Shown here one piece after another: positions 1 through 64,000 of a stretch of DNA of 64,000 bases. The first letter of the stretch is position 1. Each line of letters starts with the position of its first letter. The notes below the pieces were generated by a model. The model worked only from the letters and a program-made list of their open reading frames with translations. It ran no database searches and had not been told where the DNA came from. The position numbers were made by a program, and so were the translations under genes. The stretch comes from Alphaproteobacteria bacterium (GTDB lineage Bacteria; Pseudomonadota; Alphaproteobacteria; JAVJVX01), in assembly GCA_040220875.1 (NCBI GenBank), contig JAVJVX010000009.1, forward strand, positions 124,001 through 188,000, in the 5' to 3' direction.

Positions 1-188
1 TGGCGATTCAAGGTGATATTGCAGGGCGCCGCCTCGTTCCAGCAGGTCGCGACGCCGACGAAGGGCTGATTGATCTCTTCTTCCGTGAGGCCCATCGCAT
101 AGTAATACGAGCGATGCGGCGCGCGGGAAGGTCCAACCGTCACGTGGCGGGATGGCAGTTTCATTTTGTCGTATTTTCGGTCGCCCAT
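1..188 (-). CDS. ilvD: Dihydroxy-acid dehydratase, N-terminal fragment (cut by window edge)
   Basis: The first 62 codons of a minus-strand gene that runs off the left edge. The ATG at 188 opens MGDRKYDKMKLPSR, followed by a Ser/Arg/Ala-rich stretch and GLTEEEINQPFVGVATCWNE, the typical beginning of IlvD/Edd dehydratases. The Cys in VATCWNE is the first of the Fe-S cluster cysteines of the family. The enzyme dehydrates 2,3-dihydroxy acids in valine, leucine and isoleucine synthesis. A nearby in-frame ATG (MKLPSR) is an alternative start. The fragment is too short to exclude a sugar-acid dehydratase paralogue, but the N-terminus is more IlvD-like. Confidence 0.88.
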   Translation of the reverse strand, partial: MGDRKYDKMKLPSRHVTVGPSRAPHRSYYYAMGLTEEEINQPFVGVATCWNEAAPCNITLNR

Positions 189-234
189 ATTCTGCTATTC
201 CGTTCCTGACAATCTGCCCGTCCGGGCAGGCGTC

Positions 235-459
235 TTATTTCCAGTCACTACAATTCAACTCCGGCGCGGAAGAATCCGCCAGCTCGGAAGTGGCGCAAAC
301 TCGGGCCCGACCCGTCCAGTAATCCTGCTGCATCACCATCGAGTCCGTCAGGGAAATTACCCCATAGCGGTCATGGAGCAACCATGCTGCCGCCATGGTG
401 ACTGCCAGTGCTACCACGCCCCCGGCAATCGTGCGGGCCGCTCTCAGTCCTTTGGACAT
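235..459 (-). CDS. Small single-helix membrane protein downstream of valS
   Basis: A 74-residue protein that I do not recognise. It starts MSKGLRAART, has one hydrophobic segment (about residues 11-28) and a polar tail with cysteines at 55 and 70 that could form a disulfide in the periplasm. A purine-rich GGGAGGGGG tract directly precedes the ATG at 459, which makes this start better than upstream in-frame codons that would lie inside valS. It begins 22 bp after the valS stop and is probably cotranscribed with it. No function can be proposed. Confidence 0.7.
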   Translation of the reverse strand: MSKGLRAARTIAGGVVALAVTMAAAWLLHDRYGVISLTDSMVMQQDYWTGRARVCATSELADSSAPELNCSDWK

Positions 460-481
460 GCCCCCTCCCTTTTCGCTTTTT

Positions 482-3145
482 CTACAGCCTGTCAAACCGG
501 GCCAGCGCCGCGCCCAGCTTATCACATATGTCGGCCGCCTCATCACGCCGCTGGCGCTGCTCGGCGACCACCTCCGCCGGAGCCTTTTCGAGAAAGCCGG
601 CATTGGAGAGCTTCTTGTCAAGGCGGGTGATATCGGCTTCCAGCTTTGACATTTCCTTCTTCAGTCGTGCTTTCTCCTGATCAACGTCAATGACATCCAT
701 AAGCGGCAGCATCAGCGTCGCCTCGTCGACCACCGTCTGCACCGCCCCCTTTGGCACTGCGTCCTGAAAGTCAATCGACGAGATGCGCGCCAGCCGCTGC
801 ACGATTTCGCCGTGCCGGACCAGCCGGGCACGGGTGTCGTCGCCCGCCCCCTTGAGGAAAAGCGGCACCTGGGCGCCCGGGGGTACATTCATTTCGCCAC
901 GCACCGTGCGGATTGAGCTGACGAACCGGATCACCCACTCCAGATCCTTGCACGCATCGGTGACCGCCTGATCCCTGTCCTCCACCACCGCCCCGTCGGG
1001 CCATGCTTGTGACATCAGGAAGGCCTCGTCGCCAAACCCCAACTTCGACCACAGCTCTTCCGCGACAAAGGGCGTGAATGGCTGAATCAAATGCAGCAGA
1101 CGGTCAAGCACCCAGGCGGTGGTGGCGCGCACCTCGGCCTTCTCTGCCGCGTCGTCACTCTGAAGAACCGATTTGGTAATCTCGAGATACCAGTCGCAGA
1201 AGGTGCCCCAGATGAAATGATAAAGCGTCTGCGCCGCTTCGTTGAAGCGAAACGCCTCGAGCGCGTCCGTCACACGCCCGACGGTGCGATGAAGTTCGCT
1301 CGAAATCCACAGGTTGGCCGGCAGGCGAAGTTGCGCCGGGTCAAAATCGGGCGCGAGACGGCAATCGTTCATCTCGGCGTAACGGGCCGCGTTCCAGAGT
1401 TTCGTGATAAAGTTGCGCGATCCTTCGACCCGGCCTTCCGACATTTTCACGTCCCGCCCGGGTGCGGCGAGCGAGGCCAGCGTAAATCGGAGGGCGTCGC
1501 CGCCATAGGTATCGATCAACTCGAGAGGATCGATGATATTGCCCTTCGACTTCGACATTTTCTGCCCCTGCGCATCGCGCACGAGCGCATGGATGTAGAC
1601 AGTGTGAAACGGCACGTCCTCCATGAAATGGAGGCCCATCATCATCATCCGGGCGACCCAGAAGAAGATGATGTCGAATCCCGTGAGCAGCACATCCGTC
1701 GGGTAATAGGTCTCGAGGGCTTCGGTCTGGTCCGGCCATCCAAGAGTTGAGAACGGCCAGAGGGCCGATGAGAACCAGGTGTCAAGCACGTCCTCGTCCT
1801 GAACGAGGACGGCTTTTTCTCCGTACCGGGCTTCGGCCAGCCGGTGCGCATCCTCTTCCGTCTCGGCGACAAAGATTTCTCCGTCAGGGCCATACCAGGC
1901 CGGAATTTGATGGCCCCACCAGAGCTGACGCGACACGCACCAGGGCTGGATGTTCCGCATCCATTCGAAATAGGTATTCGCCCAGTGTTCGGGCACGAAG
2001 CGGGTACGCCCGCCTTCGACCGCCTCGATCGCCGGCCGGGCGAGTGTCTTGGCGTCGACATACCACTGATCCGTAAGCCACGGCTCGATTATAACGCCGG
2101 ACCGATCGCCATAGGGCACCATGTGGATGTGGTCCTCGACCTTTTCGAGGAGCCCCAGCCTGTCCATTTCTTCGACGATTTTTTCGCGTGCCTCGAACCG
2201 GTCGAGCCCCCGGAAACGGGGAGGAGCATTCTCGTTCAGCCGCGCGCGGTCATCCAGCACGTTGATAAGATCTAGGCTGTGCCGTCGGCCCACCTCAAAA
2301 TCATTGAAATCATGAGCCGGTGTGATCTTGACCGCACCGGAACCTGTCTCAGGATCGGCGTAATCGTCGGCGACGATCGGAATTTCGCGATCCATGATGG
2401 GCAGGCGCACTTTCCGGCCAACGATATCCCGGTAGCGCGCATCGTCCGGATGGACCGCCACGGCGGTATCACCGAGCATCGTCTCGGGACGGGTCGTCGC
2501 GACCGTAATGCTGCCGCTGCCATCTGCGAGCGGATAGCGAAAATGCCAGAGATGACCCCGTGTTTCCCGCGATTCGACTTCGAGATCCGAGATCGCCGTG
2601 TGCAGCACCGGATCCCAGTTCACCAATCGCTTGTCCCGGTAAATGAGACCTTCCCGGTGCAGGGCAACGAAAACACGGCGCACGGCACGGGACAGGCCCT
2701 CGTCCAGCGTGAACCGTTCGCGCTCCCAGTCGGGTGACGTTCCGAGCCGGCGCAGCTGGCTGACGATCGTGCCTCCCGATTCCTGTTTCCATTTCCAGAC
2801 ACGGTCAACAAAGGCTTCGCGCCCGAGATCGTGGCGGGTCTTGCCTTCTTCCGCCAATTGGCGCTCCACGACCATCTGGGTGGCGATCCCGGCATGATCG
2901 GTCCCGGGCTGCCACAAGGCATCGAACCCGCGCATCCGCTTGTAGCGGATCAGGACATCCTGGAGCGTATGATTGAGCGCGTGACCCAAATGAAGGCTAC
3001 CGGTCACGTTGGGCGGGGGCATCGCAATGGTAAACCGCGGGCGATCCTCTTCCGGGCGAGCGGCGAAAACGCCTGCGTCTTCCCAGCGCTTGTAGAGCGC
3101 GGCTTCGACGTCGGCCGGCCAATAATGCTTATCGAGCATGGTCAT
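482..3145 (-). CDS. valS: Valyl-tRNA synthetase
   Basis: An 887-residue cytoplasmic class I aminoacyl-tRNA synthetase that charges tRNA-Val and edits misacylated Thr. PPPNVTGSLHLGHAL (residues 43-57) holds the HIGH signature as HLGH, and GQKMSKSKGN near residue 526 is the KMSKS loop. The large CP1 editing domain lies between them (TTRPETMLGDTAVAVHP). The C-terminal part has the anticodon-binding domain and a Lys/Glu-rich coiled-coil arm of about 60 residues, as in bacterial ValS. Length is normal. It lies 148 bp downstream of the popZ-like gene in an order (tolC, popZ, valS) common in Alphaproteobacteria. Confidence 0.98.
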   Translation of the reverse strand: MTMLDKHYWPADVEAALYKRWEDAGVFAARPEEDRPRFTIAMPPPNVTGSLHLGHALNHTLQDVLIRYKRMRGFDALWQPGTDHAGIATQMVVERQLAEEGKTRHDLGREAFVDRVWKWKQESGGTIVSQLRRLGTSPDWERERFTLDEGLSRAVRRVFVALHREGLIYRDKRLVNWDPVLHTAISDLEVESRETRGHLWHFRYPLADGSGSITVATTRPETMLGDTAVAVHPDDARYRDIVGRKVRLPIMDREIPIVADDYADPETGSGAVKITPAHDFNDFEVGRRHSLDLINVLDDRARLNENAPPRFRGLDRFEAREKIVEEMDRLGLLEKVEDHIHMVPYGDRSGVIIEPWLTDQWYVDAKTLARPAIEAVEGGRTRFVPEHWANTYFEWMRNIQPWCVSRQLWWGHQIPAWYGPDGEIFVAETEEDAHRLAEARYGEKAVLVQDEDVLDTWFSSALWPFSTLGWPDQTEALETYYPTDVLLTGFDIIFFWVARMMMMGLHFMEDVPFHTVYIHALVRDAQGQKMSKSKGNIIDPLELIDTYGGDALRFTLASLAAPGRDVKMSEGRVEGSRNFITKLWNAARYAEMNDCRLAPDFDPAQLRLPANLWISSELHRTVGRVTDALEAFRFNEAAQTLYHFIWGTFCDWYLEITKSVLQSDDAAEKAEVRATTAWVLDRLLHLIQPFTPFVAEELWSKLGFGDEAFLMSQAWPDGAVVEDRDQAVTDACKDLEWVIRFVSSIRTVRGEMNVPPGAQVPLFLKGAGDDTRARLVRHGEIVQRLARISSIDFQDAVPKGAVQTVVDEATLMLPLMDVIDVDQEKARLKKEMSKLEADITRLDKKLSNAGFLEKAPAEVVAEQRQRRDEAADICDKLGAALARFDRL

Positions 3146-3293
3146 TGCGCATCGGTTGCGGCGCCACCTCTGGCGGCGCCTCGAAACTCACAGGGATGGT
3201 TGAGTTACAGGAAAACGGCCCGGAGGAAAACCTTGGAAACCGGCAGGGATGGGCGTTCCGGCAGGCGGGCCCCGCGGAATCCGTGAAAACGAC

Positions 3294-4061
3294 CTAGTCG
3301 TCTTCCGCCCGGCGGGCGATCTTTCGGATTTCCGCCTGCACCAGCCGCTCGACGATGGCCGGCAGGTTCTGGTCCAGCCAATCCTTGAGAAGCGGGCGCA
3401 GGAGGTCCCGAACGATGGCTTCGAGGGTTCGGTTGCCCAGCCCCGTGGGATCGGGCGTCGTTTGCGCGCCGGCGCCTCCGATCTCACGATGCAGGGCCGC
3501 CATTGCGGTCGCCGTCAGCGCGGCCGGCGCCTCCGAGACCAGGCGTTCCTCGTCGCTGTTTTTCGAGCCCTGAGTGTTGGCCACGCTGCCTGCCGTCTCT
3601 ACCGGCATCTCGCCGTTCTCGTTCTCTTCACTGATGACGATCTCGTCGGCCTCGTTCCCCGCACCCTGGTCGCCGGCGGCCAGGGTTTTGTCCGTCTCCG
3701 GTTCGCCGGGCGCCTCAGCGGTCGCCTCCTCGTCATCGACGACATCCGTCAGTTCCAGAACGTCGTCTTCTTCCCTGTTTTCGCTGTCTTCCGCCATTTC
3801 ACTCGCCCCGTCATTCCGGTTCTGAAAGGCTGACGCCCCTTCGGCGCCGTTTCCGGTCTCCGGCTGGCCGCGCCGCTCGGCCGCGGTATCCCCACCGCCG
3901 CCGGCCTGACCAGCGTCTCCATCTTCCGCCGGACCGGCCCCGTCGCCGCCGCTCCCGCGCCCCTCTTCATCCTCTTCCGAAATGATCCGACGAATGGAAG
4001 CCAGAATCTCCTCCATGGAGGGCTCATCCTGGTTACCGTTCTTGGAGCCGTCTTCCGCCAT
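3294..4061 (-). CDS. PopZ-like DUF2497 polar organising protein
   Basis: A 255-residue acidic protein built like PopZ of alphaproteobacteria. A short N-terminal helix (PSMEEILASIRRIISE, residues 14-29) binds client proteins in the family; a long low-complexity linker rich in Glu, Asp, Gly and Ala follows; a C-terminal helical segment (LEAIVRDLLRPLLKDWLDQN, then LPAIVERLVQAEIRKIARRA) drives oligomerisation. PopZ forms polar condensates that tether the ParB-origin complex and recruit signalling proteins. The linker is longer than in Caulobacter PopZ. An AGGA ribosome-binding sequence precedes the ATG. The position between tolC and valS supports the assignment; the polar role is inferred from the family. 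Confidence 0.85.
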   Translation of the reverse strand: MAEDGSKNGNQDEPSMEEILASIRRIISEEDEEGRGSGGDGAGPAEDGDAGQAGGGGDTAAERRGQPETGNGAEGASAFQNRNDGASEMAEDSENREEDDVLELTDVVDDEEATAEAPGEPETDKTLAAGDQGAGNEADEIVISEENENGEMPVETAGSVANTQGSKNSDEERLVSEAPAALTATAMAALHREIGGAGAQTTPDPTGLGNRTLEAIVRDLLRPLLKDWLDQNLPAIVERLVQAEIRKIARRAEDD

Positions 4062-4231
4062 GATGTCCTGCAGTGCCTAAACGCCCGTACGAAGAGCCGC
4101 CGATTCCGGTCAAGCCCCCGAAATCATGGACTGATAATGGTTAACGCACAATTGCCGACGGGGAAACCACCATCGATTGGCCAAAATTCGGGTGCCGGGC
4201 AGAGGCCAAGTTGCCGAAAATCGCGGATCGT

Positions 4232-5653
4232 TCAGTCTTCTTCGCCGCGGCCAAGGCCCCAGAAGGTATTGCGCGCCTCGTCGTAATGTTCCTCGACGTC
4301 GTAAATGTCCACCGGCAATCCCAGATCCGCCGCCGTCAACTGCCCCATCGCTGCCTTCACCTGATAGGCGGCAACCACCTCGTCACGCTGGGCGGTGACC
4401 AGGCTGACGCGGGAATCCAGCAGTTCCTGTTCGGCATCGAGAATGTCGAGCACGGTCCGCGAGCCCACGAGGGCTTCCTGCTGGACGCCCTCGAGCGCCA
4501 GCTCGTTCGCCTTGATCTGTGACTCGAAGGACGAGATTTGCGCGCGTGCCGTCTTGAGCGCCTCCCAGGCGGCCGTCGCGCTTTCAACCGCGTTCCGCTG
4601 GGCCTCGCTGACTTGTAGTGCCCGTTGCGAGACACGCTGGCGGCGCTCGCGCACGCTCGCCGTCTGGGCACCGGCCTGATAGAGCGGCACCTGCACCTGC
4701 ACCGTACCGGTCCAGTCGTTCGAACCGCTGTCACGACTGAAGGTTTCTTCGTTATCGCTGATCGAGCCGTTAAGGGAAACTTGCGGCATCAAGCCACCGA
4801 CGGCAACCGACACCTCGGCCTCGGCCGCACGATGGGCGAAAAGGGCGCGGCGCAGCGCGGGCTGGTTTTTGACGGCCGCGCCGACGACCGCCTCTTTGGA
4901 ATCCGGCAGATTGCCGGGCATGGGGGGCCGATCCAGATCGCCCGGAACCGCGCCGATCACGTTCTGGTAAGCGGCCCGTGTGATATCGAGTTGACCTTCG
5001 CTGCGGATCCTGTTTGCCACCGTCCCCCGGTAGCGCGCCTCCGCCTGGGACACGTCGGTCCGGGTGACCTCGCCGACACGGAAACGATCCTGGGTTGCCT
5101 CGAGTTGCCGACGCAGCACCTGTTCGTTATTGATCGCCAGGTCGAGCACCGCCTGATCGCGAAAAACGTCGGCATAGGCCCTGACACTGTCGAGCAGAAT
5201 CGTCTGTTCGGTATCGGTCAGCGCGGCGCGCTGGGCAAAAACGTTGTTTTTCGCCCGCTTCGTCTCGGCGACCGTCTGACCACCCCGGAAAAGTGGCTGG
5301 TCGATCGAGACCGATGCCCGGCGTGGATTTCGGTACTCACGATCGCCCACGGCGAGGCCGGCTAGCCCGCTCTGGGTCTTTGCCCGTGTGCGCCCGTAAT
5401 CGCCCTGCGCCGACAGCGTGGGCCGCCACCCCGAAAGGGCCTGGGCCACGGTCTCATCGACGCTCCGCAATTCCGCGCGAGCGGCACGGAGGGACGGATT
5501 ATCGCTGTAGGCTCTGGTCAGGGCCTCGGTCAGGGATTGGGCCGATGCGGCCGGCGTCTGAAACACGAGATAGAGCGCCAGCGCGGCGCAACCGCCCAGC
5601 CTGACGAAACCGGGCCATGGCGTATTTATCGCGGATGCCACCCTAGAATACAA
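4232..5653 (-). CDS. tolC: TolC-family outer-membrane efflux protein
   Basis: A 473-residue secreted protein. The first 38 residues form a signal peptide ending PAASA. The mature part begins QSLTEALTRAYSDNPSLRAA, the usual start of TolC-type channel proteins, followed by two long helical hairpins rich in Ala, Gln and Arg and the NEQVLRRQLEATQDRFRVGE and EALVGSRTVLDILDAEQELL segments typical of each structural repeat. It should trimerise as the outer-membrane duct for type I secretion and RND efflux. The start overlaps the end of the upstream methyltransferase gene by 11 bp, so translation is probably coupled. No cognate inner-membrane pump is adjacent. Confidence 0.94.
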   Translation of the reverse strand: MYSRVASAINTPWPGFVRLGGCAALALYLVFQTPAASAQSLTEALTRAYSDNPSLRAARAELRSVDETVAQALSGWRPTLSAQGDYGRTRAKTQSGLAGLAVGDREYRNPRRASVSIDQPLFRGGQTVAETKRAKNNVFAQRAALTDTEQTILLDSVRAYADVFRDQAVLDLAINNEQVLRRQLEATQDRFRVGEVTRTDVSQAEARYRGTVANRIRSEGQLDITRAAYQNVIGAVPGDLDRPPMPGNLPDSKEAVVGAAVKNQPALRRALFAHRAAEAEVSVAVGGLMPQVSLNGSISDNEETFSRDSGSNDWTGTVQVQVPLYQAGAQTASVRERRQRVSQRALQVSEAQRNAVESATAAWEALKTARAQISSFESQIKANELALEGVQQEALVGSRTVLDILDAEQELLDSRVSLVTAQRDEVVAAYQVKAAMGQLTAADLGLPVDIYDVEEHYDEARNTFWGLGRGEED

Positions 5654-6296
5654 AACCAGCTTCCTCTTCCATTTCCGGCAGATGGGGGATCGCAGCGTCG
5701 AACACCGGGCGCCGGGTCACGCCATTGCCATGGCGCGTCACCAGAATCGCCTTGCCCATCCAGCCACCGGGGCGCTCCACTGCCGCGAGGCGCCCGCCAT
5801 CCGATAACTGGGCGATGATCGCATCGGGTATCCTGGCGACGGCCCCGTCGAAAAGCACCACGTCGTAGGGCCCTTGCTCAGCGCAGCCCTGATCGAAGGG
5901 CCGATCGAGGATCGAAACATTGGCGACCCCAAGATCGGCCAGCACCGCCTCAGCCATATCCCCCATGGCACGGTCCGGCTCGATGGCGACCACAGCGCCC
6001 GCCAGCCTGCCCAGCAGGGCGGCCGAGTAGCCGGTGCCGGCGCCGACCAGAAGCCCGGCATCGGTGTCTCGGACGTTGAGGGCCTGGAGCAGCCGTGCGA
6101 TCACCATGGGCTCCATCAGGTAGCGGCCATGCCCGACGGGGACATCTTCGTCGACATAGGCGCGCGCCACTTCGGAAAGTGGCAGGAATTTCTCTCGCGG
6201 AATCTCAGCCATCGCCGCGAGTACCCTGGAATCCGTCACCTTGTTGGGCCGGATCTGGCTTTCGATCATGTTACGCCGGGCGGTCTCAAAGTCCAT
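5643..6296 (-). CDS. pcm: Protein-L-isoaspartate O-methyltransferase family protein
   Basis: A 217-residue class I SAM methyltransferase. The N-terminus MDFETARRNMIESQIRPNKV is characteristic of the alphaproteobacterial PIMT branch next to tolC. The SAM-binding loop is GAGTGYSA (residues 85-92), after MEPMVIARLLQAL. The acidic end of strand 2 is VVAIEPD. Family members methylate isoaspartyl residues in aged proteins, but this tolC-linked branch is divergent and its substrate is uncertain. It heads the pcm-tolC pair, whose coding regions overlap by 11 bp. Confidence 0.9.
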   Translation of the reverse strand: MDFETARRNMIESQIRPNKVTDSRVLAAMAEIPREKFLPLSEVARAYVDEDVPVGHGRYLMEPMVIARLLQALNVRDTDAGLLVGAGTGYSAALLGRLAGAVVAIEPDRAMGDMAEAVLADLGVANVSILDRPFDQGCAEQGPYDVVLFDGAVARIPDAIIAQLSDGGRLAAVERPGGWMGKAILVTRHGNGVTRRPVFDAAIPHLPEMEEEAGFVF

Positions 6297-6708
6297 GATT
6301 TGCCCTTGGGGATTTGCCTTTGGGTTTTATCTTCTCGACGAACGGGACTGGCCGCCAGTAAACCGCCAGCCCCTGGCGCAGCGGCGCCGGGCGTTTATAC
6401 GGCCGAAGGGCCAAAAAGACAATGCGTTGAAAGGATTTAGCACCGGTTAAAGGGCAATGGCCGTCGCCGGGTTTTCGGCACGAAAGGTTCCGTCGTTTTT
6501 CGGCCGGGACGCCCCCCGGTTCGCTTCTGTTCGCTTCTGTTCGCTCGGGCCCGCTCTCGGGGTCCGCTCGGGGTCCGCCCCATCTCGCTCCGGCCCGCTC
6601 CAGTGGCCGCGCGCCCGCTTGCCAGATAGCGCCATGAAACGTATATCTCCTCCTACCCTTGACGGGAGCACCCGCCCCGGTGGCGGAGCCCCACCCCGCC
6701 CTCAAGAT
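6297..6708. other. Intergenic region between pcm and tRNA-Cys, no gene seen
   Basis: About 410 bp without a convincing gene. The pcm side should hold its promoter, but I see no clear -35/-10 pair. The middle contains a tandem duplication of TTCGCTTCTG and related CCGCTC/GGGTCCG-rich pieces (about 6520-6600). An apparent minus-strand reading frame across the region runs through the tRNA-Cys gene and reads like translated tRNA sequence, so I do not call it. Confidence 0.6.
6520..6545. repeat. Short tandem repeat, 10-bp unit, about 2.6 copies
   Basis: TTCGCTTCTG occurs at 6520-6529 and again at 6530-6539, followed by a partial copy TTCGCT. It is followed by related GC-rich words (GGGTCCGCTCGGGGTCCG). 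No spacers, so not CRISPR; it looks like local slippage or duplication in non-coding DNA. Confidence 0.75.
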
Positions 6709-6782
6709 GGCCGAGTAGCAAAGTGGTAATGCAGGGGATTGCAAATCCCCGATCGTCGGTTCGATTCCGTCCTCGGCCTCCA
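6709..6782 (+). tRNA. tRNA-Cys (anticodon GCA)
   Basis: A 74-nt cloverleaf. The acceptor arm GGCCGAG pairs with CTCGGCC, followed by discriminator T and an encoded CCA. The anticodon stem-loop reads GGGATTGCAAATCCC with GCA in the loop. The T-arm contains GGTTCGATTCC. It stands alone, 170 bp before tRNA-Asn on the same strand. Confidence 0.96.
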
Positions 6783-6952
6783 TTTTTCACCGTAAGCTTG
6801 ACCGGTTCCCTGGCCTTCCGGAGCCTGGCGGGCTAAAAAGACTAAATTCTTTTTGGCGAAGCCCGGCAGCCGCTGGTATAACCCCCGACTTGGCGAAACG
6901 CGGCGGGCGCCTGCCTGCGCCGTCGCCGGGGTCGGTGCCTGACGGGCCCTGT

Positions 6953-7028
6953 TCCGCGGTAGCTCAGTTGGTAGAGCAGATGACTGTTAATCATCGGGTC
7001 GCAGGTTCGAGTCCTGCCCGCGGAGCCA
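6953..7028 (+). tRNA. tRNA-Asn (anticodon GTT)
   Basis: A 76-nt cloverleaf. TCCGCGG pairs with CCGCGGA, followed by G and encoded CCA. The D-arm is GCTCAGTTGGTAGAGC, the anticodon loop ACTGTTAAT carries GTT, and the T-arm is GCAGGTTCGAGTCCTGC. It is convergent with the metallo-beta-lactamase-fold gene. No integrated element or attachment-site duplication is visible at its 3' end. Confidence 0.97.
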
Positions 7029-7102
7029 GCCCGGCCCACCGCCACATCCTTCTCGCAAGACATAAGAATAATCCGATATCCGACTGATATTTAATATTAT
7101 TT

Positions 7103-8317
7103 TTAGTCCTGTCTTGCCGTTTCCACAGCCAGCGGCTGACCCGCGGGCATATCCGACTTCGATTCCAGTCTGGCCGGTCCCCGTTCATTCGCGCCTTGGG
7201 GGGCCAGTCGCCGCGTTTCGCCGATCTTCATGATCCAGGCGTCCTCCTCGCCATATCCGGCATTCCCGGCCGCGCGCTTGAACCGCCCCGCGGCCTCGAA
7301 GGGCGGCTCCGGCGTGAGGCTGATGGTCCCCCAATGCATGCCGACCATCTGGCGAGCCCCGATATCCCGCCCCAAACGAACGGCCTCTTCCGGCGTGGCA
7401 TGGCTGGCCACCATGATGCTGCGAGGCTCATAAGCCCCGATCCCGATCATGGCGAAGTCGAACGGGCCATGACTTTCCCCCATCCTGGCGAAGACCGGGC
7501 CATAAGCCGTATCGCCGCTGAAAAACAGCCGGTAACCATCCGGCTTCTGGACGCTGTAAGAGGCCCAAAGGGTTTCGTTACGGTCAAACAGCCCGCGCTT
7601 GGAAAAATGAATGGCCGGCAAGGCGGTAATCTTGAGCCCGGCCGCCTCCGTGCCGTCGAGCCAGTCGAGCTCCCGCACATCCCGGTAGCCGAGTTCGGTG
7701 AAGTAGTGTCCAAGCCCGAGCGGCACGATCACCGTGGCTCGGGCCTTGTGCGGCAGGGCCTCGATCGTCCTCAGATCCAGATGTTCGTAGTGATTATGCG
7801 AGACGATGATCAAATCGACGGGCGGCAGGGATTCGATGGGAATGCCCGGCGGCACAAACCGCTTGGGCCCGGCCCAGCTGAATGGCGAGGCGCGTTCCAT
7901 GAAGAAGGGATCGGTCAGCACCGTCACCCCGTCCAGGCGCAACAGGAATGTCGCGTGGCCGACCCAGGTGATGCTGTCGCGCCCCGCCCCTTCGGTCAGT
8001 TGCGCAAGCGCCTCCCCGCGATCGAGGAGATGACCGGGCGGAACCGTCACGGTCTTGGACAGGACCAGCTGGTTGAACAGGAAACCGAGAAATTCAACGG
8101 TGCTTGCCGTGCGTACCGGGCTGCCCTCGGGGTTCCGGAAGCCATCCGCGGTGTGGTGGTAGGGCATCGCCTCCTGGCGCTCTGCCTGGGTCGGCGCACA
8201 GCCCGGCGTCGTCAGCCAGATTGCCAGAATTCCGCCGAGCACGCCGGCAATCCTGCATCTCCGCCGGCTCCCGGTGTTGTCACTGGGCCACCAACTCATA
8301 TTCATATGCGAGTTCAT
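7103..8317 (-). CDS. Metallo-beta-lactamase-fold (UlaG/NAPE-PLD-like) predicted lipoprotein
   Basis: A 404-residue protein from the ATG at 8317 (MNSHMNMSWW), chosen because a GGGGAA sequence precedes it; an in-frame start 84 bp further upstream is less likely. A hydrophobic N-terminal segment ends LTTPGC, an imperfect lipobox, so it is probably an envelope lipoprotein. Zinc-ligand motifs of the MBL fold are visible: GHATFLLRLDG, LTDPFF, SHNHYEHLD (an HxHxEH variant of HxHxDH), FSGDTAYGP and MHWGT. Close relatives include NAPE-PLD-like phospholipases and UlaG-type lactonases. The substrate cannot be told from sequence. Confidence 0.85.
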   Translation of the reverse strand: MNSHMNMSWWPSDNTGSRRRCRIAGVLGGILAIWLTTPGCAPTQAERQEAMPYHHTADGFRNPEGSPVRTASTVEFLGFLFNQLVLSKTVTVPPGHLLDRGEALAQLTEGAGRDSITWVGHATFLLRLDGVTVLTDPFFMERASPFSWAGPKRFVPPGIPIESLPPVDLIIVSHNHYEHLDLRTIEALPHKARATVIVPLGLGHYFTELGYRDVRELDWLDGTEAAGLKITALPAIHFSKRGLFDRNETLWASYSVQKPDGYRLFFSGDTAYGPVFARMGESHGPFDFAMIGIGAYEPRSIMVASHATPEEAVRLGRDIGARQMVGMHWGTISLTPEPPFEAAGRFKRAAGNAGYGEEDAWIMKIGETRRLAPQGANERGPARLESKSDMPAGQPLAVETARQD

Positions 8318-8425
8318 ATGCGAGGTTCCCCAAAACGGTTCCGAGTCGCACGCACCGGAGACGCATGTGGTTGGTGCCTCGATCCGACTCCGGGCGCGCA
8401 ACAGCCAATCTGCGGCCCAATCACC

Positions 8426-9058
8426 CTAACCATCGCCACTCACTATGTTGTCCTCTGGTGGCCGCGCGCCGAATGCGGGCGCTTCGGCCGCCAGATACGC
8501 CTTTTCCTCCCGGGTCGAGGCTCGGGCCAGAATAGGATTGCGGTGCGGAAACCGGCCAAATCTGGCCATGATCTCGAAATGCTCGATGGCATGGGCCATA
8601 AGGTCGCGCGTTTCCGGGTAGGGACGGAGATCCGCGTAGAGACAGAGTGCCCGCCGCTGATCGGCCATCGCCTCACTATGGAGATACGGCAGGGCGAGGA
8701 AAAGACGCTGCACGGGCAAAAGCTCGCGGTCCAGGCCCTGTTCCAGGGCGCTTTCCGCCACGGCCCGTGCCTGGGGATCGGTCGCGTAGGCCGCCGGCCG
8801 GCCTCGAAAAAGATTACGCGGGATCTGATCGAGCAAGAGCACGAGGGCGAGTGCCCCGGTGGCCGTCGTCACAAGCCCGTCATAGGCGCCTGCGGCGGCC
8901 CTGTGATAATCGGCTTCGAACCGCTCCCGGATCGCTGCATCCCAGTCGGGCGTGCTGTCGAACCAGATCCCGCGGACGCGGCCGAATTTCGCGTGGGTTG
9001 GTGGCCAGAACCAGAAATCCAGCAGCCGGTGTTCCAGCGTCGCCGAGGCCCCGGTCAT
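8426..9058 (-). CDS. DUF924 family protein
   Basis: A 210-residue soluble protein with the hallmarks of DUF924: LLDFWFWPPTHAKFGRVRGI near the N-terminus, LLLDQIPRNLFRGRPAAYAT in the middle (residues about 75-94), then QRLFLALPYLHSE and HFEIMARFGRFPHRN. The family is TPR-like and helical; no reaction is established. It overlaps the stop of the upstream small membrane-protein gene by 4 bp (ATGA), so the two are translationally coupled. Confidence 0.93.
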   Translation of the reverse strand: MTGASATLEHRLLDFWFWPPTHAKFGRVRGIWFDSTPDWDAAIRERFEADYHRAAAGAYDGLVTTATGALALVLLLDQIPRNLFRGRPAAYATDPQARAVAESALEQGLDRELLPVQRLFLALPYLHSEAMADQRRALCLYADLRPYPETRDLMAHAIEHFEIMARFGRFPHRNPILARASTREEKAYLAAEAPAFGARPPEDNIVSGDG

Positions 9059-9318
9059 GAAGACCCCGGCTCTTCGGGTCCGTCCCCCTTTTCCGAAGTC
9101 CCCGGGCGGTAACCGATCCGGTCCCAGCGCGGCGGCGTCGGTGCCGCTCCCTCGCCAGTCCTTTCGCGCTCCCGGGCGGCCTCCTCCTCACGGCGCTCAA
9201 GCCGGCGACCATAAAAATTGGCCCAGAGCCAGCCGGCCCAGCACAGAATGACGAAACCGCTGCCAAAAAGGAACCAGCGCAGTCCCGCCCCTTCGAGCGC
9301 AAAAAAATCGCTGTCCAT
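9055..9318 (-). CDS. Small membrane protein with basic cytoplasmic tail
   Basis: An 87-residue protein that I do not recognise. It starts MDSDFFALEGAGLRW, has one transmembrane segment (about residues 15-36, FLFGSGFVILCWAGWLW) and a charged tail rich in Arg and Glu. The ATG at 9318 is preferred to an upstream in-frame start because the membrane segment then lies near the N-terminus; GGACGACAGGGG precedes it. Its last 4 bp overlap the DUF924 start. Confidence 0.7.
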   Translation of the reverse strand: MDSDFFALEGAGLRWFLFGSGFVILCWAGWLWANFYGRRLERREEEAARERERTGEGAAPTPPRWDRIGYRPGTSEKGDGPEEPGSS

Positions 9319-9377
9319 CCCCTGTCGTCCTCCGGTTTGCCCGACCCGGCCATTTCCATCCTCGGGCATTCGATGTC

Positions 9378-11345
9378 TCAGCGATTGGCAGCCCAACTGT
9401 TGCGGGCGAGCCGTTCGATTTCCACGATCTCCTCGGCGGGTACGCTGGCCGGGTCGCCCTCCTCCAGCAGGTCGTAGTGGTAGAGGTAGAGGCGCGAGGC
9501 GAACTGGGTGAAAAGCAGAGACGATTCGCCGAACATCTCGCCCTTGCTCGCAGTGGAGACCTGCACGCCGTCGCCCAGATCCTGGCCGCTATCGTTGTTC
9601 GGATTGTAGAAGTAGACGCGCATCTGCCCCTCCGGATCCGGCGCCACGCGGTAAATCGCGATCGCGTGCCAGCCAACGAAGCGTGCGGCGCTGTCCGTCA
9701 TGGCAAGGCCAGCCGGCTGCGGATGGATCAGGGGCTGGTCGCCGTTATTATGCGGGTGGTAGGCGGCGTAGAATTCGCGCAAGAAATCCTCGTAGGCCGA
9801 CAGCTTGCCGGTCGCCACATCGACCGCCAGCCGGCAGCCGCGGCCGACCCACCAGCCATGCAACTCGGGATTGACCCAGCGGTGCGGATCACCCGGCCGG
9901 TCCGCGCACAATCGGCCCATCTCCACATAGATCCGGTCAAGATGCGGTACCAGCACGCTCGACACCGGATCGACGTCGGCCGGCGGGCGGTTCGCCATCC
10001 CGGCACCCAGCGCGCTGGACGAGATCGCCTGGCCCTCGAAATGCATCACTACCTCGTTGTCGCGCGCCGCCCAGCGAATCAGCTGCATCAGATAGTCGGG
10101 CACAATATGTGACCACATCGCCGTGGCCCGGGCCGCTTGGCAGGTCGGGTTGTTGCCCTGGCCGATGCCGAGCGGCTGGCCCAGCACGCTAAGCACACCT
10201 GCCAGCAGGTGTACCCGGGCCGGTTGCCCCGTGCCGAAGCGTATGGCGATGGTCTGCTCCGCCTCGGCACAGAGCGGCAGGGCCATCTGGCGCCACAGCG
10301 CGGGCGCCAGCGCGGGAACGTGGATGATGCCGCGTTCCAGCAGCATGGCCAGCCCGTAGATCGCCTGGCAGGTTTCGATGTGAATTGCCTCGCGGATCAG
10401 CGAGCGGAACAGGGTCTGATAGAAGTTCAGCCCGTCGATCCCGGTGCTGCTCAGGCCCAGGGTCGTGGCCAGCAGCTCGGGATTGGTCTCGTTAACGTGG
10501 CGCAGGAACACGGCATGGTAGGCTGAGACGAGGCCTGTGTCGTGCATCGCCCGGGCGAAGGCACGGGCCTCCTGCTGCAACAGCTTGGCGTCCATTGCCG
10601 CCACCCGCTCGCGGTAGAGGTCCAAACCCGGGTCCTCCCGACTGGCGTTGGTCGGCCGGAACAGGGCGCTGATCAGCCGGTCCGCGCCGAGGCTGCTCGC
10701 CCCGTCGACACCTTCGCCCTGGCCTTCGACCAGCCAAGCGGCGATCTGGGTCACCATGTCCTTGACCTCGGTCACCACGATCGGCCGCTGCGCCAGGATG
10801 CGCCAGATCTCCTCGATCAGCTTGCCGAAGATCTCCGAGTAACCGACATGCTCGACAAGGAAGCGGAACACGTTGTGCACCACCGGGCCGAGGTTTCCCG
10901 GCCGCAGGCGGTCAGCCTCGTTCATCTGGTCAAACAACAGGTCGAGGTTGAGCCCGACCGCCTGCGAAAGAAAATGCTGGGCCTGCTCGGCCGACAGCGA
11001 ATCGTGCAGGTAAATGCCGCGCGCCACTGCCAGCATGCGAAGCTGGCTCAGGCATTCCAGGGTGGTGGCGTACTGATCGCCCTCGCGCAGGGTCTTTGCG
11101 GAGATCGGCGCCTGCAGAATTTCCGGCTGAGCGTAGTCGCTGCCCCAGAAAATGCCGGCCTGTTCGAGCTCCTGCACACGCTCGTAGACCACCGCCACGC
11201 CGTCAGGAGTAGCCAGTAGCCGGCGCGCGGCGTCGAGCAGGCGGGCCGCGCCGGTCCATTTCGCGAAGTTGCGAGTCTCGCCCAGCCGGCTCGTCGCATT
11301 ATCCAGCTTCTCGCCGAGCTGTCTCAGCCGTTCGCTATCGGTCAT
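9378..11345 (-). CDS. Large uncharacterised protein with predicted papain-like C-terminal domain
   Basis: A 655-residue protein from MTDSERLRQL (ATG at 11345; an upstream in-frame start would add 30 low-complexity residues). Residues 1-380 look helical and match no family I know. The C-terminal part has a likely papain-fold active site: GIGQGNNPTCQAA places Gln396 six residues before Cys402, the papain Gln19/Cys25 spacing; FVGWHAIAIYRV gives His560; VYFYNPNNDSGQ gives Asn581 or nearby Asn/Asp. The H-A-x-A and FxPN context recalls C58 (YopT-like) and C39 peptidases. No signal peptide is visible. It lies 126 bp downstream of an ATP-grasp gene on the same strand. The catalytic assignment is inferred from motif order and spacing only; it could equally be a transglutaminase-like or amide-transfer enzyme. 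Confidence 0.85.
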   Translation of the reverse strand: MTDSERLRQLGEKLDNATSRLGETRNFAKWTGAARLLDAARRLLATPDGVAVVYERVQELEQAGIFWGSDYAQPEILQAPISAKTLREGDQYATTLECLSQLRMLAVARGIYLHDSLSAEQAQHFLSQAVGLNLDLLFDQMNEADRLRPGNLGPVVHNVFRFLVEHVGYSEIFGKLIEEIWRILAQRPIVVTEVKDMVTQIAAWLVEGQGEGVDGASSLGADRLISALFRPTNASREDPGLDLYRERVAAMDAKLLQQEARAFARAMHDTGLVSAYHAVFLRHVNETNPELLATTLGLSSTGIDGLNFYQTLFRSLIREAIHIETCQAIYGLAMLLERGIIHVPALAPALWRQMALPLCAEAEQTIAIRFGTGQPARVHLLAGVLSVLGQPLGIGQGNNPTCQAARATAMWSHIVPDYLMQLIRWAARDNEVVMHFEGQAISSSALGAGMANRPPADVDPVSSVLVPHLDRIYVEMGRLCADRPGDPHRWVNPELHGWWVGRGCRLAVDVATGKLSAYEDFLREFYAAYHPHNNGDQPLIHPQPAGLAMTDSAARFVGWHAIAIYRVAPDPEGQMRVYFYNPNNDSGQDLGDGVQVSTASKGEMFGESSLLFTQFASRLYLYHYDLLEEGDPASVPAEEIVEIERLARNSWAANR

Positions 11346-11471
11346 GCCCTCCAAGGCGCGCCCCTTGTGGCTCGGCGATGGTCGCAGGGTGCGGCACGCG
11401 GCCAGCCGGCCCGAGGTCGTGCCGGGTCCGTCCACCGCGTCCGGCCGCCGGCGGGGTCAGGCCCGCTAGGA

Positions 11472-12704
11472 TCAGACATAGAAATCCAGTTCTTCCTGAT
11501 GCTTCAGCAGGTCGCGCATCTTGTGCGGGTCGTCGCCATGGAAAAACACCAGCCCCCAATGCGTGCCGAAGGCGGATCGCTTGGTTACGATTTCCTCCAT
11601 GGGTTCGGTCAGTTCGTGATAATCGAAATAGGGGTGCTCCTCGGTTTCCTTTGGGATCTTCAATGCGCTGACGACGCGCCGCCGTGGATAAACACCGAAG
11701 GTGCCGGCGTGCCCGTTGGCGTCGACCACCTCGCGCGGGAAGAAGGCTTCGATCTCTTCCTCCGTCGTCTTCGGGTCAAAGCACAGAATCAGCGCCTGAT
11801 AGGCGTTGAAGCCATAGGCTCGCTCGATCAGCTCGAACGCCTTGAAGCCGGGCGGCCGGTAGGCGACCTCGCCGAAGTACATCTCGCCGTCACTGGTGAC
11901 GAAGAACTCCGGATGGATGAAGCCAAACTGGATGTCGAAGGTCTTCACCAGTCGCTCGACCTGCTGGGTGATGAGTTGGCGCCAGCTCTCCAGCTCGGGC
12001 GTCGCCGGCACGAACACCGAATAGCCCAGGGTGACGTATTCGGAAATGTTCAGGAACCGCACCTTACCGTTGAACACCCAGGCCTCGACCGCGAACTCCC
12101 ATCCGTCGAGATGGCTCTCCATCAGAATCGGGAACTCTTCGTCGGAGACGCTTTCGACGTCCTCCGGCGTGCGAATCACCCGGTGGCCGAGGCAGCCCGC
12201 CTTGTCGAACGCCTTGAGGTGGATCGGGTCGTTCAGGTCGCCGTCGAGCTTGAGCAGCGTCTGATTCACCCTTTTCAGGAAGCGCGTGATGTCCTCGCGA
12301 TCGTGGGCCTCCTCGAAAATTCCCACGCGCAGGCCGCCCAGCTGGGCACGGCGCTTCATCAGCGCCTTGTCTCGGAACAGCACAGCCTGCCCGTGCAGGC
12401 GCGGGCTGTCGAACAGAACGGCATTGATCGCCCCGGCCCATTCGACAGTCTCCTCGAACAGCGGGATCGCCACGTCGACGCCCTCGTTCTTGAGGCGCTC
12501 CGCAATCTCCATCGAACGCTCGTTCAGCCGGTCAAAATTCCAGTTGATGAACGGGATATTATGCTTGTTCGCATACTCCTCCGCCCAGTCCGGTGCGACG
12601 ACGACATAGCGCCTGTTGAAGCGGTCTGCGGCGTCGATCGCGCCCAGGCTCCAGCCAAGCAGCGCAACGTATCCTTTGGACGGGTCTTTGTCGGTCTGTT
12701 CCAT
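11472..12704 (-). CDS. ATP-grasp ligase
   Basis: A 410-residue enzyme starting MEQTDKDPSKGY at 12704, with GGAAGACGAG upstream; longer in-frame starts add an Arg-rich, improbable leader. The N-terminal Rossmann-like pre-grasp domain is YVALLGWSLGAIDAADRF. ATP-grasp features follow: a Lys-containing strand (HLKAFDKAGCLG), the ExxxxGxEFAVE strand (MESHLDGWEFAVEAWV), and the metal-binding HPEFF and GEVAYRPPG, the last in place of the usual E-x-N/R. This resembles the carnosine-synthase/D-Ala-ligase-like ATP-grasp group, which joins a carboxylate to an amine via an acyl phosphate. The substrate is unknown. The gene precedes the papain-like protein and probably shares its transcript. Confidence 0.9.
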   Translation of the reverse strand: MEQTDKDPSKGYVALLGWSLGAIDAADRFNRRYVVVAPDWAEEYANKHNIPFINWNFDRLNERSMEIAERLKNEGVDVAIPLFEETVEWAGAINAVLFDSPRLHGQAVLFRDKALMKRRAQLGGLRVGIFEEAHDREDITRFLKRVNQTLLKLDGDLNDPIHLKAFDKAGCLGHRVIRTPEDVESVSDEEFPILMESHLDGWEFAVEAWVFNGKVRFLNISEYVTLGYSVFVPATPELESWRQLITQQVERLVKTFDIQFGFIHPEFFVTSDGEMYFGEVAYRPPGFKAFELIERAYGFNAYQALILCFDPKTTEEEIEAFFPREVVDANGHAGTFGVYPRRRVVSALKIPKETEEHPYFDYHELTEPMEEIVTKRSAFGTHWGLVFFHGDDPHKMRDLLKHQEELDFYV

Positions 12705-12961
12705 GGGGCTCGTCTTCCGTTCGATTTGGATCCTCGCAGGCGCGTCCATCGGATTTTCATCCGACGGACGAAGATCCGAAGATCGCGCACGGTCTGCCAC
12801 ACGATATAACGGGCGGTACGGTTTTGCAAAAATGCGCCCCCGGCGATGACCGCGTTTGGCTGACGTATCACGGACGGAGCGGGGCTTCCGGGCTGTCGGC
12901 GCCGTCAATGTTTCAGCCGCACCTCGCGTGTCAATCCGGATCAGCCCAGATCACCGAAACG

Positions 12962-13000
12962 GTTGATCGCCAACGTTGATCGCCAACGTTGATCGCCAAT
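12962..13000. repeat. Tandem repeat, 13-bp unit, three copies
   Basis: GTTGATCGCCAAC at 12962-12974 and 12975-12987, then GTTGATCGCCAAT at 12988-13000. The copies are head to tail without spacers. It lies upstream of the ATP-grasp gene. It could be a regulatory iteron but is more simply a local duplication. Confidence 0.85.
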
Positions 13001-13140
13001 ACCGGGCGCCATGGTCCTCTTTTGACCTGAGCGAAGATCCCAAGAAGTCCTGTTTCAGGGGGCGCGCAAACTTGAGCCGCAGCAGGCGGGGCTGCGCTTT
13101 CGCCGTCGCGTTCGCCGTCGGGTCCCCGCGGCATTCTCGT

Positions 13141-13179
13141 GAACCCTTTGTCCCGGCCCGCGAACCCTTTGTCCCGGCC
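13141..13179. repeat. Tandem repeat, 21-bp unit, about 1.9 copies
   Basis: GAACCCTTTGTCCCGGCC at 13141-13158 and again at 13162-13179, separated by CGC, giving a 21-bp period. It lies in the same non-coding region as the 13-bp triplicate. Confidence 0.8.
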
Positions 13180-13335
13180 GAAAATCACGCGCGCGGGCCG
13201 TGCCGCGGCCGGCTTCAAACGGGAAAGGTGGAATCATACTTTTTTCGCGGAGTTCAGGGGGTTTTTAACCTTTCCCGCTAGATTCGTAGACCCTCCGGCG
13301 GGAGGCTCCCTGTAACCGACCATCAGGCACCCGAT

Positions 13336-14202
13336 ATGCGCTGGCCAACAACATCTGGTTTCCGGTTTCCGCCTTTCTACCGGGCCGTCCGTCTGCTTCT
13401 GGCAGCGTGTGCGGTGCTGGCGGCGGCCCCGCAGGCCGTTGGCGCGGGCGATCTGGAAAAAGCCCGGGCCGATTATGCAGCGGCCGATTTCACCGCTGCC
13501 CTCGAGGCTTTTCGCCGGCTTGGCGCCTTTCAGGAGACCGCCGAGGCCCAGTTCATGGCCGGCGAGATGACCCGATTGGGCCTGGGCACGGAACCCGACC
13601 GGATTCAGGCCGCCGAATGGTATCGGCGGGCGGCCCTTCTCGGCCACGGAAACGCCCAATTCGCGCTCGGCCGGTTGCTGGTCGAACACCCGGATTTGTC
13701 TCAGGCACCCGGCGAAGCGATGAAGTGGCTTCGCAATTCCTTTTCACAAAATATTGCCGATGCAGGATTTTTTATAGGATTTCTTTATGAGAAAGGGCGG
13801 CATGTCATCGCCGATCCCCAGAGAGCAGTGCGTTGGTATGAGCGCGCCGCAGAAAACGGCAGCAATGCTGCCCGATTTCGTCTGGCTGAAATGAGTTTCA
13901 AGGGGGACGGCATGGCCCAGAACTATGGCCGGGCCCTCGATCTGATCAAGGCGGCCGCTGAATCCGGGCACGCTCCGGCTCAACTGGCGCTGGCCCGGCT
14001 TTACCGGACCGGCCTCCCCGGCCGACCCGAACTGCACGCCAACCCGATCTGGGCCTATTTCTGGGCCAATCTGGCGGCGGCCGCGGGAGAACCCGACGCC
14101 GTGACGCTTCGCGATGAACTCGCCGAGCGTCTTGCCCCCACCCAGCTGGCCAGCGCCCAGGAGCGCGCCGCTGCCTGGCGGGCGGAGAACCTTCCTGACT
14201 GA
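13336..14202 (+). CDS. Secreted Sel1-repeat protein
   Basis: A 288-residue protein with an N-terminal signal peptide (hydrophobic residues about 18-33, cleavage after VGA at 37). Sel1-like (SLR) repeats follow: AEAQFMAGEMTRLGLGTEPD, AAEWYRRAALLGHGNAQFAL, RAVRWYERAAENGSNAARFR and RALDLIKAAAESGHAPAQLA. SLR arrays form alpha-solenoids that scaffold protein complexes, here in the periplasm. The C-terminal NPIWAYFWANLAAAAG resembles the terminal capping repeat of exported SLR proteins. Partner unknown. Confidence 0.9.
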   Translation: MRWPTTSGFRFPPFYRAVRLLLAACAVLAAAPQAVGAGDLEKARADYAAADFTAALEAFRRLGAFQETAEAQFMAGEMTRLGLGTEPDRIQAAEWYRRAALLGHGNAQFALGRLLVEHPDLSQAPGEAMKWLRNSFSQNIADAGFFIGFLYEKGRHVIADPQRAVRWYERAAENGSNAARFRLAEMSFKGDGMAQNYGRALDLIKAAAESGHAPAQLALARLYRTGLPGRPELHANPIWAYFWANLAAAAGEPDAVTLRDELAERLAPTQLASAQERAAAWRAENLPD

Positions 14203-14346
14203 GTCCGGTCCCGAGCCCAACCCGGCGTAAAGTCGTGGCTTATCCCGCGATCGTCGCTTGACGGTAGGGGCGAGCCCGCCTATCGCAGGTCCTGGATTTG
14301 CCCGCCCGCTTTCGCCGCGGGCGCGCCGCAAACCGGAGGTTCTGTA

Positions 14347-14964
14347 ATGGGTGAAGACGATATTGAGCTTCTCGGCAAGGAAACCTGCTTTCGGGGATAT
14401 TTCCGGATCGACCGGTACCGCTTTCGCCATCGTCGCTTCGATCATGGCTGGACCGGAGAGTTTTCGCGGGAGGTATTCGAGCGCGGCCATGCCGTCGCCG
14501 TTCTTCCCTACGATCCGGAGCGGGACAGCGTGGTGCTCGTGGAGCAGTTCCGCGCCGGTGCCTACGCGGCCGGCTGGCACCCCTGGCTGCTGGAAGCCAT
14601 CGCCGGGATCATGGAGGCGGACGAGACGCCGGAAGCGGTCGCCCGGCGCGAAGCCCGGGAAGAGGCAAACCTGACCCTCGGCCGTCTCATCCCCATCACG
14701 CGCTACCTGGTCAGTCCGGGTGGCACGTCGGAAACCTGCTCACTCTTCTGTGCACCCGTGGATGCGGGCCAGGCCGGGGCCGTCCATGGCGGGGTACATG
14801 GTCAGGATGGCGAAAACGAACACATCAAGGTCCATGTCATGTCCCGCGGGACCGCATACGAGATGGTGGAAAAAGGTGAAATCGCCAACGCCATGACGAT
14901 CGTCGCGCTGCAATGGCTGCAAATAAACCGCGGACGCATCACCATGGCTGAGACGGCGATCTGA
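14347..14964 (+). CDS. Nudix hydrolase, ADP-ribose pyrophosphatase-like
   Basis: A 205-residue cytoplasmic enzyme. The Nudix box spans residues 87-109: G-x5-E-x7-REAREEAN, with Asn where Gly is usual near its end. The preceding FERGHAVAVLPYDPERDSVV and VEQFRAGAYAAG are typical of the NudF/TrgB branch that splits ADP-ribose to AMP and ribose 5-phosphate. GGAGG lies just before the ATG. Length is normal. Other nucleoside diphosphate sugars are possible substrates. Confidence 0.92.
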   Translation: MGEDDIELLGKETCFRGYFRIDRYRFRHRRFDHGWTGEFSREVFERGHAVAVLPYDPERDSVVLVEQFRAGAYAAGWHPWLLEAIAGIMEADETPEAVARREAREEANLTLGRLIPITRYLVSPGGTSETCSLFCAPVDAGQAGAVHGGVHGQDGENEHIKVHVMSRGTAYEMVEKGEIANAMTIVALQWLQINRGRITMAETAI

Positions 14965-15044
14965 TTCTATACTTCTTCTCGACTTCCTCTCCGGCCGCAA
15001 AGCCGGTCGGGAAGGCTGACAATGAGCAAAAGGGGATTGCCGAC

Positions 15045-16535
15045 ATGGCCCGAACGAAAACAACGGATTTCAACGTTAACGAGGCCACGGTAGCCAAGCT
15101 CCAAAGCGCCATGGCGGCCGGAAAGGTAACCTCGGCCCGGTTGACGCGGATCTACCTCGATCGCATCCACAAATACAGCGACGCAAGCAACAAGTCGGGA
15201 TTGAAGCTCAATCTGGTGCGGGAGACCGACCCGGACGCGCTCAAGAACGCGGAGGCGATGGACCGCGAGCGCAAGACCAGGGGACCACGCGGCCCCCTCC
15301 ACGGCATTCCTGTCCTGATCAAGGATAATATGGGGACCGGCGACAAGATGCGCACGACGGTCGGCGTCAAGGCGCTGGAGAACCTGAAAACGCCCTTCGA
15401 CGCCTTCATCGTCAAACGGTTGCGCGAGGAGGGTGCTGTCATTCTGGGCAAAGGCAACGTGCCCGATTTCTGTGATTACATGTCGTCCGTCATGCCCTCG
15501 GGTTTCAGCGCCGTGGGTGGCATTCTCAATAACCCCTACACGGGCGAGGAATATCAGCGTGGCGGCGGCTCCGGTACCGGCGTCGCCGGGTCCATCGCGG
15601 CCAATCTGGCCGCCATCGGGGTCGGATCCGAGACGCAGAATTCCATTCAGGCACCGGCCTGCAATTCCAATATCGTCGGCATCAAGCCCACGGTCGGTCT
15701 GTGGAGTCGGGCCGGAATCGTGCCGCTCGCCATCAATCAGGACACGGCCGGCCCCATGACCCGGACCGTTCGGGATGCTGCCCTTCTGCTGGGTCTCCTC
15801 GCCGGGCCGGATTTCGATGACCTGACGACTTTGCAGGGGCTCGGCCATTTTCACGATGACTACACCCAGTTCTGCCAGCCGGATGGGCTGATCGGCAAAC
15901 GAATCGGCATCGCGCGCGGGGTCTTTTTCGAACGCGAGAATCTGGCCGATCATTATCCGGTGATCGAACAGGCGCTTCTCAAGCTGCACGAAGCCGGGGC
16001 CGTGATTGTCGACCCGGCCCCCATCCCGACGGACCGTTTCGTCGATCCGATGCCGTCGCGGGTTTTTCGGACGGATTTCAAGGCCGCCTTCAACAATTTC
16101 CTCAAATCGGTTCCGGACGCCCCCGTGAAAACCATGGCCGATGTCGTCGCCTTCAACAGGAAGCACGGCGAGAAGGTCGTTCCCTATGGCATGGATCTGC
16201 TTGAGGCTGCCGAGGCGACCGCCGGCGACTGGTCGGAACCGGAGTATCATTTCGACCGGGCCCGTGACATTCGCCTGTCGCGCGAGGAAGGGATCGATGC
16301 CTGCCTCGAGGCCCATCAGCTCGATGCCATACTCTGTCCCATGGACCGAGGCGCGAAGCTGACCGGCAAGGCCGGATATCCGGCGGTCAGCCTGCCTTGC
16401 GGCTTCACCAAGGGGGGCTTGCCTGTCGGCATCAGCTTTATTGGCACCGCCTGGAGCGAACCGACACTGATCAAGATCGCTTACGGCGCCGAACAGGCGC
16501 TGAAGGCCCGGCGCAAACCCAAACTTACGCCATGA
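15045..16535 (+). CDS. Amidase (amidase signature family)
   Basis: A 496-residue amidase-signature enzyme. The Ser-cisSer-Lys triad can be placed: Lys93 in PVLIKDN, Ser176 in RGGGSGTG and Ser200 in SETQNSIQAPA. The 24-residue gap between the serines equals that of FAAH. The glycine-rich core continues NIVGIKPTVGLWSRAGIVPL. Ile follows the nucleophile as in the family, but the preceding TDTGG is replaced by ETQN. Substrate unknown; relatives hydrolyse aliphatic or aryl amides, and Glu-tRNA amidotransferase GatA is less likely without GatB/C. The stop codon overlaps the sulfurtransferase start (ATGA). Confidence 0.93.
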   Translation: MARTKTTDFNVNEATVAKLQSAMAAGKVTSARLTRIYLDRIHKYSDASNKSGLKLNLVRETDPDALKNAEAMDRERKTRGPRGPLHGIPVLIKDNMGTGDKMRTTVGVKALENLKTPFDAFIVKRLREEGAVILGKGNVPDFCDYMSSVMPSGFSAVGGILNNPYTGEEYQRGGGSGTGVAGSIAANLAAIGVGSETQNSIQAPACNSNIVGIKPTVGLWSRAGIVPLAINQDTAGPMTRTVRDAALLLGLLAGPDFDDLTTLQGLGHFHDDYTQFCQPDGLIGKRIGIARGVFFERENLADHYPVIEQALLKLHEAGAVIVDPAPIPTDRFVDPMPSRVFRTDFKAAFNNFLKSVPDAPVKTMADVVAFNRKHGEKVVPYGMDLLEAAEATAGDWSEPEYHFDRARDIRLSREEGIDACLEAHQLDAILCPMDRGAKLTGKAGYPAVSLPCGFTKGGLPVGISFIGTAWSEPTLIKIAYGAEQALKARRKPKLTP

Positions 16536-17437
16536 CCCGGACGAAAACTGTCATGAACGCCGATCCTTCATCCGCCCTTGTCACCGTTCACTGGCTGGCC
16601 GAGCACCTGGACGATCCGGATCTTCGCGTGCTGGACGGCTCCTGGTATCTGCCGATGCAGGCACGTGACCCGGAAGCCGAATTCCTGAGCGGGCATATCC
16701 CGGGCGCCCGGCGTTTCGATATCGACCGGATCAGCGACTCGGACAATCCCCTTCCCCATATGCTGCCGGGTGAAGCGGATTTCGAGGCGGCGGTCAACGA
16801 GCTTGGAATCGGCGCAGCCGACACCGTCGTGATTTATGACGGGATCGGCCTGTTCAGCGCCCCCCGGGTGTGGTGGATGTTTCGGGTCTTCGGCCACGAC
16901 CGGGTGCATGTTCTGGCCGGTGGCCTGCCGGCCTGGAAAGAACATGCCGGCAAGCTGGAAAGCGGCCCGGAGGCCGCAAGGGAGGCGACGTCACAGCCCC
17001 CCTTCAGGGCGCGCCGGCGCGATGATCTGGTTTGCCTCAAGGAGGATATGGCGCGCATGCGGACAGACGGGTCGCTCGCGATTTTGGATGCGCGGGCGCC
17101 GGGGCGGTTTGAGGGACGCGAGCCGGAACTCCGCCCCGGTGTGCGCCAGGGCCATATCCCTGGCAGCCTGAACCTCCCCTATTCCGAGATCGTGAGCGCG
17201 GACGGCGCCAATTTCGCCCCGACCGAGACCATCGCCGCGCGGCTTCGCGCGCGAAATGTGGACATGAGGCGTCCGATCGTGACGACCTGCGGGTCCGGGG
17301 TCAGCGCCTGTATTCTGGCGCTCGGTCTCTTTGAGATGGGCAAACCGGACGTGGCCGTCTATGACGGGTCGTGGACCGAATGGGGGAGCGACCCTGCCCT
17401 TCCCGTGAAAACCGGGCCGGCATCCGCAAAATCCTGA
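16532..17437 (+). CDS. sseA: 3-mercaptopyruvate sulfurtransferase
   Basis: A 301-residue protein with two rhodanese domains. The N-terminal inactive one contains DGSWYLPMQARDPEAEFLSG and HIPGARRFDID; the C-terminal one contains ARAPGRFEG and the active-site loop TTCGSGVSACILALGL. CGSGV at the active site is typical of mercaptopyruvate rather than thiosulfate sulfurtransferases. It transfers sulfane sulfur from 3-mercaptopyruvate. The ATG at 16532 overlaps the amidase stop; MNADPSS 21 bp downstream is an alternative start. Next comes a cystathionine beta-lyase gene, giving a small cysteine/sulfur group. Confidence 0.94.
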   Translation: MTRTKTVMNADPSSALVTVHWLAEHLDDPDLRVLDGSWYLPMQARDPEAEFLSGHIPGARRFDIDRISDSDNPLPHMLPGEADFEAAVNELGIGAADTVVIYDGIGLFSAPRVWWMFRVFGHDRVHVLAGGLPAWKEHAGKLESGPEAAREATSQPPFRARRRDDLVCLKEDMARMRTDGSLAILDARAPGRFEGREPELRPGVRQGHIPGSLNLPYSEIVSADGANFAPTETIAARLRARNVDMRRPIVTTCGSGVSACILALGLFEMGKPDVAVYDGSWTEWGSDPALPVKTGPASAKS

Positions 17438-17450
17438 ATTATCTTTCCCG

Positions 17451-17470
17451 CCAGGGGCACCCAGGGGCAC
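17451..17470. repeat. Ten-bp direct repeat at the metC ribosome-binding site
   Basis: CCAGGGGCAC occurs twice head to tail directly before the metC ATG, duplicating the AGGGG ribosome-binding sequence. The second copy is at the better distance from the start. Confidence 0.7.
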
Positions 17471-18655
17471 ATGGTAAAAAACACGACAAGTCAGGAAACC
17501 AAGCTGGTGACCGGCGGCCGCCATCCCGAAGACCAGCACGGTGTGGTAAATCCGCCCGTGTACCGGGCTTCAACCGTGACCTTCCCGACCCTGGCCGCGC
17601 TCAACCATGCCTCGGCCAACCCCTATGAAGGCGTCTATTATGGCCGGATCGGGACCCCCACCACACAGGCGCTGGAAGAAGCCGTTACCCTGATCGAGGA
17701 TGGCTATCGCACCGTGGTTCTGCCGTCCGGCCTTGCCGCCATCACCACGGCCCTCATGGCCTTTCTCAAGTCCGGCGACCACCTCCTGATGGTGGACAAT
17801 GTCTACGGCCCGACCCGGCGATTCTGCGATTCGGTCCTCGCCAGCTACGGTATCGAGACCACCTATTATGATCCGATGGTCGGCGTCGCAATCGCGACGC
17901 AGATCCGCCCGAACACGCGGGTAATTTTCACCGAAGCGCCCGGCTCCCTCACTTTCGAGGTTCAGGACATCCCTGCAATAGCAGAAGCCGCACACCGAAA
18001 GGGCGTGACGGTGATGATGGACAATACCTGGGCGACGCCGATTTTCTTTCCCGCGCTCAAGCATGGTGTCGATGTATCGATCCACGCTGCCACCAAATAC
18101 ATCGTCGGCCATGCCGATGCGATGCTCGGCACCGTCACCCTGGCGCGCGAAGAGGACTGGTTCAATCTCAAGGCAACCGCCAGCCTGATCGGGCATTCCG
18201 CCGGGACCGAGGAGTGCTACCTGGGACTTCGAGGCCTGCGCACCCTGTCCGTGCGCCTCGCCCGTCATCAGGAAAGTGCGCTTGCGGTGGCCCGCTGGCT
18301 CGAAAAACGCCCGGAGGTCTCCCGCGTGCTGCATCCCGCTTTCGAGTCCTGTCCCGGGCATGAAAACTGGAAGCGCGATTTCTCGGGCTCGAGCGGGCTC
18401 TTCTCCGTCATTCTCAGGGAAGACTATGCCGAGGCACGTCTCGCGCGCATGCTCGACAATCTCGCCCATTTCGCCATGGGCTACAGCTGGGGCGGTTTCG
18501 AGAGCCTGGTCCTGCCGGCACGCATACGGAACAACCGGACGGCCACGGAATGGGACGCGCCGGGCACCGTGCTGCGCTTCCATATCGGGCTTGAGGCGGT
18601 GGATGACCTGACTCGGGACCTCGAGGCCGGGTTTCGGCGGCTTGCCGAGGCCTGA
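17471..18655 (+). CDS. metC: Cystathionine beta-lyase
   Basis: A 394-residue PLP enzyme of the Cys/Met-metabolism family. HAATKYIVGHADAMLG holds the Schiff-base Lys (about residue 208); YYGRIGTPTTQALEEAV and VLPSGLAAITTALMAFL are the usual cofactor-phosphate and Tyr regions. The DNTWATPIFFPALKHGVDVS segment and the TKYIVGHAD context favour the MetC branch over MetB or methionine gamma-lyase. It cleaves cystathionine to homocysteine, pyruvate and ammonia. It follows sseA by 33 bp. A 10-bp direct repeat containing the AGGGG ribosome-binding sequence immediately precedes the ATG. Confidence 0.93.
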   Translation: MVKNTTSQETKLVTGGRHPEDQHGVVNPPVYRASTVTFPTLAALNHASANPYEGVYYGRIGTPTTQALEEAVTLIEDGYRTVVLPSGLAAITTALMAFLKSGDHLLMVDNVYGPTRRFCDSVLASYGIETTYYDPMVGVAIATQIRPNTRVIFTEAPGSLTFEVQDIPAIAEAAHRKGVTVMMDNTWATPIFFPALKHGVDVSIHAATKYIVGHADAMLGTVTLAREEDWFNLKATASLIGHSAGTEECYLGLRGLRTLSVRLARHQESALAVARWLEKRPEVSRVLHPAFESCPGHENWKRDFSGSSGLFSVILREDYAEARLARMLDNLAHFAMGYSWGGFESLVLPARIRNNRTATEWDAPGTVLRFHIGLEAVDDLTRDLEAGFRRLAEA

Positions 18656-18659
18656 GCTC

Positions 18660-19472
18660 TCAGCTCTGACGTCCGACGGCGGCTGCGACGCTTCGCCCGG
18701 CAAGGGAGAAGGCAAAAAAACCGAGCGCCGTCACCACGATGGCCGGCCCCGCCGGAAAATCGAACTCCATGGACAGGGCGAGCCCGCCGCCCACCGAAAG
18801 TACCCCCACGAGTGCGCTCAACAGCGCCATGGCTTCGGGTGTGCGCGACCACGGTCGACAACTGGCTGGCGGCACGATCAGTAGGGAAACGATCAGCAAG
18901 AGGCCCACGATCTTGATGGCGATCGCCACCACGAAGGCCAGCATGAGAAGAAAGAGCAGATTGACCCGGCCGACATTGATTCCCTGCACACGGGCCAGGT
19001 CCTCATGCACCGTCACCGCCAGAAGATCACGCCACGCCAGGAAAAGCACGACACCCGCCAGGAGAGCGCCCGGCAGTATCCAGAGAAGGTCAGCGCCGGA
19101 TACCGCCAGAATGTCCCCGAAAAGATAGGCCAGCAAATCCACCCGCATCGCAGGGTCCCGTGCGGCGACGATGACGCCGCTGGCTAACGCCCCGGTCGCA
19201 AGGACACCGAGAATGGTGTCCATCGGCAGATCGCGGACCCGGTGCTGAATGGCTGTAAGAAGCAGGACGGCCGCTATGCTGACGCCCAACACGCCCAAGT
19301 AGAAATTAGTGCCGATGGCGAGGGACAAGGCCACGCCCAAAAGCGTCGCGTGGGCCAGTGTTTCCCCGAAATAGGCCATCCGACGCCACACCACGAAGGA
19401 ACCGAGAGGCCCCGCGAGAGCCGCGAACCCCGCTCCACCCAGGAAGGCACGAAAGAGAAAGTCATCAAGCAT
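18660..19472 (-). CDS. znuB: Zinc ABC transporter permease
   Basis: A 270-residue inner-membrane protein of the ABC-3 family with about eight hydrophobic segments. Diagnostic regions are RRMAYFGETLAHATLLGVAL (near the N-terminus), LLILLAYLFGDIL-like sequence around 110-120 and VGLLLIVSLLIVPPA near residue 200. It would pair with ZnuC to import Zn(II) or Mn(II). The start MLDDFLFRAF at 19472 overlaps znuC by 8 bp and is much better than upstream in-frame starts lying inside znuC. No periplasmic ZnuA and no zur gene are in the window. Confidence 0.93.
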   Translation of the reverse strand: MLDDFLFRAFLGGAGFAALAGPLGSFVVWRRMAYFGETLAHATLLGVALSLAIGTNFYLGVLGVSIAAVLLLTAIQHRVRDLPMDTILGVLATGALASGVIVAARDPAMRVDLLAYLFGDILAVSGADLLWILPGALLAGVVLFLAWRDLLAVTVHEDLARVQGINVGRVNLLFLLMLAFVVAIAIKIVGLLLIVSLLIVPPASCRPWSRTPEAMALLSALVGVLSVGGGLALSMEFDFPAGPAIVVTALGFFAFSLAGRSVAAAVGRQS

Positions 19473-20262
19473 GATGTGACGGTCCAGTCGCCTGACCATT
19501 TGCCTGTGTGTCCTCGGCCGAGGCCTCAGCGCGATCATGCACGTGGTCGTGATGGTGAACATAGACCGCCTGGCTGCCAAAGAGCGCCTTGAATTCGGGG
19601 GACTGGACGACGACGGCGGCTGTACCCGAACAGCAGACGTGGCCATTAAGGCAAAGCACCCGGTCGGTCGATGCCATGACGAGATGCAGGTCGTGGGAGA
19701 CGATCAGGACGCCGCATCCGGTCCGGTCGCGCGCGGCGCGGATATGGCGATAGATTTCGTCCTGTCCGGTTACATCGACGCCCTGTGTCGGCTCGTCCAG
19801 CACAAGGAGTTCCGGCTGGCCCAACAGGGCTCGCGCAAGCAAGACCCGCTGCCGCTCGCCGCCCGAGAGGTCTTGAAAGGGACTGTCCGCGAGATGGGCC
19901 ACACCGAGTTCGGTCAGCGTGGTCTCAAGCTCATCCCGCCCGTTACGCATGAAAAGCCCGGTAAAGCGCCGCACCGTCAGCGGCAGGGTACGGTCAATCG
20001 TTACCGCCTGAGGCACGTAGCCCACGCGCAGCCCCTCCCGACGATCGATACGCCCGGCATCCGGGACCGCAAGGCCAAGCAGCACGCGCACCAAGCTCGT
20101 CTTTCCCGACCCGTTTGGCCCGATCAGGCTCAGGATCTCACCGGGTCCGAGGGCAAGCGATACGTCCTCGAGCGCGGCACGCCCACCATAGGAAAGGCTT
20201 ACCGCCTCCGCCCGGACCAGGGGCCCCGTCCCGGCAAGAGACTGGCTTGAAGACTCATCCAA
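19465..20262 (-). CDS. znuC: Zinc ABC transporter ATP-binding protein
   Basis: A 265-residue ABC ATPase. Walker A is GPNGSGKTS (about residues 48-56), the signature LSGGERQRV, Walker B LLVLDEPT and the switch His in VSHDLHLVM. The C-terminus is His/Asp-rich (VHHHDHVHDR and a terminal SHHA), a tail seen in ZnuC proteins that may bind zinc. It is translationally coupled to znuB by an 8-bp overlap. GGAG precedes the ATG. I see no Zur-type palindrome upstream. Confidence 0.94.
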   Translation of the reverse strand: MDESSSQSLAGTGPLVRAEAVSLSYGGRAALEDVSLALGPGEILSLIGPNGSGKTSLVRVLLGLAVPDAGRIDRREGLRVGYVPQAVTIDRTLPLTVRRFTGLFMRNGRDELETTLTELGVAHLADSPFQDLSGGERQRVLLARALLGQPELLVLDEPTQGVDVTGQDEIYRHIRAARDRTGCGVLIVSHDLHLVMASTDRVLCLNGHVCCSGTAAVVVQSPEFKALFGSQAVYVHHHDHVHDRAEASAEDTQANGQATGPSHHA

Positions 20263-20345
20263 TTTCCGCTCCCCCAGCCATGTAGCGTGGCTTTCCCGCA
20301 GACCGGCCCAAGACCGTTCCTGGCTTGGACGGCGCCGGACAGCCG

Positions 20346-21281
20346 TCAGGCCGCCGTCGCCGCATCATTGTCGATTTCACCGACATGCGCCTTGAGAAAG
20401 GTCGCGATTTTCGCGAGCGCGCCACGCGCTTCGGGAAGCTGGGCGGCCATGAGATGCCAGACGTGAGGCATGCCGTCCCAGATGTCCAGCTCCACCTCCA
20501 CCCCCGCCTCAATCAATTTCTCCGCCAGACGAGTCGAATCGTCCAGCAGTATTTCACTACTACCCACATGAATCAGCGTTGGCGGAAATCCGTTAAATTT
20601 GCCGAAGAGCGGCGAAGCCAACGGAGTCGTCCGGTCCTCACCGGGAGCCAGATATGTCGTCGCCAGATTTTCGATACCGTCGGGCTTGAGCATGGGATCA
20701 GACCACGCGTTGGATTTGACCGAATCGCCGGATCCCGTCAGGTCGGTCCAGGGTGACAGCCCGACAACGGCGCCGGGGAGGTCGATATCCCGGTCCCTGA
20801 GCGCGAGACAAAGAGCGAAGGCAAGCCCGCCACCCGCCGAATCGCCCGCCACCGCGATGTCCGCCGGCGCCGTTCCCTCCGCCAGAAGCCAACGGTATAC
20901 CCGGACCGCATCCTCGACAGCGGCCGGAAATTTGTGTTCTGGCGCCAGACGGTAATCGGGCGCAATAATCCGCGCATCGGCCTGCCCGGCCAGAGCTTCG
21001 GTAATGGGGCGGTGCGTTTCGGCTGAACCCAGAACGTATCCCCCGCCATGCAGGTAAAGTACCGTCCGGCGTATGGACCGGCTCAGCGGAGTTACTTCCT
21101 CGGCCGGGATGCCATCGGCATCGAGCGTTGTCCGTCCGACTTCGCGGGATGCCTTGTAGAGTTTCGCGGCTGAAGCGCGAAAATCGGCCCGCATCTCCTC
21201 CGGGGTCATCTTTCCGAAATTCTTGTGCTTGAAAGTCAAGCGCAGCATCAGCTTGATGAAATAGGCTTGCAGACTGTTCAT
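20346..21281 (-). CDS. HSL-family alpha/beta-hydrolase esterase
   Basis: A 311-residue esterase of the hormone-sensitive-lipase family (bacterial family IV). HGGGYVLGS is the oxyanion-hole motif, GDSAGGGLA the nucleophile elbow, and Asp and His of the triad lie in the C-terminal part (SSEILLDDS, GMPHVWHL). The ATG at 21281 (MNSLQAYF) has GAGGTGAG just upstream and is preferred to an in-frame start 96 bp further up. It should hydrolyse short acyl esters or related carboxylates in the cytoplasm. Confidence 0.93.
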   Translation of the reverse strand: MNSLQAYFIKLMLRLTFKHKNFGKMTPEEMRADFRASAAKLYKASREVGRTTLDADGIPAEEVTPLSRSIRRTVLYLHGGGYVLGSAETHRPITEALAGQADARIIAPDYRLAPEHKFPAAVEDAVRVYRWLLAEGTAPADIAVAGDSAGGGLAFALCLALRDRDIDLPGAVVGLSPWTDLTGSGDSVKSNAWSDPMLKPDGIENLATTYLAPGEDRTTPLASPLFGKFNGFPPTLIHVGSSEILLDDSTRLAEKLIEAGVEVELDIWDGMPHVWHLMAAQLPEARGALAKIATFLKAHVGEIDNDAATAA

Positions 21282-21458
21282 CTCACCTCGACGGTTCTGT
21301 GATGGAATTTCCGGCATGATGGTTATTGCCATGCCGATGGCTCGCAATGCTAGGATCACCGCACCCCGAAACGTCAACCTTAGGCGAGAACGGGATAAAA
21401 AAGAATGGGTGAAGACCGCTACCCGGCTAGCCCCGGGTGCGGTTGGGGAGGCTGCGAC

Positions 21459-22151
21459 ATGACACGTGTGCTCTATGACCTGGCGGGCCGGGACGACCGC
21501 CGTTTCAGCCCGTATTGCTGGCGCGCGAAGCTGGCTCTACGCCACAAAGAGCTGGATTTCGAGTCCGAGCCGGTTCGTTTTACAGACAAGGAAAAAATTG
21601 CCTTTAGCGGGCAGAAACTCGTCCCCGTCCTGATGGACGGCGACAACGTCGTCGCCGATTCCTGGGCTATCGCCGAATATCTTGAAAAGACCTATCCCGA
21701 CGGACCGAGCCTGTTCAACGGCGAGACGGGGCACGCGATGTCGCGCTTCATGAACCGGTGGGTCGATGAAATTCAACTGGCCCTCATTCCCCATGTAATC
21801 CACGATATCTACCGGCACGTCCTGCCGGAAGATCAGGAATATTTCTGGGAGTCCCGAACGAAAAGGCTGGGGGCGACGCCCGAGGAATTGCAAAGGGGCC
21901 GCTCTGCCGAATTACTCGGGACCTGGCGAAAGTCGCTGGGCCCTGCGCGGGTCGTGGTGGACGAATTCCCGTTTCTCGGGGGCAACGCGCCGGCCTATCC
22001 CGACTACATCTTTTTCGGCATGTTTCAGTGGGCCCGGTCGATCAGCGACTACCCTCTGCTGGAGACCAGTGACCCGATCCACGGCTGGCGTGAGCGGATG
22101 TTCGACCTTTTTGACGGGTACGCGCGGGAGACCCCGGCTTACACCGTCTAG
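21459..22151 (+). CDS. Glutathione S-transferase family protein (beta-etherase LigE-like)
   Basis: A 230-residue protein with an N-terminal thioredoxin-like GST domain (MTRVLYDLAGRDDRRFSPYC, then WRAKLALRHKELDFE) and a helical C-terminal domain. The FSPYCWR motif and the overall pattern are those of the GST branch that includes the aryl-ether-cleaving LigE/LigF enzymes of sphingomonads, but such homologues are widespread and mostly uncharacterised. GGGGAGG lies just before the ATG at 21459, which is preferred over a start 54 bp upstream. Confidence 0.88.
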   Translation: MTRVLYDLAGRDDRRFSPYCWRAKLALRHKELDFESEPVRFTDKEKIAFSGQKLVPVLMDGDNVVADSWAIAEYLEKTYPDGPSLFNGETGHAMSRFMNRWVDEIQLALIPHVIHDIYRHVLPEDQEYFWESRTKRLGATPEELQRGRSAELLGTWRKSLGPARVVVDEFPFLGGNAPAYPDYIFFGMFQWARSISDYPLLETSDPIHGWRERMFDLFDGYARETPAYTV

Positions 22152-22175
22152 ACCCGGACGCCGGACCTGCCGCGT

Positions 22176-23021
22176 TCAACCCAGGATGAGCGCCAGCAGC
22201 AGCGGCAACGTCACAAAAGATACGATTGTCGAGGTGAAGACCAGTCCCGCGATGGCTTCGGGCGAACGGTCGGCAGTGGCCGCGAAGAGATAGCTGAATA
22301 CGGCCGCCGGCATCGAGGAAATCAGAATCAGAACACCCCGGGCCGCACCCTCCAGGTCGAAGACCCAACTCAACCCGAACCCCACACCTATTCCCAGACC
22401 GAGGCGCAGGACAGTGAGGATGATGGCCTGACGGAAGTTCCGCACCCGGATCCTGGTCAGTGACACGCCAAGCGCGAAGAGCATCAGCGGGATAGTGATT
22501 GCCCCCAGCAATTCGACCGAATTTGCCGCCCAAGGCGGGAGTCCGGTATCTGTGGTCATGAAGACAAGTGCAATCGCGATGGCCCAGATCGTCGGCATCC
22601 TGAGTAGCGCCACGACCGAAAAACGCCCGAGATAGACCAGAGGCGACAGGACGAACTGGCTGACGGCGGCCACCGAAAAATATGCGATACCCAACGCGAG
22701 CCCCGCCTCGCCAAAGGCATAAAGCGAGACCGGGAGCCCCATGTTGCCGGCATTGGGATAGGTGACCGGAAGGATATTCTCCTGCACCCGGTACCGCAGA
22801 AGACGCAGCAATATCGCGCCGACAAGGGCCATGCCGGCAAGCGCCAGAACCGAGTAGCCGGCGAAAATTCCGAAAGCGGCCGGATCGACTGTCAATTTGG
22901 TCAGGGTCGAGAAAATCAGGAACGGCGCGCCCACATGCATGACGAGCGTTGGCACGAACTCGGTATCGTAGGGCAGCCGCAGCAATCCCCAGACGAACCC
23001 GATGCCGATCCCCGTAAACAC
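22176..23021 (-). CDS. AEC-family transporter (auxin efflux carrier type)
   Basis: At least 281 residues with about nine to ten hydrophobic segments, matching AEC carriers: TYPNAGNMGLPVSLYAFGEA is the family's conserved N-G-N/G-L-P region, and IPLMLFALGVSLTRIRV is the matching element in the second half. Substrates are probably small carboxylates. The first usable start is a GTG at 23021, but sequence upstream (IYAEIAAVLAPVF) continues the frame and looks like the genuine first membrane helix; no ATG, GTG or TTG lies there before a stop at 23097-23099. The true start may be ATA or ATT near 23042-23060. Confidence 0.88.
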   Translation of the reverse strand: MFTGIGIGFVWGLLRLPYDTEFVPTLVMHVGAPFLIFSTLTKLTVDPAAFGIFAGYSVLALAGMALVGAILLRLLRYRVQENILPVTYPNAGNMGLPVSLYAFGEAGLALGIAYFSVAAVSQFVLSPLVYLGRFSVVALLRMPTIWAIAIALVFMTTDTGLPPWAANSVELLGAITIPLMLFALGVSLTRIRVRNFRQAIILTVLRLGLGIGVGFGLSWVFDLEGAARGVLILISSMPAAVFSYLFAATADRSPEAIAGLVFTSTIVSFVTLPLLLALILG

Positions 23022-23096
23022 CGGCGCCAGGACCGCCGCAATTTCAGCGTAGATTTCTATGGGAGATGACTTTCCGTAACCCGGCCCGCCAATGTC

Positions 23097-23723
23097 TCAG
23101 GCGTGGCTCGTCGTGTCCAGTGCAAGGCGCATGCGGACCAATTCGGCGAGGCTGTCAGCCTCCATCTTCCGCATGACTTTCGCGCGGTGGATTTCCACGG
23201 TGCGATCCGTAATCCCCAGCTCGCTTGCGATTGCCTTGTTGGAGAGTCCCGACACCACCATTTCAAGCACCTGCCCTTCACGCGGTGTCAGCATCGCCAG
23301 ACGTTTGGATACGTTCCCTTGCCAGGCCCCCCGACTCGCCTGTTGGCGGTTGAGGTCAAGAGCCTTCTGCACGCGCTCCAGCAGCACGTCGTTAATGAAC
23401 GGTTTTTCAACAAAATCGAACGCACCCGCCTTGATCGCCCGCACAGCCATGGGCACATCTCCATGCCCGGTGATAATAATGACCGGCAGGTCTATTTTTT
23501 CCTCCGCAAGCCGTTCCTGTAATTCCAGACCACTCATGTCAGGCATTCGCACATCAAGAAGCAGGCAACCCTCTGTTCCGCGTTCATAACGGTCGAGAAA
23601 CTCAATAGCCGAGGCAAATACCTCCACAGCGAGCCCGGCCGAACGCATCAGCATCGCCAGTGCCCCGCGCACGGCGTCATCATCGTCGACCACAAAAACG
23701 GTCTGTTCCAAATCAGCAGTCAT
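23097..23723 (-). CDS. FixJ-type response regulator
   Basis: A 208-residue two-domain regulator. The receiver domain has the acidic pocket (VVDDDDAV), the phospho-acceptor Asp in LLLDVRMPD and the conserved Lys in VEKPF. The LuxR/FixJ helix-turn-helix is TPREGQVLEMVVSGLSNKAI followed by ASELGITDRTVEIHRAKV. This is the FixJ/TodT/StyR class. The start MTADLEQ at 23723 overlaps the kinase gene by 11 bp; an in-frame ATG 18 bp upstream is also possible. It should be phosphorylated by the kinase encoded just before it. Confidence 0.95.
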   Translation of the reverse strand: MTADLEQTVFVVDDDDAVRGALAMLMRSAGLAVEVFASAIEFLDRYERGTEGCLLLDVRMPDMSGLELQERLAEEKIDLPVIIITGHGDVPMAVRAIKAGAFDFVEKPFINDVLLERVQKALDLNRQQASRGAWQGNVSKRLAMLTPREGQVLEMVVSGLSNKAIASELGITDRTVEIHRAKVMRKMEADSLAELVRMRLALDTTSHA

Positions 23724-25416
23724 CTCGGTTTGTGCTCGCATTTGGCAATGTCAGGTGAAAACAGGCACCGCCGTCCGGTGAATTCGAGGCCCAAAGCCGA
23801 CCCTCGTGATTCTGGATGATTGAATGGCTGATCGAAAGGCCCATCCCCATCCCGTGAGACTTGGTTGTGAAAAACGGCTCGAACAGGTGACGCATGACTG
23901 AATCGGGAATGCCGGGCCCTGAATCGATCACCTGCACCTCGACGAAGCCATCTACCGGCGGCAGGGTGCGCACGGTGATGATCCGCGCGGAATTGGGGTG
24001 CATCTCGATGGCTTCCAGACCGTTTCGGATCAGGTTCAGCAAAACCTGCTCGATCTGGATGCCGTCGGCCATGACCAGGGGATCAGGATCGATCAGATCG
24101 AAAGTCAGATTGACGTTTTTCTGCCTGAGGTCGCTTCGGATGAACTCCGCCGCCTCCGAGACGACAGCGTTGATCCCATGTGGACTGCTCTTGGGCGCCT
24201 GTTTGCGGACGAAGGCGCGCAACCGGCGAATGATCTCCCCCCCGCGATCGGCCTGTATCGCGACCTGCTGCATCGCATTTACAATTTCGTCCCTGTTTGC
24301 GGAATCATTGGCCAAAAGGCTGATGCAGGTTTGTGCGTAACTTGAAATTGCGCAAAGCGGCTGATTGATCTCATGCGCGATGCTGGCGGCCATCTCGCCC
24401 ATCGTATTGAGGCGCCCGACATAAGCCAGTTCGTCCGCGCGGGAGCGAACCTCTGCCTCCATGCGCTTGAGATCGGTGATATCCCGCGCCTCGGCGATCA
24501 GCATGGTGACTTTTCCATACTGGTCGAAAATCGGCTTGACCGACAGGTCAAGGTTTCCCGCTTCCCCCAGCACGTTGCGTACTTCGATCTGGTTACGGGC
24601 AAACTCGCCATTGGCCGCATCCCGCACCATGGAACGGACCAGATCGTGGCACTCCGGCGTCGTGCCCAACAGGGCTGCGAGCCAGAGCGGGTTCCCCACG
24701 ACCTCCGAACGCGTCAGCTTGCCGACGATCAGCGACGTGTCATTGACCTCGACGACCGTCCCGTTGGTATCCAGCAGGCCGATCAGACTGAAGGTGAGAT
24801 TGAAAATGGCCTGAAAGCGCTGCTCCGCCTCGCGCAACGCATCGAGGGTATATTTGTATTCGCTGACATCGCCGCCGCCGGCGATGACCAGCACCACATG
24901 GCCCGACTCGTCCCGGATCGGGCGCAGCGTGATATCCGCAATTCCGGTGGAGCCATCCGCAGCGCGGACCTTGAGGTGCTGATGATGCACAGCCTCCCCT
25001 GTCAGCGCGCTCGAAACCGCCTTTTCCATCAATGCGCGGGTTTCATCCAACCCCGCGAAAAGACCGAGTTCCTCGAAACGCGATCCCAGCACGTCTTCGG
25101 CCTGCAGGCCGCCGTATTCGATGGCGGACTGGTTGATATCCAGAACCCGGGCCTGGGGACTCAGGAGGGCGCAGAGCTCAAGCTCATGCTCGGCCGGCGC
25201 GATCGCCTGCTGACGGGCTGCGCGCAGGGCGTGCTCGGTGGCCGCCAGTTCCTTGCGCAGCCGGTGTATTTCCTCTTCCGCCGCCTTAACCCGCCGGAGA
25301 AGTCCCTTTCCCTCGCCGTCCGGCGCCGCACGTGCACTCAACCGGGCGCCGGTCGTGCTGAGGGATCCGGTCCGGCCTTCCGCGCCCTCTGCCCTCGTGA
25401 AGTTGCCCATTTTCAA
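23713..25416 (-). CDS. PAS-domain sensor histidine kinase (FixL/TodS-like)
   Basis: A 567-residue soluble sensor kinase. An N-terminal coiled-coil (about residues 40-75) is followed by two PAS domains (about 80-190 and 197-318), a HisKA domain with His348 in SIAHEINQPL, and a HATPase_c domain with N-box LLNLIRNGLEAIE, G1 VIDSGPGIP and G2 SHGMGMGLSIS. There are no membrane segments, so it senses an internal signal. The architecture is that of orphan FixL-like kinases; I cannot identify a haem-binding His in the PAS domains with confidence. It overlaps the FixJ-like regulator gene by 11 bp. Confidence 0.94.
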   Translation of the reverse strand: MKMGNFTRAEGAEGRTGSLSTTGARLSARAAPDGEGKGLLRRVKAAEEEIHRLRKELAATEHALRAARQQAIAPAEHELELCALLSPQARVLDINQSAIEYGGLQAEDVLGSRFEELGLFAGLDETRALMEKAVSSALTGEAVHHQHLKVRAADGSTGIADITLRPIRDESGHVVLVIAGGGDVSEYKYTLDALREAEQRFQAIFNLTFSLIGLLDTNGTVVEVNDTSLIVGKLTRSEVVGNPLWLAALLGTTPECHDLVRSMVRDAANGEFARNQIEVRNVLGEAGNLDLSVKPIFDQYGKVTMLIAEARDITDLKRMEAEVRSRADELAYVGRLNTMGEMAASIAHEINQPLCAISSYAQTCISLLANDSANRDEIVNAMQQVAIQADRGGEIIRRLRAFVRKQAPKSSPHGINAVVSEAAEFIRSDLRQKNVNLTFDLIDPDPLVMADGIQIEQVLLNLIRNGLEAIEMHPNSARIITVRTLPPVDGFVEVQVIDSGPGIPDSVMRHLFEPFFTTKSHGMGMGLSISHSIIQNHEGRLWASNSPDGGACFHLTLPNASTNRDDC

Positions 25417-25673
25417 CCCCGGATCCCCGCTTATGCTCCGCCTTCCCCGGCTCGGCCTGTTTCGGAAACTTCACCCGGACCCGCATATCTGGGACCGGAG
25501 CGACCTGCCCAACATACATCTGGGGCCATAAATAGAAAACAGCACAAAATTTATATAAATCAGATGCTTAAAAGTCACGCCATTAACGGATTCTTCCGAA
25601 CTTCCCGGCAAACTGTTCACCTCGAAGGCAGTTCTGGTGTAAGTTGCCAGTTGTCGGATCACGGGGGGTCGGC

Positions 25674-26228
25674 ATGTTCCAGTACAAAACTTTCCAGTTT
25701 GGTACCGCGCTGACGGCAGCCGCCCTTGCGGCGGTCATCACCGCCGGAACCGCCCAGGCGTGCTACACTGCGGCCGAACGCCAGGCTGCGGCCATCCGGC
25801 AGGTCCACAGCGACTTCATGGTCGCCGCCCTTCACTGCCGCCATCGGCCGGGCCAGGACCTGACCGCGGATTACAATCGTTACGTCAATGAATTCACCCC
25901 GGAAATCGTCGCCCAGACCCGGGTCCTCAAGACTCACTTCAAGAAACAGCACGGTCAGCGTTACCTCAGCCAGTTCGACCGCTACGTCACCTCACTCGCC
26001 AACGATGGTTCGCGACGGGCCAACAAGGTCAAGGGGTTTTGCAGCGCCCAGCGCTCCGCCCTGCGCAGTGTCGTCGAGGACGGTCGCGAGGGATTGAAGA
26101 AAACCGCGAACCGGACCCGGTTACGGGCCCTGCCGGAGTTGAGTTGCCCGGTGCCGGAAAATGATCCGGTCATGGCGCTCAAGCCCAAGGCGGATCCCAC
26201 CGGCCGCCAGATTACTTCGGCCGACTGA
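25674..26228 (+). CDS. Secreted protein of unknown function
   Basis: A 184-residue exported protein that I do not recognise. The signal peptide is residues 1-30 (hydrophobic core TALTAAALAAVITAG, cleavage after AQA). The mature protein is basic, helical and has four cysteines (CYTAAE at the new N-terminus, LHCRHRPG, GFCSAQ, LSCPVPE), consistent with two disulfides in the periplasm. GGGGGTCGGC precedes the ATG at 25674. A bidirectional terminator follows, so it is probably a single-gene transcript. Confidence 0.8.
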   Translation: MFQYKTFQFGTALTAAALAAVITAGTAQACYTAAERQAAAIRQVHSDFMVAALHCRHRPGQDLTADYNRYVNEFTPEIVAQTRVLKTHFKKQHGQRYLSQFDRYVTSLANDGSRRANKVKGFCSAQRSALRSVVEDGREGLKKTANRTRLRALPELSCPVPENDPVMALKPKADPTGRQITSAD

Positions 26229-26263
26229 CGCGGACCGCACGACCCCGCAGCGAGACCGAAAAA

Positions 26264-26288
26264 AAAGGCCCGCCAGATGCGGGCCTTT
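26264..26288. terminator. Bidirectional rho-independent terminator
   Basis: AAAGGCCCGC, loop CAGAT, GCGGGCCTTT: a perfect 10-bp stem with A and T tracts on the two sides. It lies between two convergent genes, the secreted protein ending at 26228 and the OmpA-like gene ending at 26322, and can serve both. Confidence 0.92.
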
Positions 26289-26321
26289 CTCATTCGATCC
26301 CCTGGACAGACCTTCTTTCCC

Positions 26322-27443
26322 TTATTTGGAAAGCACGATCTCCACACGCCGGTTCTGGGGCTCCCGCACGCCATCGGGTGTAGGGACCAGAAGGCTGGTC
26401 TCGCCCTTCGCGACAGTCGCGATATCCCCCACCCCGATCCCATTGGCAACCAGGAACTGGCGCACATTATCGGCCCGGCGCTGCGACAGGCCCATATTGT
26501 ACGCGGCCGGGCCCGAGGTGTCGGCATGGCCTGTCAGCACGATGCGGGTGATGCCGTGCTCGCCCGAAGCGGCGATCGCGTCGCGCAGGATTCCTTCGGC
26601 GTCGGAGCGGATATTGGCCCGGTCCCAGTCGAAAAAGACGATGAAGGTGGGAATTGTCTCGGGTTCTGACTCTGCCGGCGGTGGTGGCGGCGCCGGCGTG
26701 GCCACCGGCTGGGGAGCAGGCGCGGGCGCTTTAGGCGCGTTGAAATAGAACCGCAGTCCGGCAAATACGTTATGGGATTTGAATTCGCTGTCGAAGGCGC
26801 CCCCGCTGACGTCGGCCAGTTCAGGATCGGTGGTCGCGAAATAGCGGTAATCCGCGAAAAGATAAAGCTGTTCGGTGAGGGCGTAGGCGACACCCGCGAT
26901 GCCTTGATAGGCCAGGACATCGTCCGACGAGTCCGCAATCCGCGCGCCGAGTGCATCGGCGTCAAGCTTCACATCCGCGATGCCGATGCCGCCACCGACA
27001 TAGGGAACGAAATCGCGGCCGAGAGGCATGTCATAGAGGACATTGCCCATAACGGCAAAGGCCCGCATTTCACCGTCACCGCTCGTTGAAAGACCATTGA
27101 GGGAGCCCACCCCGGCAGCAACACCAAGGCCGTTGTCGTTTGTGATCTGGAGCCGGTCGATATCCGCTTCCCGATAACTCAGCTCGAGCTCGGTTCGAAA
27201 ATCGCCCCAGTCGTACCCCATATTTCCGAGAACGCCGAAGCCCGGATCGAACTCGCTCTCCACCGTAATGGAACCGGTATTGTCGGCGTCTTCCAGAAAG
27301 GTCGCACCGCCGCCAATTGCGCCATACAAACCGTCCGCAGCGGGCGCCGCCATATGGTCGTCAGCGGTCGCGCCACCTGCGCCGGCAGCGATGGTAAGGC
27401 CCGCGAACAGGGCCAGAACTGGTTGGTTGAGGCGGAGCGCCAT
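26322..27443 (-). CDS. OmpA-family outer-membrane protein
   Basis: A 373-residue protein with a signal peptide (cleavage near ATA-DD, about residue 28), an eight-strand-like OmpA beta-barrel (GLYGAIGGGATFLED, FVPYVGGGIGIADVKLD, LYLFADYRYFAT, HNVFAGLRFYF), a Pro/Ala hinge (about 235-260) and a C-terminal OmpA peptidoglycan-binding domain (FFDWDRANI, VLTGHADTSGPAAYNMGLSQ, RRADNVRQFLV, NRRVEIVL). It anchors the outer membrane to the cell wall. A GGAGGACATCC sequence fixes the ATG at 27443. It is divergent from the MalT-like regulator gene. Confidence 0.95.
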   Translation of the reverse strand: MALRLNQPVLALFAGLTIAAGAGGATADDHMAAPAADGLYGAIGGGATFLEDADNTGSITVESEFDPGFGVLGNMGYDWGDFRTELELSYREADIDRLQITNDNGLGVAAGVGSLNGLSTSGDGEMRAFAVMGNVLYDMPLGRDFVPYVGGGIGIADVKLDADALGARIADSSDDVLAYQGIAGVAYALTEQLYLFADYRYFATTDPELADVSGGAFDSEFKSHNVFAGLRFYFNAPKAPAPAPQPVATPAPPPPPAESEPETIPTFIVFFDWDRANIRSDAEGILRDAIAASGEHGITRIVLTGHADTSGPAAYNMGLSQRRADNVRQFLVANGIGVGDIATVAKGETSLLVPTPDGVREPQNRRVEIVLSK

Positions 27444-27659
27444 GGATGTCCTCCGGGGGAGAGATGTGGTTTCGTTATTTTGTACAGGATCGTGGCCTTT
27501 GTTGAAAGCCACCTGCCCCGTTCTTCCGGTTAAATTTCTGAATTTGATGCCTTTTTGCAACTTCACCCCCTAAAAAAATTCACCCCCCTCCAACCGAAAT
27601 GGGGTAGAAAATAACCAGGCGAGTCCCGGGCAAGTCATTGTGAACGGATCGGTGGTTCC

Positions 27660-30428
27660 ATGGTTTCGACGTTTGACACCATCGGCGACAGCCTTCTCGA
27701 TACCAAGCTTTACGCGCCACAATATGCCCATCCGCTGGTCCGGCGCTCCCGCATCGAGGCCCGGTTCGAGGAATGGCGCAGCCGCAGACTGCTGGTCGTC
27801 GAGGCGCCGGCCGGGTTCGGCAAGACCACGGTCCTGGCCCAATGGCGCCAATTCCTGATCGAAGGCGGTATCCCGGTTGCCTGGCTGTCCATCGACCGCG
27901 GAGACGCCGATCCGGTGCGCTTCTTTCGCTACGTGACCGCCGCGCTAGCGCGCCTGGATCTCAATCCGGGAAGTTCGGCCACCCGATTGCTGGGACAGGG
28001 GCAGCATGTGGCCATGGATGCCGTGGTCCACGCGCTGGCCAACGACATGGCCCGGGAAAGCCGGCCCTTTGCCCTCATACTCGACGATTTCCACCTTGCC
28101 GGCGACAAGGAGATTCCGGCTCTGGTGGACAGGCTGCTACACTTGGCCCCGCAGAATTTTCATCTGGCCATCGCCACCCGCGCGACCCCGCCCCTGTCCC
28201 TGTCCCGCTTGCGGGCCCACGGAACGCTTGCCGAGGTCAACGCGGTCGATCTCCGCCTTTCCGTAGACGAGGCCGATCAGTTTCTCAACACGCAGCGGAC
28301 TCTCGGGCTGTCCGAAGAACAGGTGGACGCGCTGGTCAGCCGGACCGAAGGTTGGGTCACCGGGCTCCAGCTCGCCTTTCTCTCTCTGCGCGATCGCGCG
28401 GATCGTGGCCAGTTCATTCGGTCCTTCTCGGGCAGCAACCGGGCCATCACGGATTACCTGAGTGACGATGTGCTGGCCACGCTGACACAGGAAGTTCAGG
28501 CTTTCCTGCTCGAAACATCCGTCCTCGAGCAACTTAACCACTCCGTCTGCGACGCCGTAACCGGGCGCGTCAACGGGCACACCCTGCTGAAATGGCTGGA
28601 ACGGGAAAATCTCTTTCTGATCCCGCTCGATGACGGACGGCATTGGTTTCGTTACCACCACCTCTTCGCCGATGTTCTCCGCCAGCGCCTCGCACGGGAC
28701 CGGCCCGAAATCATCCCCGGCCTGCACCGCCGCGCGGCCACGTGGTTCGAAGAGGCGGACATGCCCGAACTGGCCATCGGCCATTGGCAGGCGGCGGGCG
28801 ATATGGAGAGCGCCGCGGATCTTGCCGAACGGGTGGCCTATCCGCACCTTTTTGACGGCCGCAATGACGAGAGCGTCGGGGCGTGGCTGCGGATGTTCGA
28901 CAACACCGAGATATTGCGCCAGCGACCTATCCTGGCCATGTGCTATGCATGGATGCTGACCCGGGGGGCCAGGTTCTGGGACGCACAGGAACGGCTGCTT
29001 GAGGCCGAGTCTGCCCTTTTCTCCGAAAACCGTGGAGGCCTCGGCAAAAAAGAGGCCGAGGAAGTTTCAGGGCAGTTGCTGCAGATCCGGGCCGCGATCC
29101 AGATTCTTCATCAGGGCGATATGCCCGAAGCCGTCCGGAGCACCGAGGCGGCACTGAAGAAGGCAGCGCCCGCCGACGCCCTGTCCCGCGCGATCGCGGA
29201 ATTTGCCATGGGGCTGGCCTATCTGCTGATGGGCGACCCGGTCCCGGCCGCAAACGTCATGGAGCGCGCTCGGAAGGAAAGCGGCCGAGCGGATACGCCA
29301 TTTCATACGTCGGGCCTCACCGGATATTTTCATCTGTTGTCGAATACGTATCTTGGCCACACCGGCAAGGCCATGCACGCCGTGGAAGAACTGCTGCAGC
29401 ACTGGGAGGACCAGGGCCGCCCGCCGGTCCCGATGATGGGCCTCGCCCGGATGGGGCTGGGTCAGATTCACCTGAACCGGCTCGAGATCGGCGCCGCCGA
29501 GCCGCATATCGTGGACGGACTCGCCCTCGTTGATCTGGGCTACGAGAAGCTTGGCTATGTTTTCGGTCATCTGCTGCATGCTGAATTCCTGCGAGTGACC
29601 GGCCGGGCCGAGCGGGCAATCCAGGAAATCGAGAACGTCGTGCAGCATGCGGCCGATAACGAGATGTCCGCCCTGTCGCGCCTCGCGCGCGCGGTCCTGG
29701 CACGCCACTGGATCAGCGGCGGGTATACGGCCAAAGCTGCGGCCTGGGCGCGGGAGCGCGACATCTCTGTGCCGGAAAAACCGGATCTCGCCCAGGAAGC
29801 GGAAGGCCTGGCCCTGGCCCAATTGCAATTGCGGACGGGCCGCCCGGAACGCGCCCTGATGCTGCTTCGACGGCTCGAGGGGGCGGCCGAAAAAGCCTCC
29901 CGCCAAACCAGCCTGGTCGACATCCTCGTTCTTCAGGCTTTATGCCTCGATGCGCAGGGCCGGCGGGACGACGCTGTCGCGACAATCCGTCGTGCCCTGG
30001 AGACCGGAGAGGCAGCCGGGACGGCGCTGCCCTTCCTGCATGGCGGCGCGGGCGCGCTGGAATTGGTCGCGCTCGTCGGACGCCAGAACCGGCTGACCGA
30101 TACGCCGGTGGCACCGGATCTTGTCCGCCGCATTCGCGAGATTCAGAATGCCGCTGCCCTTGTCGCCTCGCAGCCCCGGCCTTCCCGCTCAACCGGTGCG
30201 GCACAGGCGCCGGATGAAAACTCCGGCTTCCCCTTTGAGGCGCTCAGCCATCGCGAAATAGAAGTTCTCGCGCTTATGGCAGAAGGATTTTCGAATCCCG
30301 AGATCGCCGACAGGCTGTTCGTGGCAAAATCCACGGTGAAGAAACATATCAACCATATTTACGCCAAGCTGGACGTGCGCAATCGTACCCGGGCGATTGC
30401 CCGGGCGCGTGAATACGCCCTGCTGTGA
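27660..30428 (+). CDS. MalT-type LuxR-family ATP-dependent transcriptional regulator
   Basis: A 922-residue regulator of the LAL/STAND type. An N-terminal NTPase has Walker A APAGFGKTT (residues 49-57) and a Walker B-like ALILDDFHL. A winged-helix region and a long TPR-like sensor domain follow (about 400-850). The LuxR helix-turn-helix is at the C-terminus: LSHREIEVLALMAEGFSNPE, then IADRLFVAKSTVKKHINHIY. Such proteins use ATP and an inducer to oligomerise and activate promoters. It lies divergent from the OmpA gene across a 216-bp gap with two TTCACCCCC copies (27562 and 27580), possible operator elements. The inducer is unknown. Confidence 0.95.
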   Translation: MVSTFDTIGDSLLDTKLYAPQYAHPLVRRSRIEARFEEWRSRRLLVVEAPAGFGKTTVLAQWRQFLIEGGIPVAWLSIDRGDADPVRFFRYVTAALARLDLNPGSSATRLLGQGQHVAMDAVVHALANDMARESRPFALILDDFHLAGDKEIPALVDRLLHLAPQNFHLAIATRATPPLSLSRLRAHGTLAEVNAVDLRLSVDEADQFLNTQRTLGLSEEQVDALVSRTEGWVTGLQLAFLSLRDRADRGQFIRSFSGSNRAITDYLSDDVLATLTQEVQAFLLETSVLEQLNHSVCDAVTGRVNGHTLLKWLERENLFLIPLDDGRHWFRYHHLFADVLRQRLARDRPEIIPGLHRRAATWFEEADMPELAIGHWQAAGDMESAADLAERVAYPHLFDGRNDESVGAWLRMFDNTEILRQRPILAMCYAWMLTRGARFWDAQERLLEAESALFSENRGGLGKKEAEEVSGQLLQIRAAIQILHQGDMPEAVRSTEAALKKAAPADALSRAIAEFAMGLAYLLMGDPVPAANVMERARKESGRADTPFHTSGLTGYFHLLSNTYLGHTGKAMHAVEELLQHWEDQGRPPVPMMGLARMGLGQIHLNRLEIGAAEPHIVDGLALVDLGYEKLGYVFGHLLHAEFLRVTGRAERAIQEIENVVQHAADNEMSALSRLARAVLARHWISGGYTAKAAAWARERDISVPEKPDLAQEAEGLALAQLQLRTGRPERALMLLRRLEGAAEKASRQTSLVDILVLQALCLDAQGRRDDAVATIRRALETGEAAGTALPFLHGGAGALELVALVGRQNRLTDTPVAPDLVRRIREIQNAAALVASQPRPSRSTGAAQAPDENSGFPFEALSHREIEVLALMAEGFSNPEIADRLFVAKSTVKKHINHIYAKLDVRNRTRAIARAREYALL

Positions 30429-30467
30429 CAGGCCCCGGGTGCCGGGCGGCAGCCTGAACGCCGCTCG

Positions 30468-30920
30468 TCATTCCTGCATGGACTTCAGGTATTCAGCGAG
30501 ATTCAGAATACGCCCGCGGGCTATGAGTTCGGCCGTGGGGTTCTCGACCCCGCCGCTGCCCCGCCGGTATCGCCAGCCCCAGACCGGCATGTCGCGAGAG
30601 CCATGGACCATCACATCGGCCCGCCCGTCGATAACGCGAACGACATGCTCCCACGGAAACTGACCGTTATTTCTTTTCGCCAGCGTCGTCAGGTCCGACG
30701 GGTCATCGGTCAGATACCCCTTGAGCAGGCTGGGAACAGGCCCCTCGCCCTTGCCATCCATGCCGTGGCAGGTGGCGCAGCTGTTGACGTATTCCCGCTC
30801 GCCGGAGGCCGCGGGATCATCGTCTGCCGCCTGCACCCGGGCGGTCGCTCCGAGTGCAAGGCAGAACATGGCGAGACTCAGGGCTGTCGCCCCCATCGCT
30901 GCCGAGCGCCTATTTGTCAC
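30468..30920 (-). CDS. Monohaem cytochrome c, second of a paralogous pair
   Basis: A 150-residue periplasmic class I cytochrome c. A signal peptide covers about residues 1-31 (ending VQA). The haem motif is CATCH, followed by GMDGKGEG. A Met-Pro motif (SRDMPVWGWRY) likely supplies the axial ligand. The start is GTG at 30920, overlapping the upstream cytochrome gene by 11 bp. It shares the HGxR(E/D)MPVWG signature and general layout with its neighbour, so the two probably arose by duplication. Role inferred: electron transfer to a terminal oxidase or dehydrogenase not encoded here. Confidence 0.92.
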   Translation of the reverse strand: MTNRRSAAMGATALSLAMFCLALGATARVQAADDDPAASGEREYVNSCATCHGMDGKGEGPVPSLLKGYLTDDPSDLTTLAKRNNGQFPWEHVVRVIDGRADVMVHGSRDMPVWGWRYRRGSGGVENPTAELIARGRILNLAEYLKSMQE

Positions 30921-31365
30921 GTTGGATATTCTCCAGATAGAGGATCAGCGACAGGATCCGGCCGCGCACTTGCGTTTCCCGGTGAGGGCCGGCCGCCTCT
31001 TCCTTGAAGCGATCACCCCAGACGGGCATTTCGCGGGTGCCGTGGACACCGATCTCATCCCGGCCGTCGATCGTCCGGTAGATGCGCATGAAGGGGAAAT
31101 TCCCGTCATTCCCGATCGAAAGGGCCGTCAGGTCTTTCGGCTTTACGCTGAGGTAATTGGCAACCGGCCCTTCGCCGCGCCCGTCCGCGCCGTGACAGCC
31201 GCCACAATAGGCTCGATATTCGCTCTCGCCGACCGTATCGGCCGTCTCGGCAGCACTCGCCGTGGCAAGCGGGAAGAGAAGGGCCACCAGGAGCGCCGCG
31301 CCGCGGCAAGCGGTCCGGGTCATCCGGTCACGGAAATTGCGGGAGAGCCTGAATTGACAGGTCAT
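30910..31365 (-). CDS. Monohaem cytochrome c, first of a paralogous pair
   Basis: A 151-residue periplasmic cytochrome c. The ATG at 31365 is chosen because GGAGG lies 6 bp upstream; this gives a rather long N-terminal region before the hydrophobic signal core (LLVALLFPLATASA). An internal ATG at 31323 is an alternative. The haem motif is CGGCH followed by GADGRGEG, and TREMPVWGDRF carries the probable Met ligand. It is the first gene of a two-gene operon and is preceded by a good FNR/FixK-like box centred 62 bp before the ATG. Confidence 0.92.
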   Translation of the reverse strand: MTCQFRLSRNFRDRMTRTACRGAALLVALLFPLATASAAETADTVGESEYRAYCGGCHGADGRGEGPVANYLSVKPKDLTALSIGNDGNFPFMRIYRTIDGRDEIGVHGTREMPVWGDRFKEEAAGPHRETQVRGRILSLILYLENIQRDK

Positions 31366-31420
31366 AACCAACCTCCATCTCTATTTCGGCTGACTATGAG
31401 GCAGAGCACTCGGGCGTCCC

Positions 31421-31434
31421 TTGACCTGCGTCAA
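31421..31434. promoter_or_regulatory. FNR/FixK/Anr-like box upstream of the cytochrome pair
   Basis: TTGACCTGCGTCAA, a TTGAC-N4-GTCAA palindrome matching the CRP/FNR-family consensus (TTGAt-N4-aTCAA, or TTGAC-N4-GTCAA for some members). If an activator sits at -41.5, transcription would begin near 31386, leaving about 20 nt with a GGAGG ribosome-binding site before the ATG at 31365. The spacing is as expected for low-oxygen activation; no experimental support. Confidence 0.6.
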
Positions 31435-31488
31435 GGAAAGGGATCGCTATGCGAGGGGGTAGCGCGGGATCGGCCGGGCCAGCGCGCG

Positions 31489-31565
31489 TGGCGCGCCCTC
31501 CAGGATTCGAACCTGGGACCTACGGCTTAGAAGGCCGTTGCTCTATCCAACTGAGCTAAGGGCGC
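31489..31565 (-). tRNA. tRNA-Arg (anticodon TCT)
   Basis: A 77-nt cloverleaf on the minus strand: GCGCCCT pairs with AGGGCGC, discriminator G and encoded CCA. The anticodon loop CTTCTAA carries TCT; the T-arm is CCAGGTTCGAATCCTGG. It lies between the cytochromes and the NDUFS4-like gene. Confidence 0.96.
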
Positions 31566-31573
31566 CCGCGCGT

Positions 31574-31852
31574 TTACCTGAAATTGTCGGCATAGCTCTT
31601 GAGCCGCGGCGTTGGCCGCTTCACTTCGTCGGCAACATAGGCATACCCCTCACGCTCCGCAAAGGCGATAGCCTCTTCCCTGCTGGGAAAGCGCAGCCTG
31701 ACCTGCTGGGTCGTGTCGGCCGAACTCGTCCAGCCCATCAGCGGGTCCTGCGAACGCGGTCGCTCGGGAACGAATTCGGCCACCCAGTGACCCGTCTGGG
31801 CCTTCCCCGATTGTGTCGCCGTGCGGGCGGGTGCGTAGATATGAAGCTTCAT
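31574..31852 (-). CDS. NADH dehydrogenase accessory subunit, NDUFS4 (18 kDa) homologue
   Basis: A 92-residue protein of the ETC complex I subunit family (mitochondrial NDUFS4/AQDQ). Recognised from KLHIYAPARTATQSGKAQTG, WVAEFVPE, GWTSSADTTQQVRLRFPSRE and EAIAFAEREGYAY, ending RLKSYADNFR. In alphaproteobacteria it is a supernumerary subunit on the peripheral arm of complex I and is usually encoded away from the nuo operon, as here. The ATG at 31852 leaves the coding region free of the adjacent tRNA-Pro. It sits between tRNA-Pro and tRNA-Arg on the same strand, so the three could share a transcript. Confidence 0.92.
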   Translation of the reverse strand: MKLHIYAPARTATQSGKAQTGHWVAEFVPERPRSQDPLMGWTSSADTTQQVRLRFPSREEAIAFAEREGYAYVADEVKRPTPRLKSYADNFR

Positions 31853-31886
31853 CTTCCATTGTCCAAGACTGACCGACTCCACGTCC

Positions 31887-31963
31887 TGGTCGGGGCGCCC
31901 GGATTCGAACCGGGGGCCTCCTGCTCCCAAAGCAGGCGCGCTACCAGGCTGCGCCACGCCCCG
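31887..31963 (-). tRNA. tRNA-Pro (anticodon TGG)
   Basis: A 77-nt cloverleaf on the minus strand: CGGGGCG pairs with CGCCCCG, discriminator A and encoded CCA. The D-arm is GCGCAGCCTGGTAGCGC, the anticodon loop TTTGGGA carries TGG, and the T-arm is CCCGGTTCGAATCCGGG. Confidence 0.96.
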
Positions 31964-32110
31964 TGGAGACGCGGATACGGGCGAAATCTAGGGAGTAAGC
32001 CGCCTGACGGCAACCTTCCTGATAGGCCCCGAAGGCTCGCCACCTTCCTCGCCTGCCGGACCGGCCTGAGCCCGGTTTCCAGCATCATTTTTTGCCGCTA
32101 TACCAGCCCC

Positions 32111-32887
32111 ATGAGCGAGCTTTCCGCCGATCGCCTGCAATCTCTTGCCAAGGCCCTGCTGCCGATCGTCCGCGAAGCCGGGGCCGCGATCATGGCGCAT
32201 TACGGCCGGAAACCGGATATCCGGACCAAGGCGGATCAATCCCCGGTGACCGTGGCGGACCACGCCGCCAATGATCTCATCACGGCGCGACTTGCCACGC
32301 TTGCCCCGGATTTGCCGATTATCTCAGAGGAAGGGCCGCTGGATTCGACCGGCATGGATCTCGCTCAGCCCTTTTTTCTGATCGACCCTCTCGACGGAAC
32401 CAAACAGTTTATCGACGAGATCCCTGAGTTTACCGTCAATGTCGCGCTGATCGAGAATCGGCTGCCGCGCTTGGGCGTCATTCAACTCCCCGCCCTCGAG
32501 GCGATCTACTGGACCGCCGGCGACGGGCACGCCTGGCGGCAGCTCGGAGATGAACCGCCCCAACCCATTCACTGCCGCAAATCTCCCGAAGGAGGGGCCA
32601 CCGCCGTGGTCAGCCGCTCGCATTTCGATGACGAGACCAGGGCCTATCTTGCCCGGGCCTCAGCGACCAGCTCCGTAACGGCGGGATCATCCCTGAAATT
32701 CTGTCGGCTGGCGGAAGGTACTGCCGACATCTACCCCCGGTTCGGGCCCACATTCGAATGGGACATTGCGGCCGGTCACGCGATACTGTTGGCGGCCGGT
32801 GGCTCATTGAGCGCCTGGGATGGCGGTTCGCTGAGCTATGGCAAGCCGGGCTTCCGCAATCCGGGATTTGTTGCAACCGGACTTTAG
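32111..32887 (+). CDS. cysQ: 3'(2'),5'-bisphosphate nucleotidase
   Basis: A 258-residue Mg-dependent phosphatase of the inositol-monophosphatase superfamily. The motifs are ISEEGP (metal-binding Glu), DPLDGTKQFI and EWDIAAGHAILLAAGG. The TKQF context after DPLDG and the length point to CysQ, which removes the 3'-phosphate of PAP from sulfate assimilation, rather than SuhB. The ATG at 32111 starts MSELSADRLQSLA; in-frame codons further upstream run through the tRNA genes and are not coding. Confidence 0.94.
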   Translation: MSELSADRLQSLAKALLPIVREAGAAIMAHYGRKPDIRTKADQSPVTVADHAANDLITARLATLAPDLPIISEEGPLDSTGMDLAQPFFLIDPLDGTKQFIDEIPEFTVNVALIENRLPRLGVIQLPALEAIYWTAGDGHAWRQLGDEPPQPIHCRKSPEGGATAVVSRSHFDDETRAYLARASATSSVTAGSSLKFCRLAEGTADIYPRFGPTFEWDIAAGHAILLAAGGSLSAWDGGSLSYGKPGFRNPGFVATGL

Positions 32888-32924
32888 GTTTTCCGCTTTG
32901 AGTTTTCCACTTTGGGTTTTCCGG
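32888..32924. repeat. Tandem repeat, 14-bp unit, about 2.6 copies
   Basis: GTTTTCCGCTTTGA (32888-32901), GTTTTCCACTTTGG (32902-32915), then GTTTTCCGG. It starts one base after the cysQ stop codon. Non-coding; no spacer structure. Confidence 0.75.
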
Positions 32925-32943
32925 CGAAAATTGGGGCCGGGAC

Positions 32944-32983
32944 GATAGCGGGCTTTCCAGGGGGGCAGGAAAGACCCGCTATC
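32944..32983. repeat. Long stem-loop between convergent cysQ and hsp20
   Basis: GATAGCGGGCTTTCC (32944-32958) and GGAAAGACCCGCTATC (32968-32983) form a 15-bp stem with a single bulged base and a 9-nt purine-rich loop. No T tract follows on either strand, so it is not a standard rho-independent terminator; it may stabilise 3' ends or be a dispersed palindromic repeat. Confidence 0.6.
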
Positions 32984-33081
32984 TAGCGGTACCGGCCGCG
33001 GCGTCTGGGGGGAGCCGCCTCGGGGGTTGCCGGTCCGTATTCTGTCTTCAGGCCCCGCCCCGGTTTGATCATCGCACCGGG

Positions 33082-33582
33082 TCAACCGACAGGAATCTGC
33101 TTCACTTTCTCTTTTGCCTGGGGCGTTTTTGGAAGTCTGACCGTCAGAACTCCTTTCTTGAGTTCCGCCTTGGATTTATCGACGTCCACATCGGCCGGCA
33201 AAAGAACGGAGCGTTGAAAGGCACCAAATACGCGCTCAAGTTTCTGTATCTCCTTGTCGCCTTCCTCTCTGGTCTCCTTCTCCGTTTTTCCCCTGACCGT
33301 CAGAACGCCATCGCTGTAACTCAATTCGATGTCCTTCTCATCGACTCCCGGCAAATCCATCCTGATTTCAATCGAATCATCATCCTCGAGCATGTCCATG
33401 CGGGGAAGAAACGGGCCGGCGGCAAGCCATCCGCCCTCCTCCTCCTCCCGGCCCGGCCCGGGCGTGAATTCGTCGAACAATTGCTCCATCTGGCGGCGCA
33501 GTGCGCCGAAAGGCTGGTGTCCCCAGAACCCCGGCATAAAGTGACGAGAAGGTAGTGTTCTTTGCTCGGATCTCTTGACCAT
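33082..33582 (-). CDS. Hsp20-family small heat-shock protein
   Basis: A 166-residue chaperone with a central alpha-crystallin domain (MDMLEDDDSIEIRMDLPGVD, ELSYSDGVLTVRGKTEKETR, the A-x-x-x-G-V-L box as KAELKKGVLTVRLPKT) and a C-terminal I-x-V-like tail. The N-terminal GALRRQMEQLFDEF motif is typical. The ATG at 33582 follows GGAGAAA. It is divergent from a universal stress protein gene across a 199-bp region with an FNR-like palindrome, suggesting co-regulation under low oxygen as well as stress. I do not see a clear ROSE-type thermometer. Confidence 0.94.
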   Translation of the reverse strand: MVKRSEQRTLPSRHFMPGFWGHQPFGALRRQMEQLFDEFTPGPGREEEEGGWLAAGPFLPRMDMLEDDDSIEIRMDLPGVDEKDIELSYSDGVLTVRGKTEKETREEGDKEIQKLERVFGAFQRSVLLPADVDVDKSKAELKKGVLTVRLPKTPQAKEKVKQIPVG

Positions 33583-33689
33583 TGCTTTCTCCACTCAAAG
33601 ACCGCCGTGGGAAATTGCCTCGCGGCTACTGAAGGAGACGTCAAGCCGGAGGGCTGTGTCGGATTTTGCCGGATACGGCCCTTGCGACA

Positions 33690-33703
33690 ATGACCTAGGT
33701 CAA
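33690..33703. promoter_or_regulatory. FNR-like palindrome between hsp20 and usp
   Basis: ATGACCTAGGTCAA: TTGAC-CTAG-GTCA read on the minus strand, one base short of a full TTGA-N6-TCAA site; its core TGACCTAGGTCA is a perfect 12-bp palindrome. It is centred 85 bp before the usp ATG and 114 bp before the hsp20 ATG and resembles the box before the cytochrome pair. Confidence 0.5.
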
Positions 33704-33781
33704 GGCAGAATGGCCTCGAAGCTGACGAGCAACGCAAACACCTAACACTGCAGTCACAACGGTTTCGGGAGCCGCGTTCAG

Positions 33782-34621
33782 ATGTCCGTCGTCCTGGCCC
33801 TTGCGATCGGCGCCAAGTCAGATCGCCGCGTTATCGAAACGGCGGCCCAGCTTGCGATCAAGCTCGGTGGGGTGCTGGACGTTCTGTTCGTGCACCAGGA
33901 CCCGTCCCGGACCCTTCCCTTCACGGCCGAAGGATTGAGCGGCGCGGTGATGGAAGAGGTGCAGTCCGCCGTGCTGAAGGAGAACGAAACCCGGCAGCGG
34001 ATAGCGCGGGCGGCTTTCGAGGATATCCGCGACAGCATCGCCAAGGACGCGGACCTGCCTTGCGACTGGCAGGAAATCACCGGCGAAGAAGGCGAAGCGC
34101 TGGGGCACGTCGGGCTGCTTTCAGATCTCATCGTTATGGCCCAGCCCGGCCAGAACGCTGTCTCCATCGGCCAGCGCGCAAACCTCGAGGCGGCCCTGAT
34201 GGATACCAAGCGCCCGGTTGTTCTCCTGCCGGCGGATCTGCAGCCGGCGAAACAACCTCACACGATCCTGGTCGCCTGGAATGAAACCCCCGAATCGGCC
34301 ACGGCACTCACCAGTGCCCTGCCCCTACTTGAGGAGGCTAAAAAGGTCGTGGTCGTAACCGTCTCCAACGGCAACCGGGATATCTCCCCGGACGGACCGG
34401 TGAACTACCTCAAACGTCACGGGATAGACGCAAGCCCTGTCACCCTCAACGGTGAGCGCAGCGCGACTGAAGAGCTTTTGCTGAAGGCAATTTCCGATCA
34501 TGGCGCCGATATGCTCGTGATGGGGGCCTATTCCCATAGCCGGATGCGTGAGTTCTTTTTTGGCGGGGTGACGGAGTACATGATCTCTCATGCACCGGTC
34601 CCCGTGCTGATCGCCCACTGA
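33782..34621 (+). CDS. Tandem-domain universal stress protein
   Basis: A 279-residue protein with two UspA domains (about 1-150 and 155-279). The second ends DMLVMGAYSHSRMREFFFGG, a variant of the ATP-binding G-2x-G-9x-G motif in which the second Gly is Ser; the first has VMAQPGQNAVS and no good motif. So ATP binding may be weak. Cytoplasmic stress and low-oxygen survival factor by family. It is divergent from hsp20 and upstream of an O-methyltransferase gene. Confidence 0.92.
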   Translation: MSVVLALAIGAKSDRRVIETAAQLAIKLGGVLDVLFVHQDPSRTLPFTAEGLSGAVMEEVQSAVLKENETRQRIARAAFEDIRDSIAKDADLPCDWQEITGEEGEALGHVGLLSDLIVMAQPGQNAVSIGQRANLEAALMDTKRPVVLLPADLQPAKQPHTILVAWNETPESATALTSALPLLEEAKKVVVVTVSNGNRDISPDGPVNYLKRHGIDASPVTLNGERSATEELLLKAISDHGADMLVMGAYSHSRMREFFFGGVTEYMISHAPVPVLIAH

Positions 34622-34679
34622 GTCGGCGCAACAATATCCCCTGCTATCTCTACGCATACGTTCCACGAGGGATTTAACC

Positions 34680-35345
34680 TTGTCCGGCAAAACCACCTTC
34701 CTGACCGATCGCCTGTACGACTGGTACCGGGCAAACACCATCCGCGAAGCTGACAGCCTGCGGGCTCTTCGGGAGAGGACCGACGACATCGAGTATTCCA
34801 TGATGCAGATTTCCCCGGAACAGGGCCAGTTCATGGGGCTTCTGATGGAAATCACGGGAGCCCGGAATACGATCGAAGTCGGGACCTATACGGGTTACAG
34901 CGCGCTTGCGGTTGCGCTTGCCCTGCCGGAAGACGGCAAGGTAATCGCTTGCGATATTTCCGAGACCTATACCGCAGTTGCCAGGGAGTACTGGGAGAAA
35001 GCCGGGGTTGCTCACAAGATCGACCTCGTGCTCGGTCCCGCCATTGCGAGCCTGGAAAAACTTCTCGCTGACGGGCGGGCCGGAGATTTTGATTTTGTTT
35101 TCATCGATGCGAACAAGGACGATTACGACAGGTATTATGAACTGGCGCTAAAACTCCTTCACCCCGGTGGGCTGGTGGCTATCGACAACACTCTCTGGGG
35201 AGGAGATGTCGCCAACCCCGAAAATCAGAAAGACTCGACCCAGGCGATCCGCGCCCTCGACCGAAAAATCCGGGAGGATGAACGCGTGAGCATGTCCCTC
35301 CTTCCCATTGGCGACGGCCTGCTTCTTGCCCGGACTCGGGGGTAG
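34680..35345 (+). CDS. Class I SAM-dependent O-methyltransferase (caffeoyl-CoA type)
   Basis: A 221-residue protein of Methyltransf_3/CCoAOMT type. MQISPEQGQFMGLLMEITGA leads to the SAM loop EVGTYTGYSALAVALALPED; FIDANKDDYDRYYELALKLL provides the metal-site Asp and Asn; GGLVAIDNTLWGG is also characteristic. The start is TTG at 34680 after GAGGGA. Family members methylate catechol-like hydroxyls with a divalent cation. The physiological substrate is unknown. Confidence 0.92.
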   Translation: MSGKTTFLTDRLYDWYRANTIREADSLRALRERTDDIEYSMMQISPEQGQFMGLLMEITGARNTIEVGTYTGYSALAVALALPEDGKVIACDISETYTAVAREYWEKAGVAHKIDLVLGPAIASLEKLLADGRAGDFDFVFIDANKDDYDRYYELALKLLHPGGLVAIDNTLWGGDVANPENQKDSTQAIRALDRKIREDERVSMSLLPIGDGLLLARTRG

Positions 35346-35452
35346 TCGATTTTTTTTGGCGGAAATCCGCGATATTTTTAACATCTTCTTAAATGTTTCC
35401 CGGCCAAGCTTCAGATGGAGCCAGGAAGGCTCCGTCCTTAGGGAGACTTGGC

Positions 35453-35806
35453 ATGAAGCCCGCGAATCTTCTCATTTTTGTTGGCCTGAGCCTGGCGCTC
35501 TCGCCCTTCAAACTTTCCGCCGCCGAAACCGAATGCGGCCCCCGGGAAACCGTCCTTGAGGGGCTTGCCGCCGGATACGACGAAGCCCCGGTTGCCGCCG
35601 GTCTCGCCGAAAACGGCATGCTTGTCGAAGTTCTGACAGCTACGGACGGAACGACCTGGACAATCATCGCGAGCAGCACCGACGGCACCGCCTGTCTGGT
35701 CGCCTCGGGACAGAGCTGGCAGGCAAAGCAGCTCCCCGCCGGAGACATGGGGGCGGCGGCACGCGGCTACCGCATCCCGGCACCGGCAACCGAACTGGAC
35801 GGTTAG
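35453..35806 (+). CDS. Small periplasmic protein of unknown function
   Basis: A 117-residue exported protein. The signal peptide MKPANLLIFVGLSLALSPFK ends near SAA (about residue 24). The mature part has two cysteines and a conserved-looking LVEVLTATDGTTWTII followed by DGTACLVASGQSWQAK, a pattern found in many small alphaproteobacterial secreted proteins without assigned role. The ATG at 35453 follows GGGAGACTTGGC. The stop overlaps the end of the convergent DUF192 gene by 4 bp. Confidence 0.8.
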   Translation: MKPANLLIFVGLSLALSPFKLSAAETECGPRETVLEGLAAGYDEAPVAAGLAENGMLVEVLTATDGTTWTIIASSTDGTACLVASGQSWQAKQLPAGDMGAAARGYRIPAPATELDG

Positions 35807-36285
35807 GGCAAGGCCCCACAGGAAAATTCGCGGAAGTGGACACAGTCCCCTGGCGCCAGGCCACGCCGGGCGGCCTCGCCCCCCCGTATTTCGAGGACCG
35901 CGCGCACCGGACCGGGCGACGCGATGAGATCGGTCGAGTTGGGCGTCGTCCGATCAACGATGGCGGCAATCCGTCCGCTGGCGTCGATGAAGATCATATC
36001 CAGGGACAGCGGCGTGTTCTTCATCCACATGGCCACACGCCGATTGTGCGCGAGAAGAAAAATCATGCCCTTGTCGGATGCCAGGGTCGTCCGATACATC
36101 AGGCCCTGCGCGCGGGCTTTTTCATTATCCGCGATTTCGACCTCGAACCGATGTTCCCCGCCGGCACCCCGGATCACCAACTCTTCAGTTCCGGATGATG
36201 CAACGGCAACGCCGGCCCCCGCACAGAGGGCGCTGCTCAGGCCGACAAGGACCACGAAAATTCGGCGAACTCGCGCCCGCATCAT
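35803..36285 (-). CDS. DUF192 family exported protein
   Basis: A 160-residue protein with a signal peptide (about 1-29, ending AVASS) and one DUF192 domain: EIADNEKARAQGLMYRTTL, FLLAHNRRVAMWMKNTPLSL, DMIFIDASGRI and the terminal RGLAPGDCV. The MWMKNTPLSLDMIFID stretch is the family signature. Function unknown. It overlaps the upstream deacetylase gene by 4 bp (ATGA coupling) and the convergent periplasmic protein gene by 4 bp. Confidence 0.93.
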   Translation of the reverse strand: MMRARVRRIFVVLVGLSSALCAGAGVAVASSGTEELVIRGAGGEHRFEVEIADNEKARAQGLMYRTTLASDKGMIFLLAHNRRVAMWMKNTPLSLDMIFIDASGRIAAIVDRTTPNSTDLIASPGPVRAVLEIRGGEAARRGLAPGDCVHFREFSCGALP

Positions 36286-37388
36286 GCAGCGACCGGCCCG
36301 GCCAGCATTTTTACCTCGTCACGCACGTGTCCCGGGCGAGGCTGGTCCATCAGCGTTGTAAACCACGCCTCCGGGGGGTCTTTGGCGAGGCGGTGCGACC
36401 AAGAAATGGCCCGCAGACGCCTTTCGGCCCCTTCAGGCAGGCGCTCGGGGATGGCCGAGCCGCTCAGCGTCGCCCAGATACCCGCCCAGCAACGGCCGAC
36501 CGACCAGGGATTATATCCGCCCCCTCCGACAACGAGCGTGCGGGGCGCCAGATCGGCGAGGACCGCAACGGTCTCCCATAACGCGCGATTGGACAGGGCC
36601 AGCCGCGACAAAGGGTCTTCCAGAAGGCCATCCGCGCCCCCCTGGATGAAGACGATTTCGGGCTCGAAATCTTGCGCCAACGGCAGGATTGCTTCGCTCA
36701 TCAGATAGCCCAATTCGCTGTCGTTGAAGCCCCGGGGGACAGGAAAATTCCAGGCCGAGCCCCCGGCCCTGTCTTCCTTGCGCCCGGTGAAAGGCCATCT
36801 CCGCGCCTCATGGACGGAAATCATCCGGACCCGCTGGTCCCCCGCGAAGCGGTCCTCGACCCCGTCCGGGTGGTGCGCGTCCAGATCGACATAAAGCACG
36901 CGGCTGAACCCGTTCGCGAGGAACCGGCAGATACCCAACACCGGATCGTTAAGGTAGCAAAAGCCGCTCGCCCGGTCGACGCGGCCATGGTGCGTGCCGC
37001 CGGCCGGATGATAGACGATGCCCGGCGCCGCCAGCAGTTCCGCCGCGAGGAGAGTCCCGCCCGCGGCCGTAGCCGGCCGCGTGAAACATTCCGAGTAAAT
37101 CGGATTTTCGATCCCGCCCAAGTTGAAGCGCAAAGACAACTCGCGCGGGAGGACGCCCGTCTCCTCGGCCTGGACAAGGGCCGCGATATAGGCGGGGTCG
37201 TGGAACGCGTGCAACTCGTCCGGAGTGGCGCAAGGACTGTCCAGGTAGGAGCCCGGCAAATCCAGCCAGTTCAGCTCCCGGCACAGGTCTATTGTCGTCG
37301 AGACCCGGGGGATGTTGAGCGGGTGCCGGCTGCCGTGTCGGAGCGGCCGGAAGATCTCGCTCCCGATGAAATAGCATGGTCGTGTCAT
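36282..37388 (-). CDS. Histone deacetylase/AcuC family deacetylase
   Basis: A 368-residue zinc deacetylase-fold protein. The family motifs are GGTHHGRVDRASGFCYLNDP (His pair and substrate channel), YVDLDAHHPDGVEDRF (zinc Asp and His), FIQGGADGLLEDPLSRLALS (second zinc Asp) and VVGGGGYNPWSVGRCWAG. All ligand positions appear intact. Bacterial members deacetylate acetyl-CoA synthetase (AcuC), acetylpolyamines or other acetylamides. The substrate cannot be decided here. Translationally coupled to the following DUF192 gene. Confidence 0.94.
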   Translation of the reverse strand: MTRPCYFIGSEIFRPLRHGSRHPLNIPRVSTTIDLCRELNWLDLPGSYLDSPCATPDELHAFHDPAYIAALVQAEETGVLPRELSLRFNLGGIENPIYSECFTRPATAAGGTLLAAELLAAPGIVYHPAGGTHHGRVDRASGFCYLNDPVLGICRFLANGFSRVLYVDLDAHHPDGVEDRFAGDQRVRMISVHEARRWPFTGRKEDRAGGSAWNFPVPRGFNDSELGYLMSEAILPLAQDFEPEIVFIQGGADGLLEDPLSRLALSNRALWETVAVLADLAPRTLVVGGGGYNPWSVGRCWAGIWATLSGSAIPERLPEGAERRLRAISWSHRLAKDPPEAWFTTLMDQPRPGHVRDEVKMLAGPVAA

Positions 37389-37536
37389 CGCCAGGGTGAA
37401 AGACTAGGTGGGGAGCCCTGAAGCGTCAATCCGGACGACGCCCGACAACCGCCAGTGCCGTGCCGGAATTGAGGTTTGCCTTCCCCGCGCCCTCCAATTA
37501 GGCTCAGCACCAGAACCCAGGGCTTCGAGGAAGAAA

Positions 37537-38367
37537 ATGCCATTCAAGACCATACTGGTGCACGTGGCCTCCGACGATGCGTGTATCGAGCGCGTAAAGC
37601 TGGCCGCCGGCATTGCCGAGAAATTCGGGGCCCACGTGGTGGCCCTCTACATCACCTCTCCCGTTCACATGCCCGCGGGGATTTCGGGCCGGGGCGCCTC
37701 CCATGCCTTCCTGGCGGAAGCGACCGAAATCGCGCGTGAAAAAGGTGCCGCGCTGGAGAAGGAGATCATCGATCGGCTCGGCTCCCTTGGCGTAAAATCA
37801 TGGGAATGGAAGATCGAGGAAGGCGATCACCTCGAAACCCTCACCCATTATGCCAACCTCGCCGATCTGGCCATTGTGGCCCAGTCGGAGCCGCACACGC
37901 TCGAGGACAAGGTCGTGATGCAGATTCCCGACCATCTCGGTCTTCATGCCCCCTGCCCAGTCCTGGTCTTCCCGCTCCACGAAACGGCGCCACCCGGAAT
38001 CGGAAAGAGGATTCTTGTCGCCTGGAAAGACAAGCGCGAGGCGACGCGCGCGGTCCGGGAGGCGCTGCCCTTCTTGAAGTCAGCGGAAGAAGTCATCCTG
38101 TTTGCCCCGGTTACCTCGAACGAAAAATTCGAGACCGGGCGGGATATCTCGACCTTCCTCGCACGCCACGGGGTGAATTGCAGCGCCCGTACGTCATCCG
38201 ATGATCGTGACGCGGGCCCGGCTATCCTGAGCCTCGCCGAGGCGGAGAATTGCGACATGGTGGTCATGGGCGCCTTCGGCCATTCGAGGTGGCGCGAAAT
38301 GGTTCTGGGCGGCGCCACCCGCCATATCCTTCAGCACATGGCGGTCCCGGTCTTCATGACTCATTAG
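37537..38367 (+). CDS. Tandem-domain universal stress protein (UspA type)
   Basis: A 276-residue protein with two Usp domains. It begins MPFKTILVHVASDDACIERV, and the second domain ends with an intact ATP-binding loop, VMGAFGHSRWREMVLGGAT (G-2x-G-9x-G followed by a small residue). The ATG at 37537 follows GAGGAAGAAA. It is separate from, and only distantly similar to, the usp gene near 34 kb. It is convergent with the antiporter gene. Confidence 0.93.
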   Translation: MPFKTILVHVASDDACIERVKLAAGIAEKFGAHVVALYITSPVHMPAGISGRGASHAFLAEATEIAREKGAALEKEIIDRLGSLGVKSWEWKIEEGDHLETLTHYANLADLAIVAQSEPHTLEDKVVMQIPDHLGLHAPCPVLVFPLHETAPPGIGKRILVAWKDKREATRAVREALPFLKSAEEVILFAPVTSNEKFETGRDISTFLARHGVNCSARTSSDDRDAGPAILSLAEAENCDMVVMGAFGHSRWREMVLGGATRHILQHMAVPVFMTH

Positions 38368-38387
38368 CCCTGCCAGCCGGGCCTACC

Positions 38388-39875
38388 TCAGAAGAACAAG
38401 AAGGTGACGACGGCGAAAATCGGCAGAAGGAAGAGCGCCGACCACCCCATAAACCCGAAAAAGCTTGGCATCTTGATGCCACGTTCCTCGGCGATCGAAC
38501 GCACCATGAAATTCGGCGCATTGCCGATATAGGTGTTCGCTCCCATAAAGACGGCGCCGGCCGAGATCGCCAGAAGCGTGGTGGCCAGAGGCCCCATCAG
38601 GGTCGCCGCGTCACCACCGGCGGTGTTGAAGAACACCAGATATGTCGGCGCGTTGTCGAGGAAGCTGGAGAGCACTCCCGTCAGCCAGAAATAGGCGGCA
38701 TTGTTCGGCTCGCCCCCCGGCCCCGACACCATCGAGACCACCGGTTCCAGCGCCCCTGATGTGCCCGCCCGCAGAATGGCGATGGCTGGAATGATCGTGA
38801 GAAAAATACCCGCAAAGAGCTTGCCGACCTCAACGATCGGAAACCAGCTGAACCCGTTAGCCTTGCGACTTTGCGCGCTGGTGAACGACCAGGACAGGAA
38901 TGCGAGGAACAGCAGCAGCAGGTCCCGGGCGATGTTCTGCAGCTCGACATTGACGTGGTAGACGGTAAACGAGATTCCCGGCTTCCAGATCCCGCTCAGC
39001 AGAACGGCGCCAACCACGCCTGCCAGCAGAATGATGTTCTGCGCGCCCTCCAGCCCGAGGGGCTCATCCGTATCCACGGACTGTTGTTTCGCTTCCTTGC
39101 GGAAATAATAGCTGTCCAGAACATAGAAAATTGCCAGAAGACTGGCGGCGACCAGCAGCATCGGCAGCAGCATGTGGCTCGTCGGCCAGAAGAAGTCCAC
39201 CCCCTTGAGGAAACCCAGGAAGAGTGGCGGATCGCCAAGGGGCGTCAGCGACCCCCCGATATTGGCGACCAGGAAAATGAAGAACACGAAAACATGCACA
39301 TTGTGCTCGCGCCAGGCATTGGCCTTGATCATCGGCCGGATCAGGAGCATTGCGGCGCCGGTCGTCCCCATCCAGCTGGCGATCGCTGTACCCACCCCCA
39401 GGAGCCCGGTATTGACGACGGGTGTCGCTCGCAATGCCCCTTTGAGACGGATTCCTCCGGCGACTGTAAACAGGGCGAAAAGCAGAATGATGAAAGGGAT
39501 ATATTCGAGGAACAGCGTGTGCAGCACCTCGTAGAGAGCCAGTTCGAAGCCGTAAATGATCGTGAAGGGGCCGATAAAGGCGAGGGCCCAGGCGCCGGAA
39601 ATCTTACCGAAATGGTTGTGCCAGAGCGTCGGAGCGAGCAGCGGCAGGATCGCGATTGACAAAAGGATGCCGACGAACGGCACGATCCAGATCAGCCCCA
39701 GTTCTCCGCCATCGAGATGAGGGGCCCCGGCCGTGGCGGCCCAGGCCGCGGCATCGGGGACCAGCAAGCCACCCCCCAGCAACATCGTCGCAATCACCGC
39801 CCTGAGGGCTCCGCAGTCCCGCCGCGAGGCAGTCCTGGAAAGACGGGCCGCGCCATCAATACGCTCTGTCGTCAT
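38388..39875 (-). CDS. NhaD-like sodium:proton antiporter (ion transporter superfamily)
   Basis: A 495-residue inner-membrane protein with about 12 hydrophobic segments and a predicted N-terminal signal or leader helix (about 25-48). Segments such as ASWMGTTGAAMLLIRPMI and FLVANIGGSLTPLGDPPLFL match the conserved hairpins of the ArsB/NhaD ion-transporter superfamily; the C-terminal repeat has VLSSFLDNAPTYLVFFN and MGANTYIGNAPNFMVRSIAE. Probably exchanges Na+ or another ion for protons; an organic-anion carrier is an alternative. A 23-bp duplication places a second ATG and an eight-codon leader frame just upstream. Confidence 0.88.
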   Translation of the reverse strand: MTTERIDGAARLSRTASRRDCGALRAVIATMLLGGGLLVPDAAAWAATAGAPHLDGGELGLIWIVPFVGILLSIAILPLLAPTLWHNHFGKISGAWALAFIGPFTIIYGFELALYEVLHTLFLEYIPFIILLFALFTVAGGIRLKGALRATPVVNTGLLGVGTAIASWMGTTGAAMLLIRPMIKANAWREHNVHVFVFFIFLVANIGGSLTPLGDPPLFLGFLKGVDFFWPTSHMLLPMLLVAASLLAIFYVLDSYYFRKEAKQQSVDTDEPLGLEGAQNIILLAGVVGAVLLSGIWKPGISFTVYHVNVELQNIARDLLLLFLAFLSWSFTSAQSRKANGFSWFPIVEVGKLFAGIFLTIIPAIAILRAGTSGALEPVVSMVSGPGGEPNNAAYFWLTGVLSSFLDNAPTYLVFFNTAGGDAATLMGPLATTLLAISAGAVFMGANTYIGNAPNFMVRSIAEERGIKMPSFFGFMGWSALFLLPIFAVVTFLFF

Positions 39876-39906
39876 CGTGCTGTACGCTCTGTCGTCATTG
39901 TGCTGT
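39861..39906. repeat. Tandem duplication, 23-bp unit, spanning the antiporter start codon
   Basis: ACGCTCTGTCGTCATCGTGCTGT (39861-39883) is followed directly by the same sequence with one C-to-T change (39884-39906), given here as the 23-bp unit on the plus strand split at ACGCTCTGTCGTCAT / CGTGCTGT. Both copies contain the antiporter ATG on the minus strand. Confidence 0.93.
39872..39898 (-). CDS. Eight-codon upstream reading frame overlapping the antiporter start
   Basis: An ATG at 39898 opens MTTERTAR and a TGA whose bases overlap the antiporter ATG (ATGA). It was created by the 23-bp tandem duplication that copied the antiporter's first codons. No good ribosome-binding sequence precedes it, so translation is uncertain; if used it would couple to or dampen antiporter translation. 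Confidence 0.35.
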   Translation of the reverse strand: MTTERTAR

Positions 39907-40035
39907 CAATCACTCGCCTGAATCCGCGATCTTACGGCGCGTGAGTATGCCCGACGGGCCTCCCAAGGCCAAGCCTTGCCGGCCCTCCCCGCCGTCGTCC
40001 GCCCCGCCCGAGTCGCGAGCCAAGAAAACAAGAAA

Positions 40036-40058
40036 AAACGGGCCGAATCGGCCCGTTT
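40036..40058 (-). terminator. Rho-independent terminator after the aldehyde dehydrogenase gene
   Basis: AAACGGGCCG, loop AAT, CGGCCCGTTT: a 10-bp perfect stem. On the minus strand the stem runs into TTTTTTC, 32 bp after the aldehyde dehydrogenase stop. Confidence 0.9.
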
Positions 40059-40089
40059 CTCCTGCTCGGCAGCAGCCCCGCAATTCGGT

Positions 40090-41592
40090 CTAGAGTTTTA
40101 CCGTGACGGCCTTGGTCTCGGTGTAGGAATTCAGGGCCTCGTGGCCCATTTCCCGGCCCCAGCCCGATTGCTTGTAGCCGCCAAAGGGCATCGCGGCGTC
40201 GAACACGTTATGGCAATTTACCCAGACCGTGCCTGACTTTATGCGGTGGGCCAGCTTGTGGGCCATGGACAGATCCTTCGTCCAGATACTGGCCGCCAGC
40301 CCGTAGATCGTGTCGTTTGCCTGCTTTGCGAGGCGATCAAGATCGTCGTCATCGAATGGCTCCGCGCAAAGCACCGGGCCGAAAATCTCTTCGCGCACGA
40401 CCTTCATGTCCGGCTTTGTGTTCGTCAGAACTGTTGGTTCGACGAAGTAGCCGGCATCGCCCTTTTTGGCGCCGCCGGAAAGCGCCCGGGCGCCTTCACT
40501 GAGACCGGATTCGATATAGCCGGTCACACGTGCCAGTTGTTCCTCGGAAACCAGCGGACCCATCTGGGTCGCCGGATCGAGCCCGGGACCGACCTTGATA
40601 CCCTTGGCGTGTTCCGCCACCCCCTCGACAATCTTGTCGAATACGTGCTTGTGCGCGTAAAGCCGGGAGCCGGCACAGCAGGTCTGTCCCTGGTTGAAGA
40701 AAATTCCCATGGAGGCCCCGGCTATGGCCTGCTCGATATCGGCATCCGGCAAGATGATCGTGGGCGATTTGCCGCCCAGCTCGAGCGTGACTTTCTTGAG
40801 GTTGGTGTCTCCGGCCGCCTTGGCGATCAGCCGGCCCACCTCCGTAGAGCCGGTGAATGCCACCTTGTCCACATCGGGGTGTGCCGCCAGCGCGGCACCC
40901 GCCGTCTCGCCGTAGCCGGTCACGACATTGACGACTCCTTCCGGAAATCCGACTTCCCCGATGAGTTCGCCCAGCCGCAAGGCGCTCAGGGGTGTCTGTT
41001 CCGCGACCTTGAGCACAATGGTGCAGCCCGCCGCGAGGGCGGGACCAAGTTTCCACGACGCCATGAGAAGCGGGAAGTTCCAGGGAATGATCTGTCCCGC
41101 CACGCCGACCGGTTCGCGCCGCGTATAGGCCAGGAATTCGCCCGGCATGGAGAGGGACTTCGTGTTGCCCTCGATCTTGGTCGCCCATCCCGCCATATAG
41201 CGGAAAAGATCGGCCGAAAGCGGCACGTCTGCGGCGCGGGCCACGGAAACCGGCTTGCCATTATCAAGGGATTCGAGCTCGGCCAGTTCATCGAGATGTG
41301 CCTCGATGGCGTCGGCAAGTTTGCCCAGCAACCGTCCACGCTGCGACGGGGACATGGTATGCCAGGGGCCGCTCTCGAAAGCCTTGCGCGCAGCACTGAC
41401 AGCGCGATCGATGTCCTCCTTGTCGGCTGCCGGCACATTGGCCATGATCTGGCCCGTCGCTGGATTATAAACCGGCAGGGTTTCTCCCGAGGCTGCGTCC
41501 ACCCATTTGCCGCCGATCAGCATCTGCCGTTTTGCCGACAGGAATTTCGAAACCGCGGCACTCATCTGATTTTCGGTTACGCTGACATCCAT
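40090..41592 (-). CDS. NAD(P)-dependent aldehyde dehydrogenase
   Basis: A 500-residue ALDH superfamily enzyme. The catalytic Cys is in FFNQGQTCCAGSRLY and the general-base Glu in KVTLELGGKSPTIIL. The cofactor-binding elements are PWNFPLLMASWKLGPALAAG and FTGSTEVG. The TCCAGSR context and length resemble betaine/phenylacetaldehyde/class 1-2 ALDHs. The aldehyde is unknown; no adjacent dehydrogenase or transporter suggests one. A clean terminator follows. Confidence 0.94.
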   Translation of the reverse strand: MDVSVTENQMSAAVSKFLSAKRQMLIGGKWVDAASGETLPVYNPATGQIMANVPAADKEDIDRAVSAARKAFESGPWHTMSPSQRGRLLGKLADAIEAHLDELAELESLDNGKPVSVARAADVPLSADLFRYMAGWATKIEGNTKSLSMPGEFLAYTRREPVGVAGQIIPWNFPLLMASWKLGPALAAGCTIVLKVAEQTPLSALRLGELIGEVGFPEGVVNVVTGYGETAGAALAAHPDVDKVAFTGSTEVGRLIAKAAGDTNLKKVTLELGGKSPTIILPDADIEQAIAGASMGIFFNQGQTCCAGSRLYAHKHVFDKIVEGVAEHAKGIKVGPGLDPATQMGPLVSEEQLARVTGYIESGLSEGARALSGGAKKGDAGYFVEPTVLTNTKPDMKVVREEIFGPVLCAEPFDDDDLDRLAKQANDTIYGLAASIWTKDLSMAHKLAHRIKSGTVWVNCHNVFDAAMPFGGYKQSGWGREMGHEALNSYTETKAVTVKL

Positions 41593-41810
41593 CTGTCTGT
41601 TCCTCCCTTGCCCGCCCGTCCCGATATCAGGCAGGTCGTGGCCGTTAGCCTAGCGTTTTCAAAAGTCTACGCCGGCACCCGGCCAGCTTCAAGAAAGCCG
41701 TGCCGCAATTGCGGTTTTTCATCGATTTTCCGTGGCCGCCAAGCGGCAGGACAGGGTCCGGACGGGCCCCGCGATGCGGATCGCTCAGGCCCGGCAAAGG
41801 CGCTGTTTTA

Positions 41811-42344
41811 TTACCCCTTGCGGTCGAGCAACTCGCCCGGTGGAAGCGGGCGGGGACCCAGAATTTCAATCGCCCGGGTGTAACAGGCCAGCTTGACGGA
41901 CGCATCGTGGATCGGCTCCCCCCAGCCGGCATCGGCCGGAACAGCCTGGGCCGCGGCAGCGGGTCCGGCATCCTCTTCCCCGGTCCCGCCATAGGAGACC
42001 GGCTCCATCGATTCCGCCTCCTTGAAGAGGGATGTGACCTGATCCGATAACCTGTCCCTCATCTCCCGGGCATCCTCATCGGGCAGACCGGCAAAGCCGG
42101 ACAGGATCTTTTCCGGCAGCCATTTGCGGCTTTCCGGCTCCGGCACCCGGCGATCCGGCGGTCCGTCATCTCCATCCTGCGGCCCCTGATCACCCCCGCC
42201 CTTCTGCCGGCCGCGAATGGGGCCCGGTCCGACAACACCGTCAACCGCGCGAACCCGGTTACCAGGCCCGCCCGGCGCAACGGCACCCGTCGCGGCGGCA
42301 ACGCCGCTTCCGGCCCGGATAGTGTGACGGTCGGATACGTTCAA
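41811..42344 (-). CDS. Hypothetical protein with low-complexity N-terminus
   Basis: A 177-residue protein that I do not recognise. It starts at a TTG (MNVSDRHTIR) about 10 nt after GGGAGA; no ATG is available nearby. Residues 1-70 are Gly/Pro/Asp-rich. The C-terminal half has a helical segment (LPDEDAREMRDRLSDQVTSL) and a terminal KLACYTRAIEILGPRPLPPG that looks conserved. Real coding is supported by the promoter-like AT-rich DNA upstream, but the reading frame could be partly fortuitous. Confidence 0.55.
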   Translation of the reverse strand: MNVSDRHTIRAGSGVAAATGAVAPGGPGNRVRAVDGVVGPGPIRGRQKGGGDQGPQDGDDGPPDRRVPEPESRKWLPEKILSGFAGLPDEDAREMRDRLSDQVTSLFKEAESMEPVSYGGTGEEDAGPAAAAQAVPADAGWGEPIHDASVKLACYTRAIEILGPRPLPPGELLDRKG

Positions 42345-42356
42345 GACGGAGGTCTC

Positions 42357-42490
42357 CCTTCACCGTCAAGTAAAAGTTGTAATGCTTCAAAGATCAATAC
42401 TTAAATTGATATAATATTACTATATTTATAGTATACTTTTACTCAAAGTCGCGACAAATTTTGCTAAAGTTTTAGGTAATCATCCACCCC
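42357..42490. promoter_or_regulatory. AT-rich divergent control region with two inverted repeats
   Basis: A markedly AT-rich stretch in a GC-rich window. AGTAAAAGT (42369-42377) and ACTTTTACT (42435-42443) form a widely spaced inverted repeat that brackets TACTATA-TT-TATAGTA (42418-42433). It lies between the hypothetical gene at 42344 and the divergent EamA transporter gene at 42557. It probably holds promoters for both; no regulator gene is adjacent. Confidence 0.55.
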
Positions 42491-42556
42491 GCGATCCATG
42501 GTTGCGGGCCGGTCAGCTCCACCCTAAGGTGCGCCGCCGGCCCCAGGAGCCCAAGA

Positions 42557-43498
42557 TTGCCAAAGCCCCCCCATCCCACGCCTGAACGGGATTACGCCCC
42601 CTTTTTCTGGCTCCTTCTCCCACCCTTATTCTGGGCCAGTAACATCGTTGCCGGCCGGGCGGTCGTGGACACGGTCTCGCCATTCACCCTTACGCCCCTC
42701 CGCTGGCTTCTTGGGGCGTTTCTCCTCAGCCTGCTCTGCGGCCGCCAGCTCTGGCGTGAACGCTTTCTCGTCCGCGAGGAATGGCCGAAACTCATCCTCT
42801 ACAGCATCACGGCCATCATCGGCGTGAATATCCTGGCCTATTTCGCCGTCCTCCATACCGAAGCCGTCAATGCCGCCATCGTGAACGGCCTGTTGCCGAT
42901 CGTAATCATCCTGGCATCGTGGATTGGTCTCGGCGAACGCCTGACCCGACGCCAGACCCTGGGCGTGACAATCTCCTTTTTGGGGATTGTGGTGGTCGCG
43001 GCGCGCGGAAGTCTCGACGTACTGCTCGGGCTTCAGCTCAATCCGGGCGACCTCTTCATGCTGGCGGCCTTGACCATGTGGGGCACCTATTCGGTCGCCT
43101 ATCGCCGTTTCAAGACGCGTTTCTCGCCCCTTCCCTTCGCCACCATCATTGCCTTTCTGGGCGCGCTCCTCACGCTGCCCCTGATGGTGTGGGACATCGG
43201 CACCGGCGGCCGGCTGCCGGACACACCCCAGCTGATGGGGATTGTGGTTTATATCGCGCTTTTCCCATCCTGTGCCGCGCTTCTCATCTGGAACCGCGCC
43301 GTCGCGGCCGTGGGACCCAACACGGCCGGATATTTCACCAACCTGATCCCCGTTTACGGCTCGCTTCTCGCGGTGGGACTGCTGGGGGAGGCGTTTCACC
43401 CCTATCACATCGTCGGGATTTTCCTGATCTTTGTGGGAATTTATTTTGCTGTGGTGAGCGCCCGCACCGCCCCACCCGACGCGCGACGGATCGGCTAG
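42557..43498 (+). CDS. EamA/DMT-family transporter
   Basis: A 313-residue inner-membrane protein with ten predicted helices and two EamA repeats: FWASNIVAGRAVVDTVSPFT ... LRWLLGAFLLSLL in the first, and MWGTYSVAYRRFKTRFSPLP ... NLIPVYGSLLAVGLLGEAFH in the second. DMT members export amino acids or other small metabolites. The start is TTG at 42557, preceded by CAGGAG at good distance. Substrate unknown. Confidence 0.93.
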   Translation: MPKPPHPTPERDYAPFFWLLLPPLFWASNIVAGRAVVDTVSPFTLTPLRWLLGAFLLSLLCGRQLWRERFLVREEWPKLILYSITAIIGVNILAYFAVLHTEAVNAAIVNGLLPIVIILASWIGLGERLTRRQTLGVTISFLGIVVVAARGSLDVLLGLQLNPGDLFMLAALTMWGTYSVAYRRFKTRFSPLPFATIIAFLGALLTLPLMVWDIGTGGRLPDTPQLMGIVVYIALFPSCAALLIWNRAVAAVGPNTAGYFTNLIPVYGSLLAVGLLGEAFHPYHIVGIFLIFVGIYFAVVSARTAPPDARRIG

Positions 43499-43530
43499 AC
43501 GGCAGACAGACCGGCCGATCGACGGAGCGT

Positions 43531-44286
43531 CTAAAGGAAAACGTCCCCGCCATTGGGACTAAGGCATTGGCCCCGGAAATGGCGCGCCTGTTCGGAGGCA
43601 AGAAACAGGTAGGCCGGCACGATCTCGTCGATCTCGGCCAGTTTACCGCGCGGGATCGATTGGCGGATGGCTTCCAGCATGTCCGCCGGCACGTCTTCCA
43701 GCATCGGCGTCATCGTAGCGCCTGGCGCGACGCAATTCGCCCAGATTTCCCGCTTGCCGATTTCAAGCGCGAGAGAGCGTGTAAAGGACAGGATGGCGCC
43801 CTTGGCGGCCGTGTAGTGGGAAAAGCCGGGCGCACCCTTATAGGCCAATTGAGACGCCGTGTTGATGATGGCGCCGAAATTGCGCGCATACATGGCAGGG
43901 AGGACCGCGCGGGTGCAGAGGAATGTGCCGCGAAGATGGACCGCCATGACGCGGTCCCACATCTCGGCCGGCATGTCCTCGACCGGCGCACTGGTGGCGA
44001 TACCGGCATTGTTGACCAGGATATCGATGCCGCCGAAGGTGTCGGTTACTTCCGCCACCATCGCCGCCACCGCCGCCTCGTCCGAGACATCCCCCTCGAC
44101 CGCTATCCCCCGGCGCCCGCGCTTGGTGATCTCTTGAGCCACGGCCATGGCCTCTTCGCGCGCGCCCGCCTCAGGGTAATTCACCGCGACATCCGCCCCG
44201 GCCTCGGCGAAGGCCAGGGCGACGCCCCGGCCAATGCCCCGATTTGCTCCGGTTATCAGAGCCTTGCGCCCGGAGAGGGCTGTCAT
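43531..44286 (-). CDS. Short-chain dehydrogenase/reductase (FabG-like)
   Basis: A 251-residue classical SDR. Cofactor motif TGANRGIGRG near the N-terminus, NNAG in DILVNNAGIATSAP, catalytic Ser in INTASQ and YxxxK as YTAAKGA. Asn in the tetrad is present. The start MTALSGRK at 44286 is 20 bp after the upstream hydrolase-fold gene; longer in-frame starts lie inside that gene. It is the last gene of the long minus-strand catabolic run and should oxidise or reduce a hydroxy/keto intermediate. Confidence 0.93.
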   Translation of the reverse strand: MTALSGRKALITGANRGIGRGVALAFAEAGADVAVNYPEAGAREEAMAVAQEITKRGRRGIAVEGDVSDEAAVAAMVAEVTDTFGGIDILVNNAGIATSAPVEDMPAEMWDRVMAVHLRGTFLCTRAVLPAMYARNFGAIINTASQLAYKGAPGFSHYTAAKGAILSFTRSLALEIGKREIWANCVAPGATMTPMLEDVPADMLEAIRQSIPRGKLAEIDEIVPAYLFLASEQARHFRGQCLSPNGGDVFL

Positions 44287-44305
44287 GCCTGTCTCCCCTT
44301 CCGGC

Positions 44306-45106
44306 TCACACGGGATGCTTCGCGAGGAAGCCGTCGAGCGCGGCGACGCATCCGTCAGGATCCCGATCGCACTCGAAATCCATACCACCCACCACGGCCT
44401 CCTCGGCATCCGGCCGAGCCGCGACGGCGCGCTGATGAAACGGCCAGACGACGTCGTCCGGGGCGCAGATATTCAGGATAGGACACGCGACCCGGGCGTA
44501 AAGCGCCTCGAAATCCTGGTCCCAGACCGCATTGAAGGCCTGAGGTGTGGCTTTCCAGCCCCTCAGATGATCCACGAGCTCCCGGTGATGCAGCTCCGTC
44601 GTCGTGTTGGCCCCGAGACCCGCCAGATAATCATGCGCGACCTTAAGATAGGCCCCGCTTGGCTCGGGACGAAACGGCGCATCAAAGGTCTTGCGGTAGT
44701 TCTCCCGTTCTTCCGCCGTCGCCAGGACCGCGCCCATCAGGGTCAGGGTTTGCGTGCGTGCCGGCATCGTGCGGACCGCCATGTCGACGGCGATACACCC
44801 GCCGGTATGATGACCACAGAGATGGACCTTCCCGGGCCCGGGATGGAGTGCCGAGACCGCTTCCGTCAGCACGTCTGCATAATAGCCGATGCCCGGGATA
44901 CGGTCCGTCCCGAACGAATAACCGAACCCCGGCGTATCCAGCGCATACATTCGGTACCGGCCGGCGAGACGGACCATCATCGCCTCGAACATCGAGCCGC
45001 TGGATGCTGTCTGATGAAAGAAGAACACAGTCGGGCCGACGCCCTGATCCTCGGCCCGGAAATGGATCTGCCCTTCCGAGGTATCGACATAGCCTTTGCG
45101 CAGCAT
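44306..45106 (-). CDS. Alpha/beta-hydrolase-fold protein with altered active site (paralogue 1)
   Basis: A 266-residue protein with a clear alpha/beta-hydrolase fold (FFFHQTASSGSMF, MYALDTPGFGYS). The nucleophile elbow, normally G-x-S-x-G, reads GHHTG (residues 98-102), so His100 stands at the Ser position. The C-terminal catalytic His region reads VVGGMDFECD and also lacks His. An Asp remains in ICAPDD. It starts 2 bp after its paralogue ends. The family with HQTxSS and GHHTG is common in annotations, but its chemistry is not known to me; simple esterase activity is doubtful. Confidence 0.9.
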   Translation of the reverse strand: MLRKGYVDTSEGQIHFRAEDQGVGPTVFFFHQTASSGSMFEAMMVRLAGRYRMYALDTPGFGYSFGTDRIPGIGYYADVLTEAVSALHPGPGKVHLCGHHTGGCIAVDMAVRTMPARTQTLTLMGAVLATAEERENYRKTFDAPFRPEPSGAYLKVAHDYLAGLGANTTTELHHRELVDHLRGWKATPQAFNAVWDQDFEALYARVACPILNICAPDDVVWPFHQRAVAARPDAEEAVVGGMDFECDRDPDGCVAALDGFLAKHPV

Positions 45107-45108
45107 TC

Positions 45109-45903
45109 CTAGAAACCGTTTTTCTTGAGAAAGTTGCGGATGGCCGTGGCCGATCCGTCCGGGTCGAGGTCGGGTTCGAAATTTGCCCCCTTCAGCTCGA
45201 CCATTTCGGCGTCAGGATGTGCCTCCTTCGCCCGTGGCAAATAGGCGTACAGCACATCGTCCCTGGCGGCCATGATCAGGCAGGGGCACGTGCATTTTCT
45301 GAAGAATGCCGGGAAATCCTGCTTCCACACGGCGTCATAGGTCAGGGCACGGCCCTTCCAGGCCCGGAGCATATCGGTCACTTCCCGATGATGCAGGTCG
45401 ACGCGTCCGGCCACCCCCAGCTCATCAAGATATTTCCAATTCTGCATCAGGTGGCTGCCGTCGGATTTTGGCGTGAACGGACCCGAAAAATGCTTTGAGA
45501 ACTCGTCCCGTTCCGCCTGAGTCAGCTGCACGGGTCCAAACAGGCTGAGGGTCTTGACGCGGTCCGGCCATCCGGCCCCCATCTCGACGGCCATGCAGGC
45601 TCCAGTATGATGCCCGACAAGATGAAATTCTCCCACGCCCAGATTATCGAGCGCTTCCATGAACACATCTGTGTAGTAGGAGATCGCCGGCAATTCATCG
45701 ATATCATACGATCCGCCGAAGCCCGGCGTATCCAGGGCGTATATCTTGTAGTCTTTCTCCAAACGGCTGATGACCTGCTCCCACATCGCCCCGCTTGAGG
45801 CCGTCTGATGCAGGAAAACGATCGGTACGCCGCTTTCCGGTCCCGCTTCCCGGTAGTGGAGCTGCCCGTCCTTCACGTCGACATAGCCCTTGCGCACTGC
45901 CAT
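45109..45903 (-). CDS. Alpha/beta-hydrolase-fold protein with altered active site (paralogue 2)
   Basis: A 264-residue paralogue of the next gene, sharing VRKGYVDV-like start, FLHQTASSGAMW, YALDTPGFGG and the GHHTG elbow (residues 97-101, His99 at the nucleophile position). The region of the catalytic His reads GANFEPDLDPDG, again without His. The conserved GCxHTG-like pocket in both copies suggests a selected, non-standard active site. Tandem retention implies two related intermediates or a heterodimer. Confidence 0.9.
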   Translation of the reverse strand: MAVRKGYVDVKDGQLHYREAGPESGVPIVFLHQTASSGAMWEQVISRLEKDYKIYALDTPGFGGSYDIDELPAISYYTDVFMEALDNLGVGEFHLVGHHTGACMAVEMGAGWPDRVKTLSLFGPVQLTQAERDEFSKHFSGPFTPKSDGSHLMQNWKYLDELGVAGRVDLHHREVTDMLRAWKGRALTYDAVWKQDFPAFFRKCTCPCLIMAARDDVLYAYLPRAKEAHPDAEMVELKGANFEPDLDPDGSATAIRNFLKKNGF

Positions 45904-45936
45904 CGGCCGCTTTCCCCCTGTCAGATTAGAATAGGA

Positions 45937-47523
45937 TTACCTCAGGCCGAGAGAGCCCGGATTCATCAACCGGTCGGGATCCAGATGTGACTTCACCGCT
46001 TCGAGAAGATTCCAAAGCCCGTCATTGTTCATGGCCTCGCGATAGGGATAGTAGCGGCCTATCTGAAGGTGGCATGCACCATGCTCGAAGAAAATATCCC
46101 GGAGGCCGTCGCGAAGCTTGAGAGCAATTTCGCGACTGTCCATGTCTTTTGAACGGCCCGACCATTTTTCGCGATTTTTCTCCTCGAGCTTGTCCAGTCG
46201 GAATTCCTGAACCTCGTCATACCAGTAGAAGCTTGGCTCGATGACGAATTCCGATCCCGAGAAACAGGTCAGGTAGGAGGTGCGGATGTTGTGCTTGTCC
46301 ATCAGTTCCTTGTTATCGGCGAAATATTTCTCGATCAGCTCACCCATTTCGCGCGCGCGCGACAAGGGGATAAAGCAATGAATCGGCAACCATATTTCTC
46401 CATCCGAGCCCAGGATGACGCTGCTGACACCATCAAAGGGGACCGAATTGAAAACGGTCGGGATGCTGTTGTCGATCTCGATCCCGCCGTTGGCTTCGCA
46501 GATCTCCCGTCCCATCTCCATGTGCTCGTTCGCCACCACGGCGTTATGAGCTTCAAAGGTCATGTGTAACGAGTATTTTATGTCCTTAAGGACTTTCTGG
46601 CCGGCGAGCGCTACCCTGAGCGTTCTCCAAAGCCCCCCCTTGCGTGCCACTCCGGCAAGCGTCGACAGCCCCTGCTTGAACGTAAAGCCCAGCTTCTCGA
46701 ACCCGGCATTGTAATAGGGATCAAAGCCGTAGCACTCGGCCGCGATCCGAAGACGCGCCAGTTCCGTCTGGGTGTTCAGCATCTGATCAAGTGTATCGAA
46801 GGCAAACGACATCGTCGCCGTCACCTTCGGAAATTTGACCAATCGCAGCGTCGCACGCGCCTTGAAGCCGAGTGCGCCCGTATCGGCTGTAAAGATTCCC
46901 GTCAAATCGGGGCCAAAATGGCGGTAGAAGGGATTTGAGTTCTTGTGGGCCCACGATCCCGTCCGGACCAGGGAGCCATTTGCCGTCACAATTTCGAGGC
47001 CAAGCACACTCTCGGCGACGGTGTTGTAGATGCCCGAGCCCAGGAACAGGCTATTTTGTGAGAGAGCGCCGCCCACCGTGGCGAACATCCCGGAAAGCGG
47101 GCCATAATATGGGGTGCGCACCCCTTTGTCCCGCAGGGCTTCATAAAGCTGCTTCCAAGTGCAGCCACATTCCACAGTGACGTACATGTCCTCTGTGTTG
47201 ATTTCCACGATCCGGTCGAGGCGCCGGGTGTCGACGCTGATCGTGGCTTCGCGGTCAGGCGTATAGCCCTTCGTATAGGACATGCCCCCACCCCGCGGGA
47301 TTACGGCAAAGCCGGCACCGGTCACTTCCCGGACAACCGCCGACAGCTCCTCGACGGTAGCCGGCTGCACGACCGCTGTTGCCGATGAGAACGGCAGGTA
47401 GCTCAAATCCCGGCTGAAATAGTCTCTTTCCCGTTCCGCCGTCAGCACATGCTCCGCGCCGACTACTGACCGCAACCGGTCGATTACCGAATGGTCAATA
47501 TTGGATTCGACCTGTACAGACAT
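45937..47523 (-). CDS. FAD-binding (PCMH-type) oxidoreductase
   Basis: A 528-residue flavoprotein of the VAO/GlcD superfamily. The N-terminal FAD domain includes VVQPATVEELSAVVREVTGA, IPRGGGMSYTKGYTPDREAT and VGGALSQNSLFLGSGIYNTV; the C-terminal cap domain is FAD-oxidase-like and ends LMNPGSLGLR, the usual terminus of lactate/4-cresol/alkyl-glycerone-phosphate-type enzymes. It oxidises a hydroxy acid, phenol or alcohol. I cannot identify a covalent-flavin His. Third from the end of the catabolic gene run. Confidence 0.91.
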   Translation of the reverse strand: MSVQVESNIDHSVIDRLRSVVGAEHVLTAERERDYFSRDLSYLPFSSATAVVQPATVEELSAVVREVTGAGFAVIPRGGGMSYTKGYTPDREATISVDTRRLDRIVEINTEDMYVTVECGCTWKQLYEALRDKGVRTPYYGPLSGMFATVGGALSQNSLFLGSGIYNTVAESVLGLEIVTANGSLVRTGSWAHKNSNPFYRHFGPDLTGIFTADTGALGFKARATLRLVKFPKVTATMSFAFDTLDQMLNTQTELARLRIAAECYGFDPYYNAGFEKLGFTFKQGLSTLAGVARKGGLWRTLRVALAGQKVLKDIKYSLHMTFEAHNAVVANEHMEMGREICEANGGIEIDNSIPTVFNSVPFDGVSSVILGSDGEIWLPIHCFIPLSRAREMGELIEKYFADNKELMDKHNIRTSYLTCFSGSEFVIEPSFYWYDEVQEFRLDKLEEKNREKWSGRSKDMDSREIALKLRDGLRDIFFEHGACHLQIGRYYPYREAMNNDGLWNLLEAVKSHLDPDRLMNPGSLGLR

Positions 47524-47559
47524 GACTGCTTCCTCCTCCGCGCGGCGCTCCGCACCCGT

Positions 47560-47949
47560 CTAAACCAGGACGTTCTCGCCGCTCATCCAGACAAAGACAC
47601 GCTGGAATTTTCCGTCCTTCAGGTACCAGTGGTTTACATTCATCAAGGTCGTGTGCTCGCTGCCCTTATCCAGTTCCACGCGGAACCGCGAGGACACTGC
47701 CTGCCCTTCGACATCCGCGATGGTCTCGAAGTCGGCATGAAGGATCGTGTCGTATTCGAAGAGACCTTCGAACATCTTCCTGATCCCTTCGTCTCGACCT
47801 TCGTGGACAGTGAAATGAGATTGAATCGTAAAGACGGCGTCCGGATTGAAATTGGCCAAAACGGCCTGCATATTTTTTTTATCGACGTTGCCGAAGTATT
47901 TTTTCTGCGCGATGTCGATCAGCTCTTCCCGGCTCAAACGCTTCGTCAT
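47560..47949 (-). CDS. NTF2-like (SnoaL-type) protein
   Basis: A 129-residue single-domain alpha+beta protein: LIDIAQKKYFGNVDKKNMQA, FNPDAVFTIQSHFTVHEGRD and NVNHWYLKDGKFQRVFVWMS follow the NTF2/SnoaL cone-fold pattern. Members are small isomerases, dehydratases, cyclases or ligand-binding proteins. It lies between the FAD oxidase and the racemase-fold gene, so an accessory isomerase or dehydratase role in this pathway is plausible but unproven. Confidence 0.85.
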   Translation of the reverse strand: MTKRLSREELIDIAQKKYFGNVDKKNMQAVLANFNPDAVFTIQSHFTVHEGRDEGIRKMFEGLFEYDTILHADFETIADVEGQAVSSRFRVELDKGSEHTTLMNVNHWYLKDGKFQRVFVWMSGENVLV

Positions 47950-47980
47950 ATCCAGAAACTCCTTATCAATTCTACCGAAT

Positions 47981-48736
47981 TCAGCGAGCGCTCAGCAGCG
48001 CTCCGATGATAGCTGCATCCTGTGGCGCTTCAGGCGATGGAAACGCCTTTTTGCTATGGCTTAAGCCGAGTTCAAGGAAGAGTTCGGCCATTTTGTAGGC
48101 GATCAGACCGGGGTTAATCACCGGCACCCTCAGCCTCTCCGACAGATATCCGTGCGATTGATGCATCGTTGTCGAACCGAGCACGATCACATCCGCATCG
48201 TCTTCCTCTATCGCTCTTGTCGCCTCCGTCTCGAGTTTCCGGAATACCACTTCTTCCTTGCCCTCAAGCAGTTCCTCGAGATCCGGCCGCGTGTCGATCG
48301 ATCGCATTGAAGCGAGACGAGGCCAAAGCTTGTATTCCGTCAAGGTTTTCTCATAGAGCGGGAACCATTCGTCCCACATGGTAATGATCGAGAATTTCTT
48401 ACCCAGCATACAGGCTATGTGGAACGCGACCATCCCCGGGGCGATTACAGGGATCGAAAGCCGCGACCTGAGGGGGTACAGGCCCGAATCGCTGACCGTA
48501 TCGATGCAGACGGCGTCGTATCCTTCTTCTTCCGCTTTCAGGCCTGCCTCGAACGTAAAGGAATCCATCAGCAACATGTCGTAGAAACTGTCGCCAAGTG
48601 CAGCGCCGTTCTTCACGGAAACGAATTCAACCTCGAACCCTTCACGCCGGAGCGCCGCGGGCAGTTGTGCGGCCCGGTTGGCGACGCCGGCCGCGTCCAT
48701 TGGGATGGGAACAATAACCTTTATCCGCTTCACCAT
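47981..48736 (-). CDS. Asp/Glu/hydantoin racemase-fold protein lacking both catalytic cysteines
   Basis: A 251-residue protein of the Asp/Glu/hydantoin racemase superfamily. N-terminal VKRIKVIVPIPMDAA, then DAVCIDTVSDSGLYPLRSRL and DVIVLGSTTMHQSHGYLSER, ending VPVINPGLIAYKMAELFLEL. In hydantoin racemases and maleate isomerases these two motifs carry the catalytic cysteines (A-C-F-x-D-P-x-L and L-G-C-T/A). Here Thr80 and Ser188 occupy the positions; Cys77 is three residues away. Racemase chemistry by two thiols is therefore unlikely. The ATG at 48736 is preferred to one 18 bp upstream. Part of the HyuA/HyuB-containing region. Confidence 0.88.
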   Translation of the reverse strand: MVKRIKVIVPIPMDAAGVANRAAQLPAALRREGFEVEFVSVKNGAALGDSFYDMLLMDSFTFEAGLKAEEEGYDAVCIDTVSDSGLYPLRSRLSIPVIAPGMVAFHIACMLGKKFSIITMWDEWFPLYEKTLTEYKLWPRLASMRSIDTRPDLEELLEGKEEVVFRKLETEATRAIEEDDADVIVLGSTTMHQSHGYLSERLRVPVINPGLIAYKMAELFLELGLSHSKKAFPSPEAPQDAAIIGALLSAR

Positions 48737-48764
48737 GCCGAATTCCGGCTCCAACGCTTATGAA

Positions 48765-49433
48765 TTACTCGACGGCGACACCTGAAATAATCCGCTCGTA
48801 CTCCCGGTCCTCCTCCCTGTAGCGGACGTCGTCCAGCTCCTCCTGCAGAATGCGGAGGACCCGATCCAGAAACGCCGCCCGCGCCGCATCCCGTTCCGCC
48901 TCGACCTCGGCCCCCGGCTCATAGGCATCAACATCAGCGCTTGTGAACAGCCCCTTGCCGGCGGCAATTTTTTCGACTGAATCGAGTCTGTCGCGAAGCA
49001 CGGAGACCTCGCCCGCCAGGGCCATAACCATGGAGAGTATCTGATCCACCTCGGAGTTTTCGAAGAACCAGGGACGACGCCCCTTGGACGTGCGCAGGCG
49101 CCGCGCTTCCGCCAGCGGCCGTTTGGCCACCCGTTGAGGGGCGTCGTTTTTGGGCGATGGTTTGGAGCGTCGCGCTTTGCGTGCCGGAGTCCGGGCGGAT
49201 GCGCCGGATGTGCTCCTTGCCGCTTTCCGGCTGGCGGATTTGGCCGCCGCTTTTCGCGTCGCTTTTTTTGCGGCTTTTCTTGCGGTTTTTTTTTCAATTT
49301 TTTTTGCGCTCTTCCCGCTGCTGCGGGCGGGTGCGCGCCTGATCGCTTTTTTCGTTCTCGCCGCCCCCTTGGCTGGTTTTCGCTTGGCTGTCGTCCGCTT
49401 TGTTTTTTTTGCCACCCTGGAACGTGTCGCCAT
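48765..49433 (-). CDS. Histone H1-like Lys/Ala-rich protein with conserved C-terminal domain
   Basis: A 222-residue protein. Residues 1-110 are Lys/Ala/Arg/Ser-rich with KKATRKAAAKSASRKAAR-type repeats like bacterial H1-like DNA-binding tails. Residues about 122-222 form an acidic-helical domain (SEVDQILSMVMALAGEVSVL, RDRLDSVEKIAAGKGLF, then DDVRYREEDREYERI) that I do not recognise. Two poly-A runs (8 and 9 A on the minus strand, about 49286-49307) lie in the coding sequence and are slippage-prone. The gene lies inside the catabolic gene run, after a terminator. Confidence 0.75.
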   Translation of the reverse strand: MATRSRVAKKTKRTTAKRKPAKGAARTKKAIRRAPARSSGKSAKKIEKKTARKAAKKATRKAAAKSASRKAARSTSGASARTPARKARRSKPSPKNDAPQRVAKRPLAEARRLRTSKGRRPWFFENSEVDQILSMVMALAGEVSVLRDRLDSVEKIAAGKGLFTSADVDAYEPGAEVEAERDAARAAFLDRVLRILQEELDDVRYREEDREYERIISGVAVE

Positions 49434-49517
49434 TTTTGTTTACCCCTGTTAGGACGCCGTGGGCCTTGCCGCCCCTTGCCCGGCGGTCAGGCCGTCCCGT
49501 TGTTAAGGTCGAAAAAA

Positions 49518-49549
49518 GGCGAACACATCGTCTGCTGGATGCGTTCGCC
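49518..49549 (-). terminator. Rho-independent terminator after the methyltransferase gene
   Basis: GGCGAACACATC (49518-49529) and GATGCGTTCGCC (49538-49549) form a 12-bp stem with one G-U pair and an 8-nt loop; on the minus strand TTTTTT follows. It lies 21 bp after the methyltransferase stop and separates that transcript from the H1-like gene. Confidence 0.88.
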
Positions 49550-49569
49550 GTTTTTCCGCGCGTGCGAGC

Positions 49570-50724
49570 CTATTTCTGGCCGCCAAATATGAACCAGGCT
49601 CCACCGCCTCCGAAGTCGCCCCCCTCAAACTTGTTTGTCTTGGTCTCCGAAGACGTCATGGGCTGAAGATGCTGGATGACCTTCGACTTTGCGAAGCCGG
49701 CCTTGGTCACGACCTTCTCAATGTCCTTGTCGTGGACAGTTCCCCAGAACGGCTCGTTATTGTACCGGGTATCCCAGTCAAGAATGAACTGTTCGTATGG
49801 CGGCATATCATGATACTGCGGCACCTCGGCGTGAAGCATCAGCCCGCCCGGTTTCAAGAGCCGGTGGGCCTCTTTCATGATGTTGTCGAGCGCCTTGTTC
49901 GATGTCTCATGCAAAAGAATATGAGAAACGATGAGATCGAAGGAGTTGTCCTCGAAATTTGTTTGCTCGGCGTTTTGCTGTGAGAAATGCACCTTCTTGC
50001 CGAGGGTTTCGGCCCGAGCATGGGCATAGCGAAGCATCGGAGCACCGATCTCGATCCCATGAACTTCCGCACCTGGGAAGGCGTCAACATAGGGCAGCGT
50101 GCTGTGGCCCACGGAGCACCCGAGGTCGAGGATCCGCTTCGGCTTGAAGTCCGGATGATGCTGCTTGATATAGGTGATGACCGTTTCCCCCATATCCTGG
50201 TTGGAATCGCCCATCCGGCCCATCGCGTAGATGTAGACCGCCCGATCATAAAGCGCGCCCGCATAGAGGTCGTCGTCAGTCAGTTCCGTGTGATAACCAC
50301 CCGGCATGCAATGGATATCGACCGCGGTATGATAGGCGGGAACCTTCAGATTTGGGTCCAGCGTAAGCGACCCCAGCTTCTTTCCATTGCCACGCGCCTT
50401 TGCCTTCTCCATAAGGTCGCCCAGCTGGCGTTCCACACTTTCGCCGACGGAATCCCACATCAGTTCCTGGCTCGTACGCAGCAGCGAGGACCACATCTGA
50501 TAATAAGGGTCATGGTCCATCACCTTGCGGACGTCGTGGCGAGTCTTCGCATCCCGCTTGTAGCGGCGCTTGAATTCTTCCTTGCCGCGAGACTCCCAGA
50601 CTTCCTTTGTGCCGGGAGAAACCTTGGTAGCCAGATGGATCTTGAGGCTCTTGACGAAGTTCTGGCGTGCGTTCTCGTCGGCCGTGCGGCGAACGAGCAT
50701 GTCGTGCTGAAGTTGTTCTGCCAT
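49570..50724 (-). CDS. Class I SAM-dependent methyltransferase
   Basis: A 384-residue protein. Residues 1-150 form a helical N-terminal extension with no family I know; the Rossmann methyltransferase core follows, with ILDLGCSVGHSTLPYVDAFP as the SAM loop, VHGIEIG as the acidic strand end and FEDNSFDLIVSHILLHE as motif IV, and RLLKPGGLMLHAEVP. The substrate is unknown; the C-terminal GGDFGGGGAWFIFGG is Gly-rich. It has its own terminator and a 182-bp upstream region, so it may be a separate transcription unit within the catabolic region. Confidence 0.92.
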   Translation of the reverse strand: MAEQLQHDMLVRRTADENARQNFVKSLKIHLATKVSPGTKEVWESRGKEEFKRRYKRDAKTRHDVRKVMDHDPYYQMWSSLLRTSQELMWDSVGESVERQLGDLMEKAKARGNGKKLGSLTLDPNLKVPAYHTAVDIHCMPGGYHTELTDDDLYAGALYDRAVYIYAMGRMGDSNQDMGETVITYIKQHHPDFKPKRILDLGCSVGHSTLPYVDAFPGAEVHGIEIGAPMLRYAHARAETLGKKVHFSQQNAEQTNFEDNSFDLIVSHILLHETSNKALDNIMKEAHRLLKPGGLMLHAEVPQYHDMPPYEQFILDWDTRYNNEPFWGTVHDKDIEKVVTKAGFAKSKVIQHLQPMTSSETKTNKFEGGDFGGGGAWFIFGGQK

Positions 50725-50882
50725 GTCCCTCTCCCTTGTCCCGCCGCCAAGCCCTGCCTCGATGCGAGAGCGCCGTGCGTTAACGAGGCCGCCTCGGCTG
50801 GCTTCCTTATCTCTGGCAAAACTTTACCACAAATGGGCGATATATGTATATCTACGTATACCAGAAAAATACCACAGGGGAG

Positions 50883-50902
50883 CCGGCGCCCGCCGGCGCC
50901 GG
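50883..50902 (-). terminator. Probable terminator after the acyl-CoA dehydrogenase gene
   Basis: CCGGCGCC, loop CGCC, GGCGCCGG: an all-GC 8-bp stem beginning 5 nt after the acyl-CoA dehydrogenase stop on the minus strand. A short T run (TTTTT near 50866-50870) follows at some distance, so termination is likely but not textbook. Confidence 0.55.
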
Positions 50903-50906
50903 AGCC

Positions 50907-52646
50907 TCAGGCGGAGATGGCCTCACCCGAAAGGACAAAGGCCGCTCCGCCCCCCGCACGGGCGGCCTGGAAGGCCGCTTCGGCGGGGCCCAGGAGCAGC
51001 CGACCCGCGAAAAACTCCGCAGTCGCCAGTTTGGCCTGATTGAATGCATCGGGTTTTTCGGCCGCGAGCCGGGCGGCACGGGCCCAGAGATAACCCATGG
51101 TGACGAGGCCAAATCCTCTCAGATAATCGCTCGCGCCGGCGCGTGCGGCGATGGGATCATCCGTCCATGCCGCGGTGAGAAACGCGGTTGCCGCGTGCAT
51201 GGCCTGCAGGGCGGAGCGCAGCGGGGTGACGATGAAGTCGATATCCCCCCGGCCCTGGTTTTCCGAGAGGAAGGCCTCGATTTCGGCAACATGGTTCTTC
51301 CAGAGACGGCCCTCGTGGAGAGAAAGTTTGCGGCCCACCAGATCCAGCGCCTGGATTCCATTTGTTCCTTCGTAGATCGGGCCGATCCGCGCGTCGCGGA
51401 TATTCTGCTCCATGCCGTACTCGCGCACATAACCGACCCCGCCATATACCTGAACGCCGAGGCTGGCGACTTCCACACCGAGATCCGAGAACAGGGCCTT
51501 TGCAACCGGAATCATCAGGTCCACCCGATCCTGTGCCGCTTGCGCCACTTCCTGCGAGCCGCATTCCGCCTCGTCAAAAGCCCGCGCAATCCAGTACGCC
51601 ATCATCCGCATACCTTCGGTATAGGCCTTCATCGTGAAAAGCATCCGGCGCACATCGGGATGATCGATGATCGGCCCGGATTGCACGCGCTCGCGCGCAT
51701 ACCGGATTGCGTTCTGGGTTGCGTTTTCCGCCAGGCCCAGCCCCTGGAGGCCGATCTCAAAACGTTCGTAATTCATGACCGTGAACATGTTGTGCATGCC
51801 CCGGTTTTCCTCACCCACCAGATAGGCAGTCGCGCCATCGAAGTTGAGGACGCAGGTGGCCGAGCCGTTAATGCCCATCTTGTGCTCGATCCCGGCGCAA
51901 AACACAGAATTGCGCTGGCCCGGCGTGCCATCGGCGCTCATCAGCAGCTTTGGCACCAGAAACAGGCTGAGGCCGCGGGTTCCGGCGGGGGCATCCGGCA
52001 GTCGCGCCAGCACCAGGTGAATGACCTGCTCTGTAAGATCATGCTCCCCGCCCGTAATCCAGATCTTGCTGCCTTCAAGCCGGTAAGTACCATCCTCCCG
52101 GGGCATCGCCTTTGCCCGCGTCGCCCCGACATCGCTGCCCGCCTGCGGCTCGGAAAGGCACATTGTCCCGGTAAACCGGCCTGACGCGAGAGGTTCCAGG
52201 TACGCGGATTTCAACTCTTCGCTACCATGACGCCAGATAGCCTGAAAGACGCCGCGCGTCAGCCCCGGGTAAAGGGAGAGCGAGGTATTCGCCGCGCACA
52301 TCATCTCTGACACTGCGACGCTTATCATGTGGGGCAGCCCCTGCCCGCCGAATGCGGGGTCGAGCGAGAGTCCGATCCAGCCGCCTTCGGCAAACTGATC
52401 GTATGCTGCCTTGAACCCGGGCGGCGTGCGAACCGCCCCGTTGTCGAAAACACAGCCCGCCTCGTCGCCTTCCCGGTTCGTGGGCGCGATCACCGAAGCC
52501 GTTACCCTGCCCGCCTCTTCAAGAATTGCCCGGTAGAGTTCGATGTCAAATTCGGAAAACGCGGCACATGCGCCGAGTGCTTCAATTCCAGCGATTTCAT
52601 TAAGCGTAAATTCTATGTCGCGCAGAGGCGGTAAATATTCAGTCAT
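50907..52646 (-). CDS. Acyl-CoA dehydrogenase (DmdC-like, long form)
   Basis: A 579-residue FAD-dependent acyl-CoA dehydrogenase. FAD and substrate motifs: MCLSEPQAGSDVGATRAKA, KIWITGGEHDLTEQVIHLVL, KMGINGSATCVLNFDGA and YEGTNGIQALDLVGRKL, whose Glu is the likely catalytic base. An extra C-terminal domain of about 130 residues places it with the DmdC/long ACAD group (methylthiopropionyl-CoA and related). It desaturates an acyl-CoA. It is fourth in the hyuA-hyuB-amidohydrolase run, 75 bp after the amidohydrolase gene. Confidence 0.94.
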   Translation of the reverse strand: MTEYLPPLRDIEFTLNEIAGIEALGACAAFSEFDIELYRAILEEAGRVTASVIAPTNREGDEAGCVFDNGAVRTPPGFKAAYDQFAEGGWIGLSLDPAFGGQGLPHMISVAVSEMMCAANTSLSLYPGLTRGVFQAIWRHGSEELKSAYLEPLASGRFTGTMCLSEPQAGSDVGATRAKAMPREDGTYRLEGSKIWITGGEHDLTEQVIHLVLARLPDAPAGTRGLSLFLVPKLLMSADGTPGQRNSVFCAGIEHKMGINGSATCVLNFDGATAYLVGEENRGMHNMFTVMNYERFEIGLQGLGLAENATQNAIRYARERVQSGPIIDHPDVRRMLFTMKAYTEGMRMMAYWIARAFDEAECGSQEVAQAAQDRVDLMIPVAKALFSDLGVEVASLGVQVYGGVGYVREYGMEQNIRDARIGPIYEGTNGIQALDLVGRKLSLHEGRLWKNHVAEIEAFLSENQGRGDIDFIVTPLRSALQAMHAATAFLTAAWTDDPIAARAGASDYLRGFGLVTMGYLWARAARLAAEKPDAFNQAKLATAEFFAGRLLLGPAEAAFQAARAGGGAAFVLSGEAISA

Positions 52647-52721
52647 TTTGCCTACCGGTGAGGACTCAAAACAAACGGGGCAGCTATCGCTGCCCCGCTT
52701 ACTCGATCTGCGGCCCGCAAG

Positions 52722-53324
52722 CTACGCCGTGACGAGGTCGAGCAGCTTGAGCGCTTCCGACGACGCAATAACGTCCGCATATTTCTGGTTGAGGTCGTAG
52801 AGATTGGCCTTATGAGCAGGCGGATCGCGATCCCCGCAGCCATCCTCGACCACGATGGTCTTGAAATTTGAAGACAGCGAATCGACGCCAGACGCCCGGA
52901 CGCAACCGCTCGTCGTGAATCCGGTCACAAACACGGTATCGACGCCAAGTGCTTCCATTTGTTCCTTCAGGCCGGTCCCGAAAAAGGCGCTCGGCCAGTA
53001 TTTGACCACAACCGCCTCGTCCGGACGCGGTTCCAGGCGCGGATCGATTTCGACGAGCTCACTGCCCTTTTCCAGCAGATCCAGGGCAGGCAGCTTGGTC
53101 CGAAAAACGCTGGCCTGTTCCGGTCTGTCGTAGGCCACGGTGGTAAAAAATATCGGCAGGCCAAGTTCGCGAAAGCGGTCGGCCAGTTTCTTGATGACAC
53201 CGACTTCACTGTCGAAATTTCCGCCCAGGGCGCAATTCGGATCGGTGAACCCGACAGAGGCATCAACGACGAGAAGCGCCGGTTTCTTCCCGATCCCCGT
53301 GGAGGTCTTGTCCAAGGTTGACAT
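52722..53324 (-). CDS. Isochorismatase-fold amidohydrolase (N-carbamoylsarcosine amidase-like)
   Basis: A 200-residue cysteine hydrolase. The triad is visible: Asp in LLVVDASVGFTD, Lys in AVVVKYWPSAFFGT and Cys in TGFTTSGCVRAS (about residue 142). The DxxxGFTDPNCALGG opening resembles N-carbamoylsarcosine and related carbamoyl/maleamate amidohydrolases rather than nicotinamidases, which carry extra His ligands here absent. It would hydrolyse a carbamoyl or amide group released by the HyuA/HyuB enzyme encoded directly upstream. Confidence 0.91.
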   Translation of the reverse strand: MSTLDKTSTGIGKKPALLVVDASVGFTDPNCALGGNFDSEVGVIKKLADRFRELGLPIFFTTVAYDRPEQASVFRTKLPALDLLEKGSELVEIDPRLEPRPDEAVVVKYWPSAFFGTGLKEQMEALGVDTVFVTGFTTSGCVRASGVDSLSSNFKTIVVEDGCGDRDPPAHKANLYDLNQKYADVIASSEALKLLDLVTA

Positions 53325-53373
53325 GGTGCGCTCCCTTCCTTCCGATTTTATTCCTGAATTATTATATAGTAAC

Positions 53374-55164
53374 CTATTCTACGGCCGCGATGGCCAATTC
53401 CCGGCCAAAATCGAATTTGCGCACGTCGCCACGGGCCTCGCGCAGCTCTGCCCGCCGGGCCTCGGTCGCCGCCAGGTCCGGCCGGCCATCCTTGCCCAGA
53501 ATCACCCCGTAATCGCGCGCCGCCTTTTCCGGGGTCACCAGAAGCCGGGCCACATCCAAGCCCACCTTGGCTGCATCACGCTCGAGCGGGTCGCCCCAGC
53601 CGCCGCCGCCGGCGGTAATGAAGAGGATCTGGTCGCCCGCCTTGACCGGCACATTATCGATCTTGGTCGGCAGGTCTTCCCGGGACCCGTCGGTCCGGAT
53701 CAGCACTTTCTGCGAGAACTCGCCGTGCAGCCCGCCATTGATGCCCCAGGGGGGGATCCGGGCGCGATCATCGTGGATCGAGACGAAGCCGTCCTCGAGG
53801 CAGGTATACAGCTTTTCGATCCCGTTCCCGCCCCGGTTGAGCCCTGCACCGCCACTGTCGATACGCGATGTGTAGCGCTCCACCCGGAGCGGATAATAGA
53901 TCTCAAGATACTCATTCGGAATATTGACGAATTCCGGCCACCAGGAATGGCCATCCATCCCGTCACCCACCGGGCGACCCGGGATCCCGCCATAGAGAAT
54001 TTCCATGAGGTGGAAATATTCGCCGTCATCCTTCCTGTGTCCGGAATAGATGAAATAGGGCGAATCACCGTAGCCAGCCGCCGTCCCGAAGGCGGGGGCA
54101 TTCGCGACCAGGGCGCCCCCAAGCACGTCGAATAGCCGCGCCAGTGCATGGGTCCGGCACCCAAGCGCCGCGGGAAATTTAGGCTTCAGCATTGAGCCTT
54201 CCGGGATATTGACGTGAAGGAGCGGATAGAAGCCGTCATTGAACATGATCGCCGGGTCATACACCATGATCAGGTAAATCCCGATGAACATCTTGAACAT
54301 TTCTTCACTGAGATAGAAGTTGATTGGCCCCGGCGACTGTCCGGACGTCCCCGACCAGTCGAAATAAGCCTCGTGCCCTTCCCGCCAAAGGGTCAGCTTC
54401 ATCTTGAACGGACCGTTTCCGACGCCATCGTCGTCGAGATAATCCTCGAACGAGACCGGCTCTTCCGGGAGATTCTTGACGATAAGCTCGCGCATCATCT
54501 TGTTGGTACGTTCGAGCAACGCCTCGCACCCGGCGAGATAGGTTTCCAGTCCGAATCGCTCGACAAGGTCCAGCACGCGCTGGGCTCCTATCCGGCATGA
54601 CGCTATCAGCGCCTGGATATCACTGTAATTCTCGCGCGGCGTGCGGCTGTTATGCATCAGGACCTTGAAAAGATCCTTGTTATCCTTGCCATCCCTGACA
54701 ATCTTGACTGGTGGAATCCGGATGCCCTCCGCATACACGGTCGAGGCGGTTACCGGCATCGAGCCAGCCACGATGCCACCTACATCCATGAGATGGCCGA
54801 ACATCGAGGTAAAACCGATTCGCTCACCCTTGTAATAAATCGGCACCAGGACCAGATGATCATTCAAATGAGAGACGGACCCGCCGCACAGATAGGGGTC
54901 GTTGATGAGGATGACGTCCTCTTCCCCTATATCCTCCTCAAAATCACGTAGCAGACCCGGAATATAGGACCCGAACTGGCCCACGATCATTTTGCCCTCG
55001 CCATCACAGATCATGGGGAAGGAATCGTGCTGCTCCCGGATAACGGGCGAGAGCGCCGTACGAAACAGCATCGCGTCCATCTCGTGCCGCGCATTCCGCA
55101 ATGCGTTCTCTATGATATCGACGGTAATCGTGTCGATATTCTTGGCGGTCACCTTGGCAGACAT
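53374..55164 (-). CDS. hyuB: Hydantoinase/oxoprolinase family subunit B
   Basis: A 596-residue protein of the HyuB/N-methylhydantoinase B family: EQHDSFPMICDGEGKMIVGQ, DVILINDPYLCGGSVSHLND and HGHLMDVGG-like metal-site region GFTSMFGHLMDVGGIVAGSM are diagnostic, as is GGAGLNRGGNGIEKLYTCLE near the C-terminus. With HyuA it forms an ATP-dependent enzyme that opens cyclic amides (N-methylhydantoin, 5-oxoproline, caprolactam) or carboxylates ketones (acetone carboxylase). No gamma subunit is present, which argues against carboxylase. It begins 18 bp after hyuA. Confidence 0.93.
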   Translation of the reverse strand: MSAKVTAKNIDTITVDIIENALRNARHEMDAMLFRTALSPVIREQHDSFPMICDGEGKMIVGQFGSYIPGLLRDFEEDIGEEDVILINDPYLCGGSVSHLNDHLVLVPIYYKGERIGFTSMFGHLMDVGGIVAGSMPVTASTVYAEGIRIPPVKIVRDGKDNKDLFKVLMHNSRTPRENYSDIQALIASCRIGAQRVLDLVERFGLETYLAGCEALLERTNKMMRELIVKNLPEEPVSFEDYLDDDGVGNGPFKMKLTLWREGHEAYFDWSGTSGQSPGPINFYLSEEMFKMFIGIYLIMVYDPAIMFNDGFYPLLHVNIPEGSMLKPKFPAALGCRTHALARLFDVLGGALVANAPAFGTAAGYGDSPYFIYSGHRKDDGEYFHLMEILYGGIPGRPVGDGMDGHSWWPEFVNIPNEYLEIYYPLRVERYTSRIDSGGAGLNRGGNGIEKLYTCLEDGFVSIHDDRARIPPWGINGGLHGEFSQKVLIRTDGSREDLPTKIDNVPVKAGDQILFITAGGGGWGDPLERDAAKVGLDVARLLVTPEKAARDYGVILGKDGRPDLAATEARRAELREARGDVRKFDFGRELAIAAVE

Positions 55165-55182
55165 CTCGTTCTCCCGACCCGG

Positions 55183-57237
55183 TTAGCTGTTGGGCTGGAT
55201 TACCAGGTTAAAATATTCGTCCACTGTCGCATGAAATCCGGGCTGCACAAGAGAGGTGCTGTCGAGCTGGATGACGACGGCCGGCCCCTCAATCCTGTTG
55301 CCGGGAGCCAGTTTGGCGCGGTCGTAGACAGGCGTGGTCACGAACTTGCCATCGAAATAGGCCTCATGCTCGGCATCGACAACCGCTGCACTCGCATCCG
55401 GCCCTCCCTTGGTGCCCTTCTGAAAGGCAATCCGGTCCAAGGCTCCGACCGCGATAGCGCGAAGATTGACGACCTCCACTTCCGTATCCACCGTAAACCG
55501 GTAAAGGCGCATATGCTCATCATGGAATTTCTGGACAAGCGCCGAATCAAGCGTGTCGCGTACCTCGGCCATCGTCGTGCTGATCGGCAACTCAAATCCC
55601 TGGCGCAGATATCGCATATCGACCTGATAACTGATTTGGCGCTTGTCTTCGGGCACGCCTTCGCCCGCCAGCCAGTCGAGTCCCGTCTGTCCCAGTTCCT
55701 CCAGGTCCCGAGCCAGAGCTGCAGGATCGGATTTGGAGACAGTCGTGATGTAGGTCTTGGAGAATTCGTTGCGGATGTTGGAGGCGAGAAATCCCAGGGC
55801 CGAGAGGACACCGGCCGACGCCGGGATAATGGAAGGCCAGGCACCCGACAGAACCGACAGGGCATTTGCATGCAGGCCGCCGGCGCCGCCAAGCGCCACT
55901 AGCGCGTAGTCGCGCGGGTTATGGCCCCGCTCGACCGAGGCGACACGGATCGCGCCCAGCATGTTTTCATTCACGATATCGATGATTCCGCGCGCCGCCT
56001 GAAACACATCGGTGCCAAGCTTGTCCGCCACATGTTCCTGAATGGCCTTCTTGGCGGCTTCCACATCGATCGTCATTTCGCCTCCGACGAGTTGCGGCGG
56101 CAAATAACCCAACACCAGATTGGCGTCCGTCACGGCGGGCTCTGTGCCTCCCCGCCCGTAACTGGCCGGCCCGGGTACAGCCCCGGCGCTTTGCGGCCCT
56201 ACCCGAAGCGCTCCCGTGATCGGCACATGAGCAAGCGAACCGCCGCCAGCGCCGATGGTCACAACCTCCACCGAGGGAGCCCGCACCGGGTAAATACCGA
56301 CCCTGGTTTCGCGAGAGATTTGCGGCTGCCCTCCCTGGGTCAAAGAGACATCGGTCGACGTCCCGCCCATATCGAAGGAAATGATGTCCGGATAACCCGA
56401 TATGCGACCGATGGCCGCCGCCCCCGCGACCCCGCCCGAGGGACCGGACAGCATGGTGTTCACCGGATTATCAGCGGCCGCCTCCGCGCTCATCAGCCCG
56501 CCGTCCGATCGGACGATGTTGAGGGTCGCCGTGCTGCCTTCCGATTTCAGGCGCTGGCCAAGGCTGGACAGATAGTGGCGCATCTGCGGTTTGACGTAGC
56601 TGTTCATTACCGTCGTCAGGACACGCTCGTATTCGCGGAATTGCGGCAGAACCTCACTCGACAGCGAGATGGGAAGATCCGGCGCGATTTTGTGCGCAAT
56701 TTCCCGGATGCGTTTCTCATGCGCCGAGTTGATATAACTGTTGATCAGGCCCACCGTAAGGGCCTTGATCCCGCTGTCGATCAGAGTCTTCAGGTCGGCC
56801 TCGACTTTGGCCTCGTCGAGCTCCCGCAGGACAGACCCGTTCTTCTCGATCCTCTCATTGATTTCCAGCGTGTCTTCGAGGGCCGCCAAAGGATCCGGTT
56901 TTTGCATGATCATCCAGCCGGCCAGGGGACCTGGCGTCCAGGAGCGGGCGACATGAAGGATCTGCTTGTAGCCCTCGGTCACGACCAGGCCAACGCGGGC
57001 GCCTTTTTCCTCGAGCACCGCATTGGTGGCCACCGTCGTGCCATGCAGGATATTGCTGACCTGCTTGGGGTCTATCCCCGCCTGTCCGCAAATTTTCTGG
57101 ATGCCTTCAACCACGCCGATCGACTGGTCTTCCGGCGTCGACGGAGTCTTGGTGATGTGGATTTCCTTGGTTGTCTCGTCGTACAGGATCAGATCCGTGA
57201 ATGTCCCGCCCACATCCACCGAAACAACGTAACTCAT
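55183..57237 (-). CDS. hyuA: Hydantoinase/oxoprolinase family subunit A
   Basis: A 684-residue ATPase subunit with actin-like fold. SVDVGGTFTDLILYDETTKE at the N-terminus is the phosphate-binding loop; ILHGTTVATNAVLEEKGARV and SFDMGGTSTDVSL follow, with AMLSGPSGGVAGAA-type sequence between. Typical of HyuA and N-methylhydantoinase A. ATP phosphorylates the ring amide so that it can be hydrolysed. First gene of the catabolic run; the 295-bp region upstream should carry its promoter, but no regulator gene is adjacent. Confidence 0.94.
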   Translation of the reverse strand: MSYVVSVDVGGTFTDLILYDETTKEIHITKTPSTPEDQSIGVVEGIQKICGQAGIDPKQVSNILHGTTVATNAVLEEKGARVGLVVTEGYKQILHVARSWTPGPLAGWMIMQKPDPLAALEDTLEINERIEKNGSVLRELDEAKVEADLKTLIDSGIKALTVGLINSYINSAHEKRIREIAHKIAPDLPISLSSEVLPQFREYERVLTTVMNSYVKPQMRHYLSSLGQRLKSEGSTATLNIVRSDGGLMSAEAAADNPVNTMLSGPSGGVAGAAAIGRISGYPDIISFDMGGTSTDVSLTQGGQPQISRETRVGIYPVRAPSVEVVTIGAGGGSLAHVPITGALRVGPQSAGAVPGPASYGRGGTEPAVTDANLVLGYLPPQLVGGEMTIDVEAAKKAIQEHVADKLGTDVFQAARGIIDIVNENMLGAIRVASVERGHNPRDYALVALGGAGGLHANALSVLSGAWPSIIPASAGVLSALGFLASNIRNEFSKTYITTVSKSDPAALARDLEELGQTGLDWLAGEGVPEDKRQISYQVDMRYLRQGFELPISTTMAEVRDTLDSALVQKFHDEHMRLYRFTVDTEVEVVNLRAIAVGALDRIAFQKGTKGGPDASAAVVDAEHEAYFDGKFVTTPVYDRAKLAPGNRIEGPAVVIQLDSTSLVQPGFHATVDEYFNLVIQPNS

Positions 57238-57475
57238 GCTCCCTCGACCTTCCCTTTATTCGAGGCCGGCGACCCATCTGGGCCCGGCCTGCCCGCGCCC
57301 CCCGACGCAGCCCGTCAGGCGGTAAGCGGTGAATTTGTTTTGCAGCCTGTCTGCCTTGACATACGTAAAAACCGAAAGTTCGGATGTGATACGCGGTCCA
57401 ACTGGTGATTTCAAGCGTCAATCACCTTGTACAGCAAAACACCCCGGGCCAGAACCGCACCGCCCAAAAAGAAAA
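57238..57475. other. Intergenic region upstream of hyuA
   Basis: About 240 bp before the terminator of the DUF1302 gene. It must hold the hyuA promoter; I see no clear operator palindrome or sigma-70 motif. Antisense frames through here are continuations of shadows of hyuA. Confidence 0.45.
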
Positions 57476-57495
57476 GGGCCGCTCGAAAGCGGCCC
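57476..57495 (-). terminator. Rho-independent terminator after the DUF1302 gene
   Basis: GGGCCGCT, loop CGAA, AGCGGCCC: an 8-bp GC-rich stem with a tetraloop. On the minus strand TTTTCTTTTT follows. It ends the envelope-module transcript 38 bp after the DUF1302 stop. Confidence 0.9.
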
Positions 57496-57532
57496 CATCC
57501 CTACCCTAATTGGGTCAGCTGTGCTGATCGCC

Positions 57533-59224
57533 TTAGAACTGGCGGGTCAGACGGATGTACAGCTGGTTGTTCTGGTTGAACGAGCCGATGATGTTGTCTT
57601 CCTGCTCGTTCGCTGCCGTTTCACCGCTCTTGCGGTCATCATTGGCGAAGAAGAGGTCCGCCTCGATGAGCAACCGCCAGGCGTCGCCCTGAACAAGGTT
57701 GACGCTCGGGATGAAGAAGGCACTGCCGTAGGACACGTCATATCCGAACGCCAGGGTCGGGTTGATCCGGTCGTTCAAGTAGTTCATGGCCAGGATGGCG
57801 GTTGCCGTCGTTTCCCAACGCTTCTTCGGCTGGCCGAAGCCGGGGCCCACCGTCAGCTGATCGTTCTTCTCGAAGTCGGGCAGCCAGCGGTTGAACACCT
57901 GGATCGACAGGAACGACGCGCGGTGCGTGCCGATGTAGTCGGAGAGATACAGCAGCTTGTCGCCACGGAGCATCAAGCTCATCTCATCCTTGCGGATCGC
58001 GCGGGCGAGGCCCACGAAGCCGCTGACACCCGTGCAGAACGAGCAGAAACGGCCCGACTGGAACGGCTTGTCGACGATGTAGGAGAGCTCCGTCGAGTAC
58101 ACCGCGTCGGTGAAGGCATCGTAGTAAGACGCCGTACCGCCGTAGGTATTCACGAAGGGATAGACGGTCTCGCCGTAGCAGGCGGGACCCGTCGCACCCT
58201 GGGCGCAGGTCGTGCCCTCGAACGGGATGTCGCCGGAGTTCATGAACGCGGTCTCGGTCGGATCGACCGGCACCGCGCCGCCCGACAGGGCGTTCACGAC
58301 CAGCGGCAGCAGGTTCGGGTTACCGACCACGATCGGGGTCGGCGTAACCTGGCGGACGTACATCAGCGAGTAGTTGATGTCGAAGGAGTAGCCCGACCAG
58401 CGGACGGCCCAGAAATCCTCGTCCGTGTCACCCTTGGAGTGGTTGTAGTTGTACGGGGTGATGGTGGTGTCGAGGAAGCTCAGCCCCTTGTTCGGCTGGC
58501 CAGCGAAACGGCCACCGAAGATGTCGAGCTCGGTGCCGAAGGCGCCGTTCGGGTTGATGTCGCCGGGGCCGTAGATGAGCTGCAGCTTACCGGAGAGCTC
58601 GGGCACCTGAACGGTGGCGTTGACCATCGTGAGCGGCTTACGAAGTTCTTCGTTTTCCGTCTCAAGGAAGGACCGCCATGTCCAGTCGAAGCCATGCAGG
58701 ATGTCGTTCGCCTGGAAGAAGTCGGTTTCACCGAAGGCGACCTGCTGTTTACCAACGCGGACAGAGATCCGGTCGGTCACGTCGAACTCGGCATAGAGTT
58801 CGCGCATGTCTTCGGTGTCGTAGTATTCTTCAAGGTCGAGCGAGCCGGCCGGCACTGTGCCGGGCGAACCTGCAAGCGCGAAGGCCAGGCCGCCGAACAA
58901 CTGCGTGTTGGCGTCCTTAAGCGCGTTAAGACGCTTGAGATAGTTCGTCTCAACCTCGCGCGAGGCGCGGAAGATACCGACGAAGGTGACGTTCGGAAGC
59001 TCGGCTTCCACATCGACGCGCACCGTGGTGCGCGACATGCTGAGATCCCAGCGGTCGTTGACGGCCGTCTCGTTGGCATCGCTCAGATTAAGCTGCAGCG
59101 CTTGCCGGATATAGCCGGAGACCTTCAGGATATCGAGGTCCGCCGCCGTGGAAACCGTCGGGACGCTGACGACGAGCGCCAGAGCCGCGGCCCCACGGAG
59201 GGCGTTGACGAGTTTGTTGGACAT
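57533..59224 (-). CDS. DUF1302 outer-membrane protein
   Basis: A 563-residue exported beta-barrel protein. Signal peptide 1-28 (ending STA-AD). DUF1302 features: LKVSGYIRQALQLNLSD, ELYAEFDVTDRISVRVGKQQ, VAFGETDFFQANDILHGFDW and the terminal LYIRLTRQF ending in Phe, as in outer-membrane proteins. Two close Cys (FCSFC) and a CAQGATGPAC pair are unusual in such barrels. It follows an RND-type exporter and a YCF48-like protein gene, a partnership seen for DUF1302 proteins, often with DUF1329, which is absent here. Likely a channel for lipid or hydrophobic compounds. Confidence 0.92.
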   Translation of the reverse strand: MSNKLVNALRGAAALALVVSVPTVSTAADLDILKVSGYIRQALQLNLSDANETAVNDRWDLSMSRTTVRVDVEAELPNVTFVGIFRASREVETNYLKRLNALKDANTQLFGGLAFALAGSPGTVPAGSLDLEEYYDTEDMRELYAEFDVTDRISVRVGKQQVAFGETDFFQANDILHGFDWTWRSFLETENEELRKPLTMVNATVQVPELSGKLQLIYGPGDINPNGAFGTELDIFGGRFAGQPNKGLSFLDTTITPYNYNHSKGDTDEDFWAVRWSGYSFDINYSLMYVRQVTPTPIVVGNPNLLPLVVNALSGGAVPVDPTETAFMNSGDIPFEGTTCAQGATGPACYGETVYPFVNTYGGTASYYDAFTDAVYSTELSYIVDKPFQSGRFCSFCTGVSGFVGLARAIRKDEMSLMLRGDKLLYLSDYIGTHRASFLSIQVFNRWLPDFEKNDQLTVGPGFGQPKKRWETTATAILAMNYLNDRINPTLAFGYDVSYGSAFFIPSVNLVQGDAWRLLIEADLFFANDDRKSGETAANEQEDNIIGSFNQNNQLYIRLTRQF

Positions 59225-59319
59225 TTATTGCTCCCCCCAATTGATGGGTGTTGCAGGACTAATAAAAAGGACGAGTAGTAACCCCTTCTCGAGCGGCCAC
59301 GTTACACAGGGGGTCGAAA

Positions 59320-59337
59320 GTATTGCAACTGCAATAC
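59320..59337. promoter_or_regulatory. Perfect 18-bp palindrome upstream of the DUF1302 gene
   Basis: GTATTGCA-AC-TGCAATAC: 8-bp arms with a 2-bp centre, 96 bp before the DUF1302 ATG and 44 bp after the RND-gene stop. The form suits a dimeric regulator such as TetR or LysR/GntR type; none is encoded nearby. Confidence 0.6.
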
Positions 59338-59372
59338 AGTGAATGCCCAAGGTAACGCGCCGCTTTCAAGCA

Positions 59373-59396
59373 GGCTGTTGCTAATCTGCAACAGCC
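59373..59396 (-). other. Stem-loop spanning the RND-gene stop codon
   Basis: GGCTGTTGC (59373-59381), TAATCT, GCAACAGCC (59388-59396): a 9-bp stem whose loop and 3' arm include the TAG stop of the RND gene. No T tract follows, so it is not a rho-independent terminator; it may limit read-through or protect the upstream mRNA before the DUF1302 cistron. Confidence 0.6.
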
Positions 59397-62161
59397 GCTT
59401 TAGAGCCCTCGAAGATGAATTTCGGCTTAAGGACCACCGCCATCGACGGCATGAGAACGAGCGCCGCCGTCGCCGAAACACCCAGCCAGAGGGCCATCAG
59501 CTCGCCCATTTCCGCCTGGAATCTCAGGTCCGACAACAGCCAGGTCAGCATTGCCACGATCAGCGTCAGGGCCGTCACGAACACGGCGCGGCCGCACCCG
59601 TGCAGCGCCTTTCGCACTGCAATATCGACCGTGTCCTGCCGTTTCAGTTCCTGTTTGATCATGTCGATGATGTAGATCGCATAATCAACGCCGAGCCCGA
59701 TACCCAGCGCCGCCACCGGCACGGTATTGATGTTCATGCCGATGCCCTTATAGGCCATGAAGCTGAACGTGACCGTGTTCGACAGCAGAATCGGAACCAT
59801 GAAGAACATCCCGGCCGTCGCCGAACGGTATGTGCCGGCACAGAGCAGGACGACGATCAGGAGCGCCAGAGCGATCGACTGGATCTGCCCCTGCAGGATC
59901 ACCTCGTTGACTGCCGCCAGGGCGCCGATCAGGCCGCCCGCGAGCTGATAGCGGGCGAGGGTATCCCCCTCCTCGCTGATCATCGGGTTTTCGGCCACGA
60001 ACTCTTTGATCCGGCCGATGGCATTGCGGATGGTATCGCCTTGACGGTCGCGGAAGAAGAACGTTACCGCCCCGTTCTGGAAGCGTGCGTCTGAATACCG
60101 GTCGAGGTCACCCGGCGACGAACCCGAGACGAACAGGTACATCAATTCGCCGTTCATCGCCTTGTAATCGCCGAGCTCCTCGTAATGAGGATTCCCCTCG
60201 AAAATCTGTCGCTTGATGATCGGAACCACATCGGTCAGCGCAATACTGCCGCCGATTTCCGGCATCGCTTCCATATAACGCTGGAATCGATTGATGTTGG
60301 CCAGCACCACCGGCTCCTTCAAGGCATCGAAATCCTCGCCCTTGACGACGACGAACATGCGGTCGGAGCCCTGGAAGACCTCGTTAATCCGGTTCCAGTC
60401 CTTGTTGTACTCGTGGTCCTGCCACAGGATCGGCGAGCCCGGATTGGCGTCGCCCACCTTGATGTTGGTGGCATAGATGCCGGACACGACGAAAATTACC
60501 CCCGCGACGGCAAGCGCCGTCAGACGGTGGCCCCGCGTGTTGGTGATGTAAGCCGCCCCATCCATGAAGACGTGGATCGCTTTCTCGGTATTCAGCTTCA
60601 GCGCGAAGGTTCCGGGCTTCCACACCCAGGACAACAGCACCGGCGTCATGATGAAGGCCGTGATGGCAATCGTGCCGAGCCACATCGTGCCCACGAGTGC
60701 GATCTTTTCCAGGATCGGAATCGGCGTAAGCGACACGACGAGCATTGCGCCCGCATCGGTCGCCAACCCCAGCATGCCGGGTCGGAAAAGCGAATTGAGC
60801 GTCGTTTGTGCGGCCTCTTTCGGTGACGGGTTCGCGCCTTCGTATTCCTGGTCGAACCGATTGATAAGCTGGACCGAGTGAGAGATCGCCCGCGCCGTGA
60901 TCAGAAACGCCAGAACAACCGCCAGCGGGTCAAAGTTGTAGCCCATCAGATTTGCGATGCCGAGCGCCCAGATAGCACTGACCACACCGGAAAGGAGCGG
61001 CAGAACGGAGCCCCGCCATGACCGGGTGAGGAAGAACAGGACGAGGAAGAGACCACCCAGAGTCAGCGCCGAAATGAGGAGTGTCTGAGGCAGATAATAA
61101 TTGATCCAGCCAAACAGGATCGGGTCACCAACGACGCGGTAAGTGATTCCGCTGTCCAGGGCGTAATCGGTGACGACGTCGACATCCGCGCCCACCTCGC
61201 CCGGTGTCACCCGCTCCACCGGCGTCGGCACAATGCGAAGCCCCACGGTCGGCAGGCTGCGCACCTCCTCGCCTTCGGTGATCGTCATGTCGATGGTGCG
61301 GATGGACTCCATTCCAGGCTGTTCCGCCTCGTTCCGGTAGGTCAGAGACTGGGCCATCAGAACAAAATCGCCAGCTTTCGCCGTGCCGCTGATGGAAACT
61401 TCCTTCGTCCCCAGGCCAGAGATTTCAAGCCCGATCGGAACATACTGTCCCTTGATATCGAGATATTCATTCTCGCCATCCGGGCGGTCGGCGAGCGTCG
61501 CCGTAATCGTCGCCGTGGCCTCATCACCGATCCCGAGCGCTTCGGCGCTCAGGTTCCGGTTGATGACCGTCTCATAGCGCGCGTCGTCGATAATCGCGCG
61601 GATCTGGGCGAAGTTCGTATCGTAATCGACAAGCCGGTCAATGAAATCGACTGTGATCAGGGCGGCGTTGAGGTCGCGCGACACATAGCGGCCGTAGACG
61701 AGTGTATTTTCCAGCACAGCGTCGCGAAGATTGTTTATCTCGTCCTGCGTCTCGGGCAGGTCCGGCCACATGAGAGGACGCGTCTCGATACCCTGCGAAC
61801 TGGCCCGCACCTCTCTCAGCTTGCTTGCAGCGAGCGAGATGATCTGAAACTGGTTAACACCGGAAACAAATTGCAGGCTGTCCTGAATCTCCTTGATGCG
61901 CGTCAGCACCGGTATTTGGAAGATCGTCTCATCCTTGTCATCGACTTCCAGCATGATGCTGACCATGTTCGAGCCGCCGAACGTGGTTTTAAACTGCTCG
62001 TGCGTCTTGATGTACGCGTGATCCTGCGGCATCAGGTCGCTGAAGACTGTCCTGATCTGAATGTTGAAAGCGGAGATGCCAAGCGCCGCCGTTATCAGCA
62101 CCAGGAGTCCGGTCACGGCGATGCGGTGCCGAACACAGAAAGCAATAAGTTTCTCGATCAC
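59381..62161 (-). CDS. RND/MMPL-type exporter
   Basis: A 926-residue inner-membrane transporter with twelve hydrophobic segments and two large periplasmic loops, of the MMPL/HpnN-like RND branch (not the drug-efflux branch). MIEKLIAFCVRHRIAVTGLL is the typical N-terminus; the helix-4 region has VLAFLITARAISHSVQLINR and the second half AALGIGLGVDYAIYIIDMIK with the Asp-Tyr proton-relay motif. It likely moves lipids or other hydrophobic molecules. It begins 29 bp after the YCF48-like gene. A stem-loop overlaps its stop codon. Confidence 0.94.
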   Translation of the reverse strand: MIEKLIAFCVRHRIAVTGLLVLITAALGISAFNIQIRTVFSDLMPQDHAYIKTHEQFKTTFGGSNMVSIMLEVDDKDETIFQIPVLTRIKEIQDSLQFVSGVNQFQIISLAASKLREVRASSQGIETRPLMWPDLPETQDEINNLRDAVLENTLVYGRYVSRDLNAALITVDFIDRLVDYDTNFAQIRAIIDDARYETVINRNLSAEALGIGDEATATITATLADRPDGENEYLDIKGQYVPIGLEISGLGTKEVSISGTAKAGDFVLMAQSLTYRNEAEQPGMESIRTIDMTITEGEEVRSLPTVGLRIVPTPVERVTPGEVGADVDVVTDYALDSGITYRVVGDPILFGWINYYLPQTLLISALTLGGLFLVLFFLTRSWRGSVLPLLSGVVSAIWALGIANLMGYNFDPLAVVLAFLITARAISHSVQLINRFDQEYEGANPSPKEAAQTTLNSLFRPGMLGLATDAGAMLVVSLTPIPILEKIALVGTMWLGTIAITAFIMTPVLLSWVWKPGTFALKLNTEKAIHVFMDGAAYITNTRGHRLTALAVAGVIFVVSGIYATNIKVGDANPGSPILWQDHEYNKDWNRINEVFQGSDRMFVVVKGEDFDALKEPVVLANINRFQRYMEAMPEIGGSIALTDVVPIIKRQIFEGNPHYEELGDYKAMNGELMYLFVSGSSPGDLDRYSDARFQNGAVTFFFRDRQGDTIRNAIGRIKEFVAENPMISEEGDTLARYQLAGGLIGALAAVNEVILQGQIQSIALALLIVVLLCAGTYRSATAGMFFMVPILLSNTVTFSFMAYKGIGMNINTVPVAALGIGLGVDYAIYIIDMIKQELKRQDTVDIAVRKALHGCGRAVFVTALTLIVAMLTWLLSDLRFQAEMGELMALWLGVSATAALVLMPSMAVVLKPKFIFEGSKAAVAD

Positions 62162-62190
62162 TTGTGTAACCCCCTCGAGTAAGCCCTGGT

Positions 62191-63246
62191 TTAGTGGACG
62201 GGTTTAGGTGCGGCGAATTCCGCCACGGAGACGGTCACGGCCGGCTCCCTGACACCCAGACCCTCGTCGGACCAACGGGCCCACTCTTCCCCTGTCCATA
62301 ACCCCGCGCTCGCACCGGTAATGTAGGCCGTCCCATTGGTCACTGCTATCCGCGTGTGCCAGGACAGATCGTTCAGGGACAGCCGCCCGCCTTCCCAGTT
62401 CGGGCCTTTTCCCTTGACGTAACGCCCCTTGTCACCAACGGCGAACCAGTGATCGTTCAGCCACGTCACGTCGTAGAGATGACGCTCGATCACTGACGGC
62501 ACTTTCGCCCAGCTATCACCGCCGTCACTGGTGATGACTACGTCACCCTCACCGCCAACAGCGATGCCGTGGGTCGCGTTGCGGAACGCCACCGAGTTCA
62601 AGGTGGCGGAGACCGGCGCCTGTCCCTCGACCCAGGTTTCGCCGCCGTCATCCGAATGCATCGTCGCGCCGAACTCGCCGACCAGGTAAACGCGGTCGCC
62701 CGGGAACGCAATATCGGTCCAAACCTTGTCGCGCTCTTCCGCCATGCGCTGCCAGGTCTTACCATAATCCGCTGTTCTCAGGATCGCGTTGCCGAGGCCG
62801 ACGGCCCAGGCCTCGCCGGCGCCACGCTTGCGCAGGCTGACCAGTTTGTTCCGGTCCTTCGACTTCGGGATTTCGGTCACTTCCACCCAGGTCTTGCCGC
62901 CATCCTCGGTCCGGATAGCGACGCCCTCATTGCCGACGGCGGCAGCCCGTTCGTTGTCCCAGGCGACAATCGATTGAAGATTTTCACGTGTCGGCGTTTT
63001 CTGGATCGTCCAGGTCTCACCGCCATCATTGGACCGGATCACTTTACCCCAGGTCCCCGCCAGCCAGACCACGTCCTCGGCGGGATGGGCGACGCCGTAG
63101 TAGAAATCGCGGCTGCCGAGTGCCGGTTCGGGCAGGTCCCGGACGACAGCCTCAGGCTCAACAAACAGTGCTGCGTACAGCAAACCACCGATAATCAGCC
63201 ACGGCGCCACGGCCGCAACCACGTTCAAGGCTCTGCTCAATACCAT
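62191..63246 (-). CDS. YCF48/BNR-repeat periplasmic protein
   Basis: A 351-residue protein with one N-terminal membrane anchor (about residues 8-30) and a beta-propeller built from Asp-box repeats: SNDGGETWT, TEDGGKTWV, TADYGKTWQ, SDDGGETWV and TSDGGDSWA. This is the photosystem-II-assembly YCF48-like family, found in non-photosynthetic bacteria beside RND exporters and DUF1302 proteins. A GAGGGGATC ribosome-binding sequence fixes the ATG at 63246; an in-frame start 69 bp upstream is less likely. Probably a periplasmic partner of the exporter. Confidence 0.9.
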   Translation of the reverse strand: MVLSRALNVVAAVAPWLIIGGLLYAALFVEPEAVVRDLPEPALGSRDFYYGVAHPAEDVVWLAGTWGKVIRSNDGGETWTIQKTPTRENLQSIVAWDNERAAAVGNEGVAIRTEDGGKTWVEVTEIPKSKDRNKLVSLRKRGAGEAWAVGLGNAILRTADYGKTWQRMAEERDKVWTDIAFPGDRVYLVGEFGATMHSDDGGETWVEGQAPVSATLNSVAFRNATHGIAVGGEGDVVITSDGGDSWAKVPSVIERHLYDVTWLNDHWFAVGDKGRYVKGKGPNWEGGRLSLNDLSWHTRIAVTNGTAYITGASAGLWTGEEWARWSDEGLGVREPAVTVSVAEFAAPKPVH

Positions 63247-63356
63247 GATCCCCTCGAGACCCCCCTCTTCCGGAAATGCTCCCAAATTGAAGTTGCCGGC
63301 CGACTCGGGAGGCACGCCCCCGACTCCACCCGCCCGGATGACCGGGAAGGGCCCCC

Positions 63357-64000
63357 TCAGGACCCGACCCGTGAACTCCCTCCAACGGTCTGCTGTGACT
63401 CGATCCAGGGTACCATGCGGCCCCCAAGGGATCGTTTCACCATTTTTTCGACCGCCGACACTGTACTGAGCAGCTTCGTAACATCAATACCTGTTTCAAA
63501 GCCACACTGATGTAACATCGTGACAAGGTCTTCGGTCGCGACATTGCCTGCGGCACCCGGCGCGAAGGGGCATCCGCCAAGACCACCGACGGACGAGTCG
63601 AATCGCCGGACCCCCTGCTGCAACGCAGCCCAAGTATTCGCCAAGGCGAGGGCTCTGGTATCATGGAAATGGCCCGCGACCAACGACATATCCGTCCGGC
63701 GTCCAAGCAGGCCGAAAAGCCGATCGACCTGGGAAGGATTTCCTGATCCAATTGTATCCGCAATTACAACCAGATGCGCGCCCTTTTCCAGCATTTCCTC
63801 CGCCAGCTCGCAGACCAGTTCGGGAGCCACGTCCCCTTCATACGGGCAACCAAGTGCCACCGAGATATAAGCCGTCCCGCGAAATCCCTCGTCCCGCGCG
63901 CGCCGCATCAGCCCGCCGTAAAGCGTCCGGGATTCCCCCAGGCTCTTGTTGTTGTTTTTCCGGCTCATGGTTTCGGTCGCGCTGAGCGCCACCGCGAGAA
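63357..64000 (-). CDS. Hydroxymethylglutaryl-CoA lyase, C-terminal part (cut by window edge)
   Basis: The last 214 or so codons of an HMG-CoA lyase-type DRE-TIM enzyme that continues beyond the right edge; the frame is open to base 64000, and the upstream residues fit (LAVALSATETMSRKNNNKSL). Family motifs: ISVALGCPYEGDVAPE, IADTIGSGNP, GHFHDTRALALANTWAALQQ and GGLGGCPFAPGAAGNVATED, which carries the catalytic Cys loop. It splits HMG-CoA to acetoacetate and acetyl-CoA in leucine breakdown; related 3-methylglutaconyl or malyl lyases are less likely. About 110 bp before the YCF48-like gene. Confidence 0.93.
   Translation of the reverse strand, partial: LAVALSATETMSRKNNNKSLGESRTLYGGLMRRARDEGFRGTAYISVALGCPYEGDVAPELVCELAEEMLEKGAHLVVIADTIGSGNPSQVDRLFGLLGRRTDMSLVAGHFHDTRALALANTWAALQQGVRRFDSSVGGLGGCPFAPGAAGNVATEDLVTMLHQCGFETGIDVTKLLSTVSAVEKMVKRSLGGRMVPWIESQQTVGGSSRVGS

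Follow-up and report, generated by a model that had tools for sequence, protein, structure and literature searches.

In the butirosin pathway, the ATP-grasp enzyme BtrJ works with BtrH. The latter contains a papain-like domain and is described as an acyltransferase (PMC10318531), and the predicted peptide-metabolite operons of Iyer and colleagues also join ATP-grasp enzymes with papain-like transacylases (PMC2922099). Here we describe a locus in an alphaproteobacterial contig, within a window (the whole stretch of DNA analysed) of 64,000 nucleotides, where a 655-residue protein with a candidate papain-type site is encoded just downstream of a predicted ATP-grasp ligase. Scattered members of the Proteobacteria and Actinobacteria carry the two genes almost always as a pair, which points to an undescribed pathway of two enzymes and not to an ordinary protease. 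The features discussed are the following.

9378..11345, minus strand: 655-residue protein, with an all-helical N-terminal region (residues 1 to ~370) and a predicted papain-like C-terminal domain (~370 to 655), delimited from homologues, models and fold matches
9381..10250, minus strand: C-terminal domain, residues 366-655, modelled alone (pLDDT 82.3, pTM 0.82)
10158..10160, minus strand: Gln396 codon, candidate oxyanion-hole residue (invariant 98/98)
10140..10142, minus strand: Cys402 codon, candidate nucleophile and sole invariant cysteine (invariant 98/98; model)
9666..9668, minus strand: His560 codon, candidate catalytic histidine (invariant 98/98; model)
9603..9605, minus strand: Asn581 codon, candidate third triad residue (invariant 98/98; model)
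11472..12704, minus strand: predicted ATP-grasp carboxylate-amine ligase, 126 bp upstream of the 655-residue gene and on the same strand

Translation of the window confirmed that the ORF at 9378-11345 (minus strand) encodes 655 residues, that GIGQGNNPTCQAA, GWHAIAIYRV and YFYNPNND are segments of the product, and that Gln396, Cys402, His560 and Asn581 stand where the initial annotation had placed them. The bare spacing of these residues is weak evidence, since the loose pattern Q-x5-C ... H ... N is present in 4 of the 51 predicted window proteins (8%); it is their conservation in homologues that makes the pattern more than chance. Homologues were gathered from whole genomes, and the best 80 of at least 591 matching stretches were kept from a contig scan. 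The first 16 homologues align over the full length with 51-63% identity to the window protein, and the four residues are identical in all 16 and, later, in all 98 distinct homologues, an alignment that had been set beforehand as the check on the site. These 98 sequences all agree at 100 of the 655 positions, 67 of which lie past residue 375, and C402 is their only invariant cysteine. The site carries the hallmarks of clan CA, namely a Cys, a His and a polar third residue in canonical order, together with a candidate oxyanion-hole Gln (Q396) six residues ahead of the Cys, all invariant in 98 of 98. Many of the 67 invariant residues in the C-terminal 280 are polar and lie outside the Q/C/H/N tetrad, and because of these we infer that the protein acts on one exact substrate rather than in general proteolysis; such conservation suggests a specific, non-protease role. 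A C-terminal profile run against 398 genomes of the phylum retrieved the same family and then noise, with no more distant relatives, so the family is sharply bounded in this sample, and no member was found in viral contigs. One copy, from Halomonas sp. PA16-9 (locus L141, 12001-14052), has last residues unlike all others, as if frameshifted.

The C-terminal domain was modelled with AlphaFold2 from 39 sequences (residue number equals model position plus 365). In papain-like folds the core helix has the Cys at its N-terminal end (PMC10318531), and Cys402 is likewise the first residue of a helix in our model (model positions 37-49). His560 lies within strand 556-569 and Asn581 just after strand 575-580, so that the His and Asn fall on successive strands as had been proposed; the loop preceding Cys402 has a pLDDT below 50. 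The full-length AlphaFold2 model (pLDDT 75.7) is all-helical to about residue 370-390 and poor near the active site, and its Foldseek output, dominated by helical repeats, was uninformative. When the C-terminal model was compared with the PDB (350,542 chains), 47 of the top 50 Foldseek matches were papain-like peptidases. The matches included the cores of calpain-3 and calpain-2 (best E 0.011), staphopains, C1 enzymes and a P. distasonis dipeptidyl peptidase, and the best match in a viral library is annotated as papain family. Scores within the top 50 were loose (best E 0.011, none below 0.001; probability 0.77-0.82; TM about 0.35; rmsd about 8 Å). For this model, then, the concordance of papain-like matches appears strong and the superposition loose. 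Were the C-terminal domain not papain-like, the motif would be coincidental and Cys402 would have another role; the E values, the TM-score, the lack of a profile match and the 8% frequency of the bare motif in window proteins all speak for this reading. We consider it improbable given the predominance of papain-like structures (47 of 50) from so large a library, and given that the four residues follow the papain pattern both in their order and in where they fall on the secondary structure.

Sequence searches of Pfam, NCBIfam, PHROGs, PADLOC and the PDB with the 655-residue protein gave no credible match, and no credible Pfam family match was found among 37 C-terminal members; a weak PqqD match (E 0.01) appeared in 2 of 16 full-length members. 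The initial annotation had held that the N-terminal ~380 residues match nothing, and the Pfam, NCBIfam, PHROG and PDB sequence searches bear this out. Its reading of a clan-CA-like Q/C/H/N site also stands, but the resemblance it saw to C58 effectors and C39 peptidases is not supported. Peptidase C58 (YopT-like) had no Pfam match in the 16 full-length or 37 C-terminal members, and neither did peptidase C39/C39_2 (PF13529), BtrH_N (PF14399) or peptidase C1 (PF00112). Profile-profile probabilities from hhalign were below 1% throughout (0.3% for C39_2, 0.1% for BtrH_N and 0.4% for C1, the last with a small set of three), in a comparison that is a weak test because the family profile has an Neff of only 1.9. 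The fold matches are instead to calpain (C2), staphopain (C47) and papain (C1). Since it follows from fold matches and site without a profile link, the assignment we favour is that the protein is best called papain-like by fold and site, of no named family (neither C58 nor C39). A papain-like fold that has lost catalysis, the domain then assisting the ligase as a scaffold or by binding substrate, would sit well with the weak fold scores and has a precedent in papain-like families with altered or lost active-site residues (PMC10318531). Typical inactive members differ from the present family, in which four catalytic-type residues are invariant in 98 of 98 homologues, and we regard loss of catalysis as very improbable.

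A stronger clue to function than the site itself is the ATP-grasp partner, which was absent from the initial annotation. Its start (11472-12704) was placed by comparison with homologues, the ORF staying open further upstream. The product matches PF13535 with an E value of 1.2e-5 and 25.4 of 27 bits, slightly under the Pfam cut-off, and we identify it as an ATP-grasp ligase from this domain, a conserved metal-site region (HPE...GEvAyRPPG) and an alignment to 3vot. Its nearest solved relatives are the L-amino acid ligases 3vot (E 0.0017) and 4wd3 (E 0.058). None of the libraries consulted names a function for either gene. In 92 homologues the partner is 73-81% identical to the window copy and 171 of 410 residues are invariant; as this identity extends across phyla, the reaction must be tightly constrained.

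The two genes are closely associated. Among the best 80 of at least 591 homologous stretches, the ATP-grasp gene is present beside the homologue in 78 of the 80 loci. Where both genes are complete it lies upstream in the same direction at 72 loci, with a median gap of 93.5 bp, and is divergent at 3. In one locus (L020) it is not adjacent and was found on another contig of the same genome (G455). In the 398-genome sample, the 11 genomes with an orthologue of one protein family are exactly those with an orthologue of the other; they span five families, and we claim no p-value because they are not independent. Other ATP-grasp matches in this sample are at most 31% identical. Across 71 loci, pairwise distances for one protein correlate with those for the other (Mantel r 0.82, 0 of 999 permutations), a result that could also come from shared species history alone.

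Matching genome stretches, of which there are at least 591, place the 655-residue protein in Halomonas, Marinobacter, Alcanivorax, Nocardia, Amycolatopsis and other genera. The gene pair was found in 59 of 101 genomes of one family (that of genome G050, judged to be Halomonadaceae), and the gene for the 655-residue protein is sporadic in Actinobacteria, with only 2 of 246 sampled genomes carrying it. Such a patchy distribution would fit an accessory pathway subject to spread or loss. Across the homologous loci we found no third gene conserved with the pair, no conserved transporter and, across taxa, no conserved short ORF that might encode a precursor peptide beside it. Families of conserved short ORFs are found mainly in Halomonadaceae and Marinobacter and the largest overlaps the SRP RNA gene, so we regard these ORFs as shared neighbourhood DNA with no sign of a peptide precursor. 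In Halomonadaceae a few hundred bases separate the pair itself from the SRP RNA gene (L027 6382-6478; also L047, L035 and L071).

These neighbourhoods bear on whether the pair matures a ribosomal peptide. In some graspetide-like clusters an ATP-grasp enzyme is found together with a cysteine peptidase. By analogy the ATP-grasp protein would be a macrocyclase and the papain-like protein a leader peptidase, and the weak PqqD match in 2 of the 16 members could be read in the same way. With neither a precursor-like ORF nor a transporter conserved beside the pair, and a partner that resembles L-amino acid ligases, we hold this reading to be highly improbable.

Some Marinobacter genomes encode three to five paralogues of the 655-residue protein. 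A paralogue (L110 8025-13841; L112) lies beside genes for a metallo-beta-lactamase (PF12706), a GCS2-like ligase (PF04107) and an aspartoacylase-like enzyme. These were rejected as a third partner because they accompany some Marinobacter paralogues only; they hint at amide chemistry, only beside those paralogues. The window also encodes a metallo-beta-lactamase (PF12706; 7103-8401, minus strand) about 1 kb downstream of the 655-residue gene, a 45% identical relative of which is beside the paralogue in L110 and near the one in L112, and at no other loci of the pair. One Marinobacter paralogue has a fatty acid desaturase as its neighbour and, at a distance of about 3 kb, a second and different ATP-grasp protein (PF13535; L113 3286-4602). 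A protein of 636 residues (L110 1663-3573; also in L111 and L112), whose C-terminal part is a ketoacyl-ACP synthase III domain and whose N-terminal half has no assignment, is encoded close to the type-2 paralogues of each of the three Marinobacter loci.

The co-inheritance of a ligase and a papain-like enzyme suits a small pathway, one enzyme forming an amide that the other transfers or cleaves. Our confidence is evenly divided as to whether the 655-residue protein is a cytosolic papain-like cysteine enzyme, and no general protease, that acts in the same pathway as the ATP-grasp ligase of the gene directly upstream. A cytosolic location would agree with the lack, on inspection, of any apparent N-terminal signal sequence in either protein. 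The ligase would use ATP to turn a carboxylate into an acyl phosphate and couple the acyl group to an amine, so that the product is a small molecule with a peptide or amide linkage. In the papain-like domain, His560 and Asn581 would activate Cys402 for attack on this amide (or on an activated acyl donor), with Gln396 holding the oxyanion. The acyl group would then pass either to an amine or to water, the domain thereby finishing, trimming or recycling the ligase product. The helical N-terminal region may bind the substrate or the ligase.

The main rival to this proposal is reversible protein modification, in which a cellular protein would receive an amino acid or short tag through the ATP-grasp enzyme and lose it again through the papain-like one. 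Tubulin tyrosine ligase, which is an ATP-grasp enzyme, and the papain-like vasohibin form an analogous pair that write and erase. Co-inheritance of a ligase and a hydrolase fits such a pair; calpain-like folds act on proteins, and the helical N-terminal region could bind one. There is, however, no conserved third gene that encodes a target, and the conservation of polar residues suggests one exact small substrate, though a single protein target would give the same. We judge the modification of a protein unlikely. Returning to the two-enzyme pathway as a whole, it seems to us an even call that this two-gene, apparently cytosolic ligase/papain-like pair, which Alpha- and Gammaproteobacteria share with Actinobacteria, serves to make or recycle an amide-linked metabolite not yet described (or a protein tag), by means of a papain-like family whose helical domain is new. 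The bare two-gene layout and culturable hosts leave the pair open to direct test by deletion and metabolomics.

Comparison with known systems shows both shared and distinct features. The L-amino acid ligases 3vot (BL00235) and 4wd3 are the closest solved relatives of the partner and align with its metal-site region, a likeness that is marginal by E value (0.0017 and 0.058), the ligase function being predicted. The C1, C2 (calpain) and C47 (staphopain) peptidases share with the 655-residue protein the Q-C-H-N order, the Q six residues before the C, a Cys that opens a helix, and a His strand followed by an Asn strand, and they dominate its fold matches. Unlike these peptidases, to which it has no detectable sequence similarity and a low TM-score, the 655-residue protein has a helical N-terminal region of 380 residues, lacks an apparent signal sequence and is tied to a ligase gene. 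In the butirosin pair, BtrH_N (C39-like) and BtrJ, a papain-like enzyme and an ATP-grasp ligase also cooperate in amide chemistry, whereas the present protein has no BtrH_N Pfam match or profile similarity and no carrier protein or cluster genes adjacent to it. The operons of Iyer and colleagues (PMC2922099) similarly bring together genes for an ATP-grasp ligase and a papain-like transacylase; those operons hold many enzymes, in contrast to the bare two-gene unit described here.
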